Source: Candidatus Kapaibacterium sp.
GTDB lineage: Bacteria; Bacteroidota; Ignavibacteria; Kapaibacteriales; Kapaibacteriaceae
DNA: 58,940 nucleotides
Assembly: GCA_030833725.1 (NCBI GenBank)
Contig: JAURGP010000007.1
Coordinates: 1-58,940 of the forward strand
Direction of reading: 5' to 3'
Under the pieces are notes generated by a model. The model was not told the DNA's origin and did not search any database. It saw only the letters and a list, made by a program, of their open reading frames with translations. Positions 1-58,940 of the stretch are shown here, piece after piece. Positions within the stretch are counted from its first letter, which is position 1. The number at the start of each line of letters is the position of its first letter. The position numbers and the translations under genes were made by a program.

Positions 1-237
1 TGCCGACTCACATGCCCCGTACTTCTTGATCAACGGTGCAAGACCCATGCGAAGTTGCATCGGTGGGACCTTCTGCAGGAAGTCAGCGCTGAACACCGTA
101 TCGAGTTTCTGTGGGGCGGAACCTCCCAATAGCGACGTTGCCTGATTCAAGCGCTGCAGCGTAGCCGTATGAGGCTGGGCCAGCGTGAATGCGGTCAGCG
201 TCACGGTGAGAACGAGGATGCAGCAACGGTGTCTCAT
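1..237 (-). CDS. Secreted serine hydrolase-like protein, N-terminal part (cut by window edge)
   Basis: An open frame of 79 codons runs off the left edge. It begins with ATG at 237, which overlaps the leuS stop by four bases (ATGA), so translation is probably coupled to leuS. The first ~20 residues form a signal peptide (hydrophobic [13 protein letters not shown] followed by Q). The following stretch has the pattern [15 protein letters not shown]...YGAC, which resembles the small N-terminal domain in front of class A beta-lactamase-like serine hydrolases (ORF12/LpqF type). The catalytic domain would lie outside the window, so the enzyme assignment is an inference from this short region. The reading frame itself is well supported by the coupling and signal peptide. 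Confidence 0.6.
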
Positions 238-2768
238 CCTGCAATCACATTCACCAGTTTGCCAGGCACCACTATCACCTTGCGTACTGTTTTCCCCTCG
301 AGGTGCCGGCTCATCTGCTCATCTTGCAGAGCGAGGGACTCCAGCGCTGCCTGCTCGAGGTCAGCTGGAACGGTGATCTTGCTGCGGATCTTTGAGTTGA
401 CCTGCAGGACGATCTCGACCTCGGTTTCTACCAGCTTCGTTTCGTCCACCACTGGGAAGTCCGTCAGGTGGATGCTGGTGGTATGCCCTAACCGATGCCA
501 CAGCTCTTCGGTGATGTGCGGAGCAAAAGGTGCCAAGCATTGCAGGAACTGCTCAACGGCCACGCGTGGTCGTACCTCGGCCGACGTGCACTCATTCACG
601 AACACCATGAACTGGGCAATCGCCGTGTTCAGACTCAGGGCGTCGATGTCTTCACGAGTTTTCTTGATGGTGGCATGCAGCACGCGATCCAGTTCGGGGG
701 TAGGGGGCTCATCGCGCAGTGCCGCACTCAGAGTGCCGTGTTCGTCTACCACCAAGCGCCACACGCGATCCAAGAATCGCGAGATCCCTTCTACCCCCTT
801 GGTGTTCCATGGCTTCGATGCTTCCAGCGGGCCCAGGAACATCTCGTACAAGCGCAGGGCATCGGCGCCCACCTGATCGATGACCACATCAGGACTGATC
901 ACATTGCCGAGTGACTTCGACATCTTCCTGCCATCCTCGCCGAGAATCAGGCCCTGATGGAACAACCGGCGTACCGGCTCGGACGTAGACACATGACCCA
1001 GGTCGAAGAGGACCTTGTGCCAGAAGCGGGCATACATCAGGTGCAGTACGGCATGCTCGGCTCCGCCAACGTAGAGGTCTACGCCATGCTGTCCCATCCA
1101 GAACTTCTCCCGCTCCGCCGAGGCAAAGCGATCACCATTCGTGGGATCACAATACCTCAAGAAGTACCAACACGAACCAGCCCACTGGGGCATGGTGTTC
1201 GTTTCTAAACGCGCATGCTTGCCAGTTTTTTCATCCGTGAAATTCACCCAGGAGTCGACGGTGCTCAGTGCGGACTCTACCGTACCCTTGGGATTGAAGT
1301 CGTCGACCGGTGGCAGGGTCAAGGGTAGTTCATCAAGATCGAGGGCACGCTTCGTGCCGTCGTCGAAGAACATGATCGGGATCGGCTCGCCCCAGTACCG
1401 CTGTCGCGAAAACAGCCAGTCGCGCAACTTGAACTGAATCCGTGCTCGGCCGATGCCCGTCTGTTCCAGCCATGCGATGATGGTTGTCTGCGCTTCCTCG
1501 GTGGATAGTCCGTCCAGCGACACACTGCTGTTCGATGACTGCATCGCCGTGCCATAGTCTGTGAGTGCGGCATCGGTGATCGTGCCGGGACCAACCACCT
1601 GGACGATGGGCAGGTCATAGCGTTTGGCAAAGTCGAAGTCGCGTTGATCATGACCCGGCACGGCCATGATGGCGCCTGTACCGTAATGAGCCAGAACGTA
1701 GTCGGCAATCCAGATGGGAATCTGCTCGCCCGTTGCTGGGTTGATGGCAAACGCTCCTGTTGGCACGCCGGACTTCATCTTGGCTAGTTCCGTTCGCTCG
1801 AGGTCGCTCTTGAGTGCGGCAGCATTGCGGTACTCTGTCACGGCAATGTGCTGTTCGTCGGTACAGATCGCAGCGACGAGCGGATGTTCTGGTGCAAGCA
1901 CCATGTACGTTGCGCCAAACACGGTGTCGGGTCGGGTGGTAAACGCGCTGATCTTGGCATCGTGCCCGACCACGGTAAACGTGATCTCAGCCCCCTGCGA
2001 CCGACCGATCCAGTTGCGCTGCATCTCGATGGTCGAAGCTGGCCAGTCTAGGAGGGACAGGTCGTCCAGTAGGCGTTGAGCATAGGCCGTAATGCGCATC
2101 ATCCATTGCCGCATAGGTCGGCGCTCTACGGTATAGCCCTTGCCAACCCACTCGTCCACTTCCTCGTTGGCCAACACGGTGCCCAGTGCTTCGCACCAGT
2201 TCACGGGAATATTGGCAATGTAGGCCAAGCGGTGCTTGTCGATGTAGGCCTCACGCTCCAGCTCTGTTGTGAGATGCTCAGGAATCGGCAACTCGCTGAT
2301 GGGTCGTGCGCGGTTGGCGGTGGTATCGAACCACGAGTTGTAGATCTGCAGGAACATCCATTGTGTCCACTTCACGTACGCTGGATCAGTCGTGTTCACC
2401 ATCCGCGTCCAGTCGAAGTCGAAGCCAATGCGATTGAGCTGTCGTTTGAACGTTGCTACGTTGCGCTCCGTGATCTGGGCGGGATGGATGTTCTCCACCA
2501 TGGCCTGGCGCTCCGTAGGTAGGCCGAAGGCGTCAAAGCCCATGGGGTGCAGCACGTTATAGCCACACATGCGCTTGAATCGGCTCACGATGTCGGTAGC
2601 AGTATAACCTTCCGGGTGGCCAATGTGTAGACCCGTTCCGGATGGGTAGGGAAACATGTCCAAGACGTAGTAGCGTGGCTTGGAGGCGTCCTCGATGACA
2701 GCATACGTGTGATGCTCGGCCCAGTACTGTTGCCAGCGGGTTTCGACGGTTGCAAAGGGATAATGCAT
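234..2768 (-). CDS. leuS: Leucyl-tRNA synthetase
   Basis: Charges tRNA-Leu with leucine in the cytoplasm. The 844-residue product has the usual bacterial LeuRS length. The class I HIGH motif is visible as [10 protein letters not shown] near residue 46 and KMSKS in [12 protein letters not shown] near residue 614. The CP1 editing domain is recognisable from the threonine-rich [12 protein letters not shown] segment and [10 protein letters not shown] tRNA-binding anticodon domain and C-terminal extension follow. The ATG at 2768 is preceded by a TAAGTTTG box ending four bases upstream, so the mRNA may be leaderless. It overlaps the following secreted hydrolase gene by four bases. Identification is secure. 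Confidence 0.98.
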
Positions 2769-2772
2769 GCTG

Positions 2773-2780
2773 CAAACTTA
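2773..2780 (-). promoter_or_regulatory. Bacteroidota-type -7 box (TAAGTTTG) of leuS
   Basis: TAAGTTTG on the minus strand matches the TAnnTTTG -7 consensus of the Bacteroidota primary sigma factor exactly. Only four bases (CAGC) separate it from the leuS ATG, so transcription would start at or next to the start codon. No convincing -33 TTG is visible. Assignment rests on consensus match and position. Confidence 0.55.
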
Positions 2781-2829
2781 ACTTGCGCGCTCCACCCATC
2801 GATGATCACACTGTTCGGAACACTGTCGT

Positions 2830-3801
2830 ATGGAATACCGCAACCTTGGACGCGCTGGCGTCAAGATTTCTCGCCTCACCCTCGGCACCATGAACTTCGG
2901 CCCGTGGCAGGACGAAGCAGCGTCGTTTGCCGTGATGGATCGTGCCCTGGAGCACGGCATCAACTTCTTCGACACGGCCAATGTCTATGGATTCGATAAG
3001 GGTAAGGGGCTTACCGAGGAAATCATCGGCCGATGGTTTACTCAGGGCGGCGGTCGTAGGGAGAGCGTAGTGCTGGCCACGAAGCTCTACGGCTCCATGA
3101 GCGATAACATCAACGATCGCGGCAACTCGGCCTACAACATCCGCCGGGCCGTCGAGGCCTCGCTGCGCCGAATGCAGACCGACCACATCGATCTGATCCA
3201 GATGCACCACATCGATCGCTCCACGCCGTGGGAAGAGGTGTGGCAGGCCATGGATCAGCTCATCGGCGAGGGGAAGATTACCTACGTGGGCTCCAGCAAC
3301 TTTGCCGCCTGGAACATTGCCATGGCCAACGAGCGTGCTGCACAGCGCCATATGCTGGGGCTGGTAAGCGAGCAGAGCGTGTACTCCCTGCGCAACCGTC
3401 ACATCGAGCTGGAAGTGATTCCCGCCAGCAAGGCCTATGGCATGGCGGTGCTGCCCTGGAGTCCTCTGGCAGGGGGCTTGCTGGCCGGCATCTACAGCAC
3501 CGACGACTCCGTTCGCCGCAAGCGTCCGGCTCTCCTAGAATCCGCCGAGAAACTCCGTCCTCAGATCGAAGCCTACGAAGAGTTATGCCGCTCGATCAAC
3601 GTGGACTACGCCGACGTAGCCCTAGCATGGATCCTCCAGCGCGACGGCGTGACCAGCCCGATCATCGGCCCGCGCACGATCGAACAGCTGGACCAGAACG
3701 TCGCCTGCCTAGACATCACGCTCAGCGACGACACACTTGCCAAGCTCGACGAGATCTGGCCGGGACCGGGCAACCAGGCACCCGAAGCCTATGCGTGGTA
3801 A
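2830..3801 (+). CDS. Aldo/keto reductase
   Basis: A 323-residue NAD(P)H-dependent (alpha/beta)8-barrel reductase of carbonyl compounds; the substrate cannot be told. The catalytic tetrad is visible: Asp near 47 and Tyr near 52 in FDTANVYG, Lys near 84 in LATKLYG, and His near 126 in QMHHID. The cofactor-binding SNFAAW and the C-terminal GPRTIEQL segment are typical of the family. It resembles the group containing Kv-beta-like and general stress AKRs. It is divergent from leuS with 61 bases between them, and stands alone on its strand. No ribosome-binding site or TAnnTTTG box is evident upstream. Confidence 0.93.
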   Translation: MEYRNLGRAGVKISRLTLGTMNFGPWQDEAASFAVMDRALEHGINFFDTANVYGFDKGKGLTEEIIGRWFTQGGGRRESVVLATKLYGSMSDNINDRGNSAYNIRRAVEASLRRMQTDHIDLIQMHHIDRSTPWEEVWQAMDQLIGEGKITYVGSSNFAAWNIAMANERAAQRHMLGLVSEQSVYSLRNRHIELEVIPASKAYGMAVLPWSPLAGGLLAGIYSTDDSVRRKRPALLESAEKLRPQIEAYEELCRSINVDYADVALAWILQRDGVTSPIIGPRTIEQLDQNVACLDITLSDDTLAKLDEIWPGPGNQAPEAYAW

Positions 3802-3835
3802 CACGACGTGGGATACGTAACGCCAACGCTCAGGC

Positions 3836-5290
3836 TTAAAACCGCCAGCGCATCGTGCCGAGCACGGCGGAGACGATGGGGCGGTCGGAGATCACGAAGG
3901 TGATTAGGTCGCGAGAGGAAACGCCGATTTCCCAGTGGTTGTCCAGGAGGCTAAACATGATGCTTGCTGGGGCGAATAGGCCCATGTTGCCACCGGTGCC
4001 AAGCCCCATACCCAGCTTGAGCCAGGTCACAGGGAACCAATCCAGGCCGGCGCTTACGAGAGGTTCACCCAGGGAGCCGGCGACGGTGTTTACCGGGAAG
4101 ATGGCATCGGCGCCGAAGGTCAGTCGGGAGTTGTAGCGATAGGAGGTGCCCAGACGCAGGCGCGTGGGCAGAGCCGTGGTGGCGCTGGCCAGGCCATCCC
4201 AGCTAAAGAAGTTGCCTTCACCCGTCACACCCTGCGCTTCGTTAAAGAAGTTGAAGGAGCGAAAGCCCGTGGACGTGAGGCCATTGAGGATGGTATCGCG
4301 GGCTGTGAACACGTTGCCATTCCATTGGATGGCACCGATGTCGATGACACTCACCGCGAACGAGAATCCTGGGGACGTGACCGTGATGCCCACATCTACG
4401 CCGATACCATCGCCTACGGGAACAAAGGCATTGCCGGGGATGAAGGACGGCGACGTTGCCTTACCGTAGTCGATGCCGAAGGCAGGTGTAATGGACGACT
4501 GCGCCCGCAGCTGTCCGTCCTGGACGCGGGCATCGAGGTAGGCAAAGCCCTGGAGCAGCTTCACACCGGCACCAACGTGGGCGCGCACCTCGCCAAGGCG
4601 CAACACTTGGACGCCGTAGGACAAGCCAAACTCGCGAAACCACACCGTGGACAGCTCCGTACCGGCGAAGAGCTCGGAAAACCGCTTCGGGTTCTTGGCA
4701 TAGGCCACGGTATCACCGCGGAAGTTCACGGCCAGCGAGTCGAAGTAGTCAAATCTGCGCCCTTGAAAGGCCACACGCGAGGCAGCCTCGTTAAAGACAA
4801 AGGTGCCACTGATGCGCTCCCTCCACGTGGCAGCAAGTCCGCCCCACGTGTCCTGGTAGGAGATCCCAGCTACCAGCATGTCCACGCTGAAACGCAGGCC
4901 ACGATCGGCAAAGTCGCGTGCAACGCGAATCTGGTCGGCGTCGGTAAACGAACCCGACGACGTCTGGGTGATCACATCCATGATTCCCTGGCGATTCAGG
5001 GCATCGCTATGTAGGGCAAGTCCGCCTTCGGCAATCGAGAAGGCCAGTTGCCGCTTGCGCACAGCTCGTCCGGGCTTCAGCGGCTCGGAGAGCATGTAGA
5101 TTTCTTCCTGCGGGATGAAACCCAAGTTCGCTGGATTGACGCCAGCGGCTTGGTAGTCGCTGACAACCGTCGTGAGGAATGAGGCAAAGCCAATTCGTGA
5201 GAAGTCCGATGACTCGGTCTGTGCAGCAACGCGTACTGCCGACGTGGCAGTCATCAGGAGCAACCAGCATCGTAGATACGGATACCTCAC
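3836..5290 (-). CDS. Outer-membrane beta-barrel protein, DUF5723/PorV-like
   Basis: A 484-residue protein with a signal peptide ending near VAAQ (residues 21-24) and a barrel-like body rich in alternating aromatic and polar strands. It ends in the aromatic MRWRF typical of outer-membrane proteins. The N-terminal sequence AGVNPANLGF resembles the NPA motif of PorV/FadL-like and DUF5723 proteins found in Bacteroidota-group bacteria. The role is probably structural or transport in the outer membrane, but no substrate can be inferred. Its ATG overlaps the stop of the upstream dehydrogenase gene by four bases (ATGA), so the two are co-translated. Family placement is by eye. Confidence 0.7.
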   Translation of the reverse strand: MRYPYLRCWLLLMTATSAVRVAAQTESSDFSRIGFASFLTTVVSDYQAAGVNPANLGFIPQEEIYMLSEPLKPGRAVRKRQLAFSIAEGGLALHSDALNRQGIMDVITQTSSGSFTDADQIRVARDFADRGLRFSVDMLVAGISYQDTWGGLAATWRERISGTFVFNEAASRVAFQGRRFDYFDSLAVNFRGDTVAYAKNPKRFSELFAGTELSTVWFREFGLSYGVQVLRLGEVRAHVGAGVKLLQGFAYLDARVQDGQLRAQSSITPAFGIDYGKATSPSFIPGNAFVPVGDGIGVDVGITVTSPGFSFAVSVIDIGAIQWNGNVFTARDTILNGLTSTGFRSFNFFNEAQGVTGEGNFFSWDGLASATTALPTRLRLGTSYRYNSRLTFGADAIFPVNTVAGSLGEPLVSAGLDWFPVTWLKLGMGLGTGGNMGLFAPASIMFSLLDNHWEIGVSSRDLITFVISDRPIVSAVLGTMRWRF

Positions 5291-6189
5291 AAGAGCGCTT
5301 CAATCTGTTCGGCAATGCGAACGGCTTCGGCACCCTCGCGCAGCGTCACAGCTGCTGGCACTCCCGACGTCATACTCTCGATAAATGACCGCTGTTCCTC
5401 GGCAATGGCATTGACGGGCTCAACAGCTGGCGTTTCCATCAGGATCTGTTTGTCGACCAGGCGAAACATCTCCATCGCTCCCGCACCGAGGTCCAAGGAG
5501 ATGTACGTGTCCTTCTGGAAGATCCGAAGCTTCCGCATCGGCTTAGCAGAGATTCGACTGGCCGTGAGGTTAGCTACGCAGCCGTTGGCAAACGTCAGCC
5601 GCGCATTACAAATGTCCGGTGTGTCTGTCAGCACCGCCACACCCGTTGCCTGAATCGCGACAATCTCGCTCTTGGTGAGCCAGAGCAGCAGATCGATGTC
5701 GTGAATCATGAGGTCGTGTACCACACTCACATCAATGGCTCGCGGTTTGAATGGTGCCAGTCGGTGCCCCTCGATAAACTTCGGTTCGATGTTGTAGGGG
5801 GCGATGGCACGCACCGCGGGATTGAAGCGCTCGACGTGACCAACCTGCACCACCCGATCCACGGTGGCGGCTGCGGCCATCAGCTCGATGGATTCGTCGT
5901 AGGTAGCCGTCACCGGCTTTTCGATGAAGGTGTGAAAGCCCCGTTCCAGACTGCGAAGCGTCAGAGCGTGGTGGTAGGTCGTCGGAGCGGCAATAATCAC
6001 TCCGTCCACGTCCGGCAGGGCGTCAAGGTGGGCATACCACGGCACTCCGTGGAGCTCGGCAACGGCGCGTCCCTGAGCTTCGTTCGGATCCACGATGCCA
6101 GCTAAGGTAGCATCTGTGCGCTGGGCAAGAAGTTTGGCGTGGATCGAGCCGAGATGACCGGCACCCACGATAGCTATGGAACTACTCAT
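5287..6189 (-). CDS. Gfo/Idh/MocA-family NAD(P)-dependent oxidoreductase
   Basis: A 300-residue Rossmann-fold dehydrogenase acting probably on a sugar or sugar nucleotide. The dinucleotide-binding GAGHLG lies near residues 9-14, the family EKP motif (IEKPVT) with its catalytic lysine near residue 91, and the HDIDLLLW helix with the conserved Asp/His near residue 162. The segment VGHVERFNPA is typical of members found near lipid A or LPS biosynthesis genes in the FCB group, so envelope sugar modification is a reasonable guess, not shown. It is followed by the barrel gene with an ATGA overlap. A TAGTTTTG box ends four bases before its ATG, in the 18-base gap after xerC. Confidence 0.88.
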   Translation of the reverse strand: MSSSIAIVGAGHLGSIHAKLLAQRTDATLAGIVDPNEAQGRAVAELHGVPWYAHLDALPDVDGVIIAAPTTYHHALTLRSLERGFHTFIEKPVTATYDESIELMAAAATVDRVVQVGHVERFNPAVRAIAPYNIEPKFIEGHRLAPFKPRAIDVSVVHDLMIHDIDLLLWLTKSEIVAIQATGVAVLTDTPDICNARLTFANGCVANLTASRISAKPMRKLRIFQKDTYISLDLGAGAMEMFRLVDKQILMETPAVEPVNAIAEEQRSFIESMTSGVPAAVTLREGAEAVRIAEQIEALL

Positions 6190-6193
6190 GACA

Positions 6194-6201
6194 CAAAACT
6201 A
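6194..6201 (-). promoter_or_regulatory. Bacteroidota-type -7 box (TAGTTTTG) of the Gfo/Idh/MocA gene
   Basis: TAGTTTTG on the minus strand matches TAnnTTTG exactly and ends four bases (TGTC) before the ATG at 6189. It sits between the xerC stop (6208) and this ATG, so the dehydrogenase probably has its own promoter and a leaderless or nearly leaderless message. Confidence 0.55.
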
Positions 6202-6207
6202 CCATGG

Positions 6208-7152
6208 TCACCGTTCATCAGAACCACCATCAGAACCACCATCAGAACCACTACGAGGATGGGCCTTCTGATAGGCCTCCTTCAAGCGCTCCACGCTGAC
6301 GTGAGTGTATACCTGTGTGGTGCGTAGTGAAGCATGTCCCAGCATCTCACTCACAGCCGTCAAGTCAGCACCGTTATCTAAGAGATGCGTGGCAAAGGAA
6401 TGTCGGAGCACGTGTGGACTTTTGCGCTCAGTTTCCGTGAGGGGGCCCAAGGCACGTCGCACAATCGTGTAGGCTGTTTGTGGGCTGAGACGGCCACCGG
6501 ACCGGCCAAGGAACAAGGCCGGTGGCGACTGCGGAGTTGCCAGCGCTGCTCGGTGGACCAACCACGTGGTAAGGGCCTCCACGGCGGCCGTAGTCAGCGG
6601 CACAATCCGCTCCTTGTTGCGCTTTCCCAACACGCGTACGCGTTGGTCTGCGAGTCGGATCGTATCCACGTCTAACTGCAGTGCCTCACTGATGCGCAGT
6701 CCACTGCCGTAGAGCAGCTCACACAGTGCATGGTCGCGCGCACCCATGGGTGTGGAGGTGTCGAAGGCCTGGGCCAAGGCGACAGCCTCGTGATGTTGCA
6801 GAAACGAGGGGAGCGTCTTTTCCAGTCGCGGAGTTGAGATCACAGCCAAGGGTGATACCATCACCACCTCGGACCGTACGAGGTAGGTAAACAGCGCGCG
6901 CAGTGCGGCAACCTTCATGCGAATAGATCGGCGCGACAACCCACGGTCGTGAAGCCAGCCAAGAAACGGACGAATCTCCGCCTCGGTAAGGTCGGCCACA
7001 CTCATGGCCGACGGGGCCACATCGTAGATGCTTTGCACAAAGCTTGAGAACTGTTCCAAGGCAATGCGGTAGGCCGTGATGGTATGGGCGCTGGCACCCT
7101 TCTCTGCATCTAAGGCGCGCAGAAACTCATCGATGGCAGAACTCAGGTTCAT
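6208..7152 (-). CDS. xerC: Tyrosine recombinase XerC
   Basis: Site-specific recombinase that resolves chromosome dimers with its partner at dif. The product has a SAM-like N-terminal DNA-binding domain and a C-terminal catalytic domain: Arg in SGLRISEAL (near residue 152), the HxxR box in HVLRHSFATH (near 250), and the nucleophilic Tyr in TTQVYTHV (near 281). I chose ATG 7152 (314 residues, beginning MNLSSAIDEF). The ATG at 7191 would overlap the start of the divergent dehydrogenase gene and adds 13 residues with no family likeness. The C-terminus is odd: a GGSD repeat encoded by three 12-base units forms the last residues, a region that in Xer proteins contacts the partner recombinase. Confidence 0.92.
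   Translation of the reverse strand: MNLSSAIDEFLRALDAEKGASAHTITAYRIALEQFSSFVQSIYDVAPSAMSVADLTEAEIRPFLGWLHDRGLSRRSIRMKVAALRALFTYLVRSEVVMVSPLAVISTPRLEKTLPSFLQHHEAVALAQAFDTSTPMGARDHALCELLYGSGLRISEALQLDVDTIRLADQRVRVLGKRNKERIVPLTTAAVEALTTWLVHRAALATPQSPPALFLGRSGGRLSPQTAYTIVRRALGPLTETERKSPHVLRHSFATHLLDNGADLTAVSEMLGHASLRTTQVYTHVSVERLKEAYQKAHPRSGSDGGSDGGSDER
6217..6252. repeat. 12-base tandem repeat x3 at the 3' end of xerC
   Basis: Three adjoining 12-base units (plus strand ATCAGAACCACC, the third ending in T) encode a Gly-Gly-Ser-Asp repeat at the C-terminus of XerC. The unit length keeps the reading frame, so copy-number change would only lengthen or shorten the tail by four residues. Confidence 0.85.
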
Positions 7153-7167
7153 GCCAGAAGTTAGGGT

Positions 7168-7175
7168 TATCTTTG
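7168..7175 (+). promoter_or_regulatory. Bacteroidota-type -7 box (TATCTTTG) of the aldehyde dehydrogenase gene
   Basis: TATCTTTG matches TAnnTTTG exactly and is followed after five bases (CCACC) by the GTG at 7181. This placement supports GTG 7181 as the start codon and suggests a leaderless message. Confidence 0.5.
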
Positions 7176-7180
7176 CCACC

Positions 7181-8623
7181 GTGCTACACATACGTAACTA
7201 CATCAACGGTGGCTTCCACGATCCTGTTGGAGGTGAGTGGATTACCAACGTCGATCCATCGACGGGCGAGACGTATTCGCTGGTGGCCCGCAGTTCTGCT
7301 CAGGACGTCGCCATCGCCGTAGATGCAGCCCGTGCCGCCTTTCCGTCCTGGTCTGCCTTGACGGCACAGCAGCGTTCGAAGATCCTCCTTGCCGTTTCCC
7401 AAAAGATCGGTGAGCACCTGGACGATCTGGCCTTGGCCGAGAGCGTCGATAACGGCAAACCGCTGTGGCTGGCCAAGGCCGTGGATATTCCACGGGCCGA
7501 GTCAAACATGGCCTTCTTTGCTACCGAAATCCTGCACACCGAAACGTCGGCTCACCATACCGATGAGCACACCATCAACTATACGGTCCGGTCGCCCTTG
7601 GGTGTGGTGGGATGTATCTCGCCGTGGAACCTGCCACTGTACTTGTTCACGTGGAAGATTGCTCCAGCCCTCGCTGCCGGTAACACTGTGGTGGCCAAGC
7701 CGAGTGAGCTCACGCCCATGACGGCCTTTCTGCTGGCGCAGATCTGTTCGGATGCCGGGTTGCCTTCGGGAGTGCTGAACATCGTCCACGGTTACGGTCA
7801 TGAGTGTGGTGCGGCCATTGTCGAGCATCCGTTGGTGAAGGCCATCTCGTTTACGGGTGGCACAAGCACAGGAGCGACGATTGCCCGCACGGCTGCTCCG
7901 ATGTTTAAGAAACTCTCGTTGGAGCTGGGAGGTAAGAATCCCACGATTGTGTTCGGTGATGTGGACGTCGAGGCAACGGCCAAGCAGGTCGCACGGGCCT
8001 CGTTCACCAACCAAGGGGAAATCTGCCTGTGTGGGTCACGCATCTTTGTGGATGCGTCGATCTACGACCGTTTTGTTGCCGCGCTGGTAGCGGAAGCGGA
8101 GCGGTTTACCGTAGGAGATCCTCTCGAGCCTACCTCGAAGATGGGAGCCTTGGTCAGTCAGGCACACATGGAAAAAGTGCTGGACTACATCGCACTGGCT
8201 CAGCAAGAGGGTGGTCGGATCCTGACGGGTGGCCATCGCATCACCCTGCAAGGACGCTGTGCAGGGGGCTTTTTTGTTGCGCCCACGTTGATCGAGGGAG
8301 TAGATACCTCCTGCCGCGTGAATCAGGAAGAGATCTTTGGACCGGTGGCAACTGTCATCCCGTTTTCGAGTGAAGACGAAGCGCTTGCGGGAGCCAACAG
8401 TACGATGTATGGTTTGGCAGCTAGTGTCTGGACCAACGACGTCTCGCGTGCTCACCGTGTGGCGCACCGGCTGGAGAGCGGTATCGTGTGGGTCAATAGC
8501 TGGCTCGTCCGCGATTTGCGCACGCCGTTCGGTGGCGTCAAGTCCAGTGGTGTGGGCCGTGAAGGTGGTGTGGAAGCGCTGCGTTTCTTTACCGAGCCCA
8601 AGAACATTTGCATTCAATTCTAG
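7181..8623 (+). CDS. Aldehyde dehydrogenase, 2-aminomuconic semialdehyde dehydrogenase (ALDH8)-like
   Basis: A 480-residue NAD-dependent aldehyde dehydrogenase. The proton-abstracting Glu is in LELGGKNP (near residue 248) and the catalytic Cys in NQGEICLCGSR (near 282). The GEICLC context is characteristic of the ALDH8/2-hydroxymuconic and 2-aminomuconic semialdehyde dehydrogenase group. The next gene is a Rid-family protein of the type that deaminates 2-aminomuconate, so the pair may carry out two consecutive steps of kynurenine or 2-aminophenol breakdown. This pathway role is inferred; the other pathway genes are not in the window. I chose GTG 7181 because family homology starts at HIRNYINGGF and the TATCTTTG box lies just before it; ATG 7151 is the alternative. 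Confidence 0.87.
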   Translation: MLHIRNYINGGFHDPVGGEWITNVDPSTGETYSLVARSSAQDVAIAVDAARAAFPSWSALTAQQRSKILLAVSQKIGEHLDDLALAESVDNGKPLWLAKAVDIPRAESNMAFFATEILHTETSAHHTDEHTINYTVRSPLGVVGCISPWNLPLYLFTWKIAPALAAGNTVVAKPSELTPMTAFLLAQICSDAGLPSGVLNIVHGYGHECGAAIVEHPLVKAISFTGGTSTGATIARTAAPMFKKLSLELGGKNPTIVFGDVDVEATAKQVARASFTNQGEICLCGSRIFVDASIYDRFVAALVAEAERFTVGDPLEPTSKMGALVSQAHMEKVLDYIALAQQEGGRILTGGHRITLQGRCAGGFFVAPTLIEGVDTSCRVNQEEIFGPVATVIPFSSEDEALAGANSTMYGLAASVWTNDVSRAHRVAHRLESGIVWVNSWLVRDLRTPFGGVKSSGVGREGGVEALRFFTEPKNICIQF

Positions 8624-8656
8624 GCCGTTACTAAGCTGTCTCTAGGCTATCGTGTT

Positions 8657-9073
8657 ATGGAAAAGATCGTTCTGAACTCCCATCGTGCGCCAGATCCTGT
8701 GGGTGCCTATCCGCACGCTCGTCGCGTGGGCAATCTACTCTTCCTCTCCGGCGTAGGGCCGCGAGAGAAGGGGAGCACGGCGATTCCGGGAGTGACAATG
8801 TCCGCCGACGGAACCATTGCGGACTACGACATTGCCGTCCAGTGCGAGTCGGTGTTTCGGAACGTGCGCTACATCCTGGAGGATGCCGGGTCGTCCTGGG
8901 AGAACATCGTGGATGTTACCGTATACCTTACGAACATGAAGGCCGACTTCCCAACATACAATCGCTTGTATGCCGAGTATTTCAAGGGTGTGGATGCCTG
9001 CAGAACGACGATGGAAATCAACGCTTTGCCCACTCCCATTGCCATTGAATTGAAGGTCATCGCTACGATATGA
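8657..9073 (+). CDS. Rid-family protein, possible 2-aminomuconate deaminase
   Basis: A 138-residue YjgF/YER057c/UK114 (Rid) protein that should form a trimer with active sites at subunit interfaces. The conserved arginine is in ACRTTMEINALP, followed by IAIELKVIAT. It has the longer N-terminal GVGPREKG and SADGTIADYDI segments seen in members linked to 2-aminomuconate deamination rather than the canonical RidA pattern seen at 38196-38579. It lies 33 bases after the ALDH8-like gene on the same strand. Together they suggest tryptophan/kynurenine catabolism. Its stop overlaps the start of the giant secreted protein gene (ATGA), so all three could be on one transcript. The family is sure; the substrate is inferred. 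Confidence 0.85.
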   Translation: MEKIVLNSHRAPDPVGAYPHARRVGNLLFLSGVGPREKGSTAIPGVTMSADGTIADYDIAVQCESVFRNVRYILEDAGSSWENIVDVTVYLTNMKADFPTYNRLYAEYFKGVDACRTTMEINALPTPIAIELKVIATI

Positions 9074-12000
9074 GAATCCTTCTGTGTCTGCTGATCGCGA
9101 TTGCCGGGAACGTCATCGCCCAGCCTCGCATCTCCTACCTGACACCCGACGTGGGTACCACACGGTGGGCAACGTATGTCGAGATCATCGGCCCGTACGA
9201 CGTACCCGGTGTGTATGGTTCGGCGCTCTTCTCCATGAACAACCCTGGGGATGCCTTACGCGTGCGGTGCGCGCGACCTGCCGATACAGCTACGATCACG
9301 ATCGGTCCATTGGTGGTGAGCTGGGATGGTCGCATGATCAGCACCATGATCTTTGTGTCGCCCCTTGCCCAACCCAACAGCGATCGGTGGCAGGATCTGC
9401 GCTCGGAGTTCCGTATTCCCATCGTCGTAGAATTCAACGGCAGCGTGTCGCAGCCCGATACCTTCTATGTGGTGCGACCCTTTACGATCGGGGATCTGGC
9501 GAACAACCCAGACCGTGTGTTTGGAGAGGGATCGCTTGGCCGGCGATCACCTCGCGGTGCGATGATCATCGATAGTGCCATCTTGGCGGCCACGGCGGCC
9601 TACACCATCTCCCTTGTTGATCCGGATTCGCGCACGCCGGGAAACCAGGCCTACCTGCCATTTACGCTGATTGCACTGGGCGACATTCGAGGACGCAATG
9701 GTTCGCAGATCCGTGCAGATGCCGACGGCCCCAACGGCGGCCCCGGTGGCGGTGGCGGAGGCGGCGGCTACGCGAATTACAACCTGCTCAGTAACGAACG
9801 CGGCGAGCCCGGAGGCAATGGCTTCACGGGTGGTGGGCCGGGAGGGTACAACAACTCCGGTATCCCCGGAGCCCAGCCGAGTTCGAAGCGTCGACCGGGT
9901 GCGGGATCTGGGGAAACCCTGGCCGAAGCCAACACCAACACCTTCGGAAGCCGAGCGTTGAACGGCCTTCCCGGTGGTGAGTCCACGACGTCCCATGAAA
10001 ATGCTGGCGGTGGTACCGGACATCCGTTTGGTCTGTCGGGTACGGCTTGTGCAGAGCGCACGTCGTGTGATCCCTCCGGCGGGTTTGGAGGGGGCTCCGG
10101 GTCGCGCGAGGCACAGCGTGGCGGGGGCGGTGGTTTTGGTACAGATGGCACGTCGGAGCGCGACCGCCAGAATGGTGGTCGTGCCCACGGGAACAAAGCT
10201 CTCGTACCACTGGCGGGGGGATCAGGTGGAGCATCCGGAAATCCGGATGGATTCAACGAATCAAGCACTGGTGGCGGCGGCGGTGGTGCCATCGCCATCC
10301 ATGGACGGATGCTGGCCAACTTCGACGTGTACGCCCTCGGAGCCGCTGCATCCACGAGCAAGGACATCAACGGCGGCGCCGGTTCCGGCGGTGGTGTGAT
10401 TCTCGGTATGCGCTTCGACAATGCCGCAGCAGGGTTTGTCTCGGCACAAGTGGGATCTCGCACCGGGAGTCAGGTGCTGGAAGGGGGCCGAGGCAGAGCG
10501 CGGTACGATGCGCGCGTTGGTCCTAGTGACACGTATTACCGGGGGCCCCTTACCGACACGCTCACCTACACCCTGTTGGATATGCCGTTGAGTGGTCACG
10601 GCGACGGTTCGATTCTGGACGTCTACGTGAAGCCGGAGCGCGGACCATGGCGCTTGCTCGACTCCATTCAGAGTGATCGGCTTGTGTCGTGGAGGGCCAA
10701 GGTTCGGCTGCCGCGCGGCGACACGCTGTACTACGTGGCTGTGGCTCAGAGATACCCTTCTCCCACACAGACGAACTACACGTACGATCCGCATTTGGTG
10801 TTCTCCCAGTCGGCGTGGAACATCGTGGATCTGTTCGGTCCCTCGATCATCGACGCACCGACGTCGCTGAACATGGGAGTGTACCGATGCCAGAGCGTTG
10901 AGCAGACGGAAACGATCGTGATCCGAAACGACGGTGACTCACCCCTGGAGATCGCTGAGGCAAACTGGGCGGGTGCTCCAGGATTCCGTATCGTGTCGCC
11001 GACGGTCTTTCCCGATTCCGTTCCTGTTGGAGGATCGAAGCAGTACGTGATTGGCTACATGGCCCCTGATGGCACAAGCGGCCCACAGGTAGGCCAGCTC
11101 CTGCTTACCCATGATGATACCACCCAGGCTGGGACCAAGAATCCGTGGCGCGTGGATGTGTCGGTGGACGTGCGCATGGCCGACCTTGAGTATCGCTGGC
11201 GCGGAATCTCCGCCGACACGATCAACCTTGGAACGCTCTGCGTTGGTGCGGCGGTTGCTGATGAGATTACGGTGACCAACATCGGTACTGATGCCACATT
11301 GTTGGTGAGGTACGTCACGACCGATGCCTCGCTGCTGGAAGTGGCCGCCAATCTGCCGTTTACGGTGAATCCGTCACTCAGTAGAAACCTCGGTTTGACG
11401 CTGACAGCCAAGCGTATTGGCCCGGCGGTGGTGGCAACGCTGCTCTATGTGGATCAATGTCCGGAGCCGGATACGATCTGGCTGAGCTACGAAGGCGTGC
11501 AACCATTCTTGCGGCAGGTAGGTGATGGACAGTTTGGTGATGTGTCCATCGGCAGCTCGCGCACGCTCACCATCGAGCTCCGAAACGATGGTACCAGTGA
11601 TGCCGATCTCTCGGCGCCACCGACACTACCAGCCCCTTTCCGCATCGTCTCTGTGGTTCCAGCTCTGCCTTCGATTGTCAAACCTGGTAACTCCGTGTTG
11701 GTGACCGTAGAGTACACACCAACCACGACGGACGAACACACGGCCATTCTGCGATTGGAAACCATTGCCTACCGGCGATCCTGTGCCGACACGACCGTGA
11801 TCCTACTGGCAGGAAGAGGCGTCCGCACCGAAGTGGTCATCGAACCCACCGTGCTGAGTTTCAAGCCAACGGGTTCCTGCGGCAGTGATACACTTTCGGC
11901 AATGGTGCGCAACACCGGCAGTACACCAGTGCGGGTGATCTATCCGGCTTTCATCAATGGCGTAGATGCCGCTGACTTCGCCATCGTGCAACAGCCGGTA

Positions 12001-13809
12001 AGCGATACCACGTTACCAGCTGGCGGTAGTGCTACCTACGAGGTCGCCTTTGCCCCAGTGCCTGGATCAAATGCTCAGCGTACGGGATCGCTTCACGTGC
12101 GCACCGATCAGACTGCCGTGCCAGAGGTGGTGACGCGACTGGCGGGTTCACATGTCCGGCTACAGGTAGATGGGCCAACCGTGATTGATCTGGGACTCCT
12201 GCAGAGTGGCGCGGCGGAACAGCGAACGGTGCCATACACGAATACGTCTGGTGGTCGAATCACCGTGAGCAACCTTCGCTCAACGCGGCCGGCTGAACTG
12301 CAGGCATCACCAACAGCCTTTGTCTTCGACGACGGCGCCATCCAGGATCTCCTGATCGAGGTAACGCCTCTTGTGGAGGGGGCCTACCAGGATACGATCG
12401 TGATGGTTGCCTCGGAACCGTGCCCAGACTCCGTCGCGATTGTGGTGCGCTGGACCGTGGAAGCAGCAGAACTGGGTGTGCAGAACGTACTGGACTTTGG
12501 TACGCTCTCTACGTGCGAATCGGCCCGCGACACGATGACCATTGCCAACACCAGTGCGTTTCCGGTAGAGTTGGTGGATGCCGTCATCACCGGCGCTGAT
12601 GCGGCGTTGTTCACGATCGTCAATCCAGCTGCTGTTACGAATGCGTCGCTGGCCGCCGGGCAAACGGTGGACGTGATCGTCGACTTTACTCCACAGGGCG
12701 GAACTGATGGACTCAAATCTGCTATCCTCACTACCCGTGCTCGTCTGAACACAAAGCTCACCAGCTTCACAACTCGACTGGAAGGAATTCGCCAGACGGC
12801 CTTCCCATCAACGCCGGGCGTCGTCGCATTCGGCAACGTTGACGTGCTTTCTAGCAGTGTCCTCACAACGTCCGTAGTGAATACGAGTACACTTCCCGTG
12901 CGCGTGCGATCGGTTCGGATGCAGCAGACGCCGTCAGTATTCTCGCCCGCAGCAGCTGCCCTCCCGAGAGTGCTGGCACCGGGCGAACGCCTAGACATCA
13001 TCGTCACGTTTACGCCCACGGATGCGCGGTTCTTTGCCGACAGTATCCTCGTAGAAGTAGATCAGCCGTGTTCAGATGTGCGACCGATTCCGGTGTACGG
13101 TACCGGTCGGTTGAATGTCGAGTTCAGCCTGGTGTTGCCGGAGGTGGTGATCGATCCCACCAACGACAACGTCGTCCTACCTGTGCGTGGAAGAATTGCC
13201 ACCGGTACGGCCGAAACGGCACAGACGTCGCTAGATGTGCTGATCACGTATGAGTCGCCGTTGTTCGTAGCCCAGCAGATTGTGCCTGGAACTATCGTTC
13301 GTCACGAAGTCATAGGTGGGCGCACCCAGTTGGAAGTAAACATTCCTGCTACGACCATTTCGAAAACCGATGGCGTGGTCTTCGAGATTCATGGTCAGGG
13401 GACATTAGGGTCGATCGACTCCACGGACCTCACCTTCGAGCGGGCGGTGGCCAGCGCTGAAGGCACAACGCCGAAAGTGCGCACCAGTAACGGCTGGTTG
13501 AAGACCGAACTCTGTGAGGCAGGCGGCGATCGTCTGATCACGCGCGCTGGATCGCTGGCCATCGTAGCATCGCCAACGCCCGCGTCGGACGACCTCATCC
13601 TTACCGTAAGCCTGTACGAGAAAGGACTGCACGATGTGCAGATGATCGATGCCACTGGAACGGTGGTCGATCGGTGGTCGTGGATGAATGACGGCCCGAC
13701 AACAAGTACATTCACCATTCCTGTGCAGAATCTTGGCTCTGGTACCTACCGGGTGATTCTTCGCACACCAACACGCCAGCGCAGTGTTCCTGCTGTGGTG
13801 ATTCACTAA
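9070..13809 (+). CDS. Giant secreted protein with Gly-rich region, choice-of-anchor/ASH repeats and a sorting-like C-terminus
   Basis: A 1579-residue exported protein. A signal peptide covers about residues 1-18 (LLIAIAGNVIAQ). Residues ~205-445 are extremely glycine-rich (runs such as PGGGGGGGGYANY). From about residue 589 to 1450 there are repeated ~100-residue beta-sandwich modules of the choice-of-anchor D / ASPM-SPD2-Hydin type, recognisable by recurring DFG/NxG, LxxGQ and VxFTPxxxG patterns such as GQTVDVIVDFTP. The last ~85 residues (SPTPASDDLILTVSL ... GTYRVILRT) look like a type A sorting domain of the type IX secretion system. Probable role: surface or extracellular adhesive/structural protein. 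The ATG overlaps the stop of the Rid gene. Function beyond domain likeness is unknown. Confidence 0.82.
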   Translation: MRILLCLLIAIAGNVIAQPRISYLTPDVGTTRWATYVEIIGPYDVPGVYGSALFSMNNPGDALRVRCARPADTATITIGPLVVSWDGRMISTMIFVSPLAQPNSDRWQDLRSEFRIPIVVEFNGSVSQPDTFYVVRPFTIGDLANNPDRVFGEGSLGRRSPRGAMIIDSAILAATAAYTISLVDPDSRTPGNQAYLPFTLIALGDIRGRNGSQIRADADGPNGGPGGGGGGGGYANYNLLSNERGEPGGNGFTGGGPGGYNNSGIPGAQPSSKRRPGAGSGETLAEANTNTFGSRALNGLPGGESTTSHENAGGGTGHPFGLSGTACAERTSCDPSGGFGGGSGSREAQRGGGGGFGTDGTSERDRQNGGRAHGNKALVPLAGGSGGASGNPDGFNESSTGGGGGGAIAIHGRMLANFDVYALGAAASTSKDINGGAGSGGGVILGMRFDNAAAGFVSAQVGSRTGSQVLEGGRGRARYDARVGPSDTYYRGPLTDTLTYTLLDMPLSGHGDGSILDVYVKPERGPWRLLDSIQSDRLVSWRAKVRLPRGDTLYYVAVAQRYPSPTQTNYTYDPHLVFSQSAWNIVDLFGPSIIDAPTSLNMGVYRCQSVEQTETIVIRNDGDSPLEIAEANWAGAPGFRIVSPTVFPDSVPVGGSKQYVIGYMAPDGTSGPQVGQLLLTHDDTTQAGTKNPWRVDVSVDVRMADLEYRWRGISADTINLGTLCVGAAVADEITVTNIGTDATLLVRYVTTDASLLEVAANLPFTVNPSLSRNLGLTLTAKRIGPAVVATLLYVDQCPEPDTIWLSYEGVQPFLRQVGDGQFGDVSIGSSRTLTIELRNDGTSDADLSAPPTLPAPFRIVSVVPALPSIVKPGNSVLVTVEYTPTTTDEHTAILRLETIAYRRSCADTTVILLAGRGVRTEVVIEPTVLSFKPTGSCGSDTLSAMVRNTGSTPVRVIYPAFINGVDAADFAIVQQPVSDTTLPAGGSATYEVAFAPVPGSNAQRTGSLHVRTDQTAVPEVVTRLAGSHVRLQVDGPTVIDLGLLQSGAAEQRTVPYTNTSGGRITVSNLRSTRPAELQASPTAFVFDDGAIQDLLIEVTPLVEGAYQDTIVMVASEPCPDSVAIVVRWTVEAAELGVQNVLDFGTLSTCESARDTMTIANTSAFPVELVDAVITGADAALFTIVNPAAVTNASLAAGQTVDVIVDFTPQGGTDGLKSAILTTRARLNTKLTSFTTRLEGIRQTAFPSTPGVVAFGNVDVLSSSVLTTSVVNTSTLPVRVRSVRMQQTPSVFSPAAAALPRVLAPGERLDIIVTFTPTDARFFADSILVEVDQPCSDVRPIPVYGTGRLNVEFSLVLPEVVIDPTNDNVVLPVRGRIATGTAETAQTSLDVLITYESPLFVAQQIVPGTIVRHEVIGGRTQLEVNIPATTISKTDGVVFEIHGQGTLGSIDSTDLTFERAVASAEGTTPKVRTSNGWLKTELCEAGGDRLITRAGSLAIVASPTPASDDLILTVSLYEKGLHDVQMIDATGTVVDRWSWMNDGPTTSTFTIPVQNLGSGTYRVILRTPTRQRSVPAVVIH

Positions 13810-13817
13810 GCCGAGTC

Positions 13818-13856
13818 TTTCGACGATCCATTTCGACGACCCATTTCGACGATCTA
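13818..13856. repeat. 13-base tandem repeat x3 ending on a start codon
   Basis: Three consecutive units of the form TTTCGACGAYCYA occupy 13818-13856. The last base of the third unit is the A of the ATG of the OmpA-family gene. They fill almost the whole gap after the giant protein gene, so copy-number change would alter the leader just before the start. Confidence 0.85.
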
Positions 13857-16033
13857 TGATGCTAATACGTACTGTTCTTGTCTTTGCGATCCTTGTTGGG
13901 CTTGGCTTCTCGTCCGCCACAGCGCAGCAGTCCTCGATCATTGATGCCGAGTCGGGCAGGACAGAGTACCTGCGCTGGTTCGTAGGGGGCTATGGTGGCC
14001 TGGGGGCCAATCTGCACTCAGCACAGTTCGGGGCGTTGCCAGGCTATGCGTCGTGTTGCGACGAGTTTGGTTCGCAGCTTATGCTGGCACCCAACGCAGG
14101 ATTGATCATCGAGTTTCCACTGGCAACGGATTTGCGTCTTCAACTCCGCGCGGGCTATACGGCGCAGGGTGGTATGCTTCAACGCAGTGAGGTCATCGGG
14201 AACGAACCGGTCCTCAGCGACGGCCCGATCCCTACCACCGAGCGCCGTGACGTGACGGTGGATCATACGTTGGAAGCCGGTCTGAGTATGGTCACGCTAG
14301 AGCCTACCGTGGACTACAATCTTACCAGTGGTCTGTGGGTATCCGGTGGCGTCCGAGCGGGATACCTGCTCGATACGGACTTTTCCCAGTCGGAGAAACT
14401 GATCTCACCGGACGGATATACCTTCACCAACGGCAGCGCTCTGCGCAACGAGATTGCGGCAGGGATTCCTGATCCTGTGTCGGTGCAGTTGGCTGCCACT
14501 GCCGGTGTGCGGTACGAACTTCCATTGTCGGCACGGGCAACGCTGTCGCCCGAGGCACGCTACTATCTGCCCCTTACGGCCATCAGCTCGGCCGACTGGC
14601 GCGTACAGAGCATCTACGTTGGTGCTTCCGTGCGCGTGGGCATCTACACGCCCAATGAACGTCGCATTTTGCGAGACACCGTCATCGAGCGCGATACGAT
14701 CCTAGTGTACAAGATCGGACTTGTTGCTGACTCCCTCTACCTGAGTGAGTCGTCGTCGTCCGAAGCAACCACGGACGAAGGCGATGTGCGTACGGTATCC
14801 ACCACGATCACCGAGCTATGGGTACGCGCCCGACCCAAGCCATTTTCGCCAAGTCTCGCCGTGGACTTCCGTACCAGACTTTCCGGAAACGATCAGCCCC
14901 TTACCACCATTCGCATTCAGGAACTGGATGTGGTGGAGAGTTATCCGCTCTTGCCACAGATCTTCTTCGATTCGGCAGCCACGGATATTGCCACGACGGG
15001 GCAGTGGGTTCTTACACAGGAAGAAGCAAAGAAGTTCATTGCCAATGACCTTCAGCGTGATCAGCTACAGGTGTATTCTCAACTGCTGAACGTGATTGGA
15101 TCACGCATGCAACGCGACCCCGAGGCCGTTTTGACCATTTTGGGTACCACCGATAACGTTGGTGCAGAGAAGGACAACCTGGGCATGGCCGAGGCTCGTG
15201 CTGCCAGCGTGCGCACGTACCTGCGCGACGTTTGGGGGATTCCGGAACAACGCCTCGTTGTGCGAAAGCGACTCGTGCCTGTCAATCATGCGAACCTAGA
15301 GTCGGCAGAGGGTCGGGCGGAGAACCGTCGGGTGGAATTGTCGTCGTCGTCACTGACCACGTTCGAGCCCGTAGAGTTTCGCGAGCGCGACGTGATCGTG
15401 ACGCCAGCCACAGCATCGCTAGTACCCACGGTCACAAACGGTGAAGGGATTACGGCGTGGTCGGCGGAGATCGAACAAGGAGGACGTATCCTGGCGTCGG
15501 CTTCGGGTAGGGGAGTCCCGACGGAGCCCCTGGCCTGGGAATCTGGCCAGCAGGAAACAGCTCCGCGAACGGACAAGCCTGTCGTTGGTCTCCTGACCGT
15601 CGAAAACGTGCTCGGACAATCGGTGACGGTAGCCGACACGGCTACCATCGACTTCGTGTCCATGCAGTTGATGAAGTCGATGCAGGAGGGTGGCAAACGC
15701 ATGGAGCGGTACTCGTTGATCGTATTCGACTACAACTCGGCGGAATTGAACCCCGCCAATCGCAAGGTAATGGACCAAGTGCGGTCACGTATTGAGCCAA
15801 CGTCGAAGGTAACGATCCTTGGCTTTGCCGACCGGTCCGGTAATCCTGAATCTAACCGCAACTTGGCGCGTCGCCGGTGCATGGAAGCACAGAAAGCGCT
15901 GGGACTGTCCGATGATCGCGTGACGATTGTGCCGATAGGTTCCGATCGATTGATCTACGATAACGACACACCAATCGGCCGCTCGTACTCTCGAACGGTG
16001 CAGATCGAAGTGGAGACTCCAGTACGCGAATGA
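13856..16033 (+). CDS. Outer-membrane barrel protein with two OmpA-like domains
   Basis: A 725-residue envelope protein. A signal peptide ends near SATAQQ (about residue 24). An N-terminal region (~40-270) has barrel-like strands. Then come two peptidoglycan-binding OmpA-like domains: the first around 368-497 (IFFDSAATDI ... GRAENRRVEL), the second around 620-722 (IVFDYNSAEL ... SRTVQIEV). It should link the outer membrane to peptidoglycan. A paralogue with the same layout is at 35751-37688. ATG 13856 is followed directly by a second ATG at 13859; either could be used. Its stop overlaps the next gene's start (ATGA). The OmpA domains are clear; the barrel is by inference. Confidence 0.85.
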   Translation: MMLIRTVLVFAILVGLGFSSATAQQSSIIDAESGRTEYLRWFVGGYGGLGANLHSAQFGALPGYASCCDEFGSQLMLAPNAGLIIEFPLATDLRLQLRAGYTAQGGMLQRSEVIGNEPVLSDGPIPTTERRDVTVDHTLEAGLSMVTLEPTVDYNLTSGLWVSGGVRAGYLLDTDFSQSEKLISPDGYTFTNGSALRNEIAAGIPDPVSVQLAATAGVRYELPLSARATLSPEARYYLPLTAISSADWRVQSIYVGASVRVGIYTPNERRILRDTVIERDTILVYKIGLVADSLYLSESSSSEATTDEGDVRTVSTTITELWVRARPKPFSPSLAVDFRTRLSGNDQPLTTIRIQELDVVESYPLLPQIFFDSAATDIATTGQWVLTQEEAKKFIANDLQRDQLQVYSQLLNVIGSRMQRDPEAVLTILGTTDNVGAEKDNLGMAEARAASVRTYLRDVWGIPEQRLVVRKRLVPVNHANLESAEGRAENRRVELSSSSLTTFEPVEFRERDVIVTPATASLVPTVTNGEGITAWSAEIEQGGRILASASGRGVPTEPLAWESGQQETAPRTDKPVVGLLTVENVLGQSVTVADTATIDFVSMQLMKSMQEGGKRMERYSLIVFDYNSAELNPANRKVMDQVRSRIEPTSKVTILGFADRSGNPESNRNLARRRCMEAQKALGLSDDRVTIVPIGSDRLIYDNDTPIGRSYSRTVQIEVETPVRE

Positions 16034-17775
16034 TGGCGCTCCTACGATGGGTCGTTGCTCTGTTCATGATTGCGGCGATTGCGTCATGTACGGATCCGGG
16101 CATGCCCGAGGGCACATTCCGACCTGCAGCGGGTGGTAAGTTCTACGGTGGCATCTATCGCATCAATGAGACCGGTGAGCTCAGCTCGATGGATCCGGTT
16201 CGGATCAACGACGTCACGTCTGGCCACATCGCCGCGAACATCTACGACAACCTTGTCACGTTTGATCACAACCTGAATCTCCGCCCGGAGCTGGCAGACA
16301 GCTTCACGATCACTGGCAGCGGAATGCAGTACACGTACCATCTCCGCACCGATGTGTGGTTTCACGATGATCCGTGTTTCCCCGGTGGACAAGGGCGCAA
16401 ACTCGTCGCCTCCGACGTGGTGTACTCGCTCACGCGCATCTGTGATGCCCGCACCGGCTCGAAGAATGCCGGTTACTTTCTGGACAAGGTGCAGGGGGCT
16501 CGCGAGTACTATGAGGCAACTGCTGCAGTTGTATCCGATGGAGTTCCGGCGCTCACAGGAGTGCGCGGATTCTTGGCTGTCAACGATTCGACGGTTCGTA
16601 TCTCGTTGACTCAACCCTTCGCCCCCTTCGAGAATTATCCAGCACTTTCATCGATGGGGATTCATCCTCGTGAAGCGGTGGACTACTACGGCAGCGCTTT
16701 TGCGCAGCATCCTGTGGGTACCGGCCCCTTCCGATTCGTCCGTTGGCTGCCAGATCGCGAGGTGGTGCTGCAGCGTAATCCGAGGTACTGGCGCTCTGAT
16801 GAGCACGGCAATCAGCTTCCACTCCTAGAAGGTGTGCGCTTCAGCTTCATCAAGGATGACAAGCTTCAGTTGCTGGAGTTCAAGGCGGGCAACCTTGAGG
16901 AATCGTATCGCATTCCCAATGAGTTCTTCGGCGACATTGTGAACAACCAGAAGCAACCCGTGGGCGACTATGCGCGCTTTGTGTTGCTGCACGTGCCGGC
17001 ACTCAGCACGCAGTACTACGGCTTTCTGAATACCGACTCCGTGTTCAGAGACGCACGGGTTCGGCAGGCCTTCAACTTGGCTGTTGACCGACGCCGGATC
17101 ATGCGGTACGTCTTACGAGGACAGGCGGCTGGACCTGCCGAACACGGCATCGTACCGTCCAGCATGCCGGGATATGCCCACGACTCCGTGCACGGCTATC
17201 GGTTTGAACCCGATCGTGCTCGGCAACTCCTTTCGGATGCAGGGTTCCCCGGTGGTGTGGGATTCCCTGCGGTAACCCTCCAGCTGAACGCTGGTGGTGG
17301 GCGCAACATGCAGATCGCCGAGGCAATCCAGGGGATGCTCAAGGAGCACCTCAACGTGAACGTTCGACTGCTGCAAGTGGAGTTCGCCCAGCATCTGGAG
17401 CGCATCGATGCCGGCAAGGCTCCGTTCTATCGGCTCGGGTGGGTGGCGGACTACCCTGATCCGGAGACGTTCCTCCAATTGTGGTACGGCAAACTGGTTC
17501 CTCCAAATGGGGCAATGAGTCCGATCAACTCTGTGCGTTACGTCAACCCGGCCTTTGATGCCGTCTTCGAGCAAGCCATCACAACTACGGACCGGGCCCA
17601 ACGTATGCAGCTCTACCGGCAAGCCGAACAGATCGCCTTGGATGACGCACCGATGCTACTCATTCTTCATGATGAGGACTACCGGTTCCTTCAGCCGTAT
17701 GTGCGCGACTATCCGCACAACGCCATGGACCGACTTCAACTTCACGGTGTCTGGTTCGATCGATCGTCGGAGTGA
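16030..17775 (+). CDS. ABC transporter substrate-binding lipoprotein, family 5 (OppA/DppA-like)
   Basis: A 581-residue exported lipoprotein with lipobox IASC (Cys20). It contains the SBP_bac_5 fold: early ELSSMDPVRIND and IYDNLVTFD, then LAVDRRRIMRY and a C-terminal GWVADYPDPETFL segment typical of oligopeptide-binding proteins. It would capture peptides or similar ligands for an ABC importer, but no permease or ATPase partner is nearby. It is coupled to the upstream OmpA-domain gene by an ATGA overlap. Its last ~11 codons overlap the 3' end of the convergent DNA polymerase gene, within a 12-base tandem repeat. Whether it serves uptake or sensing cannot be told. Confidence 0.88.
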   Translation: MMALLRWVVALFMIAAIASCTDPGMPEGTFRPAAGGKFYGGIYRINETGELSSMDPVRINDVTSGHIAANIYDNLVTFDHNLNLRPELADSFTITGSGMQYTYHLRTDVWFHDDPCFPGGQGRKLVASDVVYSLTRICDARTGSKNAGYFLDKVQGAREYYEATAAVVSDGVPALTGVRGFLAVNDSTVRISLTQPFAPFENYPALSSMGIHPREAVDYYGSAFAQHPVGTGPFRFVRWLPDREVVLQRNPRYWRSDEHGNQLPLLEGVRFSFIKDDKLQLLEFKAGNLEESYRIPNEFFGDIVNNQKQPVGDYARFVLLHVPALSTQYYGFLNTDSVFRDARVRQAFNLAVDRRRIMRYVLRGQAAGPAEHGIVPSSMPGYAHDSVHGYRFEPDRARQLLSDAGFPGGVGFPAVTLQLNAGGGRNMQIAEAIQGMLKEHLNVNVRLLQVEFAQHLERIDAGKAPFYRLGWVADYPDPETFLQLWYGKLVPPNGAMSPINSVRYVNPAFDAVFEQAITTTDRAQRMQLYRQAEQIALDDAPMLLILHDEDYRFLQPYVRDYPHNAMDRLQLHGVWFDRSSE

Positions 17776-19007
17776 TCGTCGGAGTGATCGTCAGAATCTG
17801 TCTCCAGATCCGGGATGTGATGAAACGCAATACGCATCGGAGCTGAGTGCTTTGCATTCCACGACGTTCCCATGTAGATGGTGTTCTTCCCGTACTTCGT
17901 GTTCAATTGATCGAGAGTGTCGTTCAGGCGCTCCCTCGCCGGACCGGTGTGATCGAAGAGTGGTAGGGGAGTGGCGTCACCATCAACGATCTTGGTAAAC
18001 GCTACCGTAACCTTAAAGGGCTCGCCCTGACTCCACGGACAGGTCTCGAGCACCGATGTGAGAATCTGCGTGAGTTGGATCGTGTCGGCTGTGGGTGTGA
18101 TGTCGAGGTCGGACTTCCATTTCTCTCCACTGCGGAAACGCACACTCACGTACAGGTTGCTCGTGTGCATGCCGTAGGATCGCAAGCGCATGGCCGCCTT
18201 CTGAAGTAATCGGTGTAGAACACCGGAAGCCCCCTCCCGACTCCGCAGTCCGGGCTCCATAACGTGTTGATGAGAGATACTGGATTTCTGCGTTTCGAGA
18301 TGTGGAACGTGTTCGCCTCGCAAGCGGCGATACATCCGTTCGCCCTCGACACTGCCCCAGGCGCGGTGCAGCTCCGGTGCAGATGCCGTGCAGAGCTGCT
18401 CGACGGTGTAGATGCCGTTACGGTACAGCCGCTCGCCCATGCGTTTGCCAACGCCCACCAGATCACGCAGCTTCAACGGATACAGCACATAGGGCAGATC
18501 CGTCTGCTCAATCACCACCAAGCCATCCGGCTTTTGCATGTCGGAAGCCGTCTTGGCGAGGTAGTCGTTTGGGGCAATGCCAATGCTACAGCGTAGAGTG
18601 GATCCCACCTGTTCGGCCAGAGTTCGTTTCACGGCGTGTGCGAGTTCCACGGCACGATCTCGGTGACAGTCGCGCCCGGTGAGGGAACAGGCCATTTCAT
18701 CGATGGACATCACCCGCTCGACGTGGACAACGGTTTCTACAGCAGCGACGATTCGATGGTGGTAGTCGACGTACACACTGTGCCGTGCGGGAACGATGGC
18801 AATCGTCGGACACAGACGCTTGGCTTCGGCAACCATGGTGCCCGTAGAGATGCCCAGTGCCTTGGCCTCGTAGCTGGCAGCAATGGCTGACGTGGTGTCG
18901 GCCGCCACCGGCACGACAATCACCGGTCTCCCACGCAGCTCCGGACGCAACTCCTGCTCGACGGAGGCAAAGTAGGAGTTCAGATCGATGAAGAGGGAGC
19001 GTAGCAT
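17742..19007 (-). CDS. Y-family DNA polymerase (DinB/UmuC type)
   Basis: A 421-residue translesion DNA polymerase. The catalytic acidic residues are visible in LFIDLNSYFASVEQ (Asp8) and in MSIDEMA (Asp/Glu near 102-103). The little-finger domain follows, with a PLPLFD segment near the C-terminus that looks like the usual sliding-clamp-binding motif and a family-typical RIAFHHIPDLE. The protein then ends in an unusual acidic tail SDDHSDDHSDD encoded by 12-base tandem repeats that overlap the 3' end of the convergent OppA-like gene by 34 bases. It is transcribed alone; no SOS box was recognised. DinB versus UmuC cannot be settled by eye, so no symbol is given. Confidence 0.88.
   Translation of the reverse strand: MLRSLFIDLNSYFASVEQELRPELRGRPVIVVPVAADTTSAIAASYEAKALGISTGTMVAEAKRLCPTIAIVPARHSVYVDYHHRIVAAVETVVHVERVMSIDEMACSLTGRDCHRDRAVELAHAVKRTLAEQVGSTLRCSIGIAPNDYLAKTASDMQKPDGLVVIEQTDLPYVLYPLKLRDLVGVGKRMGERLYRNGIYTVEQLCTASAPELHRAWGSVEGERMYRRLRGEHVPHLETQKSSISHQHVMEPGLRSREGASGVLHRLLQKAAMRLRSYGMHTSNLYVSVRFRSGEKWKSDLDITPTADTIQLTQILTSVLETCPWSQGEPFKVTVAFTKIVDGDATPLPLFDHTGPARERLNDTLDQLNTKYGKNTIYMGTSWNAKHSAPMRIAFHHIPDLETDSDDHSDDHSDDRSNQTP
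17762..17797. repeat. 12-base tandem repeat x3 shared by the ends of two convergent genes
   Basis: Two perfect GATCGTCGGAGT units and a third with two mismatches span 17762-17797. On the minus strand they encode the Ser-Asp-Asp-His tail of the DNA polymerase. On the plus strand the first unit boundary creates the TGA stop of the OppA-like gene (17773-17775). Confidence 0.85.
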
Positions 19008-19057
19008 CGATGGCGAAGATCGCTAAGATCCCGAAAATCCGTAATGTTGTATCTGGA

Positions 19058-19073
19058 TTTAGTCCAAATTAAA
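19058..19073. promoter_or_regulatory. Possible metal-regulator operator upstream of feoAB
   Basis: An AT-rich imperfect inverted repeat (TTTAGTCCAAATTAAA, 10 of 16 positions symmetric) stands out in the 88-base region between the divergent polymerase and feoA genes. Its TTTA/TAAA ends resemble Fur- or DtxR-type operators. The link to iron control rests only on position and is weak. Confidence 0.25.
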
Positions 19074-19095
19074 ACGACACACCGAGATCACGTCG

Positions 19096-19356
19096 ATGGT
19101 ACCTCTTCAAGCCATGCCGCTCCACGTCCCATGCCGCATTGTTGCCGTTCATGGCAATCCGTGTGTATCGCTGCGCGTGCGTGAGTTAGGTCTGATTCCG
19201 GGTACACACTGTACGGTGGAGCGTCGAGCGCCCTTTGGCGGTCCGCTCGAAGTCATGCTGGATCGCAGGACCGTGGCCGTGCGCCCAACACCAGATGTTG
19301 TGATCATGGTTGAGCCTCTGGTTGAGCCTGTGGTCGAACCTGTGGTCGCCACATGA
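19096..19356 (+). CDS. feoA: FeoA, ferrous iron transport accessory protein
   Basis: An 86-residue cytoplasmic SH3-like protein that assists FeoB. The core pattern, with VRELGLIPGTHC followed by PFGGPLEV and a VAVRP strand, is typical of FeoA. The C-terminus carries a repeat VEPLVEPVVEPV encoded by three imperfect 12-base units. Its stop overlaps the feoB ATG (ATGA), so the two are coupled. ATG 19096 gives six extra residues before MPLHVPC; ATG 19114 is an equally plausible start. Confidence 0.88.
   Translation: MVPLQAMPLHVPCRIVAVHGNPCVSLRVRELGLIPGTHCTVERRAPFGGPLEVMLDRRTVAVRPTPDVVIMVEPLVEPVVEPVVAT
19309..19344. repeat. 12-base imperfect tandem repeat x3 at the 3' end of feoA
   Basis: Units GTTGAGCCTCTG, GTTGAGCCTGTG and GTCGAACCTGTG encode the Val-Glu-Pro-Leu/Val repeat that ends FeoA just before the coupled feoB start. 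Confidence 0.75.
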
Positions 19357-21218
19357 AGGATGCTGTCCGCAGCACGCCCCTGATTGCCGTTGTGGGGGCT
19401 CCCAACGTCGGGAAGTCTACCCTCTTCAATGCGCTCACGGGTCTACGTCAGAAGGTGGGCAATTTCTCCGGCGTAACTGTCGAGCCTGCTCTTGGCGACG
19501 TTGATACCGGAGCAGGACGTGTATCACTGATCGACCTGCCCGGCCTGTACTCGCTCACAGCATCGTCGGAGGACGAGCAGCTCACCGTGCAGGTGCTGTC
19601 GGGCACGCACCCGACCATACCGCAACCGGATGCCATCCTGATGGTGATGAATGCGCATGATCCCGAAAAGTGCTTGGTGCTGTTTTCGGCATTAGCAGAG
19701 CTCAACATCCCGATGATGGTTGCTGTCACGATGGTGGATGCCGTCAAGGCTCGCGGCGGTGTCTTCGACGACATCACTCTGACACACAAGCTTGGTGTAG
19801 GTGTTACTGCCGTGGTAGGTCGTAAGGGGCTTGGGGCACAGGAGGTGCGAGAGCAGCTCTCGCAGGTTGTTTCATGGAGACGGCCGCCGACACTACTTCC
19901 AGCGCAGTCCACACTAGAAGAGCGATTTGCCTGGGCCAGTGCGCTCACAAGCACGGTAAGCCTCCCGGGAAGGCCCGATCGCCGCACGCGAGCCATTGAT
20001 GCCGCTGTGCTGCATCCACTATGGGGCACGTTGATCTTCCTGCTGGTGATGGCTGCATTTTTTCAGTCGATCTTTTCCGGTGCCGAGCCGCTGATGTCTG
20101 CAATCGAGTCCGGTATTGGTCTGATGCAAGAGGGAGTAGAAACGCTCATCCCAGCCGGTATCATACGATCGTTTGTCACCAAAGGTCTGTTGGGCGGCGT
20201 TGGTTCGGTGGTCGTCTTCCTTCCGCAGATTCTGATTCTCAATCTGCTCATCTCCGTGCTGGAAGAGAGTGGATATCTTGCTCGTGCTGCCTTCCTCGTC
20301 GACCGAGCGATGGGGCTGTTCGGCCTGCAGGGGAGGTCGTTCATCCCGCTGCTGGGGTCGTTTGCCTGTGCCATCCCTGGAATCATGTCGGCCAGGATCA
20401 TCCCAAACTACCGCGATCGATTGGTCACCATCATGGCCACGCCACTCATGACGTGTTCGGCTCGGCTTCCGGTATACACACTGCTGATTGGCGCCGTGAT
20501 CCCATCAACATATCTCTTTGGTGTGGTGTCGCTGCAGGGAGCTGTGCTGGCGGGACTGTACGTTGCCGGTGCTCTCAGTGGTCTGGTCTTGGCACTGTTG
20601 TTGAAGAAAACGCTCACTCGCGACGCGGCAGCCCCCTTCCTGATGGAGTTCCCTCCGTATCGGCTTCCGAGTGCGAAGAGCATCGGTTTTACGATGGTAG
20701 CCCGTACCAAGGACTTTCTCCGCACGGCGGGCACCGTGATTCTGGTGTTCTCGATTGCCTTGTGGGTGCTGACGGAGTTCCCAGTAGCTTCGCAGAGTCC
20801 CGGCAGTACGCCCCTGGAACAAGCGCATCATCAGCTGGAGCAGTCGCTCGCTGCTGATCTGGGCAAGACCCTCCAACCCGTGTTTGCGCCGTTGGGCTTC
20901 GACTGGAAAATCACGCTGGGTGTGCTCTCGAGCTACGCTGCTCGGGAGACGTTCGTTGGTGCGATGGGGCAGATCTACTCGGCCAACGTCGAGGACTCGG
21001 ATGAACCTCTTCGTGTTGTGCTGTCTCGGGAGTACTCCCTGGCCGTTGGATTATCCATCCTAGCCTTCTACGTGTTTGCTCTGCAATGCATCAGTACCAT
21101 GGCCATCATGCGGCGTGAAACCGGGTCGTGGAAGTGGCCTGGTCTGGCATTTGCGATCATGTTTGGCATGGCGTACACCGCATCGTGGATCACGCATAGC
21201 CTAGCGTCCTCGCTTTGA
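19353..21218 (+). CDS. feoB: FeoB, GTP-dependent ferrous iron transporter
   Basis: A 621-residue inner-membrane Fe2+ importer. The N-terminal G domain has G1 GAPNVGKST (residues ~15-23) and G3 DLPGLYSL. The G4 motif is unusual: VTMVD appears where FeoB proteins normally have NxxD, so the guanine-specificity Asn is replaced by Thr. The membrane part shows both Gate motifs (GSFACAIPGI and MTCSARLPVYT) with their conserved cysteines, and YAARETFVGAMG near the end. It is shorter than the ~700-770 residues common in the family, mainly at the C-terminus. Coupled to feoA. Function as iron importer is well supported. Confidence 0.95.
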   Translation: MKDAVRSTPLIAVVGAPNVGKSTLFNALTGLRQKVGNFSGVTVEPALGDVDTGAGRVSLIDLPGLYSLTASSEDEQLTVQVLSGTHPTIPQPDAILMVMNAHDPEKCLVLFSALAELNIPMMVAVTMVDAVKARGGVFDDITLTHKLGVGVTAVVGRKGLGAQEVREQLSQVVSWRRPPTLLPAQSTLEERFAWASALTSTVSLPGRPDRRTRAIDAAVLHPLWGTLIFLLVMAAFFQSIFSGAEPLMSAIESGIGLMQEGVETLIPAGIIRSFVTKGLLGGVGSVVVFLPQILILNLLISVLEESGYLARAAFLVDRAMGLFGLQGRSFIPLLGSFACAIPGIMSARIIPNYRDRLVTIMATPLMTCSARLPVYTLLIGAVIPSTYLFGVVSLQGAVLAGLYVAGALSGLVLALLLKKTLTRDAAAPFLMEFPPYRLPSAKSIGFTMVARTKDFLRTAGTVILVFSIALWVLTEFPVASQSPGSTPLEQAHHQLEQSLAADLGKTLQPVFAPLGFDWKITLGVLSSYAARETFVGAMGQIYSANVEDSDEPLRVVLSREYSLAVGLSILAFYVFALQCISTMAIMRRETGSWKWPGLAFAIMFGMAYTASWITHSLASSL

Positions 21219-21257
21219 CGGAGACATCATGCATGCACGACAGAATCGAGCAATAGC

Positions 21258-22634
21258 TCAGAGTAATACGCCGGCCAGAAGAAGCGACGCAATCGTAAAG
21301 TAGATGATCGTACCGATGACGTCGCTGAACGTTGCAACGAAGGGTGCCGATGAAGCCGCAGGGTCGAAGCCAAGTCGTTTCATGAATAATGGCAGGATCG
21401 AGCCACTGGCCGTGCCAGCAATCACGATACCGATGAGCGAGAGGAACACCACCACGCCAATCAAGAGAGTGTTCTCCGTGTAGGTTCCATCGAACCATGC
21501 CCACACGACGATGCGCAGGAAGCCGAGGGTACCAAGCATCAATCCCAGCAGGGCACCGATGATGATCTCTCGGGAGACAATCGTCCACCAGTCAGCCAGT
21601 GTCACCTCGCCCAGAGCCATGGCACGCACGATCAGCGTAGCGGTTTGCGAGCCGGAGTTACCTCCATTGCTGATGATCATTGGCAGGAGAATGGCCAGAA
21701 TCACGGCCCGGTCAATCATTGACTGAAAGTAGGTGAGGGCCGTTGCCGTAAGGATGCCACCAAAGAACAACACCACCAGCCACACGGCTCGCTTCCGGAA
21801 GAGTTCTCCGATCGAGCTTTGCATGTAGGTGTCGTCGAGGACAGCCACACCACCGAAACGCTGCATCTCTTCGGTAGCTTCCTCTTCGGCGACGTCCAGG
21901 ACGTCGTCCACGGTTACGATGCCCAGAAGCTTACGATCGCCGTCAACGACGGGCAGGGCAAACCGGTCCAATCGCTTGAACTCCGTTACTGCCGTTTCCT
22001 GATCATCCGTCACCAGGAGCGACTCGGCCGTGTGATCCATGATGTCTTCGATGAGCGTCTGTGGATCAGCCAGCAGCAAATCATGCACATGGAGATCATC
22101 TACCAACACACCGTGATCAGTGACATAGAGGTGGGTGAGGACTTCTGATCCTTTGCCATACCGTCGGATGTGATCCAGGGCCTGTTGGACCGTCCAGTGC
22201 CTCTTGACGATCAGGTAGTCGGGCGTCATCAAACGCCCAACGGAGTCTTCTGGCCAGTTCAGCAACGCGAGGGCCACAGCGCGTTCTTCGGCACTAAGGG
22301 AGTTGATTAACTCCTGCACCACGTTGGCGGGAAGATCCTCGAAGAGCTGCGTCCGGTCGTCCGGCGACATTTCGTTCAGCAGCGAGGCCACATCTTCGCG
22401 GGCAAGGTCGTGCAACAAGCGCTGTTGCGTGTCGAAATCGCAGTAGGCAAAGGTGGCGCTGGCCACATCCCGGGGAAGGATGCGGAACACAAGTACGCGG
22501 CTTTGGGGCGATAGTTCGGTTACCAGGGCTGCAAGGTCCACGTCGGAGAGCTCCTCCATGACGTCCTTGAGCGTGGCCACATCCCTACGCACCACCAGCT
22601 CTTCGATTTCCGGAGCGATCAGGTGCGGTATCAT
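21258..22634 (-). CDS. mgtE: Magnesium transporter MgtE
   Basis: A 458-residue Mg2+ channel. The N-terminal MgtE_N superhelix (DRTQLFEDLPANVVQELI) is followed by two CBS domains (DSVGRLMTPDYLIV and the LLGIVTVDDVLDV region) that sense Mg2+. Five membrane helices follow, with NGGNSGSQTATL, the typical ion-pore segment. I chose ATG 22634 (MIPHLIAPE). TTG 22643, nine bases upstream, is an alternative, and a TAGATTCG sequence seven bases before that TTG may be a weak promoter. It lies 26 bases after the ABC permease gene on the same strand. Confidence 0.95.
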   Translation of the reverse strand: MIPHLIAPEIEELVVRRDVATLKDVMEELSDVDLAALVTELSPQSRVLVFRILPRDVASATFAYCDFDTQQRLLHDLAREDVASLLNEMSPDDRTQLFEDLPANVVQELINSLSAEERAVALALLNWPEDSVGRLMTPDYLIVKRHWTVQQALDHIRRYGKGSEVLTHLYVTDHGVLVDDLHVHDLLLADPQTLIEDIMDHTAESLLVTDDQETAVTEFKRLDRFALPVVDGDRKLLGIVTVDDVLDVAEEEATEEMQRFGGVAVLDDTYMQSSIGELFRKRAVWLVVLFFGGILTATALTYFQSMIDRAVILAILLPMIISNGGNSGSQTATLIVRAMALGEVTLADWWTIVSREIIIGALLGLMLGTLGFLRIVVWAWFDGTYTENTLLIGVVVFLSLIGIVIAGTASGSILPLFMKRLGFDPAASSAPFVATFSDVIGTIIYFTIASLLLAGVLL

Positions 22635-22660
22635 GCGGTTCAACGATCAGCGAATCTACG

Positions 22661-23905
22661 CTATTCGTAGCGGAGGGCCTCGATAGGGTCCAGTCGGGCG
22701 GCCTTCCATGCAGGATAGAACCCGAAGCCGACCCCAATCACCGTGCAGGCTACCACACTGAAGATGATGGCTTCAAGGGGCCAGACAAAGCTGAGTGACG
22801 GTAGGGCGCTGCTGCGAACGAGTAGCGTTGCTGAGTACGAAACCGCCAAGCCTCCAAGCACACCGGTAAAGCCCCCTAACTGACACAGTGTGATGGACTC
22901 GATCAAGAACTGGCGTGTGATCCATCGCCGCTTGGCACCCAGAGCCTTACGAACACCAATCTCGCGGGTTCGCTCCTTGACGCTCACCAGCATCATGTTC
23001 ATGATGCCGATGCCTGCTGCCAGTAGTGCACCAATCCCACTCACCCAGGCCACCACGACGATGGCCGCTGACAGGTTGTTGAACTGACCAGCCAGTGCTT
23101 CGTTCAGATCGATTTCAAAGTCGTTTTCCTGCCATGGTTTCAAGTCGCGCAGGCCACGCATTATTCCCACAGCTTCTTCAAACGTAGCCGATACGGCGTC
23201 CTTTCCGTAGGCCTTGATGGCAATGTCCACACTGGTATCCCAGCGCGAAGAGTAGTACTTGATGAAGATGGAAAGGGGCAGAAGCACGCGGTTATCCTGG
23301 CTCTGTCCCAGCACACCTCCTTTGCGCTCTAGCACGCCCACCACGATGAACTCTTGGTTCCGAATCTTGATACGCTGGCCAAGGGGGCTGGTTCCGTTGA
23401 ACAGCGGCAGAAGATCTGTGCCGATAATGGCCACGTTACTTCCCAGCGTCACCTCCTGCTCGGTAAAGGAGCGCCCCTGCTGTAGCGACACGGCATTCAC
23501 TTGGAAGTAGAGGTCGTCGATTCCAATCACGGCTACGTCCGGATTCGAGGCATCGGCTGTTGTTTCAACCGTGTAGCCGTTGCTGGTGTTACTCACACTG
23601 ATCAGTTGTGTGGTGGTCATCTGATGACGGAGTCCACGGGCGATCTCAGGAGTAAGATCCGGACGACTCTGGTACTTGCGCCAATTACCCCCGAACTGCA
23701 GCGTTGGTGTGCGCTGAATGAGCATCGAATTCTCACCGAGGTCGGCCAGCTGTGAACTCAGCGTCTGGGTGAGTGTACCTGTGATACCACTGCTGGCAAT
23801 GATGGCAAACACTCCGATACCAATGCTCAGCAGCGTAAGCGACGAGCGCAGCATGTGCGATCGAACGCTTGCAAGGGCCATGATGATGGACTCAATCACA
23901 TGCAT
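22661..23905 (-). CDS. ABC transporter permease, MacB/FtsX family (second copy)
   Basis: A 414-residue permease with four membrane helices: one near the N-terminus (SLTLLSIGIGVFAII), a large periplasmic MacB_PCD domain, then three in the C-terminal FtsX domain (GIGIMNMMLVSVKERTREIGVRKALGA is the diagnostic region). It has no nucleotide-binding domain of its own. It lies seven bases after a second, related permease and in the same run as an ATPase, a MacA-like adaptor and a TolC, so it should form half of a heterodimeric MacB-type exporter. Substrate unknown. Confidence 0.9.
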   Translation of the reverse strand: MHVIESIIMALASVRSHMLRSSLTLLSIGIGVFAIIASSGITGTLTQTLSSQLADLGENSMLIQRTPTLQFGGNWRKYQSRPDLTPEIARGLRHQMTTTQLISVSNTSNGYTVETTADASNPDVAVIGIDDLYFQVNAVSLQQGRSFTEQEVTLGSNVAIIGTDLLPLFNGTSPLGQRIKIRNQEFIVVGVLERKGGVLGQSQDNRVLLPLSIFIKYYSSRWDTSVDIAIKAYGKDAVSATFEEAVGIMRGLRDLKPWQENDFEIDLNEALAGQFNNLSAAIVVVAWVSGIGALLAAGIGIMNMMLVSVKERTREIGVRKALGAKRRWITRQFLIESITLCQLGGFTGVLGGLAVSYSATLLVRSSALPSLSFVWPLEAIIFSVVACTVIGVGFGFYPAWKAARLDPIEALRYE

Positions 23906-23912
23906 AGGGTAC

Positions 23913-25178
23913 CTAGTCGTACCGTAGGGCTTCTACGGGATCAAGGGTGGCAGCACGTCGTGCCGGCAGAAATCCAGCAGCCAGGCCCACAAGAATGGAT
24001 ACGCCGATGGCAATAGCTAGGAGGTCCACCGGGATGTACGGACTCACGACGGACACCCACTCGAGCTCCAGTGGACCAATCGCGATGGCTCGTGCAGCCG
24101 TGACAATACCCTGCGAGATTGGCAGAGCAATAACGGCTCCAACCATGCAGAGCAGGGCCGACTCAATGAGAAACTGTGTGAGGATGGAACTCCTACGAGC
24201 ACCAATTGCCTTGCGCACACCGATCTCCTTCGTCCGCTCGGCGACAGAGACAAACATGATGTTCATGATGCCGATCGACCCAACAATGAAGGCCAAGACG
24301 GTTAGGCCTATACCAACGATCCAGATCGATGAGCGGATCGTGGTCACCTGTGCATCGAAGGCCTCCATCTCATTGACCGAGAAATCGGCATTGGCATCTG
24401 GTGCAACGTTGCGGATATCGCGCATGTGTCCAACGGCCTCGTCGCGCACGATTTCCAGCAGACGCTCATTCCCGGCCTTGACGGCAATGGAGAAGCTGCG
24501 GTCGTAGAAGCCATAGACTCCCTGGAAGGTGCGCAGGGGAATGAAGACCTGGTTGTCGATGAAGTCCATGAAGATGAAGCCACGCTTCTCAACCACGCCG
24601 ATTACGCGGAAGGGATAGCCTGCGATCTTCACGATCGCGTTGGTGGGGTTGGAGTCCTCGAAGACGGCCTGGGCCACACCGTATCCGAGAACCACGACGC
24701 GATCGCCCTGGAGATCCTCGGACTCGCTGTACCACCGCCCAATCTCCGTGGTTCCAGCCGGCGTAGATCCATACTCATACGTGGTGCCTTGCACGGAACA
24801 CGATACGGACTTCGAACCATACTGCACGGTACTCGACCACCGCCTCGCGAGTGGAATCACCACTTCAGCTGATTCCATGCGATCTTTCAGCAGCGTTGCT
24901 TGTCGAAGGGTGATATTGCGTCGGGCCTCCATATTTCGCCAGTTGCCACCTCCGGCCCAATTCCACTTGTCGATGTAGAGCATATCTCGGCCAATAATGC
25001 TGATCGTCTGCTCCCACACGGCATCAAGCCCCTTGATGGTCCACCCCATCACCACCACAAGAACCACACCTACAACCACGCCTGCGGTAGTAAGGATGCT
25101 GCGCATCAGGTTAAGGCGTAAGGCCTCAACGGCAATGCGAAATGATTCGCCGAGTTCAGACCAGCGGAGCATGGGCAT
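23913..25178 (-). CDS. ABC transporter permease, MacB/FtsX family (first copy)
   Basis: A 421-residue permease of the same build as its neighbour: N-terminal helix ([16 protein letters not shown]), periplasmic MacB_PCD domain, and C-terminal FtsX domain with [27 protein letters not shown]. The start overlaps the 3' end of the ATPase gene. I give ATG 25178 (MPMLRWSEL); ATG 25172 is equally plausible. Longer versions of this frame reach back into the ATPase gene and show no homology. It is expected to pair with the permease at 22661-23905 and be powered by the ATPase at 25156-25869. Confidence 0.88.
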
Positions 25179-25869
25179 TCTCGGTATCAGATTCAACCTT
25201 TCCGTCGCGAAGCCGCACGATACGGTGGGCGTGTCTGGCAATGTCTTCCTCGTGGGTCACGAGAATGATCGTGTTGCCAGCCTTCCACAACTCATCGAAC
25301 AGCCCCATGATGTCCTGCCCGGTACGAGAATCAAGATTACCGGTCGGTTCATCGGCCAGAATAATGGCGGGATCGGTTACCAACGCTCGCGCGATAGCGA
25401 CGCGCTGGCGTTGTCCACCCGACAGCTCGTTGGGTCGGTGATCCATGCGGTTGTCGAGGCCCACACGATGAAGCGCATCCGCGGCACGATCCAGACGATC
25501 ACGTTTGGACATGCCGGAGTACACCAAGGGTAGCTCCACGTTCTGCAGAGCTGATGCTCTCGGCAACAGGTTGAACGTCTGGAAGACGAAGCCGATCTCA
25601 CGATTGCGGATCTCGGCTAGGTCGTCGTCCGACATCTCGCTGACGTTCTCCCCCTTGAACAGGTAGGAACCACTGCTTGGCGTGTCGAGACAGCCCAGCA
25701 TGTTCATCAGGGTAGACTTGCCGGACCCGGATGGACCCATGAGTGCGATGTACTCGTTGCCGTTGATGGTCAGGGACACGTCACGCAAGGCGTGAACCTG
25801 TTCCTCGCCCATTTCGTAGACCTTGGCGATGTTCTCGATCTGGATGATGGCGGTGCTGTCTGACTCCAT
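25156..25869 (-). CDS. ABC transporter ATP-binding protein, MacB/LolD type
   Basis: A 237-residue ATPase. Walker A is GPSGSGKST, the signature is ELSGGQRQR, and Walker B is [12 protein letters not shown], all as in the LolD/MacB family. I start it at ATG 25869 (MESDSTAII), where the sequence overlaps the adaptor gene stop by one base (TAATG). A longer frame upstream lies antiparallel to no gene but inside the adaptor gene in another frame, so it is rejected. It should energise the two permeases that follow. Confidence 0.95.
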
Positions 25870-27173
25870 TACTCCGACCTCATCTTGTCGAATCGTTTTC
25901 TGCGATCTTCTGGTGCCTCGATCCGGACAGTTGTTCCGGGTGATAACAGCTTCGTGACGGCGTGGTACGGTCCAGTGACGAAGGTCTCGCCGGCGGCCAA
26001 GCCACTGGTAATCTCGATGAAGCCCTGGTCGCTGATACCCGTCTCCACAGCCCGCGGCACCACGGACGTGCCCTTGATCATCCACACCATGCTCTGTGGA
26101 CGATCACGGCGCTTCTCTGCCTGTTCAACCTTTTTGTCCTTTACGCGCCAGTTGTCATCCTCAGTATCGGTCTGCGTCAACTGCCCCTTGTCGATGGTAA
26201 GCGACTGAATCGGTACGGCTACGACAGAATCCTTGGTTTCGGTTTCGATGTCTACGCTCACCGACATCCCGGGGCGCATACGATCGTCGGCATCAAGGAA
26301 ACGAATGCGTACCTCGAAATTGACCACTTCGTCCTGCGTGCCGATTCCAGTGGACTTCGGGCTGTGACTGATCTCGTAGACCACTCCGGTGTAGATCGTA
26401 TCTGGCAGGGCATCGACACGCACTCGAGCGGTGTCACCCACCGACAGCAACGCAACGTCGTTTTCGTCCACGTCTACCCAGGCATTCATGGTGTTGAGAT
26501 TGGCAATCCGCATGATCTCAGTACCCTGCATGGTAGCTGTTCCTACGACCTTCTCTCCCTGCTCGACGGCAAGGAAGGTTACCACGCCATCCATGGGTGA
26601 CACAATTGTTGTACGGTCGGCCGTTGCCTTTGTTTGGCGCAGCGCTCCCAGCGACCGGTTGTAGTCAGCCTTGGCCTGTGCATACCTGCCGGCAGCACTC
26701 TCATAGGCCGCTTTGACACGGTCCATTTCTTCACGCGTAGCAAAGTCCTTCTTGTAGAGCTCGGTAATGCGCTTGAGGTCGGCATCCGAACGATCTAACT
26801 CTGCCTTGGCGATCGTAATGGAGAGACGTGAAGCTTCGGCAGCTGCCTCCGTTTGTTCCAGCTGTGTCTCGACGATGTCCGGGCGGATCCGTACCAGAAC
26901 TTGCCCTTTGCGGACGGTGTCACCATCGCGTACGCCCAAGAACACGATCTCGCCTGAGGCCTCGCTGGAGAGCTTCACTTGAAACTCAGGCTGAATCTTG
27001 CCGATGGCATTTACGGTCTGGATGATGGTGCGCGTAGATGCTGCTTCAGCACTCACGTAGACGGTGTCGTCCTTTGGAAGGATCACCTGCCACACAACGA
27101 CGGCAAGTGCAAGAACGATGAGGGTGATCACCAGAATGAGTCGTCCGGTTTTTCGCTGTTGTTTTCGTGCCAT
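25869..27173 (-). CDS. MacA-like periplasmic adaptor (membrane fusion protein)
   Basis: A 434-residue adaptor linking the inner-membrane ABC permeases to a TolC channel. It has one N-terminal membrane helix ([17 protein letters not shown]), a biotinyl-lipoyl-like domain ([24 protein letters not shown] and the matching half [13 protein letters not shown]), a coiled-coil hairpin between them (about residues 100-170), and beta-barrel and membrane-proximal domains. It is 20 bases after tolC and overlaps the ATPase gene (TAATG). Confidence 0.92.
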
Positions 27174-27193
27174 AGGTACTTCGTTGGTGGTTT

Positions 27194-28573
27194 CTACTTC
27201 ACGCTCTCGGTAAAGAGACCGGTTGCAAACTCGACAAAGGTGCGTGCATCAAGGTATCCGTACACAGCCGTCACGCGGTTGATCCGTGCCGTGATGAGCT
27301 GAAAGTTGGCCTGCTGGACTTCCACGAGTTGGGCACCTCCTACCGTGAAGCGCTCCTGCATGGCGTCGAAGTTGAGCTGAGCCGTACGCAGCGCCCGCTC
27401 AGTAATGTCGAGGTTCCGCTCCGCAGTGCGCAATTGGAGGTAGGCCGACCGTACGTTCTGGCGTAGCTGCTGCTCCAGACGGGCAACTTCGAGACTCCGT
27501 TGCGTATGCTGGAATGTGGCACTGGCGATTTGCTGGTTGGTGCGGAACTGGTCAAACACCGGCATCTGCAGATTCAAGCCCACGAACCACTGCCCTTGAT
27601 TGTCGAAGTTTGAGAACTCGAAGTTCCGCCACACATATCCTCCAGTGGCTTGAAGCGTCGGGTAGTATCCTGCCGTGGCCGAGGTGACGGTGGCCTGTGC
27701 GGCTTCCTCACGATCTTGGGCAGCTCGCACGTCCGGTCGGGAGGCCATGGCGCGATCGATGGATTGCTGCTCCGAACCGATCGTTGTGCGGAACTCCTCC
27801 ACCTGCAAACTCGTGGCTTCGCTGGGAAGTACGGCTGGATCAAACGTCGCGTTCTGCGTGGGATCGACGTTCATCAGCGTCAAAAGGTTCACCTTGGCCA
27901 GATCGTGGTCGTTCTCTGCCTGCACCACGGCCACCTCTTGGTTGGCAACCTCCGTCTCCTGCGACGTCAACTGTGTGATCGGTGCCCTGCCGTTGTCGTA
28001 CAGCGCTTTCACACGCTCAAAGGTGGCCCTGCTGAGCGAAAGATTCTCGGAACGCGCACGCACGACTTGTTCGGTGCGCAGTACATCGATGTAGGCCCGA
28101 GTCACGTTAAAGGCAATGGCCAGTCGCTGGAACAGAATATCGGCTTCAGCAGCTGAAACGGCGCTGCTGGCGGCATCATAGTCGGCCTCGCGTCGAAAGC
28201 CATTGAAGAGTGTCCAGCCAACGTTCAAGTTTGCGCTATACGTATTGGGAAGGGGCTCACCGCGAATGGGAACACCGTTCACAATCGAGATCTGCTCGCG
28301 TAGGTTCGTGAGCTGTCGGTTGTAGTTGAATCCGAAGTTCGCCGCCGGCAGGTACTGACCGAAGGCCTGTGTCAGGTTGGCCGCTGCGGCCTGTGAGCTG
28401 GCATACACCTGCCGCACGTCGATGTTACGTTGCAGGGCGATAGCAATGCAGTCGTCGAGAGTGTAGCGCAGCTGCTCACCGGACTGCGACCACGTCTGCT
28501 GACCGACCACGGGATGCGTCAGGCCAATCAGGATCGACGTTACAAGAAGTATTAGAGATGTTCGCATAGGCAT
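27194..28573 (-). CDS. TolC-family outer-membrane efflux protein
   Basis: A 459-residue outer-membrane channel. The signal peptide ends near HPVVGQQ. Two repeats of the OEP fold are visible, each with long heptad helices (YTLDDCIAIALQRNIDV at the start, then the long helices around AEADILFQRLAIAFNV and LEVARLEQQLRQNVRSAYLQL). It should be the exit duct of the MacAB-like exporter encoded just downstream. I chose ATG 28573 (MPMRTSLIL) since the frame before it lacks a signal peptide; ATG 28567 is an alternative. A TAACTTTC sequence 30 bases upstream may be its promoter. Confidence 0.92.
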   Translation of the reverse strand: MPMRTSLILLVTSILIGLTHPVVGQQTWSQSGEQLRYTLDDCIAIALQRNIDVRQVYASSQAAAANLTQAFGQYLPAANFGFNYNRQLTNLREQISIVNGVPIRGEPLPNTYSANLNVGWTLFNGFRREADYDAASSAVSAAEADILFQRLAIAFNVTRAYIDVLRTEQVVRARSENLSLSRATFERVKALYDNGRAPITQLTSQETEVANQEVAVVQAENDHDLAKVNLLTLMNVDPTQNATFDPAVLPSEATSLQVEEFRTTIGSEQQSIDRAMASRPDVRAAQDREEAAQATVTSATAGYYPTLQATGGYVWRNFEFSNFDNQGQWFVGLNLQMPVFDQFRTNQQIASATFQHTQRSLEVARLEQQLRQNVRSAYLQLRTAERNLDITERALRTAQLNFDAMQERFTVGGAQLVEVQQANFQLITARINRVTAVYGYLDARTFVEFATGLFTESVK

Positions 28574-28603
28574 TCGTGAGGGACGGATACGACGCCCGAT
28601 CCG

Positions 28604-28611
28604 GAAAGTTA
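28604..28611 (-). promoter_or_regulatory. Possible -7 box (TAACTTTC) of tolC and exporter operon
   Basis: TAACTTTC on the minus strand differs by one base from TAnnTTTG and lies 30 bases before ATG 28573. It overlaps the last codon of the upstream gene, so it would give the exporter its own transcript. Weak because of the mismatch. Confidence 0.3.
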
Positions 28612-28614
28612 CAC

Positions 28615-29526
28615 TTACCGCGAGAAACGCCACTGTCGCTCTTGGTGTGGTGATCGAATCTCCCGCAGTTGAGCGTGCATGGAGAGGTGGTGTTTGCCCT
28701 TCTTGATCGAGCCTCCGGGCGTGGTGATCTCAATCTTGTCTTCGGACGTAGCAAACACATGGTACGGAACGTGCAGTTCGTGATCCATCGAGACTTTTCC
28801 GTAGGCGGCAATGACGGCCTGCATGTCTACGTTTACGGAGTTCGATCGCGTCACCACCTTGCCAAGAGCTGTCTGAGTGTATTCGATCTGGATAAACCTG
28901 CGGTCGAGCGTGTCGACAGCACCCAGCATGCGCCACAACGTTGAGTGCACGAACACGGGCTCCGGAACGCCGTTCTCAACCAGTAGGGTGGTGTCCACAA
29001 CTAACCAGCTCTGATTCTGTACGCCACAGGAATCATGGAACGGAGGGATCAGCAGTGGTTGGAAGGCACCACCCGGTGTGATGGCAGCCTTCGTGTCGCT
29101 ATCGGCACGCACCGATGCACGGCGTCCGTGGGCGTCGATCGACACGTAGGCATCCCGCTTGAGCCATGGCGTCGTGGTCCGGACAACAGAGTCCATTGCT
29201 GTGCGCTGCTGCTCGATATAACTGCGCAAGGTTATCCGTAGGTGAAAAAGTCCCTGCGACACGGAGTCACAGATTACACTCACGACTTCATTTCGCACCT
29301 TCAGCAGGATCGGATCTCCCAGCATGGCAACGCTGTCTGCCGACTCAACGGTGTAGATCAGCGTATCTCCAGGCAGAAACAGGTAGTCGATACAGGTAGT
29401 ATCCGTACCCAGTGGCGGCAGCTGAAAGCCGCTCTGGACTTGAATCTGCGCTGCTATCGGGGTAGCAAGCAGTAGTCCTGCACCAAACAGGCGAATCAGC
29501 GTCAGCCAGAATCCAATAGCTCTCAT
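28615..29526 (-). CDS. Secreted protein of unknown function
   Basis: A 303-residue protein with a signal peptide (GLLLATPIAAQ, cleavage near residue 26) and a mainly beta-stranded body. I do not recognise a named family. It begins with YLFLPGDTLIYTVES, and the overall plan is shared with its upstream neighbour at 29526-30410: a parsed start of beta strands, SxxVxRT segment and a central GAVDTL/GIVDTL turn, so the two look like paralogues. The genes overlap (TAATG). It lies 41 bases upstream of the exporter tolC. A periplasmic role is likely; nothing else can be shown. Confidence 0.75.
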   Translation of the reverse strand: MRAIGFWLTLIRLFGAGLLLATPIAAQIQVQSGFQLPPLGTDTTCIDYLFLPGDTLIYTVESADSVAMLGDPILLKVRNEVVSVICDSVSQGLFHLRITLRSYIEQQRTAMDSVVRTTTPWLKRDAYVSIDAHGRRASVRADSDTKAAITPGGAFQPLLIPPFHDSCGVQNQSWLVVDTTLLVENGVPEPVFVHSTLWRMLGAVDTLDRRFIQIEYTQTALGKVVTRSNSVNVDMQAVIAAYGKVSMDHELHVPYHVFATSEDKIEITTPGGSIKKGKHHLSMHAQLREIRSPHQERQWRFSR

Positions 29527-30410
29527 TAGGGCCGGCGTGGTTGCTGGTGAATGGTGGTAACAAGCGTGGTGTGCACGGGGAAGACCACATCGGGCATTTC
29601 TACAGCCGACATGGTGAGCACCGAATGCGTATGCGAGGTAAGTGTAACCACTTCACCAGTGCGCGTGCAGTGCATCGACCGGCCAGCAGTTTGCGCCGTA
29701 CCGCGGATGGTCATCGTTACGCCCGACCGGGCGAAACTCCCGGATTGGTCCAATCCTATGGCCGACCAATCTACTACCCAGCATTGTTTGCCGAGCGTAT
29801 CAACGATACCCATGTAGGTGTAGGTCAGCGTCCCTTGTACGGCAATCTCACCCATGCCCTGTGGGGCAATCACGGTATCGGCATAGGGTAGGGTCCATTG
29901 GTCGTGTACGGCAACATCCCTCGTGGGAAAGCGAAAGAAGAGCTGCTCGAGCACCTTGCTGTTCTCCAGCAGGAGCATCACGTCATCAACGGGGGTGTCC
30001 ACTGTTGATCCAGCCGTTTCTCGATCCACGAGACGCGTGGCACCGTGCGGCTCTACCATCAAACGTTTCAGGTGGCGATGTTTGGGAAGGCGCACGAGCG
30101 TATCGCTAGACTCCGGAGCCCCTTTTCCGCGGACGTGCGTCGTTACAGCCAGAGAATCAGCCAGCAGGTCGATGGTTGCTTCATTCATCACTCTATCAAC
30201 CACCTCTGAGCGAATGGCTGCCTCGACGGAGACAAGGGACTCTACCGACTCATTCATCACCGCAAACTGTTGCGTCATCTGCGACTGACAGACGTAGTTG
30301 GTCACATGGTGCTGGGGAAGGCGATACAACAGGCGCACAGCATCCTCTCCTGCCAACGCCGGTGCGATGTGCAGGGCCACTAGGGTGATACTGAGAGATA
30401 AAGTGTGCAT
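29526..30410 (-). CDS. Secreted protein of unknown function (probable paralogue of its neighbour)
   Basis: A 294-residue exported protein with a signal peptide (LVALHIAPALAG). No known domain is recognised. It is predicted mostly beta: VRLLYRLPQHHVTNYVC near the start, a GIVDTLGKQCWVVDW segment near residue 205, and TLTSHTHSVLTMSAVEMP near the end. The layout matches the 28615-29526 product. It follows typA by nine bases, with AAGGGG seven bases before its ATG acting as a plausible ribosome-binding site. Probably co-transcribed with typA and the next gene. Confidence 0.75.
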   Translation of the reverse strand: MHTLSLSITLVALHIAPALAGEDAVRLLYRLPQHHVTNYVCQSQMTQQFAVMNESVESLVSVEAAIRSEVVDRVMNEATIDLLADSLAVTTHVRGKGAPESSDTLVRLPKHRHLKRLMVEPHGATRLVDRETAGSTVDTPVDDVMLLLENSKVLEQLFFRFPTRDVAVHDQWTLPYADTVIAPQGMGEIAVQGTLTYTYMGIVDTLGKQCWVVDWSAIGLDQSGSFARSGVTMTIRGTAQTAGRSMHCTRTGEVVTLTSHTHSVLTMSAVEMPDVVFPVHTTLVTTIHQQPRRP

Positions 30411-30419
30411 CAGAGCCCC

Positions 30420-32255
30420 TTACAACGAAGCAGACTCCCGTTTCTTGGCTCGCTGTCGCATCGTGGTGTCCAGAATCTTCTTCCGCAGACGCACATTTGT
30501 TGGCGTCACCTCCATCAATTCGTCGTCTTCGAGGAACTCGATGCACTGCTCCAGCGAGAGTCGTCGTGGCGTATCTAAACGCAGAACGCCGTCCGAGCCG
30601 GATGCACGCATGTTGGTGAGGTGTTTGGTCCGTACGGCATTGACCACCAGATCATCTTCCCGGGCATTCTCCCCGATGATCATGCCCTCGTAGACGTCGA
30701 TGCCTGGTGCGATAAACAGCGTGCCACGCTCCTGGATCATTTCGAGTGCGTAGCCCGTGGACGGGCCAGTCTCCATCGAGACTAGTGCACCGCGGGATCG
30801 TCCGGCGATGGGTCCTTTGTACGGTTGATACGAGTCGAAGGTGTGGTGAATCACGCCTTCACCGCGTGTAGACGTCAGAAACTCCGTACGGAAGCCGATC
30901 AATCCACGTGCTGGTACGATGAACTCACAGCGGACGGTATCGCTCTGCGGTGTCATGGCCGTCATCTCGCCCTTACGTCTACCGAGAATCTCAATCACCG
31001 TTCCAGCATGCTCCTGGGGAACATCCACCGTAACGTGCTCCATCGGTTCAACAAGGTTGTCCTTCTCATCTCGGCGGAAGAGCACCTCCGGACGCGATAC
31101 TGCAAACTCGTAGCCCTCGCGGCGCATCGTTTCAATCAAAATCGCCAACTGGAGTTCGCCCCTGCCCGACACCTTGAACACGTCGGGCGAGTCTGTGTCT
31201 TCCACCCGCAACGAGACGTTGTGACGCAGCTCTTTGTAGAGGCGCTCGCGAATCTTTGGCGTGGTAACAAACTTTCCTTCGCGACCGGCCAGCGGAGACG
31301 TATTCACCATGAAGTACATCGCCAATGTGGGTTCATCGATGTTTACGCTGGAAAGGGGCTCGGTGGTATCGCTGCTGGCGATCGTCTCTCCGATGAAGAC
31401 GTTCTCGAAACCACTAAGCGCAATAATCTCGCCAGCCGAAGCCTCCTGCACTTCTACGCGCTGGATACCTTGGAATACATACATCTTCGTGATCCGCGCC
31501 TGTTCACGGGAACCATCTGGTTTGATCAGCGATACAAAGTCACCCACGCGCGCCGTACCCGAGGCAATGCGTCCAACGGCGATCCTTCCCACGTAGTCGC
31601 TCCAGTCCAGAGCGCTGATGACCATCCCAAACGATGCGTCTTGATCGACCTTCGGTGCTGGAATGTGCTTCAGAATACCGTCGAAGAGTGGATCCAGTGT
31701 CGTCGACGTGTCTTCGAGTGTGGACTTGGCGATACCTTCGCGACCAATGGCATAGAATACCGGGAAGTCCAGTTGATGGTAGTCTGCTCCTAGTGCAATG
31801 AAGAGCTCCAGGATCTCATCGTACACCTCAGCTGGGCGGGCGTCCTGGCGGTCGATCTTGTTGATCACCACCATCGGCGTAAGGTGCATATCTAGGGCCT
31901 TCCGCAACACGAACTTCGTCTGCGGTAGGGGGCCCTCAGCAGCATCTACCAGCAGAATCACACCGTCGACCATCGACAGGACTCGCTCTACCTCGCCACC
32001 GAAGTCCGAGTGACCGGGAGTATCCACGATGTTGATCTTGACATCCTTCCACACCACAGCGGCGTTCTTAGCCATGATCGTGATGCCGCGCTCGCGCTCC
32101 AGGTCGTTGGAGTCCATGACACGGTCGTCCACGTGTTGGTTATCGCGGAAGGTACCGGCCTGGCCGAGCATGTGGTCCACCAGCGTTGTTTTGCCGTGGT
32201 CGACGTGAGCAATGATGGCGATGTGCCGAATGGAATCGCGAACTTCTAAAGACAT
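30420..32255 (-). CDS. typA: GTP-binding protein TypA/BipA
   Basis: A 611-residue ribosome-associated translational GTPase involved in 50S assembly and stress adaptation. The G1 motif is AHVDHGKTT (residues 16-24), G3 is DTPGHSDF (near 78), and G4 is NKIDR. EF-G-like domains II, III and V and the TypA-specific C-terminal domain follow, with the diagnostic [14 protein letters not shown] start at ATG 32255 ([15 protein letters not shown]); the longer frame to 32309 adds non-homologous residues. A TAACTTTG promoter box lies 51 bases upstream. Strongly conserved. Confidence 0.97.
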
Positions 32256-32306
32256 AAAGAATCGTGGTCGTGAAGGAAAGTCGATGGATCGTGTCCAGAA
32301 TAGCCT

Positions 32307-32314
32307 CAAAGTTA
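32307..32314 (-). promoter_or_regulatory. Bacteroidota-type -7 box (TAACTTTG) of typA
   Basis: TAACTTTG on the minus strand is an exact TAnnTTTG match, with 51 bases to the typA ATG. This gives an ordinary leader, in contrast to boxes that adjoin the start codon elsewhere in the window. Confidence 0.5.
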
Positions 32315-32359
32315 CGACCGTTACGGCTGGGAATCCCTATTTTCCGGAATCATAACGGC

Positions 32360-32389
32360 GTAACCACTCTCACAGTAACCACTCTCACA
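32360..32389. repeat. Perfect 15-base direct repeat in the leader of the DUF4136 gene
   Basis: GTAACCACTCTCACA occurs twice in direct succession (32360-32374 and 32375-32389), ending 10 bases before the ATG at 32400. It may be a recent slippage duplication. Confidence 0.9.
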
Positions 32390-32399
32390 TAGGATCTTC

Positions 32400-32969
32400 A
32401 TGATGCTCTCCGCTCGGTACCTTCTCGGCATACTCGTTGCCGCTGCCATGCTTCCATCGTGTTCTACATTGGACGTTGGTTCCGACTACGACCCCACAAC
32501 GGACTTCCTGCGCTACAAGACCTTCGCAGTGAAGCGAGACGTTCGTGTTCCCGACGACGTCCTGGCAAAGAACGACTTTACTCAAAAGCGGGTGTTCGCT
32601 GCCATTGAGTCCGTAATGATGGAAAAGGGGCTACGGGTGGTAGCACCAGACTCCGCAGAACTGATCGTGCTGACCTATGCTGGCGTCAAGGACAAGGTGA
32701 ACTACGACACCTACGGCTACTCCACGGGTGGATACTGGGGCCCGTACGGGTATCCAGGCCTTGGCGGGGGCTATGCCACACAGACGGTCGTAAACCACTA
32801 CCAGGAAGGAACGCTTCACATCGACCTCTTCGATCAGCAGAAGAAGGAGTTGGTGTGGAAGGGTTGGGGACGTGGTGTGCTTAGCGACGGGGCGTCGCCA
32901 CAGGAGCGCCAGCAGATGGTGACCGAGGCCGTCGTAGAAATCCTCGATGCGTTTCCGCCTCAGAAGTAA
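32400..32969 (+). CDS. DUF4136 lipoprotein
   Basis: A 189-residue envelope lipoprotein with lipobox LPSC (Cys21). The body matches the DUF4136 pattern: early SDYDPTTDFLRYKTFAV, then LDAFPPQK at the end, with a glycine/tyrosine-rich insert (GYWGPYGYPGLGGG) in the middle. The family has no proven function; members are often outer-membrane-anchored. It stands alone on its strand. Two adjacent ATGs (32400, 32403) precede the signal. It overlaps the convergent gene at 32960 by ten bases. Confidence 0.88.
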   Translation: MMLSARYLLGILVAAAMLPSCSTLDVGSDYDPTTDFLRYKTFAVKRDVRVPDDVLAKNDFTQKRVFAAIESVMMEKGLRVVAPDSAELIVLTYAGVKDKVNYDTYGYSTGGYWGPYGYPGLGGGYATQTVVNHYQEGTLHIDLFDQQKKELVWKGWGRGVLSDGASPQERQQMVTEAVVEILDAFPPQK

Positions 32970-33469
32970 TTCGACTCATCACGCCATCGGACGATCTTCC
33001 AGACGTCCGATGGCGTTGGTCGTTCTATGCGCAAGTTCACGCGCCCTTGGGCGCGCTCCACGTAGGTAGGCGAGAACGTGATCGTGAGGTTAAAACCGCG
33101 CGAGATCGTCTGCTGGAGCGAATCTCCGTAGGCGTCGATCACGCCATTCCACACAAGATCAAGCTGCTGGGCAGCCGTGAACAGGGAATGGGTTGCCAGC
33201 ATGTCCTCGTCCCGTCCCCACGTGACATCAATGCCACGATCGAAATTGCGGTACACAAACGAAAATTGCCGATCAAGCAGTCTGCCGTACACGAGAGTGT
33301 CGCGAAACAGGTAGGCATAGCGGAAGTTCTGGAAGACCCCTTCCACGGTGCGCTGATCACCGATCATCGGAGCATCTGGTGGTTGATCACTGAGGGCCGG
33401 CGCAAACGGATTGGTGCACCCAATGGCGGTGAGCACCCATACGGCCAGAATCAGTAGAACAGATCTCAT
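32960..33469 (-). CDS. Lipoprotein of unknown function
   Basis: A 169-residue lipoprotein: signal and lipobox TAIGC (Cys18), then a Pro-rich linker and a compact domain beginning VFQNFRYAYLFRDTLVYGRLLD and ending SDVWKIVRWRDE. The end resembles NTF2-like or SnoaL-like folds (the VWKIVRW strand), a suggestion only. It overlaps the upstream small membrane-protein gene (ATGA) and, at its 3' end, the convergent DUF4136 gene by ten bases. The lipoprotein at 33827-34435 ends with a similar SGQWSIARWID motif, so the two may be related. Confidence 0.75.
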   Translation of the reverse strand: MRSVLLILAVWVLTAIGCTNPFAPALSDQPPDAPMIGDQRTVEGVFQNFRYAYLFRDTLVYGRLLDRQFSFVYRNFDRGIDVTWGRDEDMLATHSLFTAAQQLDLVWNGVIDAYGDSLQQTISRGFNLTITFSPTYVERAQGRVNLRIERPTPSDVWKIVRWRDESNYF

Positions 33470-33753
33470 CCGAAGATGTAGGCTTGCGGATTAAAGCCAA
33501 AGAACATGGCCAATCCGAGAACGAAGTTCGTGGCACCGCTCCATCCGAAGATGGCTGCCAAGTACGCTCCGTTGACACTGGTACCCGAAGCACCCATCAC
33601 AGCGCCAGATAGTCCAGTAAGCAGGCCAGCCACCACGGGATGCCATTCCAGGGAATGACCAATCGTGACCAGAGTAAGCATGACAAGGATGCCGAGGGTG
33701 ATGCCCATCAGGCGCGTTGCAATGGTATCACGTGGAGATTCTGCGTGTGACAT
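33466..33753 (-). CDS. Small membrane protein of unknown function
   Basis: A 95-residue protein with two to three hydrophobic stretches (LMGITLGILVMLTLVTIG, VVAGLLTGLSGAVMGA, and the region AAIFGWSGATNFVLGLAMFFG). Its start overlaps nothing upstream. Its stop overlaps the next lipoprotein start (ATGA), which is good evidence that it is real. No family is recognised. A TATCTTCG sequence 43 bases before the ATG may be a weak -7 box. Confidence 0.7.
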   Translation of the reverse strand: MSHAESPRDTIATRLMGITLGILVMLTLVTIGHSLEWHPVVAGLLTGLSGAVMGASGTSVNGAYLAAIFGWSGATNFVLGLAMFFGFNPQAYIFG

Positions 33754-33826
33754 ATCGATAGTTCCATCGACTCATGGTGAGAAGAACGGTGATGCGCGAA
33801 GATACCATTCAATACCATCGCATCGA

Positions 33827-34435
33827 CTAATTACTCAGCTGGGCCTTGAGTAACGACCATGTCGACTCGACGGTATCGGCTGCGCGGCGGGCGTCGATCC
33901 AGCGGGCGATACTCCACTGACCCGAATCCTCCCGCTGGAGCTCCAGAACCATGGTACCCGTGAGCGTGCGGGGGACGAGCGACAGATCGTGATCGACAAT
34001 CAATTCGTAATCCATCGAGAAGATCTTCAGGTCCGGCGAGGAGAACGTCTCGGTCCTGTTGAACAGCGACAGCAGCGGCCGATTATCGCGAATGCGGGAA
34101 CGCATTGCAAGAAAACTCTGACGCTCTTTGTCGGTAGACCACGTGTCGTACAGGGCCTGGTAGCGAGCACGAGCCTCGGCCGACGGCTCGAATCGAAACG
34201 GTTGGGGACTCCGCAGTGTGGCATCGGCCAGGCATAGCATGTAGTTTTCCGTGTTCACATTGTTCACGGCGGCGATGAAGTTATCCAGCACGATGTCGGC
34301 CGACACCGGCGGAATGAACTCCCCACCAAACGACGTTGGCGTTTCGGGAGTACGTGTTGAACAGCCCCCTACCAGCATCATCATGACGACGACGCCTGTC
34401 AGGAGCTGGCTGGTCGATGTGCGATGAGAATGCAT
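33827..34435 (-). CDS. Lipoprotein of unknown function
   Basis: A 202-residue lipoprotein. I start it at ATG 34435 because this gives a signal peptide with lipobox VGGC (Cys25); the open frame further upstream only runs through the methyltransferase gene in the wrong frame. The mature part has TSFGGEFIPP, DNFIAAVNNVNTENYMLC and LSLVPRTLTGTMVLEL. The closing SGQWSIARWID motif resembles NTF2/SnoaL-like domains. The first 37 bases overlap the 3' end of the methyltransferase gene, so the two are tightly linked. Function unknown. Confidence 0.75.
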   Translation of the reverse strand: MHSHRTSTSQLLTGVVVMMMLVGGCSTRTPETPTSFGGEFIPPVSADIVLDNFIAAVNNVNTENYMLCLADATLRSPQPFRFEPSAEARARYQALYDTWSTDKERQSFLAMRSRIRDNRPLLSLFNRTETFSSPDLKIFSMDYELIVDHDLSLVPRTLTGTMVLELQREDSGQWSIARWIDARRAADTVESTWSLLKAQLSN

Positions 34436-35157
34436 CGTGGTGATGTTGCTGAATCGAAGGGCGTGCCGCTGTAACTGCCGTACATTGTGTCGATCGTGAA
34501 CCCTGCATCGGTGGCCATCTGGATCAAGTCGTTCGCAGAATAGAGCCATACCTGCTCGTGGTACTCCACTTCGTAGCAGCAGGGATTGGAGATGGTGATG
34601 GTCTTCTTCACGAAGGGCTCGTCGATACGACGTTCCTGGATCACCGTAGCGCCGTCCACCATCTGCATGGACTCGGGCACAAGCGTGGCGCGGGTCACCT
34701 CGGCGTTGAGGAAGTCCATGATCAGCACTCCGCCGGGAACCAAGGCATCGAACATGGTACGGAACACCAGCTGATGATCGGCATGGTGGTCGAAGTAGCC
34801 GAAACTGGTGAAGAAGTTCACGATCGCATCGTAGGGGGCGTGCGGATAGGGGCCGCGCATGTCGCCCACGACGTAGGTGCAGCCGGGATGGGCAAACTGC
34901 TCCTGTGCCTGTGAGATCAGATACGCGGACTGATCCAGCCCAACCACTTGGTAGCCATGCTCTGCCAGCGCCATGGCATGCCTGCCGTAACCACAACAAA
35001 GGTCTAACACGCGAGCTCCCTTGGGAACATGGGCGGCATCGTGTACAAGCGCTACGGCCTGCCGTGCTTCCTGCTCGGTACGGTGCCGATAGAGCTTCAT
35101 GTACCAGGGTGACTCAAACCACGTACGGTACCATGGCTGCAGATCCTGAGCCATCAT
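34399..35157 (-). CDS. Class I SAM-dependent methyltransferase
   Basis: A 252-residue enzyme that transfers methyl from S-adenosylmethionine; the acceptor is unknown. The SAM-binding motif I is VLDLCCGYGRH (residues ~50-60), with GLDQSAYLI (motif II, acidic D), then VGDMRGPYP and VNFFTSFGYF. The domain ends with the GYSGTPFD-like YGSYSGTPFDSATSPRCI. I chose ATG 35157 because it overlaps the recR stop (ATGA); an adjacent ATG follows at 35154. The longer frame lies inside recR. Its 3' end overlaps the next lipoprotein gene by 37 bases. Confidence 0.88.
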   Translation of the reverse strand: MMAQDLQPWYRTWFESPWYMKLYRHRTEQEARQAVALVHDAAHVPKGARVLDLCCGYGRHAMALAEHGYQVVGLDQSAYLISQAQEQFAHPGCTYVVGDMRGPYPHAPYDAIVNFFTSFGYFDHHADHQLVFRTMFDALVPGGVLIMDFLNAEVTRATLVPESMQMVDGATVIQERRIDEPFVKKTITISNPCCYEVEYHEQVWLYSANDLIQMATDAGFTIDTMYGSYSGTPFDSATSPRCILIAHRPASS

Positions 35158-35738
35158 ACCGGTATCCTTCCCTCCAGTGCCCGCGCTAGGGTAGCGTCGT
35201 CGGCAAACTCGAGGTCGGCTCCGATGGGCACCCCACGAGCAATACGTGTGCAACGGATGTTCAAGGGGCTGGTCATGCGCGAGAGGTACTGGGTGGTGAC
35301 CTCACCCTCGACCGTTGGATTCAAGGCGAGGATCACTTCCTGCACCTCTGGAGCAAGGCGCTGCATCAGCTGCGCGATGCGAATCTCGTCGGGGCCAATG
35401 CCGTCGAGTGGATTCAATGCCCCGTGCAGCACATGGTACAATCCACGATAGTCTCCCGTGCGCTCAATCGCCAGGACGTCCGTGGGCTGCTCAACAACGC
35501 AGATGATTGATCGATCACGCTTTTCAGACGAGCACACATGGCAGACCTCTTGGTCCGTGAACGTGCAGCACACCGTACACTCCTGTACGCTGTTCCTCAT
35601 CGCCACGAGTGCCGAGGCAAACCGCTCCACCTCCTCCGAACTCTGCTTGAGTACGTGGAAGGCTAGGCGGCGCGCCGTTTTCTTTCCAATCGTGGGAAGC
35701 GTTGCAAAAAGCTCCACCACTGTGTCGATCGCGTCCAT
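35154..35738 (-). CDS. recR: Recombination protein RecR
   Basis: A 194-residue protein that with RecF/RecO loads RecA at gaps. It has the helix-hairpin-helix PTIGKKTARRLAF (near residues 15-27), a zinc finger with Cys54, Cys57, Cys66 and Cys69, and a Toprim domain with ICVVEQPTDVLAIE, GLYHVLHGALNPLDGIGP. It follows the ompA-like gene by 12 bases and is coupled to the methyltransferase (ATGA). No dnaX is adjacent, unlike many bacteria. Secure. Confidence 0.96.
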   Translation of the reverse strand: MDAIDTVVELFATLPTIGKKTARRLAFHVLKQSSEEVERFASALVAMRNSVQECTVCCTFTDQEVCHVCSSEKRDRSIICVVEQPTDVLAIERTGDYRGLYHVLHGALNPLDGIGPDEIRIAQLMQRLAPEVQEVILALNPTVEGEVTTQYLSRMTSPLNIRCTRIARGVPIGADLEFADDATLARALEGRIPV

Positions 35739-35750
35739 AAGGTAGGGGGC

Positions 35751-37688
35751 CTACGGCGTGCTCACCGTAAGGCGAATACTGCGGTTCAGGAATCGTCCGT
35801 GCGGCGTTGCATCACTGAACGGCGTGGCATCGCCACTCACAACGATGTTCAACCGATTTCCCGACACCGATCGGATAAACTGCTCGGTGTTCTGAGCTCG
35901 CTGCTGTGATAACTCACGATTTCGAGCTTGGGTTCCCAAGGCGTCGGCACTACCCTGAATGGCAATGGTGGAGCCCTCAGGTAGTCGAGCGCTTAGTTGC
36001 GAAAGCAAACCCTTGATATCCGGCGTGAGCTCTGCACTGTTGTACTCAAATCGCAGTACGGCCTGGAAGTCGTCCGTACGCAGTTCAATCTCACGGCGTG
36101 GGAGATCAGCTAGTGTAATCGTGGTGTCGCGCTGTGATGCGGCGCCCACTGATGATACTCTGCAAGTGATCGGCAGTGCAACACTGGATGGCGCTACGAC
36201 TTGTCGCACGGGAATGCGAGCGGCAAAGCGCGCTCCAGACAGTGTTGTGTCGGCCGTGACCGTTGGTCCTGTCACGCGAATGTAGGTCTTCGCTGTTGCA
36301 ACATCGCTGCCCGCACCACCGGATCGTACGCCCTGCACGGTAAGCTCGCCGCGCACCTGGGTAAATCGTGCGGTGGACACCCACTCCTGCAGCGGTGCAT
36401 TCTCTACGAGGATATCTGCGCGTCGGTTCTCTTCTCGGCCACCAGCAAACTCCGTGTTGGATGTGACGCGTGGTTGTGCGCGACCACGGACAGCAATGCG
36501 TTGGGAGGGGACGCCCATGGCAACCAGCGCCTCACGGACGGCCACCGCACGCTGCTTGCCTACATCCTCGGCTTGTGGAACAGCATCGCCGGACGCACCT
36601 TCGATGGTCATGCGGGCATCAGGGTTGGCCATCATGATGCCTGCCAAGCGTGGCAGCACCCACTCGTGGGCGCCAACGGCATCAGCAGACACGATCGATC
36701 CATCACGACTGGTGCGGTACCACGTGGGGATCGTAACGCTGGCACTATCGAAGAAGACGGCATTGACAATTGGCGTCGAGGCTTGAAGCTGATTTCCGGT
36801 TTCGATCACGCCGTCGAACTGCGGTAGCGACAGACTGATCATCGGAGCGGCATCAACAACCACTGCCGGCGGCGGTGGCGGAGGAGGCGGGGGAGGTTCT
36901 GAGGCCGGTGGAGCAGGCCTGCGGCCGGCAGAGAAACGAATGCCAAGCTCTGCACGGACGCCCAGGATCGACCAAGACGCATCAGTGAGCACGTTCACGA
37001 AGGAGTAATCCACAGAAACAGCTGGCACAATGCTGATGCGTTCACTCACAGAGAGCAGACTCTCCACTCCAGCCGTCAGACCGAGCAATGCTGCGCTTCG
37101 AGCCGTGAGTGGTGCATCGGCAATCACACGCTCCTGCAGGAGTTGCCCGTTCACGATGAACGTGGCGTTTTCAGGGCTAACGACAGATTCACGTTGCACA
37201 AAACGTGCGGTAAGGGGCAGACTGATGCGCGGTCCCACAACCAATCCCAGTGATCGAGACTGATAGTCACCCATGAGGGCTAGACGCAGGTCTGGCTGAA
37301 TCTCGAGGTAGCTCAGGGAGGCATCTAGCGCATACGTCGTACGCATGGTCCCAGACTGCGCAGTGGTGGTGTCGTAGATGGGATAGCTATTCGTGCGCTC
37401 CATCGTTGCACTACGACCGGCCCAGGAGACGCCTACGCCGATACCAAGGGTGGACGTCAGCGGAAACTCAAGGATCGCACCGGCGGTGCCGTTCAGGCCC
37501 ACGCCCGATCCTAGCTGGCCGCAGTCGATGATGTCGCCCGATCCGGAGAAGTTGGCCGAGTGGAAGGCACCCAACACACCGCCGTGAAGTCGGGCAGCAA
37601 AGGTCTCTCGATACGCACCAGAAGGCACCTGAGCAGCAGCGGAGGTCGTGAGTGCTGCAGCGAGCGCCAGTTCCACGATGTACTTCAT
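35751..37688 (-). CDS. Outer-membrane barrel protein with two OmpA-like domains (paralogue)
   Basis: A 645-residue paralogue of the product at 13856-16033. A signal peptide ends near TTSAAAQ. A barrel-like N-terminal domain (~25-260) is followed by a proline-rich hinge of ten consecutive prolines, then a first OmpA-like domain (~320-440, VFFDSASVTIP ... REENRRADI) and a second one (~545-645, LRFEYNSAELTPD ... RFLNRSIRLTV). It should anchor the outer membrane to peptidoglycan. I chose ATG 37688 (MKYIVELAL). The TAACTTTG box ends six bases upstream and shares its TAA with the stop of the DUF5683 gene. Confidence 0.85.
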   Translation of the reverse strand: MKYIVELALAAALTTSAAAQVPSGAYRETFAARLHGGVLGAFHSANFSGSGDIIDCGQLGSGVGLNGTAGAILEFPLTSTLGIGVGVSWAGRSATMERTNSYPIYDTTTAQSGTMRTTYALDASLSYLEIQPDLRLALMGDYQSRSLGLVVGPRISLPLTARFVQRESVVSPENATFIVNGQLLQERVIADAPLTARSAALLGLTAGVESLLSVSERISIVPAVSVDYSFVNVLTDASWSILGVRAELGIRFSAGRRPAPPASEPPPPPPPPPPAVVVDAAPMISLSLPQFDGVIETGNQLQASTPIVNAVFFDSASVTIPTWYRTSRDGSIVSADAVGAHEWVLPRLAGIMMANPDARMTIEGASGDAVPQAEDVGKQRAVAVREALVAMGVPSQRIAVRGRAQPRVTSNTEFAGGREENRRADILVENAPLQEWVSTARFTQVRGELTVQGVRSGGAGSDVATAKTYIRVTGPTVTADTTLSGARFAARIPVRQVVAPSSVALPITCRVSSVGAASQRDTTITLADLPRREIELRTDDFQAVLRFEYNSAELTPDIKGLLSQLSARLPEGSTIAIQGSADALGTQARNRELSQQRAQNTEQFIRSVSGNRLNIVVSGDATPFSDATPHGRFLNRSIRLTVSTP

Positions 37689-37694
37689 AGGCGA

Positions 37695-37702
37695 CAAAGT
37701 TA
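37695..37702 (-). promoter_or_regulatory. Bacteroidota-type -7 box (TAACTTTG) of the second ompA-like gene
   Basis: TAACTTTG matches TAnnTTTG exactly and ends six bases (TCGCCT) before the ATG at 37688. The TAA of the box is also the stop codon of the DUF5683 gene (37700-37702), an economical promoter placement that predicts a leaderless message. Confidence 0.5.
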
Positions 37703-38215
37703 CCAATGTAGTCGGACGTTCACTGCCATCATGTGTGTTGAAGATGGACCGATGCCGATAGAGAGGTCCGGAGACACATCAAAATCGTAGAGCTCTGCTC
37801 CAACATAGGCATCCAGTGCTGCAATAGCATAGGCAGCCACAAACACCAGACCAGCCACGTCACGATTGCTGCGGTACGTTTCTCGTTGGGCCCTCAGCTG
37901 TGACAGCTCAATGCTGGTGGCCCCACGAAGCACTGCTGCGTCGTAGGCGTCCGACGCCGTGCGAAAGCTACCGTGATTGGACACCACGAACCAGGCGGAC
38001 ACCGCACAGGTACCCGTCATGATCGGCACCTTCCAATACTGTTCGTTGTACCACTGGCCCAAACCAGGTAGTGCTAGCGACATCCACAGCGCCGTCGATG
38101 AACTGTGGGTGCTATCGGGCCTGGCTACGGCTTGTGACGGCGCCACAAGGGTACAGCCCATCAGCAGCAACCACAATGCTACGAGGTGATGGATTCTAGG
38201 ATTCAAGGCAGGCAA
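37700..38215 (-). CDS. DUF5683 membrane protein
   Basis: A 171-residue envelope protein. After a signal-like N-terminus it shows the DUF5683 core MSLALPGLGQWYNEQYWKVPIM and later helices (GLVFVAAYAIAALDAYVGA). Members occur in Bacteroidota-group outer or inner membranes with no known function. The start is uncertain: the frame begins with TTG at 38215, overlapping the ridA stop by 20 bases, or with TTG 38206; no ATG gives a full signal peptide. The stop lies inside the promoter box of the next gene. Confidence 0.75.
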   Translation of the reverse strand: MPALNPRIHHLVALWLLLMGCTLVAPSQAVARPDSTHSSSTALWMSLALPGLGQWYNEQYWKVPIMTGTCAVSAWFVVSNHGSFRTASDAYDAAVLRGATSIELSQLRAQRETYRSNRDVAGLVFVAAYAIAALDAYVGAELYDFDVSPDLSIGIGPSSTHMMAVNVRLHW

Positions 38216-38579
38216 TCACCTCAATCTCTACCAGAGCCCCCTTCGGCAGAGCCGATACAGCGAATGCCGATCGGGCTGGTTGGTGCGTTCCGAAGGCCTC
38301 GGCGTAGGCTGCATTCATGGCGGCGAAGTCGTCCATGTTCTGCAGCAGGACAAGCGTCTTCACCACGTTCTGGAGCGTGGCTCCTTGCGAGGCAAGAATC
38401 GTGCTCACGTTCTGCAAGGCGCGACGCGTCTGTTCGGTTACCGAGCCGTCGATGAGGGTACCGGAGTCGTCCAAGGCGATTTGTCCGCTGAGGTAGAGCA
38501 TGCGGCCACTGCACAGCACAGCGTGGGAGTAAGGACCAACGGCTGGTGGAGCCGACGGCACATGTAGGGGAGTGATCAT
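38196..38579 (-). CDS. ridA: RidA, enamine/imine deaminase
   Basis: A 127-residue Rid protein that hydrolyses reactive enamines such as 2-aminoacrylate. It has the canonical features: GPYSHAV near residue 16, YLSGQIALD, and PARSAFAVSALPKGALVEIE with the substrate-binding Arg near residue 105. It is closer to archetypal RidA than the Rid protein at 8657-9073. Its start overlaps the ftsB-like stop (ATGA). Confidence 0.93.
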   Translation of the reverse strand: MITPLHVPSAPPAVGPYSHAVLCSGRMLYLSGQIALDDSGTLIDGSVTEQTRRALQNVSTILASQGATLQNVVKTLVLLQNMDDFAAMNAAYAEAFGTHQPARSAFAVSALPKGALVEIEVIACLES

Positions 38580-38893
38580 TCCTCGTGCTCCGTCTTGATG
38601 ATGTAAATCTGCTCACCCTTTCGCACGTAGCCATAGCGTTCTCTAGCCAACCGTTCGATGAGCAGGGTATCGGTCTTCAACTGATGGATCACTGTGCGCA
38701 AGGAATCTTCGAGCTGACGCAGGTGGGTGATCTCGGCGTGAAGGGTGGACTGTTGTGCGCTCAAGCTCCATCGTGAAAGCAAGCCGTGACTGGAGAACAG
38801 CACGAAGGAGGCAACCAGGGCCGCAAGGATGCTGATCACAACGAGTCGTTTCCGCGTCATGAGACGCTTCTGGAGCGCTACCGACGGTTTCAT
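38576..38893 (-). CDS. FtsB/DivIC-family septum formation protein
   Basis: A 105-residue bitopic division protein. A single membrane helix (VVISILAALVASFVLFSS) is followed by a coiled coil (~45-75, STLHAEITHLRQLEDSLRTV) and the family motif ERLARERYGYVRKGE. It would act in the FtsQLB-type divisome complex. Both ends are coupled to neighbours by ATGA overlaps, though the neighbours have unrelated functions. Confidence 0.88.
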   Translation of the reverse strand: MKPSVALQKRLMTRKRLVVISILAALVASFVLFSSHGLLSRWSLSAQQSTLHAEITHLRQLEDSLRTVIHQLKTDTLLIERLARERYGYVRKGEQIYIIKTEHEE

Positions 38894-40119
38894 GGCAGCC
38901 GCACACTCCGCATGATGCCCCCGCCCGGTGCTCTCACCACCACAGCAGCAGGTGAAGGGACGCCATCAGGCAGGGTCACGGGGCAGTCGGAGCAGGGAAT
39001 CGTGCCGGACCACCACTGAGCGCCGTCCAAAGCAAAGATTTCGGCAGTTACCACCTCGGTGTTCCAAGGATGCTGCACGTGCAGTGTCGACCCATGGAGA
39101 TGAATGCTCGTGTGCTGAACCGTCTCATCCACGGAGGTGATGTTGTCGTAGAGATCGTAGCGGTACACACCGTTGGAGTCGGGTAGTCCGGCCGACGTTA
39201 CCGAAATCACCGCCCAACCCCCATCTACAACCATGCGATCGCGTGTTGGCTGGACGTCCGGGATGTGCAGGATGTAGCCTACCGAGTCCCACTGGCGACT
39301 GCCTCGCTCCTGGCGGTACATTTGGAGGTAGCCATCGGACGTGTGTGAGAGGGCAATCAAGTACAAGGCGTCGCAGCTATGCCCAACAATCGTCCCCGGA
39401 AAGGCTACCTGGTCGGTAAGGTGATCCCACGTGCTACCACGACTGTTGAACTGATACATGTCTGCACCGCAGGCTGCAAACAGCGTTCCACCATCTACGT
39501 TGATCAGCGATACGGGCGTCGACGTAGGCGGTGCGGACCGTTCCCACGTTTCACCACCATCGGAGGACAGATACAGCCCGCTCGTGGTGAGTGCAGCCAT
39601 GATCGTGGCAGACAGTTCCATGTCCACGACACGCTCACCACTAGTAACCGGTACGGAGAAGGTGCCGATGCTTCGGCCGCGGGCAAGCACCGTTCCGTCA
39701 TCCATGGTGATGTAGAACACCTGACCTACGGCTGCAAGATCTACTACGGTTCCCGTGCTCACGTACAGGTCCTCGGAGTATGTCCACGACGATCCACCTT
39801 GTGTAAACCAGATCTCGACCGAATCACCGACAGCGGCTTGGGCAGCACAGATCGTCACGTTAGCGAAGAAGTCCGTCACGCCACGTTGATGGGCAGGCAC
39901 ACCCGCTACTCCCTGCCATGAGAGACCGACGTCGATGGACGTAGCCATGGAGTCGTCGACGGCAATAAGGGCATTGGCGGCAAGGTGCAGTGCTGGAGCA
40001 GCACCCACGGGCGGCGTTGTAGTCCGCTGCCAGGGTCGTTGAGCGAAGATCGACGTGGTGGTGATCGTGAGCGTCAGCACAAGCCACATCATCGCGCGAG
40101 TTTCTCGAGGTCCCATCAT
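38890..40119 (-). CDS. Secreted BNR/sialidase-like repeat protein
   Basis: A 409-residue exported protein. The signal peptide is MMWLVLTLTITTTSIFAQ. The body has beta-propeller-like repeats with Asp-box-like motifs (SSDGGETWERSAPP, and a similar SIDVGLSWQGV), as in BNR and photosynthesis-assembly propellers. The last ~60 residues (AEIFALDGAQWWSG ... GGGIMRSVRL) resemble a sorting domain of the type IX system. I chose ATG 40119 because a strong GGAGGA Shine-Dalgarno sequence lies nine bases upstream, rare in this window. Substrate and role are unknown. Confidence 0.75.
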   Translation of the reverse strand: MMGPRETRAMMWLVLTLTITTTSIFAQRPWQRTTTPPVGAAPALHLAANALIAVDDSMATSIDVGLSWQGVAGVPAHQRGVTDFFANVTICAAQAAVGDSVEIWFTQGGSSWTYSEDLYVSTGTVVDLAAVGQVFYITMDDGTVLARGRSIGTFSVPVTSGERVVDMELSATIMAALTTSGLYLSSDGGETWERSAPPTSTPVSLINVDGGTLFAACGADMYQFNSRGSTWDHLTDQVAFPGTIVGHSCDALYLIALSHTSDGYLQMYRQERGSRQWDSVGYILHIPDVQPTRDRMVVDGGWAVISVTSAGLPDSNGVYRYDLYDNITSVDETVQHTSIHLHGSTLHVQHPWNTEVVTAEIFALDGAQWWSGTIPCSDCPVTLPDGVPSPAAVVVRAPGGGIMRSVRLP

Positions 40120-40125
40120 GTTATC

Positions 40126-40134
40126 CGCTCCTCC
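40126..40134 (-). promoter_or_regulatory. Strong Shine-Dalgarno sequence (GGAGGAG)
   Basis: GGAGGAG on the minus strand sits nine bases before the ATG at 40119. Most genes here lack a clear ribosome-binding site, so this one is notable and decides the start of the propeller-like protein. Confidence 0.6.
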
Positions 40135-40152
40135 ATGTAACACGCTGTAAAT

Positions 40153-42483
40153 CTACGACGGATCTTCCGGCCAGTCGTGCTTCGGGTAGCGTCCGCGCAT
40201 CTCTTTCCGGACCTGCTGGTAGGAGCCATGCCAGAAGCCAGCGAGGTCCTGCGTGACCTGAATCGGTCGTTGAGCTGGTGAGAGCAACTCAATCGTCAGA
40301 GGAATCGTCCCGTTGGCAATGCGCGGTGTTTCGCCCACGCCAAGCATCCATTGTAATCGCACCGAAATCATCGGCCGGTCTGGATTGCTGTAATCGATCG
40401 TCACCGAGCGTCCAGAGGGCGTGGTGTAGGTGGCCGGCGCGAGCTGCTCCAGTAGACGACGATCCTGCCCCGACACACACGATTGGATCCATCGCTCGAG
40501 GGAGAGGCGACGAACATCTCGTAGCGTCTTCATGCCGATCAGGTAGGGGGCGAGCGACTCTGGAGTCAATATCTCTGGCCATGGTTTCAGCACATTCAAG
40601 CGATGTCGCAGGTGTACCGTCGACGTCGTCCATGGTAGGTCGCGGTAGTCGCGTTCCACCAGGGCTTGAGCGAACGCCAGAGCTAGCTCCTCGGGGGGGA
40701 CGTTCGTGGCAGGTCGCTGTTGGAGAGTGAGAGCCCCAAGTCGTTCACACGTAACAGCAACGACCTGCTCGGTGCGCTCATCCCATCCAACACGTAGATC
40801 CTCGGTGAGATGATCAGCCCACATCTGGCGAATGATGTCCAAAGAGAGCGGAGCAGCCCGGGAAATCCACGGCAGTGTGTGCTGTGCATGCTGTTTACTC
40901 TCTAAGCCCCCTCCCACATCAGCCACGGCAAGCCACGGGTGCTGAGCCAGCGAGCTCTGGTCGTCCAGGCGAACGGTGCGTCCGTTGCGAAGAAGGTATC
41001 GCGTGCCATCCTTGCGGGCAGCGATGCGATCGGGATAGGCAAGGGCCACACACCTGCCAACATCCAAGGGATCGACGCCCGTGAAGTGGAGATCAGCTCC
41101 AGACTCGAGTGCCTCCCGCACGCGCCCTGCAATGGATCCAAGGCCGAGTTGTTCGGCAATGATCTCCATGTGGGCCAACCTCGGATGCGTGCCACGCTGC
41201 GCGATGGCCCGCCCATGCGGTGTGAGGCGAAACGTGACGTCGAGATCGTCACGTTCGCCCAGAGTGTCCAGAGCGTCGAGGTCTGTCAGGAGCTGACGTG
41301 CCTGAGCAACGGCTGCCGCCGGAGGTGCATCGATGAGTGGCAGATCGTTGACCTCTACGCCGTAAGCGGCCACCTGAACCAGTAAGGACGACAGATCACT
41401 GGAGCGTATCTCTGGTGTGCGACGCTCCGGTAGCGATGCTTCCTGTTCGCGCGTCCACAGCCGAATGCACTGTCCTGGTGCCTGACGTCCTGCCCTGCCA
41501 CGCCGCTGCTCGGCGGCATCTACGGATACGGGGACGGTCACCAGGTGCGTCATCGCCGCACGGGGATCGAAGCGTGGCTCACGTGCCAGGCCGGCATCGA
41601 TCACCGTGCGCAGACCGTCGATGGTCACGGATGTTTCGGCGATAGACGTCGACAAGATCACGCGGCGAGATGCCCCCGGCCTGCGGGCAGAGAGAATCGC
41701 ATCTTGAGCGGAGGTATCGACATCGCCGTGCAAGACATGAAGCTCGAGGCCATCGGTAATCACCTTGCGCTCGTGTAGCACGCGCTCACAGGCGCGAATC
41801 TCGGCACGACCGGGCAGAAACACCAGCACATCTCCCTCGGTAGACCGCAGAGCATCAGAGACAGCAGCAGCCACGAGCACCGGCAGTGGGCGATCATCCG
41901 CGCTGCGTAGCCACGTCGTGTCTACGGGATACTGCGTTCCGGCGCTGATCACGCGCCGTGCCCCAGGCAGAATTCGCTCCAGCGGCAGTGAAGCCAACGT
42001 TGCCGACATCACCACCACCTTCAGATCATCGCGCAGAAGTTCCTGGCTTAGAATCGTCAACCCTAGTCCGGTATCTGCCTGGAGCGTGCGCTCGTGAAAC
42101 TCATCGAAGAGCACGCAGGAGATGCCCGGCAGCGTCGGCTGAGACGTGATCATGTTCACCAGGACACCTTCGGTGACCACTTCGATGCGTGTGCGGGGAG
42201 ATACGCAGGTGTCGTTGCGAACGCGATACCCCACCGTCTCGCCAACGCGCTCGCCCAGGAGCGAGGCCATTCTCCGGGCAGCTGCCTTGGCCGCCATTCT
42301 GCGAGGCTCGGTGACAATCAGCTTCGTGCACCATGGCTCGTGTAGTAGTGCCAGTGGCACCATGGTGGTTTTACCTGCGCCAGGTGGGGCCTCAAGCACA
42401 AGGGCTGCGTGTTCACGCAGCCCTTGGCAGATCGTTGCAAGATGGTCTTCAATCGGTAGGCGGTCAGGAAGCTGACTACGCAT
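40153..42483 (-). CDS. hrpB: ATP-dependent helicase HrpB
   Basis: A 776-residue DEAH-box RNA helicase-like protein. Walker A is PPGAGKTT (residues 33-40), motif II is DEFHERT (DEFH, near residue 127), motif III is SAT, and motif VI is QRRGRAGRQ. An HA2-like domain and the HrpB-specific C-terminal domain follow. The biological role in bacteria is poorly defined. It starts at ATG 42483, overlapping the gcvP stop by eight bases. Confidence 0.93.
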
Positions 42484-45331
42484 ACTCTTCCACCGACGGA
42501 CACGTGCAGATCAGCACGCGATCACCGTGGGCGTTATCGACACGGCCCACCGTTGGCCAGAACTTGCGGTCGCGCACCCAAGCCAGTGGGAAGGCCGCCT
42601 GCTGACGCGTGTATGGACGCGTCCACTCGTCGGCGGTGATCACGTGTTGGGTGTGCGGAGCGTTCTTCAGCACGTTGTTCGTGGCGTCGACCGTTCCGGT
42701 GCACACGTCCTCAAGCTCCCGACGGATGCTCAACATCATGTCGACAAACCGATCCAGTTCGGCCACACTCTCGCTCTCGGTCGGTTCAATCATAATCGTG
42801 CCAGGCACGGGGAAGCTCATCGTGGGAGCGTGGAATCCGTAGTCCATCATGCGCTTGGCTACGTCTTCGGCCTCGATGCCACCGCGTTGCTTGAACTCCC
42901 GCAGATCAATGATGAACTCGTGGGCAGCACGTCCTTGTTTGCCAACGTAGAGCACCTTGTAGTGCTGTTCCAGTCGGGACTTCAGGTAGTTCGCATTCAA
43001 GATGGCCAGCTTGGTGGCCTGCGTCAATCCCACCGTACCCATCATCCGGATGTAGGCGTACGAAATGGTAAGAATGCTCGCCGAGCCCCAAGGAGCGGCT
43101 GATACTGCGGAGGTTCCTCCAACCATCGGCGCTACAACGGAGTGACTTGGAAGGTAGGGGGCTAGTTCACTGGTGACACCAATCGGCCCCATGCCCGGCC
43201 CACCGCCTCCGTGTGGGATACAGAACGTTTTGTGCAGGTTTAAGTGACAGACGTCGGCACCAATGGCGCGTGGGCTGGTAAGACCAACCTGGGCATTCAT
43301 ATTGGCACCGTCCATGTAGACGCGTCCACCATACTCGTGAATGATGGCGCAGATTTCTTGGATGGTCTCCTCAAACACCCCGTGGGTAGACGGATAGGTT
43401 ACCATCAGTGCGGCCAGGTTGTCGCGATGCTCCTCGGCCTTGGCTCGGAGATCATCCACATCCACGTAGCCGTCGTCCGTGCTCTTGATCACCACCACGC
43501 GCACGCCAGCCATCACAGCCGAGGCGGGATTGGTTCCGTGAGCGCTAGCAGGGATGAGGGCGACGTTTCGGTGACCTTCACCTCGTGCTTGATGGAAGGC
43601 ACGGATCGTGAGCAGTCCAGCATACTCTCCCTGAGCACCGGCATTGGGCTGCAGCGACATCGCATCAAAGCCTGTGATCTCGCAGAGCCACGTTTCCAAC
43701 TCGCGGAACATCTGCTGGTAGCCTTCGGCTTGATCGGTTGGAACAAACGGATGCAGCCCTCCAAACTCCGGCCAGGTAAGTGGCATCATTTCGGCAGTGG
43801 CATTCAGCTTCATCGTGCAGGATCCCAAGGCAATCATCGAGTGAGCCAAGGAGAGATCCTTGTTCTCGAGACGCTTGAGATACCGCAGCATCTCGTGCTC
43901 GCTGTGGTAGGTGTTGAACACAGGGTGTGTCAGGTAGGCCGACGTTCTGCGGAGGGTATCAGGTACCGGCGAGCGCACCTCGCGCACCAAACGATCAATC
44001 TCTTCAAGGGTACAGGCACTGCCGCTGCACACCGACACCAATTCGGCAATGTCCGCCATCGTGGTTGTTTCATCTACCGACACACCAACATGCCGATCAT
44101 CAATGCGACGCAGATTGACACCATGCTGCACGGCGAGGGCGTGGACGGACTCGGCAGACGTCACCTGTAGAGTCAGGGTATCGAACCACGTGCTGTTCAC
44201 GGGACCACCGGAACGGGATGCAAGGGCGGAAGCAAGGGCACACGTAAGGGTGTGAATACGCTCACCGATGCCACGCAGACCCTTGGGGCCATGGTAGACC
44301 GCATACATTGCTGCGACGTTGGCCAGAAGGGCCTGCGCCGTGCAGATGTTGCTCGTAGCCTTGTCGCGTCGAATGTGCTGCTCGCGTGTCTGCAGAGCCA
44401 TGCGGTAGGCAGTATTGCCTTGGGCATCTACGCTCACGCCGATGATTCGGCCTGGCATGATACGCTTGACCGATTCGCTCGCAGCCATGAAGGCCGCATG
44501 GGGACCACCGTAGCCAAGGGGAACTCCGAATCGCTGGGCTGAACCCACGGCGATGTCCGCACCCCATTCGCCAGGAGGAGTCAACATCGTTAGCGCCATC
44601 AGGTCGGTACCGGCACAGACCATGGCACCACCTGCGTGGGCACGGGTGCAGAAGTCGGCGTAGTCCCGTACATCGCCAGAAGCCGATGGGTACTGAATGT
44701 AGGCGCCAAAGGTCGTACCGTCATCAAACGTTGCCGTGCGATAGTCGCCGGTGATGATGCTGATGCCAAGGGGCTCAGCCCGCGTGACAAGAACATCCAA
44801 GGTCTGTGGAAACACCTCGGCGTCCACAAACAATGTTGTAGCCCCCTTCATCGATGCAGGCCGCGCAGCAAACATCACGTGCATGGCTTCAGCGGCCGCC
44901 GTGGCCTCGTCCAGCAGGGAAGCATTGGCAATCTCTAACCCCGTGAGGTCGATGACCATGGTCTGATAGTTCAGCAGCGATTCCAGCCGTCCTTGAGCGA
45001 TCTCCGCCTGATATGGCGTGTACTGAGTATACCATCCCGGATTCTCGATCAGGTTACGCAGGATCACTGGCGGCGTATGGGTGTTGTAGTACCCCATACC
45101 GATGTAGGAGCGAAGGAGCTGATTCTTCGCCCCCAAGCTGCGCATCTCACGCAGGAGCTCGACCTCTGTGAGCGGCGATGGCAGGCTTAGCGGTTTGGGT
45201 AAGCGAATCGAGGCGGGAACGGTCTGCTCGATCAGTGCATCCAGCGAGTCTGCGCCAACAGCGGTAAGCATATGCTCCACATCAGCTGGCGTGGCACTGT
45301 TATGTCTGGCCTGAAATTCGTCGCGATACAT
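42476..45331 (-). CDS. gcvP: Glycine dehydrogenase (decarboxylating), P-protein
   Basis: A 951-residue single-chain P-protein of the glycine cleavage system, with the two homologous halves fused. It decarboxylates glycine with pyridoxal phosphate and passes the aminomethyl group to H-protein lipoate. The PLP lysine is in [17 protein letters not shown] (near residue 700). The N-terminal half shows [14 protein letters not shown]. No gcvT or gcvH is nearby, so the genes of the system are dispersed. It lies 50 bases after the heavy-metal-binding protein gene and overlaps hrpB by eight bases. Confidence 0.97.
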
Positions 45332-45380
45332 ACGGGTAGTGTTGGGGAGAAAGATGGTGAGAATGTTCTAAATGTTTGGA

Positions 45381-45707
45381 TCACTTGCCGTCTTCGTGCG
45401 TCCGATCGCGGTACTGACAGCAGTTCGGCAACTTCGCATAGGCAGCATCGTTACCCTTTTGGTTTTCCACGTCGTAGCCAGCGGCAAGGATGGCATTGAC
45501 AATGGCGGTCGAGTCCGCCACGGAATTGTCGAAGGTTGCCGTGAAGAGCTTCGTGTTTTTGTCCCAGGATGCATCACCCACGCCACGCACACTCTCGGCG
45601 GCGCGGACAATCTTTTTCTTGCAGGAATTGCAGTTCCCCGACACCTTGACGGTCATCGTCTGATTGGTGGCAAACAGCAGAGCTGTCAGCAGAAGAGCGA
45701 CGTGCAT
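45381..45707 (-). CDS. Exported heavy-metal-associated (HMA) domain protein
   Basis: A 108-residue protein with a short signal peptide followed by one HMA domain. The metal-binding CxxC is in GNCNSCKKKI (Cys26 and Cys29), with SVRGVGDASWDKNTKLFTATFD as in MerP/CopZ-like folds. It may bind Cu+ or another soft metal in the periplasm. It is divergent from the RND adaptor gene with 63 bases between, so a shared control region is possible. The promoter box TAACTTTG is 33 bases upstream. Confidence 0.85.
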   Translation of the reverse strand: MHVALLLTALLFATNQTMTVKVSGNCNSCKKKIVRAAESVRGVGDASWDKNTKLFTATFDNSVADSTAIVNAILAAGYDVENQKGNDAAYAKLPNCCQYRDRTHEDGK

Positions 45708-45740
45708 GGTTGTACTCCGGTAGGTGGGATTTCAGACGAG

Positions 45741-45748
45741 CAAAGTTA
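45741..45748 (-). promoter_or_regulatory. Bacteroidota-type -7 box (TAACTTTG) of the HMA gene
   Basis: Exact TAnnTTTG match on the minus strand, 33 bases before the ATG at 45707. It lies 10 bases from the divergent box for the RND adaptor, so the two promoters share a compact region. Confidence 0.5.
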
Positions 45749-45758
45749 CGGTCTGCCG

Positions 45759-45766
45759 TAGTTTTG
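45759..45766 (+). promoter_or_regulatory. Bacteroidota-type -7 box (TAGTTTTG) of the RND adaptor gene
   Basis: Exact TAnnTTTG match ending four bases (ACGT) before the ATG at 45771, predicting a leaderless or nearly leaderless transcript for the RND efflux operon. Confidence 0.55.
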
Positions 45767-45770
45767 ACGT

Positions 45771-46853
45771 ATGAAACCACGAATCCTGTCGATCGTTATT
45801 GGGCTGCTGGTCATAACAGCGGTCTTGGTGTGGAAATTCCAGCCCGCGGACACCCCTGTCGGAAGTGGCGGTGCATCGGCTGGTCCAGGGCCGGGAGGCG
45901 GTAAGCCCCTTGCCGTTCTGGCCATGGTCCTCCAACCCCAAGCCTACACCGAGTCGGTGACCCTCACGGGGTCGATCGTTGCCAACGAGGCCGTGGTGAT
46001 TCGCCCGGAGGTGTCGGGACGAATCGTGGCGGTTGGCTTCTCCGAGGGACAGCGCGTGGCTAAAGGACAGATGCTCGTGCGCTTGTTCGATGCCGATCTA
46101 CGGGCTCGGTTGAAGCAGGTTCTTGCCCAAGTGGCACTGGATTCCTCGCAGGTTGATCGGTTGAAGCGTCTGCGTGCCGTAGACGGCATTAGTGCCGAGG
46201 AGTTTCAGCGGGCGTCGGCCACCTTGGAGATGCATCAAGCCCAGGCCGACGAGATTCGAGCGCAACTTGAGAAGACCACGATCACCGCACCGTTTGCCGG
46301 ACGTGTGGGTCTGCGCAATGCCAGCATAGGTGCCGTGGTAGGTCCTACCTCCGATATCACGCTTCTGCGGGATGACTCGCAGCTCAAGGTGGAGTGCACC
46401 GTCCCTGAGAAGTATGCCACCACCATCGCCGTTGGCACAGAGATGACCTTTTCCGTGAGGGGATCGCGAAGTACGACAACCTACCGGGCCCGCGTGTATG
46501 CCGTGGATCCGGAGCTTAATCCGGAATCCCGTACGCTGCGCATTCGTGCGATGATTGCCCAGCCGACCGGTTTACTACCGGGCATGTTCGCCGATGTGAC
46601 CGTTCAGCTGGCAACGCTACCCGATGCGCTGTTGGTCCCCACAGAGAGTGTGGTGGTAGACATCAACGGTCCGAAGGTGTTTGTGAAGAACGGTGGTGTT
46701 GCTCGACAGGCTCGCATTACCACGGGCACGCGCACGCAGACCGACATACGGGTGATGGAAGGGTTACTGCCTGGCGATACGGTCCTGACCACGGGAATGC
46801 TGGTGATGAAGGATGGCCTGCCGATCAATGTGACGGTGGAGTCCGCACGATGA
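45771..46853 (+). CDS. RND efflux periplasmic adaptor
   Basis: A 360-residue membrane fusion protein that links an RND pump to its outer-membrane channel. One N-terminal membrane helix (LSIVIGLLVITAVLVW) precedes a Gly/Ser/Pro-rich linker and a lipoyl half VVIRPEVSGRIVAVGFSEGQRVAKGQ, a short coiled-coil hairpin (~110-160), the second lipoyl half TITAPFAGRVGLRNASIGAVV and beta-barrel domains. This is the MdtA/MexE-like type. Its stop overlaps the start of the pump gene (ATGA). Confidence 0.93.
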   Translation: MKPRILSIVIGLLVITAVLVWKFQPADTPVGSGGASAGPGPGGGKPLAVLAMVLQPQAYTESVTLTGSIVANEAVVIRPEVSGRIVAVGFSEGQRVAKGQMLVRLFDADLRARLKQVLAQVALDSSQVDRLKRLRAVDGISAEEFQRASATLEMHQAQADEIRAQLEKTTITAPFAGRVGLRNASIGAVVGPTSDITLLRDDSQLKVECTVPEKYATTIAVGTEMTFSVRGSRSTTTYRARVYAVDPELNPESRTLRIRAMIAQPTGLLPGMFADVTVQLATLPDALLVPTESVVVDINGPKVFVKNGGVARQARITTGTRTQTDIRVMEGLLPGDTVLTTGMLVMKDGLPINVTVESAR

Positions 46854-49800
46854 ACCTCTCTACCCTCAGTATCCGCCGACCGGTACTTGCCATCGTGATG
46901 AGTACCGTGATCGTTCTCCTCGGAGTGGTGGGGGCTACCTTCCTGGGTGTGCGCCAATTCCCGGATGTAGACCCACCCGAGATTACGGTGCAGACCACCT
47001 ACACCGGCGCAAGTGCGGAGGTCGTCGAGTCACAGATTACCGAGCCCCTTGAAGAATCCATCAATGGTATCGCCGGGATTCGATCCGTGACATCTTCCAG
47101 TTCGTACGGGCGAAGCTCTATTACGGTGGAGTTTGAGTTAGGCGTCGATCTTGAAACAGCTGCCAACGATGTGCGCGACCGCGTAGATCAGGCACGCCGC
47201 CGACTGCCGGCGGATGTGGATCCTCCGCAGGTGTCAAAGTCGAATGCCAACTCGAGTCCCGTGGTGATCATGTCCGTGTACTCCACGAAGCGATCGCTGA
47301 TGGAGGTCAGCGAATACGCTGCTACCACGCTCAAAGAGCGCCTGCAGACCATCGAAGGTATAGCCGAAATCGTCATCTGGGGCGAGCGTACACCAGCGAT
47401 GCGGGTGGTACTGCAACCGGCCAACATGGCCGCCTACGGCATGTCGCCCAACACGGTGCGCACTGCCCTCCAGCGTGAGAACATCGAGCTGCCTACCGGG
47501 CGAGTGGAAGGCATGAGCACGGAGCTCACACTCCGTACAAAAGGCCGACTCTCTACCATCGAAGAATTCGAAGACGTGATCCTCCGATCGGACGAGCGGG
47601 GAGTAGTGCGCCTTGCCGACGTCGCCCAGATTCGCCTCGGCGCTACCAATGAACGCACGATCCTCAAGCGCGACGGCGTACCGATGGTAGCCATGGCCGT
47701 TCGGCCTCAACCGGGAGCGAACCAGGTAACGATTGCCACATCCTTCCGCAAGCGTGTTGATGAACTGCGGCCACAGGTACCGGCCGACATCGCGCTCGAG
47801 ATTCGGTATGATGCCTCAAAATTTATCAATGCGGCGATTTCGGAAGTGATCGAAACGCTGGCAATTGCCTTCGGGCTGGTGATCGTGATCATCTTCCTCT
47901 TCCTGCGGAACTGGCGCGCAACCTTCATTCCCGTGATTGCCATACCCGTGTCGCTTGTGGCATCATTCTTCGTGATGTGGATTGGCGACTTTTCCATCAA
48001 CCTGCTGACGATGCTCGGCATTGTGTTGTCGACTGGTCTGGTGGTGGATGATGCGATCGTGGTGATGGAGAACATCTACAAGCGCATTGAGCGAGGCGAT
48101 GATCCCGTCAAGGCTGGCGACGAAGGCTCCTCGGAGATTTACTTCGCCATCATCTCTACGACGATTACCCTGGTGGCGGTCTTCGTACCAATCATCTTTC
48201 TACAGGGCTTAACAGGGAGACTCTTTCGCGAATTCGGCTTTGTTGTGGCCACGAGCATCGTGGTGTCGGCCTTTGTGTCGCTGACGCTTACGCCCATGAT
48301 GAGTACGCGGCTGCTGCGGCGCCAGGAGCAGACCGGCGCATTGGAGCGTGCCACGGAGCCGTTCTTCCAGTGGTTGAATCAACTCTACGACAGGACGGTA
48401 CGATGGTCTGTGGATCATGCCTGGATTGCCGCGCTGTTTATGGTGATTTCTGCCGGCGTGATCTGGCAGGTTGGTGGTGGACTGCCATCGGAAGTGGCTC
48501 CACTGGAGGATCGCAGTCAGTTGCGCATCATCGCGGTGGCACCCGAGGGGTACACGTACGAGCGGATGGATGCCTTCCTCGACAGCTTCCGAGCCACCGT
48601 GGAGAGCCTCGTCCCAGAGAAAGAACTCGTGTTGACGGTTACCTCGCCGAGTTTCATTGGTAGTGGCACGAACTCTGGCTTTGGCCGGATCCAGCTTACC
48701 GACCCAGCGCTGCGCGAACGCTCGCAGATGGAGATCGCCGATCAGCTGACCGCTGCCATGCGCAGCAATCCGGAAGCTCGCACCATCATCCAGCAGGAGC
48801 CGACGATTTCCTCCGGCTTCGGGGGAGGGGGCTTGCCAGTACAGTTTGTGATTCAAGCGCAGGAGTTGGCAGACCTGCGACGAGTAATTCCCGTGTTTAT
48901 GGATGCGGCCAATGCGAGCCCTCTCTTCAACATCGTGGACTGCAACCTGAAGTTCACCAAGCCAGAGCTCTCGCTGCGCATCCGCCGAGATCGCGCTCGT
49001 GAGCTTGGCGTGTCGGTTGCCGATATTGCCGAAGCTCTCCAGGCAGGATTCTCGTCGCAGCGGTTTGGATACTTCCTGCGCGGTGGCAGGCAGTACGACG
49101 TGATTGGAGAAATCGATCGGTGGCAGCGCATGACGCCAGAGGAGATCATGGGGCTCACCATTCAGGCCCGTGACGGCTCGCTGGTGCAGCTCACGGACCT
49201 TGTGACGCTCACCGAAGAGAGCTCGCCACCGCAGCTGTATCACTACAATCGTGCAATGAGTGCCACGATCAGTGCCGGACTCGCACCAGGTGTGACGATC
49301 GACAAGGGCATCGCCGAAATGGACCGTATTGCTCGCGACGTCCTCGACGACACCTTCACTACGGCTCTATCGGGACCATCACTCGATTTCAAGCAGAGCT
49401 CGTCGAGTATCCTGTTCGCCTTCGTGCTGGCTCTTGTGCTCGTCTACCTTGTCCTTGCTGCCCAGTTCGAGAGCTTCGTTGATCCGCTGATCATCATGCT
49501 CACGGTACCCCTCGCACTGGCCGGTGGCGTTGTCTCGCTTGCCACACTCGATCAAACGCTGAACATCTTCAGTCAGATCGGTGCGATCGTACTGATCGGC
49601 ATAGTCACCAAGAACGGGATCCTGATTGTGGAGTTTGCCAACCAGCTCCGGGATCGCGGTGCATCGTGGCACGATGCGGCCATCCAGGCCGCGTCGATGC
49701 GATTCCGGCCGATTCTCATGACATCGGCCGCGACCATCCTGGGAGCCCTGCCGATTGCCTTGTCGCTGGGGGCGGCGTCGGAGTCGCGCGTCGGATTAGG

Positions 49801-51208
49801 GGTTGTGGTAGTGGGCGGCATGATCTTCTCGACTGTACTCACGCTCATCGTCGTGCCCAGCTTGTACGTGCTACTCAGCAGGATCAAGCGTTCAGCTGTT
49901 GTTGCTGGAGCACTGTTGGTGTTGGCCTTGCCCGTGGCCGAGGCGCGTGATATCCGTGATATGCCAGATACGCTTACGTATCAGCAGGCCGTAGCTGCTG
50001 CTCTAGAACAGAACTTCGGTGTTCGCGTCGCGCGACAAGACTCGCTGCTGGCAGAGAATGTTGGAGCGACTGCCATTTCAGGTTTTCTGCCGCGACTAGA
50101 TCTCTCTGGACAGTACATCGACGGTGCGAACGACATCACGCAGCGCTTAGCTGATGGCAGAACCATCAACCAAGATGCAGTGGGCTACTCCAATCTTCAG
50201 GCCAACGCCGTACTACAATGGACCCTCTTTGACGGACTACGCATGTTTGCGACCGCCGATCGCGCGGCGGCCCTGAAGAGTGAGGGGATGGCGTCCGTCC
50301 GTGCGCGAATGCAGTCGCTGATAGCCGATGTTCTTACGGCCTACAATACGATCGTTGCCACACAACGCTTCTTGCACACGGCCGACAGCGCGCTGTTGCT
50401 GGCCGAGGAGCGCTACCGCTTGGAGCGTCATCGGTACGATGCAGGCACGGTCTCTGGCGTTGAAGTTGCGCAGGCTGAGATTGATCGTAACAGTCAGCGG
50501 GCCCTCGTCATCCAAACGCGTACCGATCTGGCGGTTGCGAAGTCCGCACTGAACACGCTCTTGGCACGAGATCCTGAGACGGCCTTTAGCGTGCCCTCTG
50601 AAATCAGTATTCCACCGATGCCTTCACTCGAGGAGATCTACGCACAGATCGACGCGGCAAATCCGGAGGTGATCCGTGCTCGCTACGCGCTGCAGGCAGC
50701 ATCGGCCCATGTGCGCGAAGCCACTGCCGCGCTGATGCCACAGATCGGTGTGCAAGGGGCCTACCGACTCAGTCGCGCCACGTCGGACGGCGGCTTCTTT
50801 TTAGAAAACCTCTCCAACGGTCCAAGCGTGGGGGTCACGTTTCAGTGGAATCTGTTCAACGGTCTGGCAGATCGGTACGAGCGAGAGCGCCGGATCATCC
50901 TGGAGCAGCAGCAACAGCTGAGCGAACAGTCGATCCGCAATGACCTGCGCGGCAGTGCCGAGCGCACGTTACGCATGTACACGGCCTCGGGTGAGCTCCT
51001 TGCTATCCAACAGCAGTCCTACGCGGCGGCTGAGCGCAATGCGATGGTGGCACTTGAGAAACTGCGAGTAGGCAGCATCACCCCACTTGAAGTGCGCCAA
51101 ACCTTTCAGACACTTCTCGAAGTGGGGGCACAGGTAGCTCAGCTGGAGTATCAACAGCGGCTTGCTGCGACTGAGATTCTGCGAATCAGCGGCAGGCTGA
51201 TGGACTAG
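46850..51208 (+). CDS. RND efflux pump fused to a TolC-type outer-membrane channel
   Basis: A single 1452-residue open frame. Residues 1-1010 are a complete HAE1/AcrB-like RND permease: the proton-relay GLVVDDAIVVMEN in TM4, the TM10 lysine in GIVTKNGILIVEFAN, and two periplasmic porter/docking regions. Residues 1011-1032 (RIKRSAVVAGALLVLALPVAEA) look like a signal peptide with an AEA cleavage site, directly after TM12. Residues 1033-1452 are a full TolC/OEP domain with two long-helix repeats. There is no stop or frameshift, so the fusion is in the sequence as given. RND pumps end in the cytoplasm, so the hydrophobic junction would carry the TolC part across the membrane, perhaps followed by cleavage. 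Coupled to the adaptor upstream. Confidence 0.93.
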   Translation: MNLSTLSIRRPVLAIVMSTVIVLLGVVGATFLGVRQFPDVDPPEITVQTTYTGASAEVVESQITEPLEESINGIAGIRSVTSSSSYGRSSITVEFELGVDLETAANDVRDRVDQARRRLPADVDPPQVSKSNANSSPVVIMSVYSTKRSLMEVSEYAATTLKERLQTIEGIAEIVIWGERTPAMRVVLQPANMAAYGMSPNTVRTALQRENIELPTGRVEGMSTELTLRTKGRLSTIEEFEDVILRSDERGVVRLADVAQIRLGATNERTILKRDGVPMVAMAVRPQPGANQVTIATSFRKRVDELRPQVPADIALEIRYDASKFINAAISEVIETLAIAFGLVIVIIFLFLRNWRATFIPVIAIPVSLVASFFVMWIGDFSINLLTMLGIVLSTGLVVDDAIVVMENIYKRIERGDDPVKAGDEGSSEIYFAIISTTITLVAVFVPIIFLQGLTGRLFREFGFVVATSIVVSAFVSLTLTPMMSTRLLRRQEQTGALERATEPFFQWLNQLYDRTVRWSVDHAWIAALFMVISAGVIWQVGGGLPSEVAPLEDRSQLRIIAVAPEGYTYERMDAFLDSFRATVESLVPEKELVLTVTSPSFIGSGTNSGFGRIQLTDPALRERSQMEIADQLTAAMRSNPEARTIIQQEPTISSGFGGGGLPVQFVIQAQELADLRRVIPVFMDAANASPLFNIVDCNLKFTKPELSLRIRRDRARELGVSVADIAEALQAGFSSQRFGYFLRGGRQYDVIGEIDRWQRMTPEEIMGLTIQARDGSLVQLTDLVTLTEESSPPQLYHYNRAMSATISAGLAPGVTIDKGIAEMDRIARDVLDDTFTTALSGPSLDFKQSSSSILFAFVLALVLVYLVLAAQFESFVDPLIIMLTVPLALAGGVVSLATLDQTLNIFSQIGAIVLIGIVTKNGILIVEFANQLRDRGASWHDAAIQAASMRFRPILMTSAATILGALPIALSLGAASESRVGLGVVVVGGMIFSTVLTLIVVPSLYVLLSRIKRSAVVAGALLVLALPVAEARDIRDMPDTLTYQQAVAAALEQNFGVRVARQDSLLAENVGATAISGFLPRLDLSGQYIDGANDITQRLADGRTINQDAVGYSNLQANAVLQWTLFDGLRMFATADRAAALKSEGMASVRARMQSLIADVLTAYNTIVATQRFLHTADSALLLAEERYRLERHRYDAGTVSGVEVAQAEIDRNSQRALVIQTRTDLAVAKSALNTLLARDPETAFSVPSEISIPPMPSLEEIYAQIDAANPEVIRARYALQAASAHVREATAALMPQIGVQGAYRLSRATSDGGFFLENLSNGPSVGVTFQWNLFNGLADRYERERRIILEQQQQLSEQSIRNDLRGSAERTLRMYTASGELLAIQQQSYAAAERNAMVALEKLRVGSITPLEVRQTFQTLLEVGAQVAQLEYQQRLAATEILRISGRLMD

Positions 51209-51221
51209 CAACACGCCGTTG

Positions 51222-51229
51222 TAGTTTTG
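51222..51229 (+). promoter_or_regulatory. Bacteroidota-type -7 box (TAGTTTTG) of fumC
   Basis: TAGTTTTG matches TAnnTTTG exactly and lies 33 bases before the fumC ATG, just after the end of the RND-TolC gene (51208). It suggests that fumC-murB is a separate transcript. Confidence 0.5.
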
Positions 51230-51262
51230 CACACCCTTGTATCACCTACGCAACAGCAGACG

Positions 51263-52654
51263 ATGTCAACCCGTATTGAACACGACACCATGGGCGAAAT
51301 CGAGGTCCCCTCGACGGCCTACTACGGTGCTCAAACAGCTCGATCCCTGATCCACTTCGCCATTGGTGAAGAACGCATGCCCCGCGAAGTAGTAGCGGCC
51401 ATGGCCATCCTCAAGAAGGCTGCCGCGATGGTCAATCGCGACCTAGGTGTGTTGAAGAGTGAAACAGCAGCCCTGATCGTACAAGCCTGCGACGACGTTG
51501 TTGCCGGTACACTCGATGAGCACTTCCCGTTGAAGGTGTGGCAGACGGGCTCCGGCACCCAGACGAACATGAACGTGAATGAGGTGATCGCCAACCGCGC
51601 GATCGAGATTGCCGGCGGCGAGCTTGGCTCCAAGAAGCCCGTTCATCCGAACGACGATGTCAACAAGTCACAGTCGTCGAACGATACCTTCCCAACGGCC
51701 ATGCACATCGCAGCGGCACTGAGTGTGTCACACAGCGTGCTGCCGGCCGTGCGTGCCCTGCGCGATACGTTCGCAACCAAGGCCGAGGAGTTCGCGCCGC
51801 TCATTAAGAGCGGCCGAACACACTTGATGGATGCGACACCAATCTCGCTGGGGCAGGAGTTTTCCGGCTATGTGCAGCAGCTCACCAACGGGATTCGTCG
51901 TCTCGAGCAGTCGTTGGAAGGTCTCTACGAACTGGCACTTGGTGGGACAGCTGTCGGAACCGGGTTGAATACGCATCCGGAGTTCGCCGAGCGCTCGGCT
52001 GCAACCATCGCTTCGCTTACGGGACTTCCGTTTGTGAGTGCGCCAAACAAGTTCGAGGCACTCGCTGCTCACGATGCACTGGTGTACGCTCATGGCTCGC
52101 TGAAAACGCTAGCAGCATCGCTGATGAAGATTGCCAACGACGTGCGCTGGATGGCATCGGGTCCGCGTTGTGGCCTCGGCGAACTCAGCATCCCGGAGAA
52201 CGAACCAGGCTCCTCAATCATGCCAGGGAAGGTCAACCCAACGCAGAGTGAAGCCATGACGATGGTGGCAGCACAGGTGATGGGCAACGACGTTGCCATC
52301 AATATTGGCGGAGCATCTGGAAACTTCGAACTCAACGTGTTCAAGCCTGTCATCATCTACAACTTCCTGCAGAGCTGTCGACTGCTCGCCGATACCTGCA
52401 CGATGTTCAACGAGCACTGTGCTGTTGGCATCCAGGCCAACGTGGATCGACTGAACTTCTACAATCAAAACACGCTGATGCTGGTAACGGCGCTGAACCC
52501 GCATATCGGCTACGATAATGCTGCCAAGATTGCCAAGACTGCTCATAAGAATGGCACCACGCTGAAAGTGGAAGCACTCAAGCTGGGTCTGTTGACGGAA
52601 GAGCAGTTCGACACCTTGGTTCGCCCGGAAGACATGCTTGGTCCCAAGGCCTGA
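51263..52654 (+). CDS. fumC: Fumarate hydratase class II
   Basis: A 463-residue TCA-cycle enzyme converting fumarate to malate, homotetrameric and independent of iron-sulfur. The fumarase/aspartase signature [12 protein letters not shown] is at residues ~316-327, with [17 protein letters not shown] and the [11 protein letters not shown]-like [12 protein letters not shown] in the active site. I chose ATG 51263 ([13 protein letters not shown]). The TTG 36 bases upstream would place 12 extra residues ahead of the family start. A TAGTTTTG promoter box lies 33 bases upstream. Confidence 0.97.
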
Positions 52655-52670
52655 GCACCCAGCTACAACC

Positions 52671-53666
52671 ATGCACACTGCCCACAACGTTGATCTCGCC
52701 CCGCATACCACCTTTGGTGTGCGGGCACTCTGTGATACGTTGGTCACAGTGCGCTCAACGCAGGAACTCGCCGAGGCTTTGGAGTCCTATCCCGAGGCGC
52801 GCATTCTTGGAGGGGGCTCGAACATCCTCTGCACGAGTGATGTACATGGCCCAGTCATTCACCTCAGATTGATGGGCGTGACCAAGACTGACACGCTCGT
52901 GACGGCGCAAGCAGGGGAGTCGTGGCATGGCCTCGTGACGTGGTGTGTTGAGCGTGGCTTAGGAGGATTGGAGAATCTGGCTCTGATTCCCGGTACCGTC
53001 GGTGCCGCGCCCATGCAGAACATCGGAGCCTACGGTGTAGAGCAGGATGCCTGTTGTGCCGGGGTCACGGTCATGGATCGCCGCACGCGCGAGCTGATCA
53101 GGCTCCTTCCCACCGACTGTGCATTCGGATACCGTACCAGCAGATTTAAGCAGGAGTGGAGAAATCGCTACGTGATCACCGAGGTGCAGTACCGCCTCTC
53201 CAACGCACCAGACTACCACGTGCACACCGAATACCGTGATGTGGCCGAGGAACTTGCCGCCCGTCACTGCTCGCAGCCGTCACTACGCGATGTCTACGAA
53301 GCGGTTGTTGCGATTCGCCAGCGAAAACTTCCGGATCCTGCCTCAATAGGTAATGCTGGTAGTTTCTTCAAGAATCCCGTCGTGCTGGCATCACAAGCTG
53401 CAGCGTTGCGGGACGTGCACCCACAGATGCCGACGTACCCACAGAGTGATGGTACGGTCAAGATTGCTGCCGCATGGCTCATTGATCAGTGCGGCTGGAA
53501 GGGCTACCGTGAGCACGATGCCGGTGTACATGATCGTCAGGCCTTGGTGCTGGTCAATCATGGTACGGCCGTAGGTGCGGAGATTCTGGATCTGGCCAAC
53601 CGTATTCAGCAGTCTGTCGTGGAGCGATTTGGTATCCCGTTGGAAACCGAGGTCAACGTCTGGTAA
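52671..53666 (+). CDS. murB: UDP-N-acetylenolpyruvoylglucosamine reductase MurB (type I)
   Basis: A 331-residue FAD enzyme of peptidoglycan precursor synthesis, reducing enolpyruvyl-UDP-GlcNAc to UDP-MurNAc with NADPH. The FAD-binding LGGGSNIL is at residues ~46-53, IPGTVGAAPMQNIGAYG follows, and the catalytic Ser is in NAGSFFKNP (near 230). The layout is the E. coli (type I) form. I chose ATG 52671, 16 bases after fumC. Its 3' end overlaps the convergent ABC transporter gene by 14 bases. murB is normally in the mur/fts cluster, so its isolated place is mildly unusual. Confidence 0.95.
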   Translation: MHTAHNVDLAPHTTFGVRALCDTLVTVRSTQELAEALESYPEARILGGGSNILCTSDVHGPVIHLRLMGVTKTDTLVTAQAGESWHGLVTWCVERGLGGLENLALIPGTVGAAPMQNIGAYGVEQDACCAGVTVMDRRTRELIRLLPTDCAFGYRTSRFKQEWRNRYVITEVQYRLSNAPDYHVHTEYRDVAEELAARHCSQPSLRDVYEAVVAIRQRKLPDPASIGNAGSFFKNPVVLASQAAALRDVHPQMPTYPQSDGTVKIAAAWLIDQCGWKGYREHDAGVHDRQALVLVNHGTAVGAEILDLANRIQQSVVERFGIPLETEVNVW

Positions 53667-56600
53667 CCGAGGCTACTACTCCAGCGGACAGTTCGATGGT
53701 CATGTCGGCGTCGGTCACCGTCTCGAGTCGGTGAGCAATCACCAGCACCGTCACGTTGGCAAACTCCTCGCGAATCGTGCGCTGGATCAGCGCGTCGGTA
53801 GCAACGTCTACCGAGGCTGTGGCCTCGTCTAGCACGATCACCTTGGCGTCTACCAACAGTGCACGAGCCATACAGAGAAGTTGTCGCTGACCCTGAGAGA
53901 AGTTGGCGCCACCCTCTGTCACGCGTGCCAGCAAGCCCCCTTCCAGCCCACGAATGTGACGGTCCAGTTGTACCCGACGCAGCGCCGTCCAGATTTCGTC
54001 GTCGGTACACTCGTGAAAGCGATCGAGATTACTTCGTACCGTGCCGATGAAGAGTGTAGGATCCTGGGGGATAATGGCCATACCCTTGCGCAACCGGTCC
54101 AGAGGAATAGCCGACGTAGGAACACCGTCGATGAGAATCTGTCCCTCTGTTGGCTCGACACAGCGGAAGAGTACCTGGAAGATGGTGCTCTTGCCCGACC
54201 CCGTGCGACCAACAAGACCCACCTTTGAACGTGCCGGGATGGAGAAGGACACGTTGCGCAACACCAGTGGTAGGTGGTCGGCATAGCGCACGGACACCTG
54301 CCGAAACTCTACTGCGCCGTGCGTTGGCCATGGCTCGGAGGCTGAGAGCTCTGGTTCCTGGGTCGTACGTGGTTCGGCGGAGAGAGTGCCGTAGGAGCGA
54401 AGCCGCTCGACGGACGTCATCCGTGATTCTACCTCGCTGAAGGCCCGTACTGTCCAATTCAAACTCCACCAGAAGCTCAGGGCGTACGTCAGCACCACGC
54501 CAGCCAAACCGGTACTGATCGTTCCCTGGTAGGCCAACACAACAAGGCCGATGCTGGTGGCCACGCTTACGGCGCCGCTCACGATGGGCACGCGCACAGA
54601 GAACCATCGGTTCAGGAGAATGCTCGTCCAGTACTGCTGCTGAAATGCCGTGAGGAGTTTCACGTAGGTGTCGCGGAAAAACTGCTCGCGCGCAAAACCA
54701 TGGATCACATCCAGTCCGGTGATCATTTCTTTGAAGTGGGCATACCGTGGAGAGCGGGCGATCGACTCCAGGCGCTTGGCCTCGCGTGCAGCGCTGCGGT
54801 AGTCGCGCTGCAGACGGTAGTACAGCAGCAGTGAGGGGACGAACACCACCACGATCAGTGGAAGCACGGCAACGATCAGTACGAGCGAACCGATGGTTTG
54901 CGACAGCGACTTGAACGACTGTTCCCAGTTCCAGGCAAGGAAGTCATCGACACCCTCCATGTCGCGAGCGAAGCGGTTGAGTACGCGCCCCATGGGAGTA
55001 CTGTCAAAGAACCGCAAGGGAGCCGCCAGCACACCCGCCAGAGCATGATCGTGAATGGATCGACCTGCAGCCGCCGAGCGATGCAGCCACAGCAATCGCT
55101 CCAACAACCAACCCGTCAGCACGAGCGTACCTAGTCCGCCATAGATCGCCACTGCGATCAGAGGGTCGACGACCACGGTAGTTGCCTTCTGCTGCGCCTG
55201 ATCCAGCCAGTAGCCCATCCAGGACGTCTGCATCATGGGCAGCACCGTGATGGCCACCGAGGAAAGCACCAGGCCTACCAGGATGATCGGAGCCCACACC
55301 GGGTGGGTGCCCATCATCGCACGCACGTATTGTACGTACGCGCCCACGCCTACGGCGCCCGTATCGCGATCTTCGTCCACAGTGATCCGTGAAGCGGTTT
55401 CCTGTGATTCGTGGACGACGTCGTGTGATACGTTCGGGCTGTGCTCCAGACTGTGCTCGTACTCTGGTTCGGTACTGAGGTGGGAGGGGGCTTCCGTCAT
55501 GTCTGCCTCGCTGGGGAGGAGATCGCGGACGTCCTCGAAACCTCCAAGGCCGATGATGCGGCCCTGATCCAGCACCACAATGCGATCGAACAGATGGAGG
55601 TGAGCCAAACGGTGCGTCACTACGACGCGCGTTACCGTGGCCCACGCTCCAAAGAGGACATCGCGAACCAGCCGATGTTCGGTATCAGGATCCACGGCTG
55701 AGAGAGGATCATCTAGAAACACAATGCCAGGTTGGTGCCAGACGGCCCTGGCCAGCGACAATCGCTGCTTCTGCCCTCCAGAGAGATTCACACCGCGCTC
55801 GCCAATCTCAGTCGACAATCCCGTGGGAAGTGCCTGGACATCGGGTCGCAAGGCACAGGCCTCCAGTACCGCCAACATCCGCTGGGGGTCCACTCCAGAT
55901 GCTTCGCCAAAGGTGATGTTCTCTTCGACGGTGGCATTCATGATGAAGGCTTCTTGAGGAACGTAGGCGGTGCGAGGACGCAGGTGTTGGTGATCGGTGG
56001 TGAAGACCACCGACCGCTGATCAGCGTGATCGACGTGATGTATTCCCGCCAGACAGCGCAAGAGTGTACTCTTTCCACTGCCGACGGCACCCACGATGGC
56101 AACGCTCTCGCCGGGCTGTACTCGCAGAGAGATATCGTGCAAGGCGTTCTGCTCGGCATCAGGGAATCTCAGATTCAGCATCACCGCTTCGACGCCCACG
56201 GGTTGAAGTGGTGGAGAGGGCTCGCGTTCATCATTGGAACGCGTACCCGCAGAGAAGTACATCTGGAGCCGGTTGGCGGCTACACGGGCATGCTGAAGGT
56301 TGGCCAGCAAATGACTGATCATGCCGAAGGGCTCCTCCAGCATGGCAAAGAGCGACAAGCTGGCAAACACCACTGGAGCTGTCAGTGTGCCACCAAGCAA
56401 TACGTACGTACCGAATCCTACAAAGGCAACAATGGTGGTGGTGGATACGAACAGGGCCGTCGACAACGCATCGGTGCGGACGATCCGCAATCGCGTTGCG
56501 ATCTCTCGGCCACGCACGCTGCCAACCTCCGCCAGCACGCTGGGTTCCCAAGCTTGGTACTTCACCACCCGAATACCATGCAAAATCTGCGACATCAGCG

Positions 56601-57345
56601 TGACGCGCTCGTCGCGCAGCTCCATCAGCTGATGGTCAAGCGTGCGATAGCGCCGTGCAACGATGACGGACAATGGCGAAAGAACTACCAGCGTTGCCAC
56701 GGCTGCAAGGGCCGCTATTCCGAGGTACCACGTGAGCAGACTCATCACGGCCGTCGTGATGAGTATGTTCCATGCAAACTCAGGCAGAAAGAAGGTACTC
56801 TCTGCAATGGCGTAGGTGTCGCTGGACAGGTGGTTCACCAGATCACCCGTATGCATGGCTGCCCGCGAGGAGTGACGCAACGTCAGGGCATGGTCTACCA
56901 CACGCTGATTGATGCCATTGACCACGATGGCGAACGCTTGAAGCGCGTTGGCAAAGAAGTGCTGCATGATGACGGCACCCGTCATCCCCGTCAATCCCAG
57001 TGCGGTCGCTAGGATCAGGATGCCGACGGGAATCGTCTCGGCACCGGCCACGAGTGGTAGTTGCTCCAGCAAGCTCTTGATCAGCATGGGTGTTGCCAAC
57101 GACACAGCCAAGCGCACGACCATCAGCCAGGCAATCGACCGTGCGGGAGCACCAGTGGCTCGAAAGGCACCAAGAATGAAGGGCCAGAAGGCCTTGGGGT
57201 CCAGGACGGAATACTGTGCGCTGGCACGCTCGGGGCGCAGCACCTCGGGCATGGGAGCTGCGTCGCTCGCCTCGAGTGGACGCTGCCTACCAAGGCGAAT
57301 GAGCGGCAGGGCCTGCCGAAAGAGAAGACGGTCGAACCAGCGCAT
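53653..57345 (-). CDS. Full-length ABC exporter of MRP/ABCC type (TMD-NBD-TMD-NBD)
   Basis: A 1230-residue single-chain exporter with two membrane domains and two ATPase domains. NBD1: Walker A GAVGSGKST (near 417), signature NLSGGQKQRLSLARAV (near 517), Walker B VFLDDPLSAVD, where Asp replaces the catalytic Glu. NBD2: Walker A GRTGSGKST (near 1044), signature NFSQGQRQLLCMARAL (near 1146), Walker B VIVLDEATASVD with the normal Glu. The degenerate first site, the DDPLSAVD string and the altered second signature are all hallmarks of eukaryotic MRP/ABCC proteins, rare in bacteria. Membrane domains fall around 60-330 and 665-950. Start ATG 57345 overlaps the LOG gene stop (TGATG). Substrate unknown. 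Confidence 0.93.
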   Translation of the reverse strand: MRWFDRLLFRQALPLIRLGRQRPLEASDAAPMPEVLRPERASAQYSVLDPKAFWPFILGAFRATGAPARSIAWLMVVRLAVSLATPMLIKSLLEQLPLVAGAETIPVGILILATALGLTGMTGAVIMQHFFANALQAFAIVVNGINQRVVDHALTLRHSSRAAMHTGDLVNHLSSDTYAIAESTFFLPEFAWNILITTAVMSLLTWYLGIAALAAVATLVVLSPLSVIVARRYRTLDHQLMELRDERVTLMSQILHGIRVVKYQAWEPSVLAEVGSVRGREIATRLRIVRTDALSTALFVSTTTIVAFVGFGTYVLLGGTLTAPVVFASLSLFAMLEEPFGMISHLLANLQHARVAANRLQMYFSAGTRSNDEREPSPPLQPVGVEAVMLNLRFPDAEQNALHDISLRVQPGESVAIVGAVGSGKSTLLRCLAGIHHVDHADQRSVVFTTDHQHLRPRTAYVPQEAFIMNATVEENITFGEASGVDPQRMLAVLEACALRPDVQALPTGLSTEIGERGVNLSGGQKQRLSLARAVWHQPGIVFLDDPLSAVDPDTEHRLVRDVLFGAWATVTRVVVTHRLAHLHLFDRIVVLDQGRIIGLGGFEDVRDLLPSEADMTEAPSHLSTEPEYEHSLEHSPNVSHDVVHESQETASRITVDEDRDTGAVGVGAYVQYVRAMMGTHPVWAPIILVGLVLSSVAITVLPMMQTSWMGYWLDQAQQKATTVVVDPLIAVAIYGGLGTLVLTGWLLERLLWLHRSAAAGRSIHDHALAGVLAAPLRFFDSTPMGRVLNRFARDMEGVDDFLAWNWEQSFKSLSQTIGSLVLIVAVLPLIVVVFVPSLLLYYRLQRDYRSAAREAKRLESIARSPRYAHFKEMITGLDVIHGFAREQFFRDTYVKLLTAFQQQYWTSILLNRWFSVRVPIVSGAVSVATSIGLVVLAYQGTISTGLAGVVLTYALSFWWSLNWTVRAFSEVESRMTSVERLRSYGTLSAEPRTTQEPELSASEPWPTHGAVEFRQVSVRYADHLPLVLRNVSFSIPARSKVGLVGRTGSGKSTIFQVLFRCVEPTEGQILIDGVPTSAIPLDRLRKGMAIIPQDPTLFIGTVRSNLDRFHECTDDEIWTALRRVQLDRHIRGLEGGLLARVTEGGANFSQGQRQLLCMARALLVDAKVIVLDEATASVDVATDALIQRTIREEFANVTVLVIAHRLETVTDADMTIELSAGVVASVTRR

Positions 57346-57923
57346 CAGATACGTGATTCCAGTGACGCCGACATCTCCGGTGATGCTGCCTGTTCGAGAA
57401 AGTCCAGAAGCGACGTCAGGTTGTTGTCCACGCGGATGAGCGAGCGCGTATGAGGAGTCAGAAACCCATGATCGAGCATCGTCGTGAACTGTGCTTCAAG
57501 GTGATCGTAGAATCCGTCCACGTTGAGTACGCCGATCGGTTTGGCGTGCAGCCCAAGCTGCAACCATGTGACGGCTTCGAACAGCTCCTCCATCGTGCCA
57601 AAGCCCCCTGGCAGAGCCAGGATCATGTGGGCACGTTCCATCATCATGAGTTTCCGCTCGTGCATGCTCTGCACGACGATGTGCTCCGTGACATCGCGGT
57701 AGAGCACCTCCGCCGTGCACAGGAAGTGGGGGATGATACCCGTTACGTGTACATCATGCTCCACAGCGGTGCGCGCAAGCTCGCCCATGAGTCCTACGCC
57801 ACCTCCGCCGTAAACAATTCCCCACGACCGATCTCGGGCGTGTATCGCTACCTGTCGTGCGGCTGCAGTGTAGGTGGGAAGCGTCCCGTGTCGGGAGCCA
57901 CAGTACACAAGGAGGTTGGTCAT
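57345..57923 (-). CDS. LOG-family nucleoside 5'-monophosphate phosphoribohydrolase (short form)
   Basis: A 192-residue Rossmann-like enzyme of the TIGR00730/LOG family, which in plants activates cytokinins and in bacteria cleaves nucleotide monophosphates. The GGGGVGLMGELA loop, the MHERK motif (residues 87-91) and PGGFGTMEE (105-113) are complete. Such proteins are often mislabelled lysine decarboxylase. It lies six bases after a second LOG-family gene and overlaps the ABC transporter start (TGATG). The physiological substrate is not known. Confidence 0.9.
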   Translation of the reverse strand: MTNLLVYCGSRHGTLPTYTAAARQVAIHARDRSWGIVYGGGGVGLMGELARTAVEHDVHVTGIIPHFLCTAEVLYRDVTEHIVVQSMHERKLMMMERAHMILALPGGFGTMEELFEAVTWLQLGLHAKPIGVLNVDGFYDHLEAQFTTMLDHGFLTPHTRSLIRVDNNLTSLLDFLEQAASPEMSASLESRI

Positions 57924-57929
57924 GGCTGA

Positions 57930-58652
57930 TTATGGTCGTTTAGGAATGAACAGTTGCTGTTTCAAGCCGAAGCGTTTCACGACGTTCTTGCGCAAGTAGT
58001 CCATCGCTTCGGGGATGGAATCGGTTACCAGAAAACGGTCCATGTCGGACGGGGAGATCGTACCCTCGCCGACCATCTTTTCGGCAGCCGCCATGATTTC
58101 TGCAAAGTACTCCTTGCCGATGACCACCACGGGGAAGTTGCGGATCTTACCTGTCTGCATCAGCGTGACGGCCTCGAACAGTTCGTCGAGCGTACCAAAG
58201 CCCCCTGGCATCACGACGAAGCCCAAGGAGTACTTGATGAGCATGAACTTTCGCACGAAGAAGTAATCGAACTCGATCATTAGATCCAGGTACGGGTTAG
58301 GGTACTGCTCGTGCGGCAGGATGATGTTACAGCCGATGCTCGTCGCACCAACCTCATGGGCACCGCGATTGGCGGCCTCCATAATACCTGGGCCTCCACC
58401 GGTCATCACCGTAAAGCCCATCTCACCAAGTGCAGCACCTACTTCGCGAGCGAGTTGATAGTAGCGGTGGTCTTCCTTGAACCGTGCCGAACCAAACACC
58501 GTAATGCACGGTCCAACGAAGTGCAGTTTCTGAAAACCACGAATGAACTCCTTGGCCGTGCGCAACACAAAGCCGAACTCTTTCAGACGCGAATGGGGCC
58601 CGGAAAGAAACTCAACTTCCGTGCGATCTGGGGTAGGGTTGTTGTCAGCCAT
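57930..58652 (-). CDS. LOG-family protein (long form)
   Basis: A 240-residue relative of the next gene product with a ~40-residue N-terminal extension. Visible motifs are VFGSAR, TGGGPGIMEAANRGA, the catalytic-site helix FFVRKFML (near 134) and PGGFGTLDE (149-157). Family members of this length form a distinct subgroup from the short LOG type. It sits 15 bases after a small membrane-protein gene. The substrate is probably a nucleotide monophosphate. Confidence 0.9.
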   Translation of the reverse strand: MADNNPTPDRTEVEFLSGPHSRLKEFGFVLRTAKEFIRGFQKLHFVGPCITVFGSARFKEDHRYYQLAREVGAALGEMGFTVMTGGGPGIMEAANRGAHEVGATSIGCNIILPHEQYPNPYLDLMIEFDYFFVRKFMLIKYSLGFVVMPGGFGTLDELFEAVTLMQTGKIRNFPVVVIGKEYFAEIMAAAEKMVGEGTISPSDMDRFLVTDSIPEAMDYLRKNVVKRFGLKQQLFIPKRP

Positions 58653-58667
58653 AGAATCAGGAGGGTG

Positions 58668-58877
58668 CTACTTCACAAACATGGTAAACAGAAACGGAGC
58701 CACAGCCAGGGCAACCAGCGACGCAAGAATGCGCGTGACGTACCTCATCTGAAGTTGTTGGCGCTCCGTTTCTGAGAGCTCTACGGCCTGAGCACGCACG
58801 GTACCTAGACGCTTGAAGTTGACCCAGGCAAAGCGGACGATGCCAATGGTAACCATGGCTAGGACGAGATGTGACAT
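58668..58877 (-). CDS. Small membrane protein of unknown function
   Basis: A 69-residue frame with an N-terminal hydrophobic segment (VLAMVTIGIVRFAWV) and a C-terminal one (ILASLVALAVAPFLFTMFV), separated by a polar, helix-like stretch. It is in line with the LOG genes and 15 bases upstream of them. No family is recognised. The hydrophobic layout and tight spacing favour a real gene, though it is short. Confidence 0.55.
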   Translation of the reverse strand: MSHLVLAMVTIGIVRFAWVNFKRLGTVRAQAVELSETERQQLQMRYVTRILASLVALAVAPFLFTMFVK

Positions 58878-58940
58878 AGGTGCAGATGCTTAGTGAGTAA
58901 CAATCAGCAGCGTACTTGATACGAGGGAACCATTGGCAAC

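Follow-up and report, generated by a model that had tools for sequence, protein, structure and literature searches.

The window is a stretch of 58,940 nucleotides from the draft genome (92 contigs) of a Candidatus Kapaibacterium sp. It contains one open frame that encodes an RND pump followed by an outer-membrane channel (Table 1). The gene of a periplasmic adaptor lies directly upstream, and its stop codon and the start codon of the fusion gene share four bases. A fumarase gene with its ATG at 51263 lies downstream. The N-terminal motif of this fumarase was found in 11 of the 21 loci checked in the bacterial family (7 fused, 4 split), many of the family loci being too short to tell. Next to the adaptor gene, the reverse strand (45381-45707) encodes a small protein that looks exported and whose GNCNSC motif is of the kind seen in heavy-metal-associated domains. 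A further OEP gene occurs on the reverse strand at 27239-28459, within a frame of 511 aa.

Table 1. Features of the pump-channel locus (window coordinates)
Feature	Position	Strand	Basis or description
Periplasmic adaptor (MFP, RND_mfp family), own gene	45771..46853	+	TIGR01730 220 bits vs cut-off 94.9; HlyD_D23
RND-OMF polyprotein gene	46850..51208	+	single open frame, 1,452 aa
RND permease part, HAE1-like, residues 1-1010	46850..49879	+	ACR_tran at 4-1009; RND_permease_2 1,050 bits
In-frame GTG (Val1007), possible internal start	49868..49870	+	sequence
Signal-peptide-like internal segment, residues 1011-1032	49880..49945	+	sequence; alignment with the signal peptides that begin the channels of split relatives
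TolC-family outer-membrane channel part, residues 1033-1452	49946..51205	+	OEP; model and PDB fold matches

The pump part spans positions 2-1020 of the 1021 in the Pfam profile ACR_tran (PF00873) and scores 946.5 bits, over the cut-off. Its best NCBIfam match, RND_permease_2 (NF033617), is under the curated cut-off of 1,250 bits, and the match to TIGR00915 (741 bits) misses the cut-off of 940. Because these HAE1 subfamily cut-offs were missed the pump is labelled HAE1-like. The CusA/CzcA profile TIGR00914 gives 363.7 bits against a cut-off of 701.45, and by its profile scores (1,050 versus 364 bits) the pump is HAE1-like rather than of the metal type. Asp400-Asp401 and Lys921 presumably sit at the places of the RND proton-relay residues.

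In the channel part, OEP (PF02321) matches two stretches (159.6 bits over the whole protein), the best being residues 1044-1238. The cut-offs of both TIGR01844 (TolC; 115 bits, cut-off 225) and TIGR01845 (NodT; 58.5 bits, cut-off 210) were missed. A structure model of residues 985-1452 predicts a TolC fold (mean pLDDT 79.8, pTM 0.64) in which the first equatorial helix begins at approximately residue 1044. In a PDB fold comparison the channel model matches 1ek9 (E 8e-19, TM-score 0.71). At E <= 0.001 there are 44 PDB matches, and their titles name TolC/OprM/OprN/CusC-type channels in all but seven chains: six bear only the title 'a membrane protein from Pseudomonas aeruginosa', and the title of the seventh consists of keywords only. 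The preliminary description of a complete AcrB-like permease (1-1010) joined to a TolC domain (1033-1452) without a stop agrees with the frame, the Pfam matches and the model.

Between the two parts lie residues 1011-1032, RIKRSAVVAGALLVLALPVAEA (window 49880-49945). The segment consists of RIKR, a hydrophobic core and AEA, with a predicted cut before Arg1033.

Fused and split genes among relatives

We examined 23 genomes of the family and read the junctions from the sequence. Pump and channel are fused in 13 (G000, which is the window's own genome, G002, G003, G008, G009, G010, G013, G015, G016, G017, G018, G019 and G021), among them the same-genus G002 at 81% identity. The pump stops before the channel in seven (G004, G005, G006, G012, G014, G020 and G022), and contig ends interrupt the locus in G001 and G011. 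In G007 all matches were more distant, none reaching 1e-200. The preliminary description had considered that close relatives might all carry two separate genes; they are mixed, 13 fused and 7 split. Homologues with the same junction, for which it had asked, do exist, and the charged-hydrophobic-small-x-small order is kept in the fused relatives. In G003 the fused gene is followed by a second piece that resembles the end of the channel (L034:9769-10047).

The fused label needs three changes on the pump tree (33 rows) and three on the channel tree (29 rows). On supported branches, the split G004/G005 nest beside the fused G003 and G009, and the split group G012/G014/G020/G022 nests beside the fused G016. 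G006 groups with split pumps from the order. These trees fit a simplest history of one fusion followed by two re-splittings. Two split clades are nested within the fused clade and therefore the parts appear to work as separate proteins. The channels of the re-split relatives begin just 5' of a signal peptide that aligns with the fused junction.

None of 11 loci from relatives in Saprospiraceae, Runella, Balneolaceae, Cyclobacteriaceae and Flavobacteriales is fused. The channel adjoins the pump in four; the other seven have no channel within the stretch examined, which was cut short in two. Among 1,205 plasmid records with a match to the protein, a single one, from Parabacteroides distasonis, reaches 80% coverage, and it encodes pump and channel separately.

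Fusions also involve other pumps and channels. An AcrB-type pump and a NodT-type channel share one frame at L054:709-5268 (-), L055:186-4733 (+) and L105:254-4816 (+). L054 scores over the cut-off for both TIGR00915 (1,161 bits) and TIGR01845 (344 bits), and L055 and L105 were assigned by Pfam. Frame lengths hinted at many more HAE1-NodT fusions; the 20 loci read comprised 19 split and one fused (L105), and frame length was therefore not relied on. An adaptor-pump fusion, likewise suspected from frame lengths, was absent from both loci checked (L182, L183). In L056-L060 an HAE1-like pump is joined to a TolC-type channel, with low-complexity linkers of 58-117 residues ahead of the internal signal.

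Metal-pump fusions are common: 71 rows span both domains in the 158 genomes searched, a few of them with stops. The preliminary description had named CzcA-TolC fusions as known in Bacteroidota; in each of the 58 metal-pump junctions examined the frame stays open between pump and channel. Nearly all carry a similar signal, so the cleavage signal is not distinctive of the HAE1-like fusion. The metal-pump tree (17 fused and 10 split rows) needs five changes, at least three of which are forced by well-supported branches. At L200, the channel of a split metal pump has a lipoprotein-like start (LLLGC), unlike a signal peptidase I substrate.

Sequence character of the junction

The junction evolves faster than the parts that it joins. 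In three close pairs, dN/dS is 0.25-0.35 at the junction versus 0.02-0.03 in the pump and 0.05-0.08 in the channel, and dN at the junction (34-38 codons) amounts to 11-25 times the pump value and 3-10 times the channel value. The G000-G002 pair was dropped; its dS is saturated and its pump segment takes in upstream codons. Even so, all 13 family junctions retain positive residues and a core together with a small-x-small candidate. Short in-frame repeats lie in or beside the signal segment in G002 (Ala-Thr, L004), G009 (Thr, L011) and G017 (Val-Ile-Thr/Ser, L005), which suggests that slippage is tolerated there.

A total of 86 RND-channel junctions were compared: 13 from the family, 5 from the HAE1-like fusions with linkers of 58-117 residues, 3 of the NodT type and 65 of the metal type. 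They were anchored on TM12 by pattern, and eight that the pattern missed were placed by hand. A candidate cut site was found in 82 of 86, the four without one under the rule used being one HAE1-like and three metal-type junctions. By a published rule, Bacteroidetes signal peptidase I substrates expose Gln past the cut, and the Q-value of Ignavibacterium album is 77% (PMC5837995). Consistent with this rule, Gln follows the candidate site in 70 of 86 junctions (family 9/13, HAE1-like 3/5, NodT-type 0/3, metal-type 58/65), counts that are not independent because the junctions share descent. The same combination occurs in 0/19 TM1 controls and in 1, 1 and 2 of 86 shuffled junctions. A generic signal-peptide pattern is unspecific, since all 19 TM1 controls and 17, 19 and 13 of 86 shuffled junctions pass it; the Gln position alone discriminates. 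When the cut-site filter is left out, the first Gln past the core is preceded by A/S/G in 65/84 junctions versus 220/933 Gln of the channel body (Fisher 8e-23, uncorrected for relatedness). Split TolC-type channels have the candidate plus Gln in 15/19.

The window itself departs from the Gln rule, as AEA is followed by Arg1033. It has the basic features of a signal peptidase I substrate, namely a charged n-region, a hydrophobic core and small residues at -3 and -1, a pattern that is unspecific taken alone. Its genome has a single LspA gene and two adjacent genes for signal peptidase I (G000:C22:9682-11056, reverse strand).

The junctions of the three NodT-type fusions all end in a lipobox: LQSC (L054), LQSC (L055) and LGSC (L105). 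Split NodT channels have a lipobox-like Cys in 19/19 under a loose pattern. Judged from these motifs, TolC-type channels go with Gln and NodT-type channels with a lipobox, so that the signal type depends on the channel subfamily. This is expected if each signal serves its own peptidase, and L054, L055 and L105 predict internal lipoprotein processing. An internal signal peptide, as first proposed for the window, thus gains support from comparison: the drifting junction stays signal-like, the signal peptides of split relatives align with it, and the signal type tracks the channel.

Possible routes from one frame to two proteins

We propose that the gene encodes a secretory polyprotein which passes through Sec and is cut by signal peptidase, yielding pump and channel 1:1, and give this reading a probability of about 0.75. 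Its observed basis is the single frame, the conservation in relatives, the signal-like junction and the presence of signal peptidase I genes. From these we infer Sec re-entry, cutting and a benefit of 1:1 synthesis. Translation would start once, at 46850, directly behind the adaptor gene. The pump would enter the inner membrane via Sec and leave its C-terminus in the cytoplasm. Approximately eight residues past TM12, segment 1011-1032 would act as a second signal peptide, re-engage Sec and carry the channel part to the periplasm. Signal peptidase I would cleave after Ala1032, with a short hydrophobic tail staying on the pump. The freed channel would reach the outer membrane, trimerise and dock on a pump of this kind. 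The two parts, which assemble 3:3, would thus be made 1:1, while the adaptor, needed at six, has its own gene.

The alternative that fares best, though unlikely, is internal initiation, in which ribosomes also start in frame at GTG 49868, the channel is an ordinary preprotein and the fused form is minor or abortive. The product of this start would be M-LLSRIKRSAVVAGALLVLALPVAEA, a textbook signal peptide, and the GTG is the sole ATG/GTG/TTG-type codon from the end of TM12 to the hydrophobic core in the window. Ten of 13 family junctions have one of these codons between TM12 and the core, but just one of the 13 has ATG; ATG is found there in 28/65 metal-pump junctions and in 3/3 NodT fusions. 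None of the three codons occurs in 3/13 family junctions (G003, G013, G019), 1/5 HAE1-like, 0/3 NodT-type and 21/65 metal-type junctions. Internal initiation at ATG, GTG or TTG therefore cannot be general, and the GTG leaves room for it in the window. This GTG encodes a Val of the pump for which relatives use GTC, GTT or Ile instead, and no ribosome-binding motif was seen upstream of it; the lineage, we assume, may not rely on such motifs. In the absence of a stop codon any ribosome that completes the pump still makes the channel.

It is quite improbable that the chain stays uncut, in which case the segment would form a 13th transmembrane helix and the two parts would function while tethered. 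The single open frame would allow this, as would the hydrophobicity of the segment, which suffices to cross a membrane; the model places the segment, at low confidence, inside one helix. However, the geometry is adverse. PMC8277102 gives the RND periplasmic part a height of 40 + 30 A and the channel alpha-barrel one of 100 A; the equatorial domain, from which the N-terminus of OprM emerges, sits at mid-barrel. Even with direct docking the channel N-terminus would thus lie approximately 120 A above the membrane, an estimate from E. coli and Pseudomonas structures. The window has about 11 residues between the predicted cut and the first helix, in a linker modelled at low confidence, and several relatives have fewer. 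A tether looks far too short because some 11 residues (approximately 40 A stretched) cannot bridge this distance, and an uncut chain would demand a different architecture. The small-x-small-Gln pattern at junctions, the lipobox of the NodT fusions and the repeated re-splitting also argue against it. The preliminary description had offered two outcomes, of which cutting by signal peptidase fits the junction sequences, whereas a tether across the periplasm (about 11 residues versus well over 100 A) does not.

That another periplasmic protease parts pump from channel is still less probable. Nothing specific favours it beyond the lack of the usual Gln at the window's site, and against it the signal, Gln or lipobox, tracks the channel subfamily. 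An assembly or sequencing artefact, conceivable in a draft of 92 contigs, has next to no likelihood and is refuted by relatives: the in-frame fusion recurs in 13/23 family genomes including G002, which excludes a one-off sequencing error and leaves no sign of the stop or frameshift near 49880 that the preliminary description had contemplated.

Relation to known systems

The CusA/CzcA-TolC fusions of Bacteroidota resemble the window in having an RND pump and then a channel in one frame with a signal-peptide-like junction. They differ in their metal-type pump; two that were tested score 1,159 and 1,190 bits with TIGR00914, over the cut-off, and the window with 364 bits is below. AcrAB-TolC and MexAB-OprM, the HAE1 tripartite systems, have the same three parts and the TolC fold, and the gene order of mexAB-oprM is adaptor-pump-channel as in the window. 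In these systems, however, pump and channel are encoded by two genes. No fusion occurs among the solved chains compared, the best 60 of 90 (longest 1,069 aa) and a further 7 (longest 1,055 aa).

The cytochrome b/c1 polyprotein FbcH of Bradyrhizobium joins an inner-membrane and an exported protein and is cut at an internal signal sequence. Its second part stays at the inner membrane, whereas the channel of the window would go to the outer membrane. In virus polyproteins cut by host signal peptidase, internal signal sequences likewise part the products, but the enzyme is that of a eukaryotic host and the products are capsid and envelope proteins. The relevant passages of PMC5837995 leave aside fusions with internal signal peptides, and TolC and RND have 0 occurrences there. 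The literature searched, a scope that leaves out most subscription journals, contained nothing recognisable as describing an RND pump fused to its channel through an internal signal peptide.

Taken together, it is likely, at slightly lower confidence than for the window itself, that Bacteroidota make secretory polyproteins whose RND pump and outer-membrane channel are parted by an internal signal peptide; whether this is of the signal peptidase I or II type would depend on the channel. The layout would have arisen several times (in at least two HAE1-like lineages, the NodT type and the metal pumps). It was repeatedly undone and therefore fused and split forms would be interchangeable. Annotations that name the pump alone hide channels. 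If this reading is true, these proteins would be to bacteria what virus polyproteins are to viruses, with an inner- and an outer-membrane protein obtained from a single chain, and signal peptidase (Lgt and LspA for the lipobox form) would act on signals that lie beyond residue 1,000 of a chain. It would also mean 1:1 synthesis for a machine that needs pump and channel 1:1.
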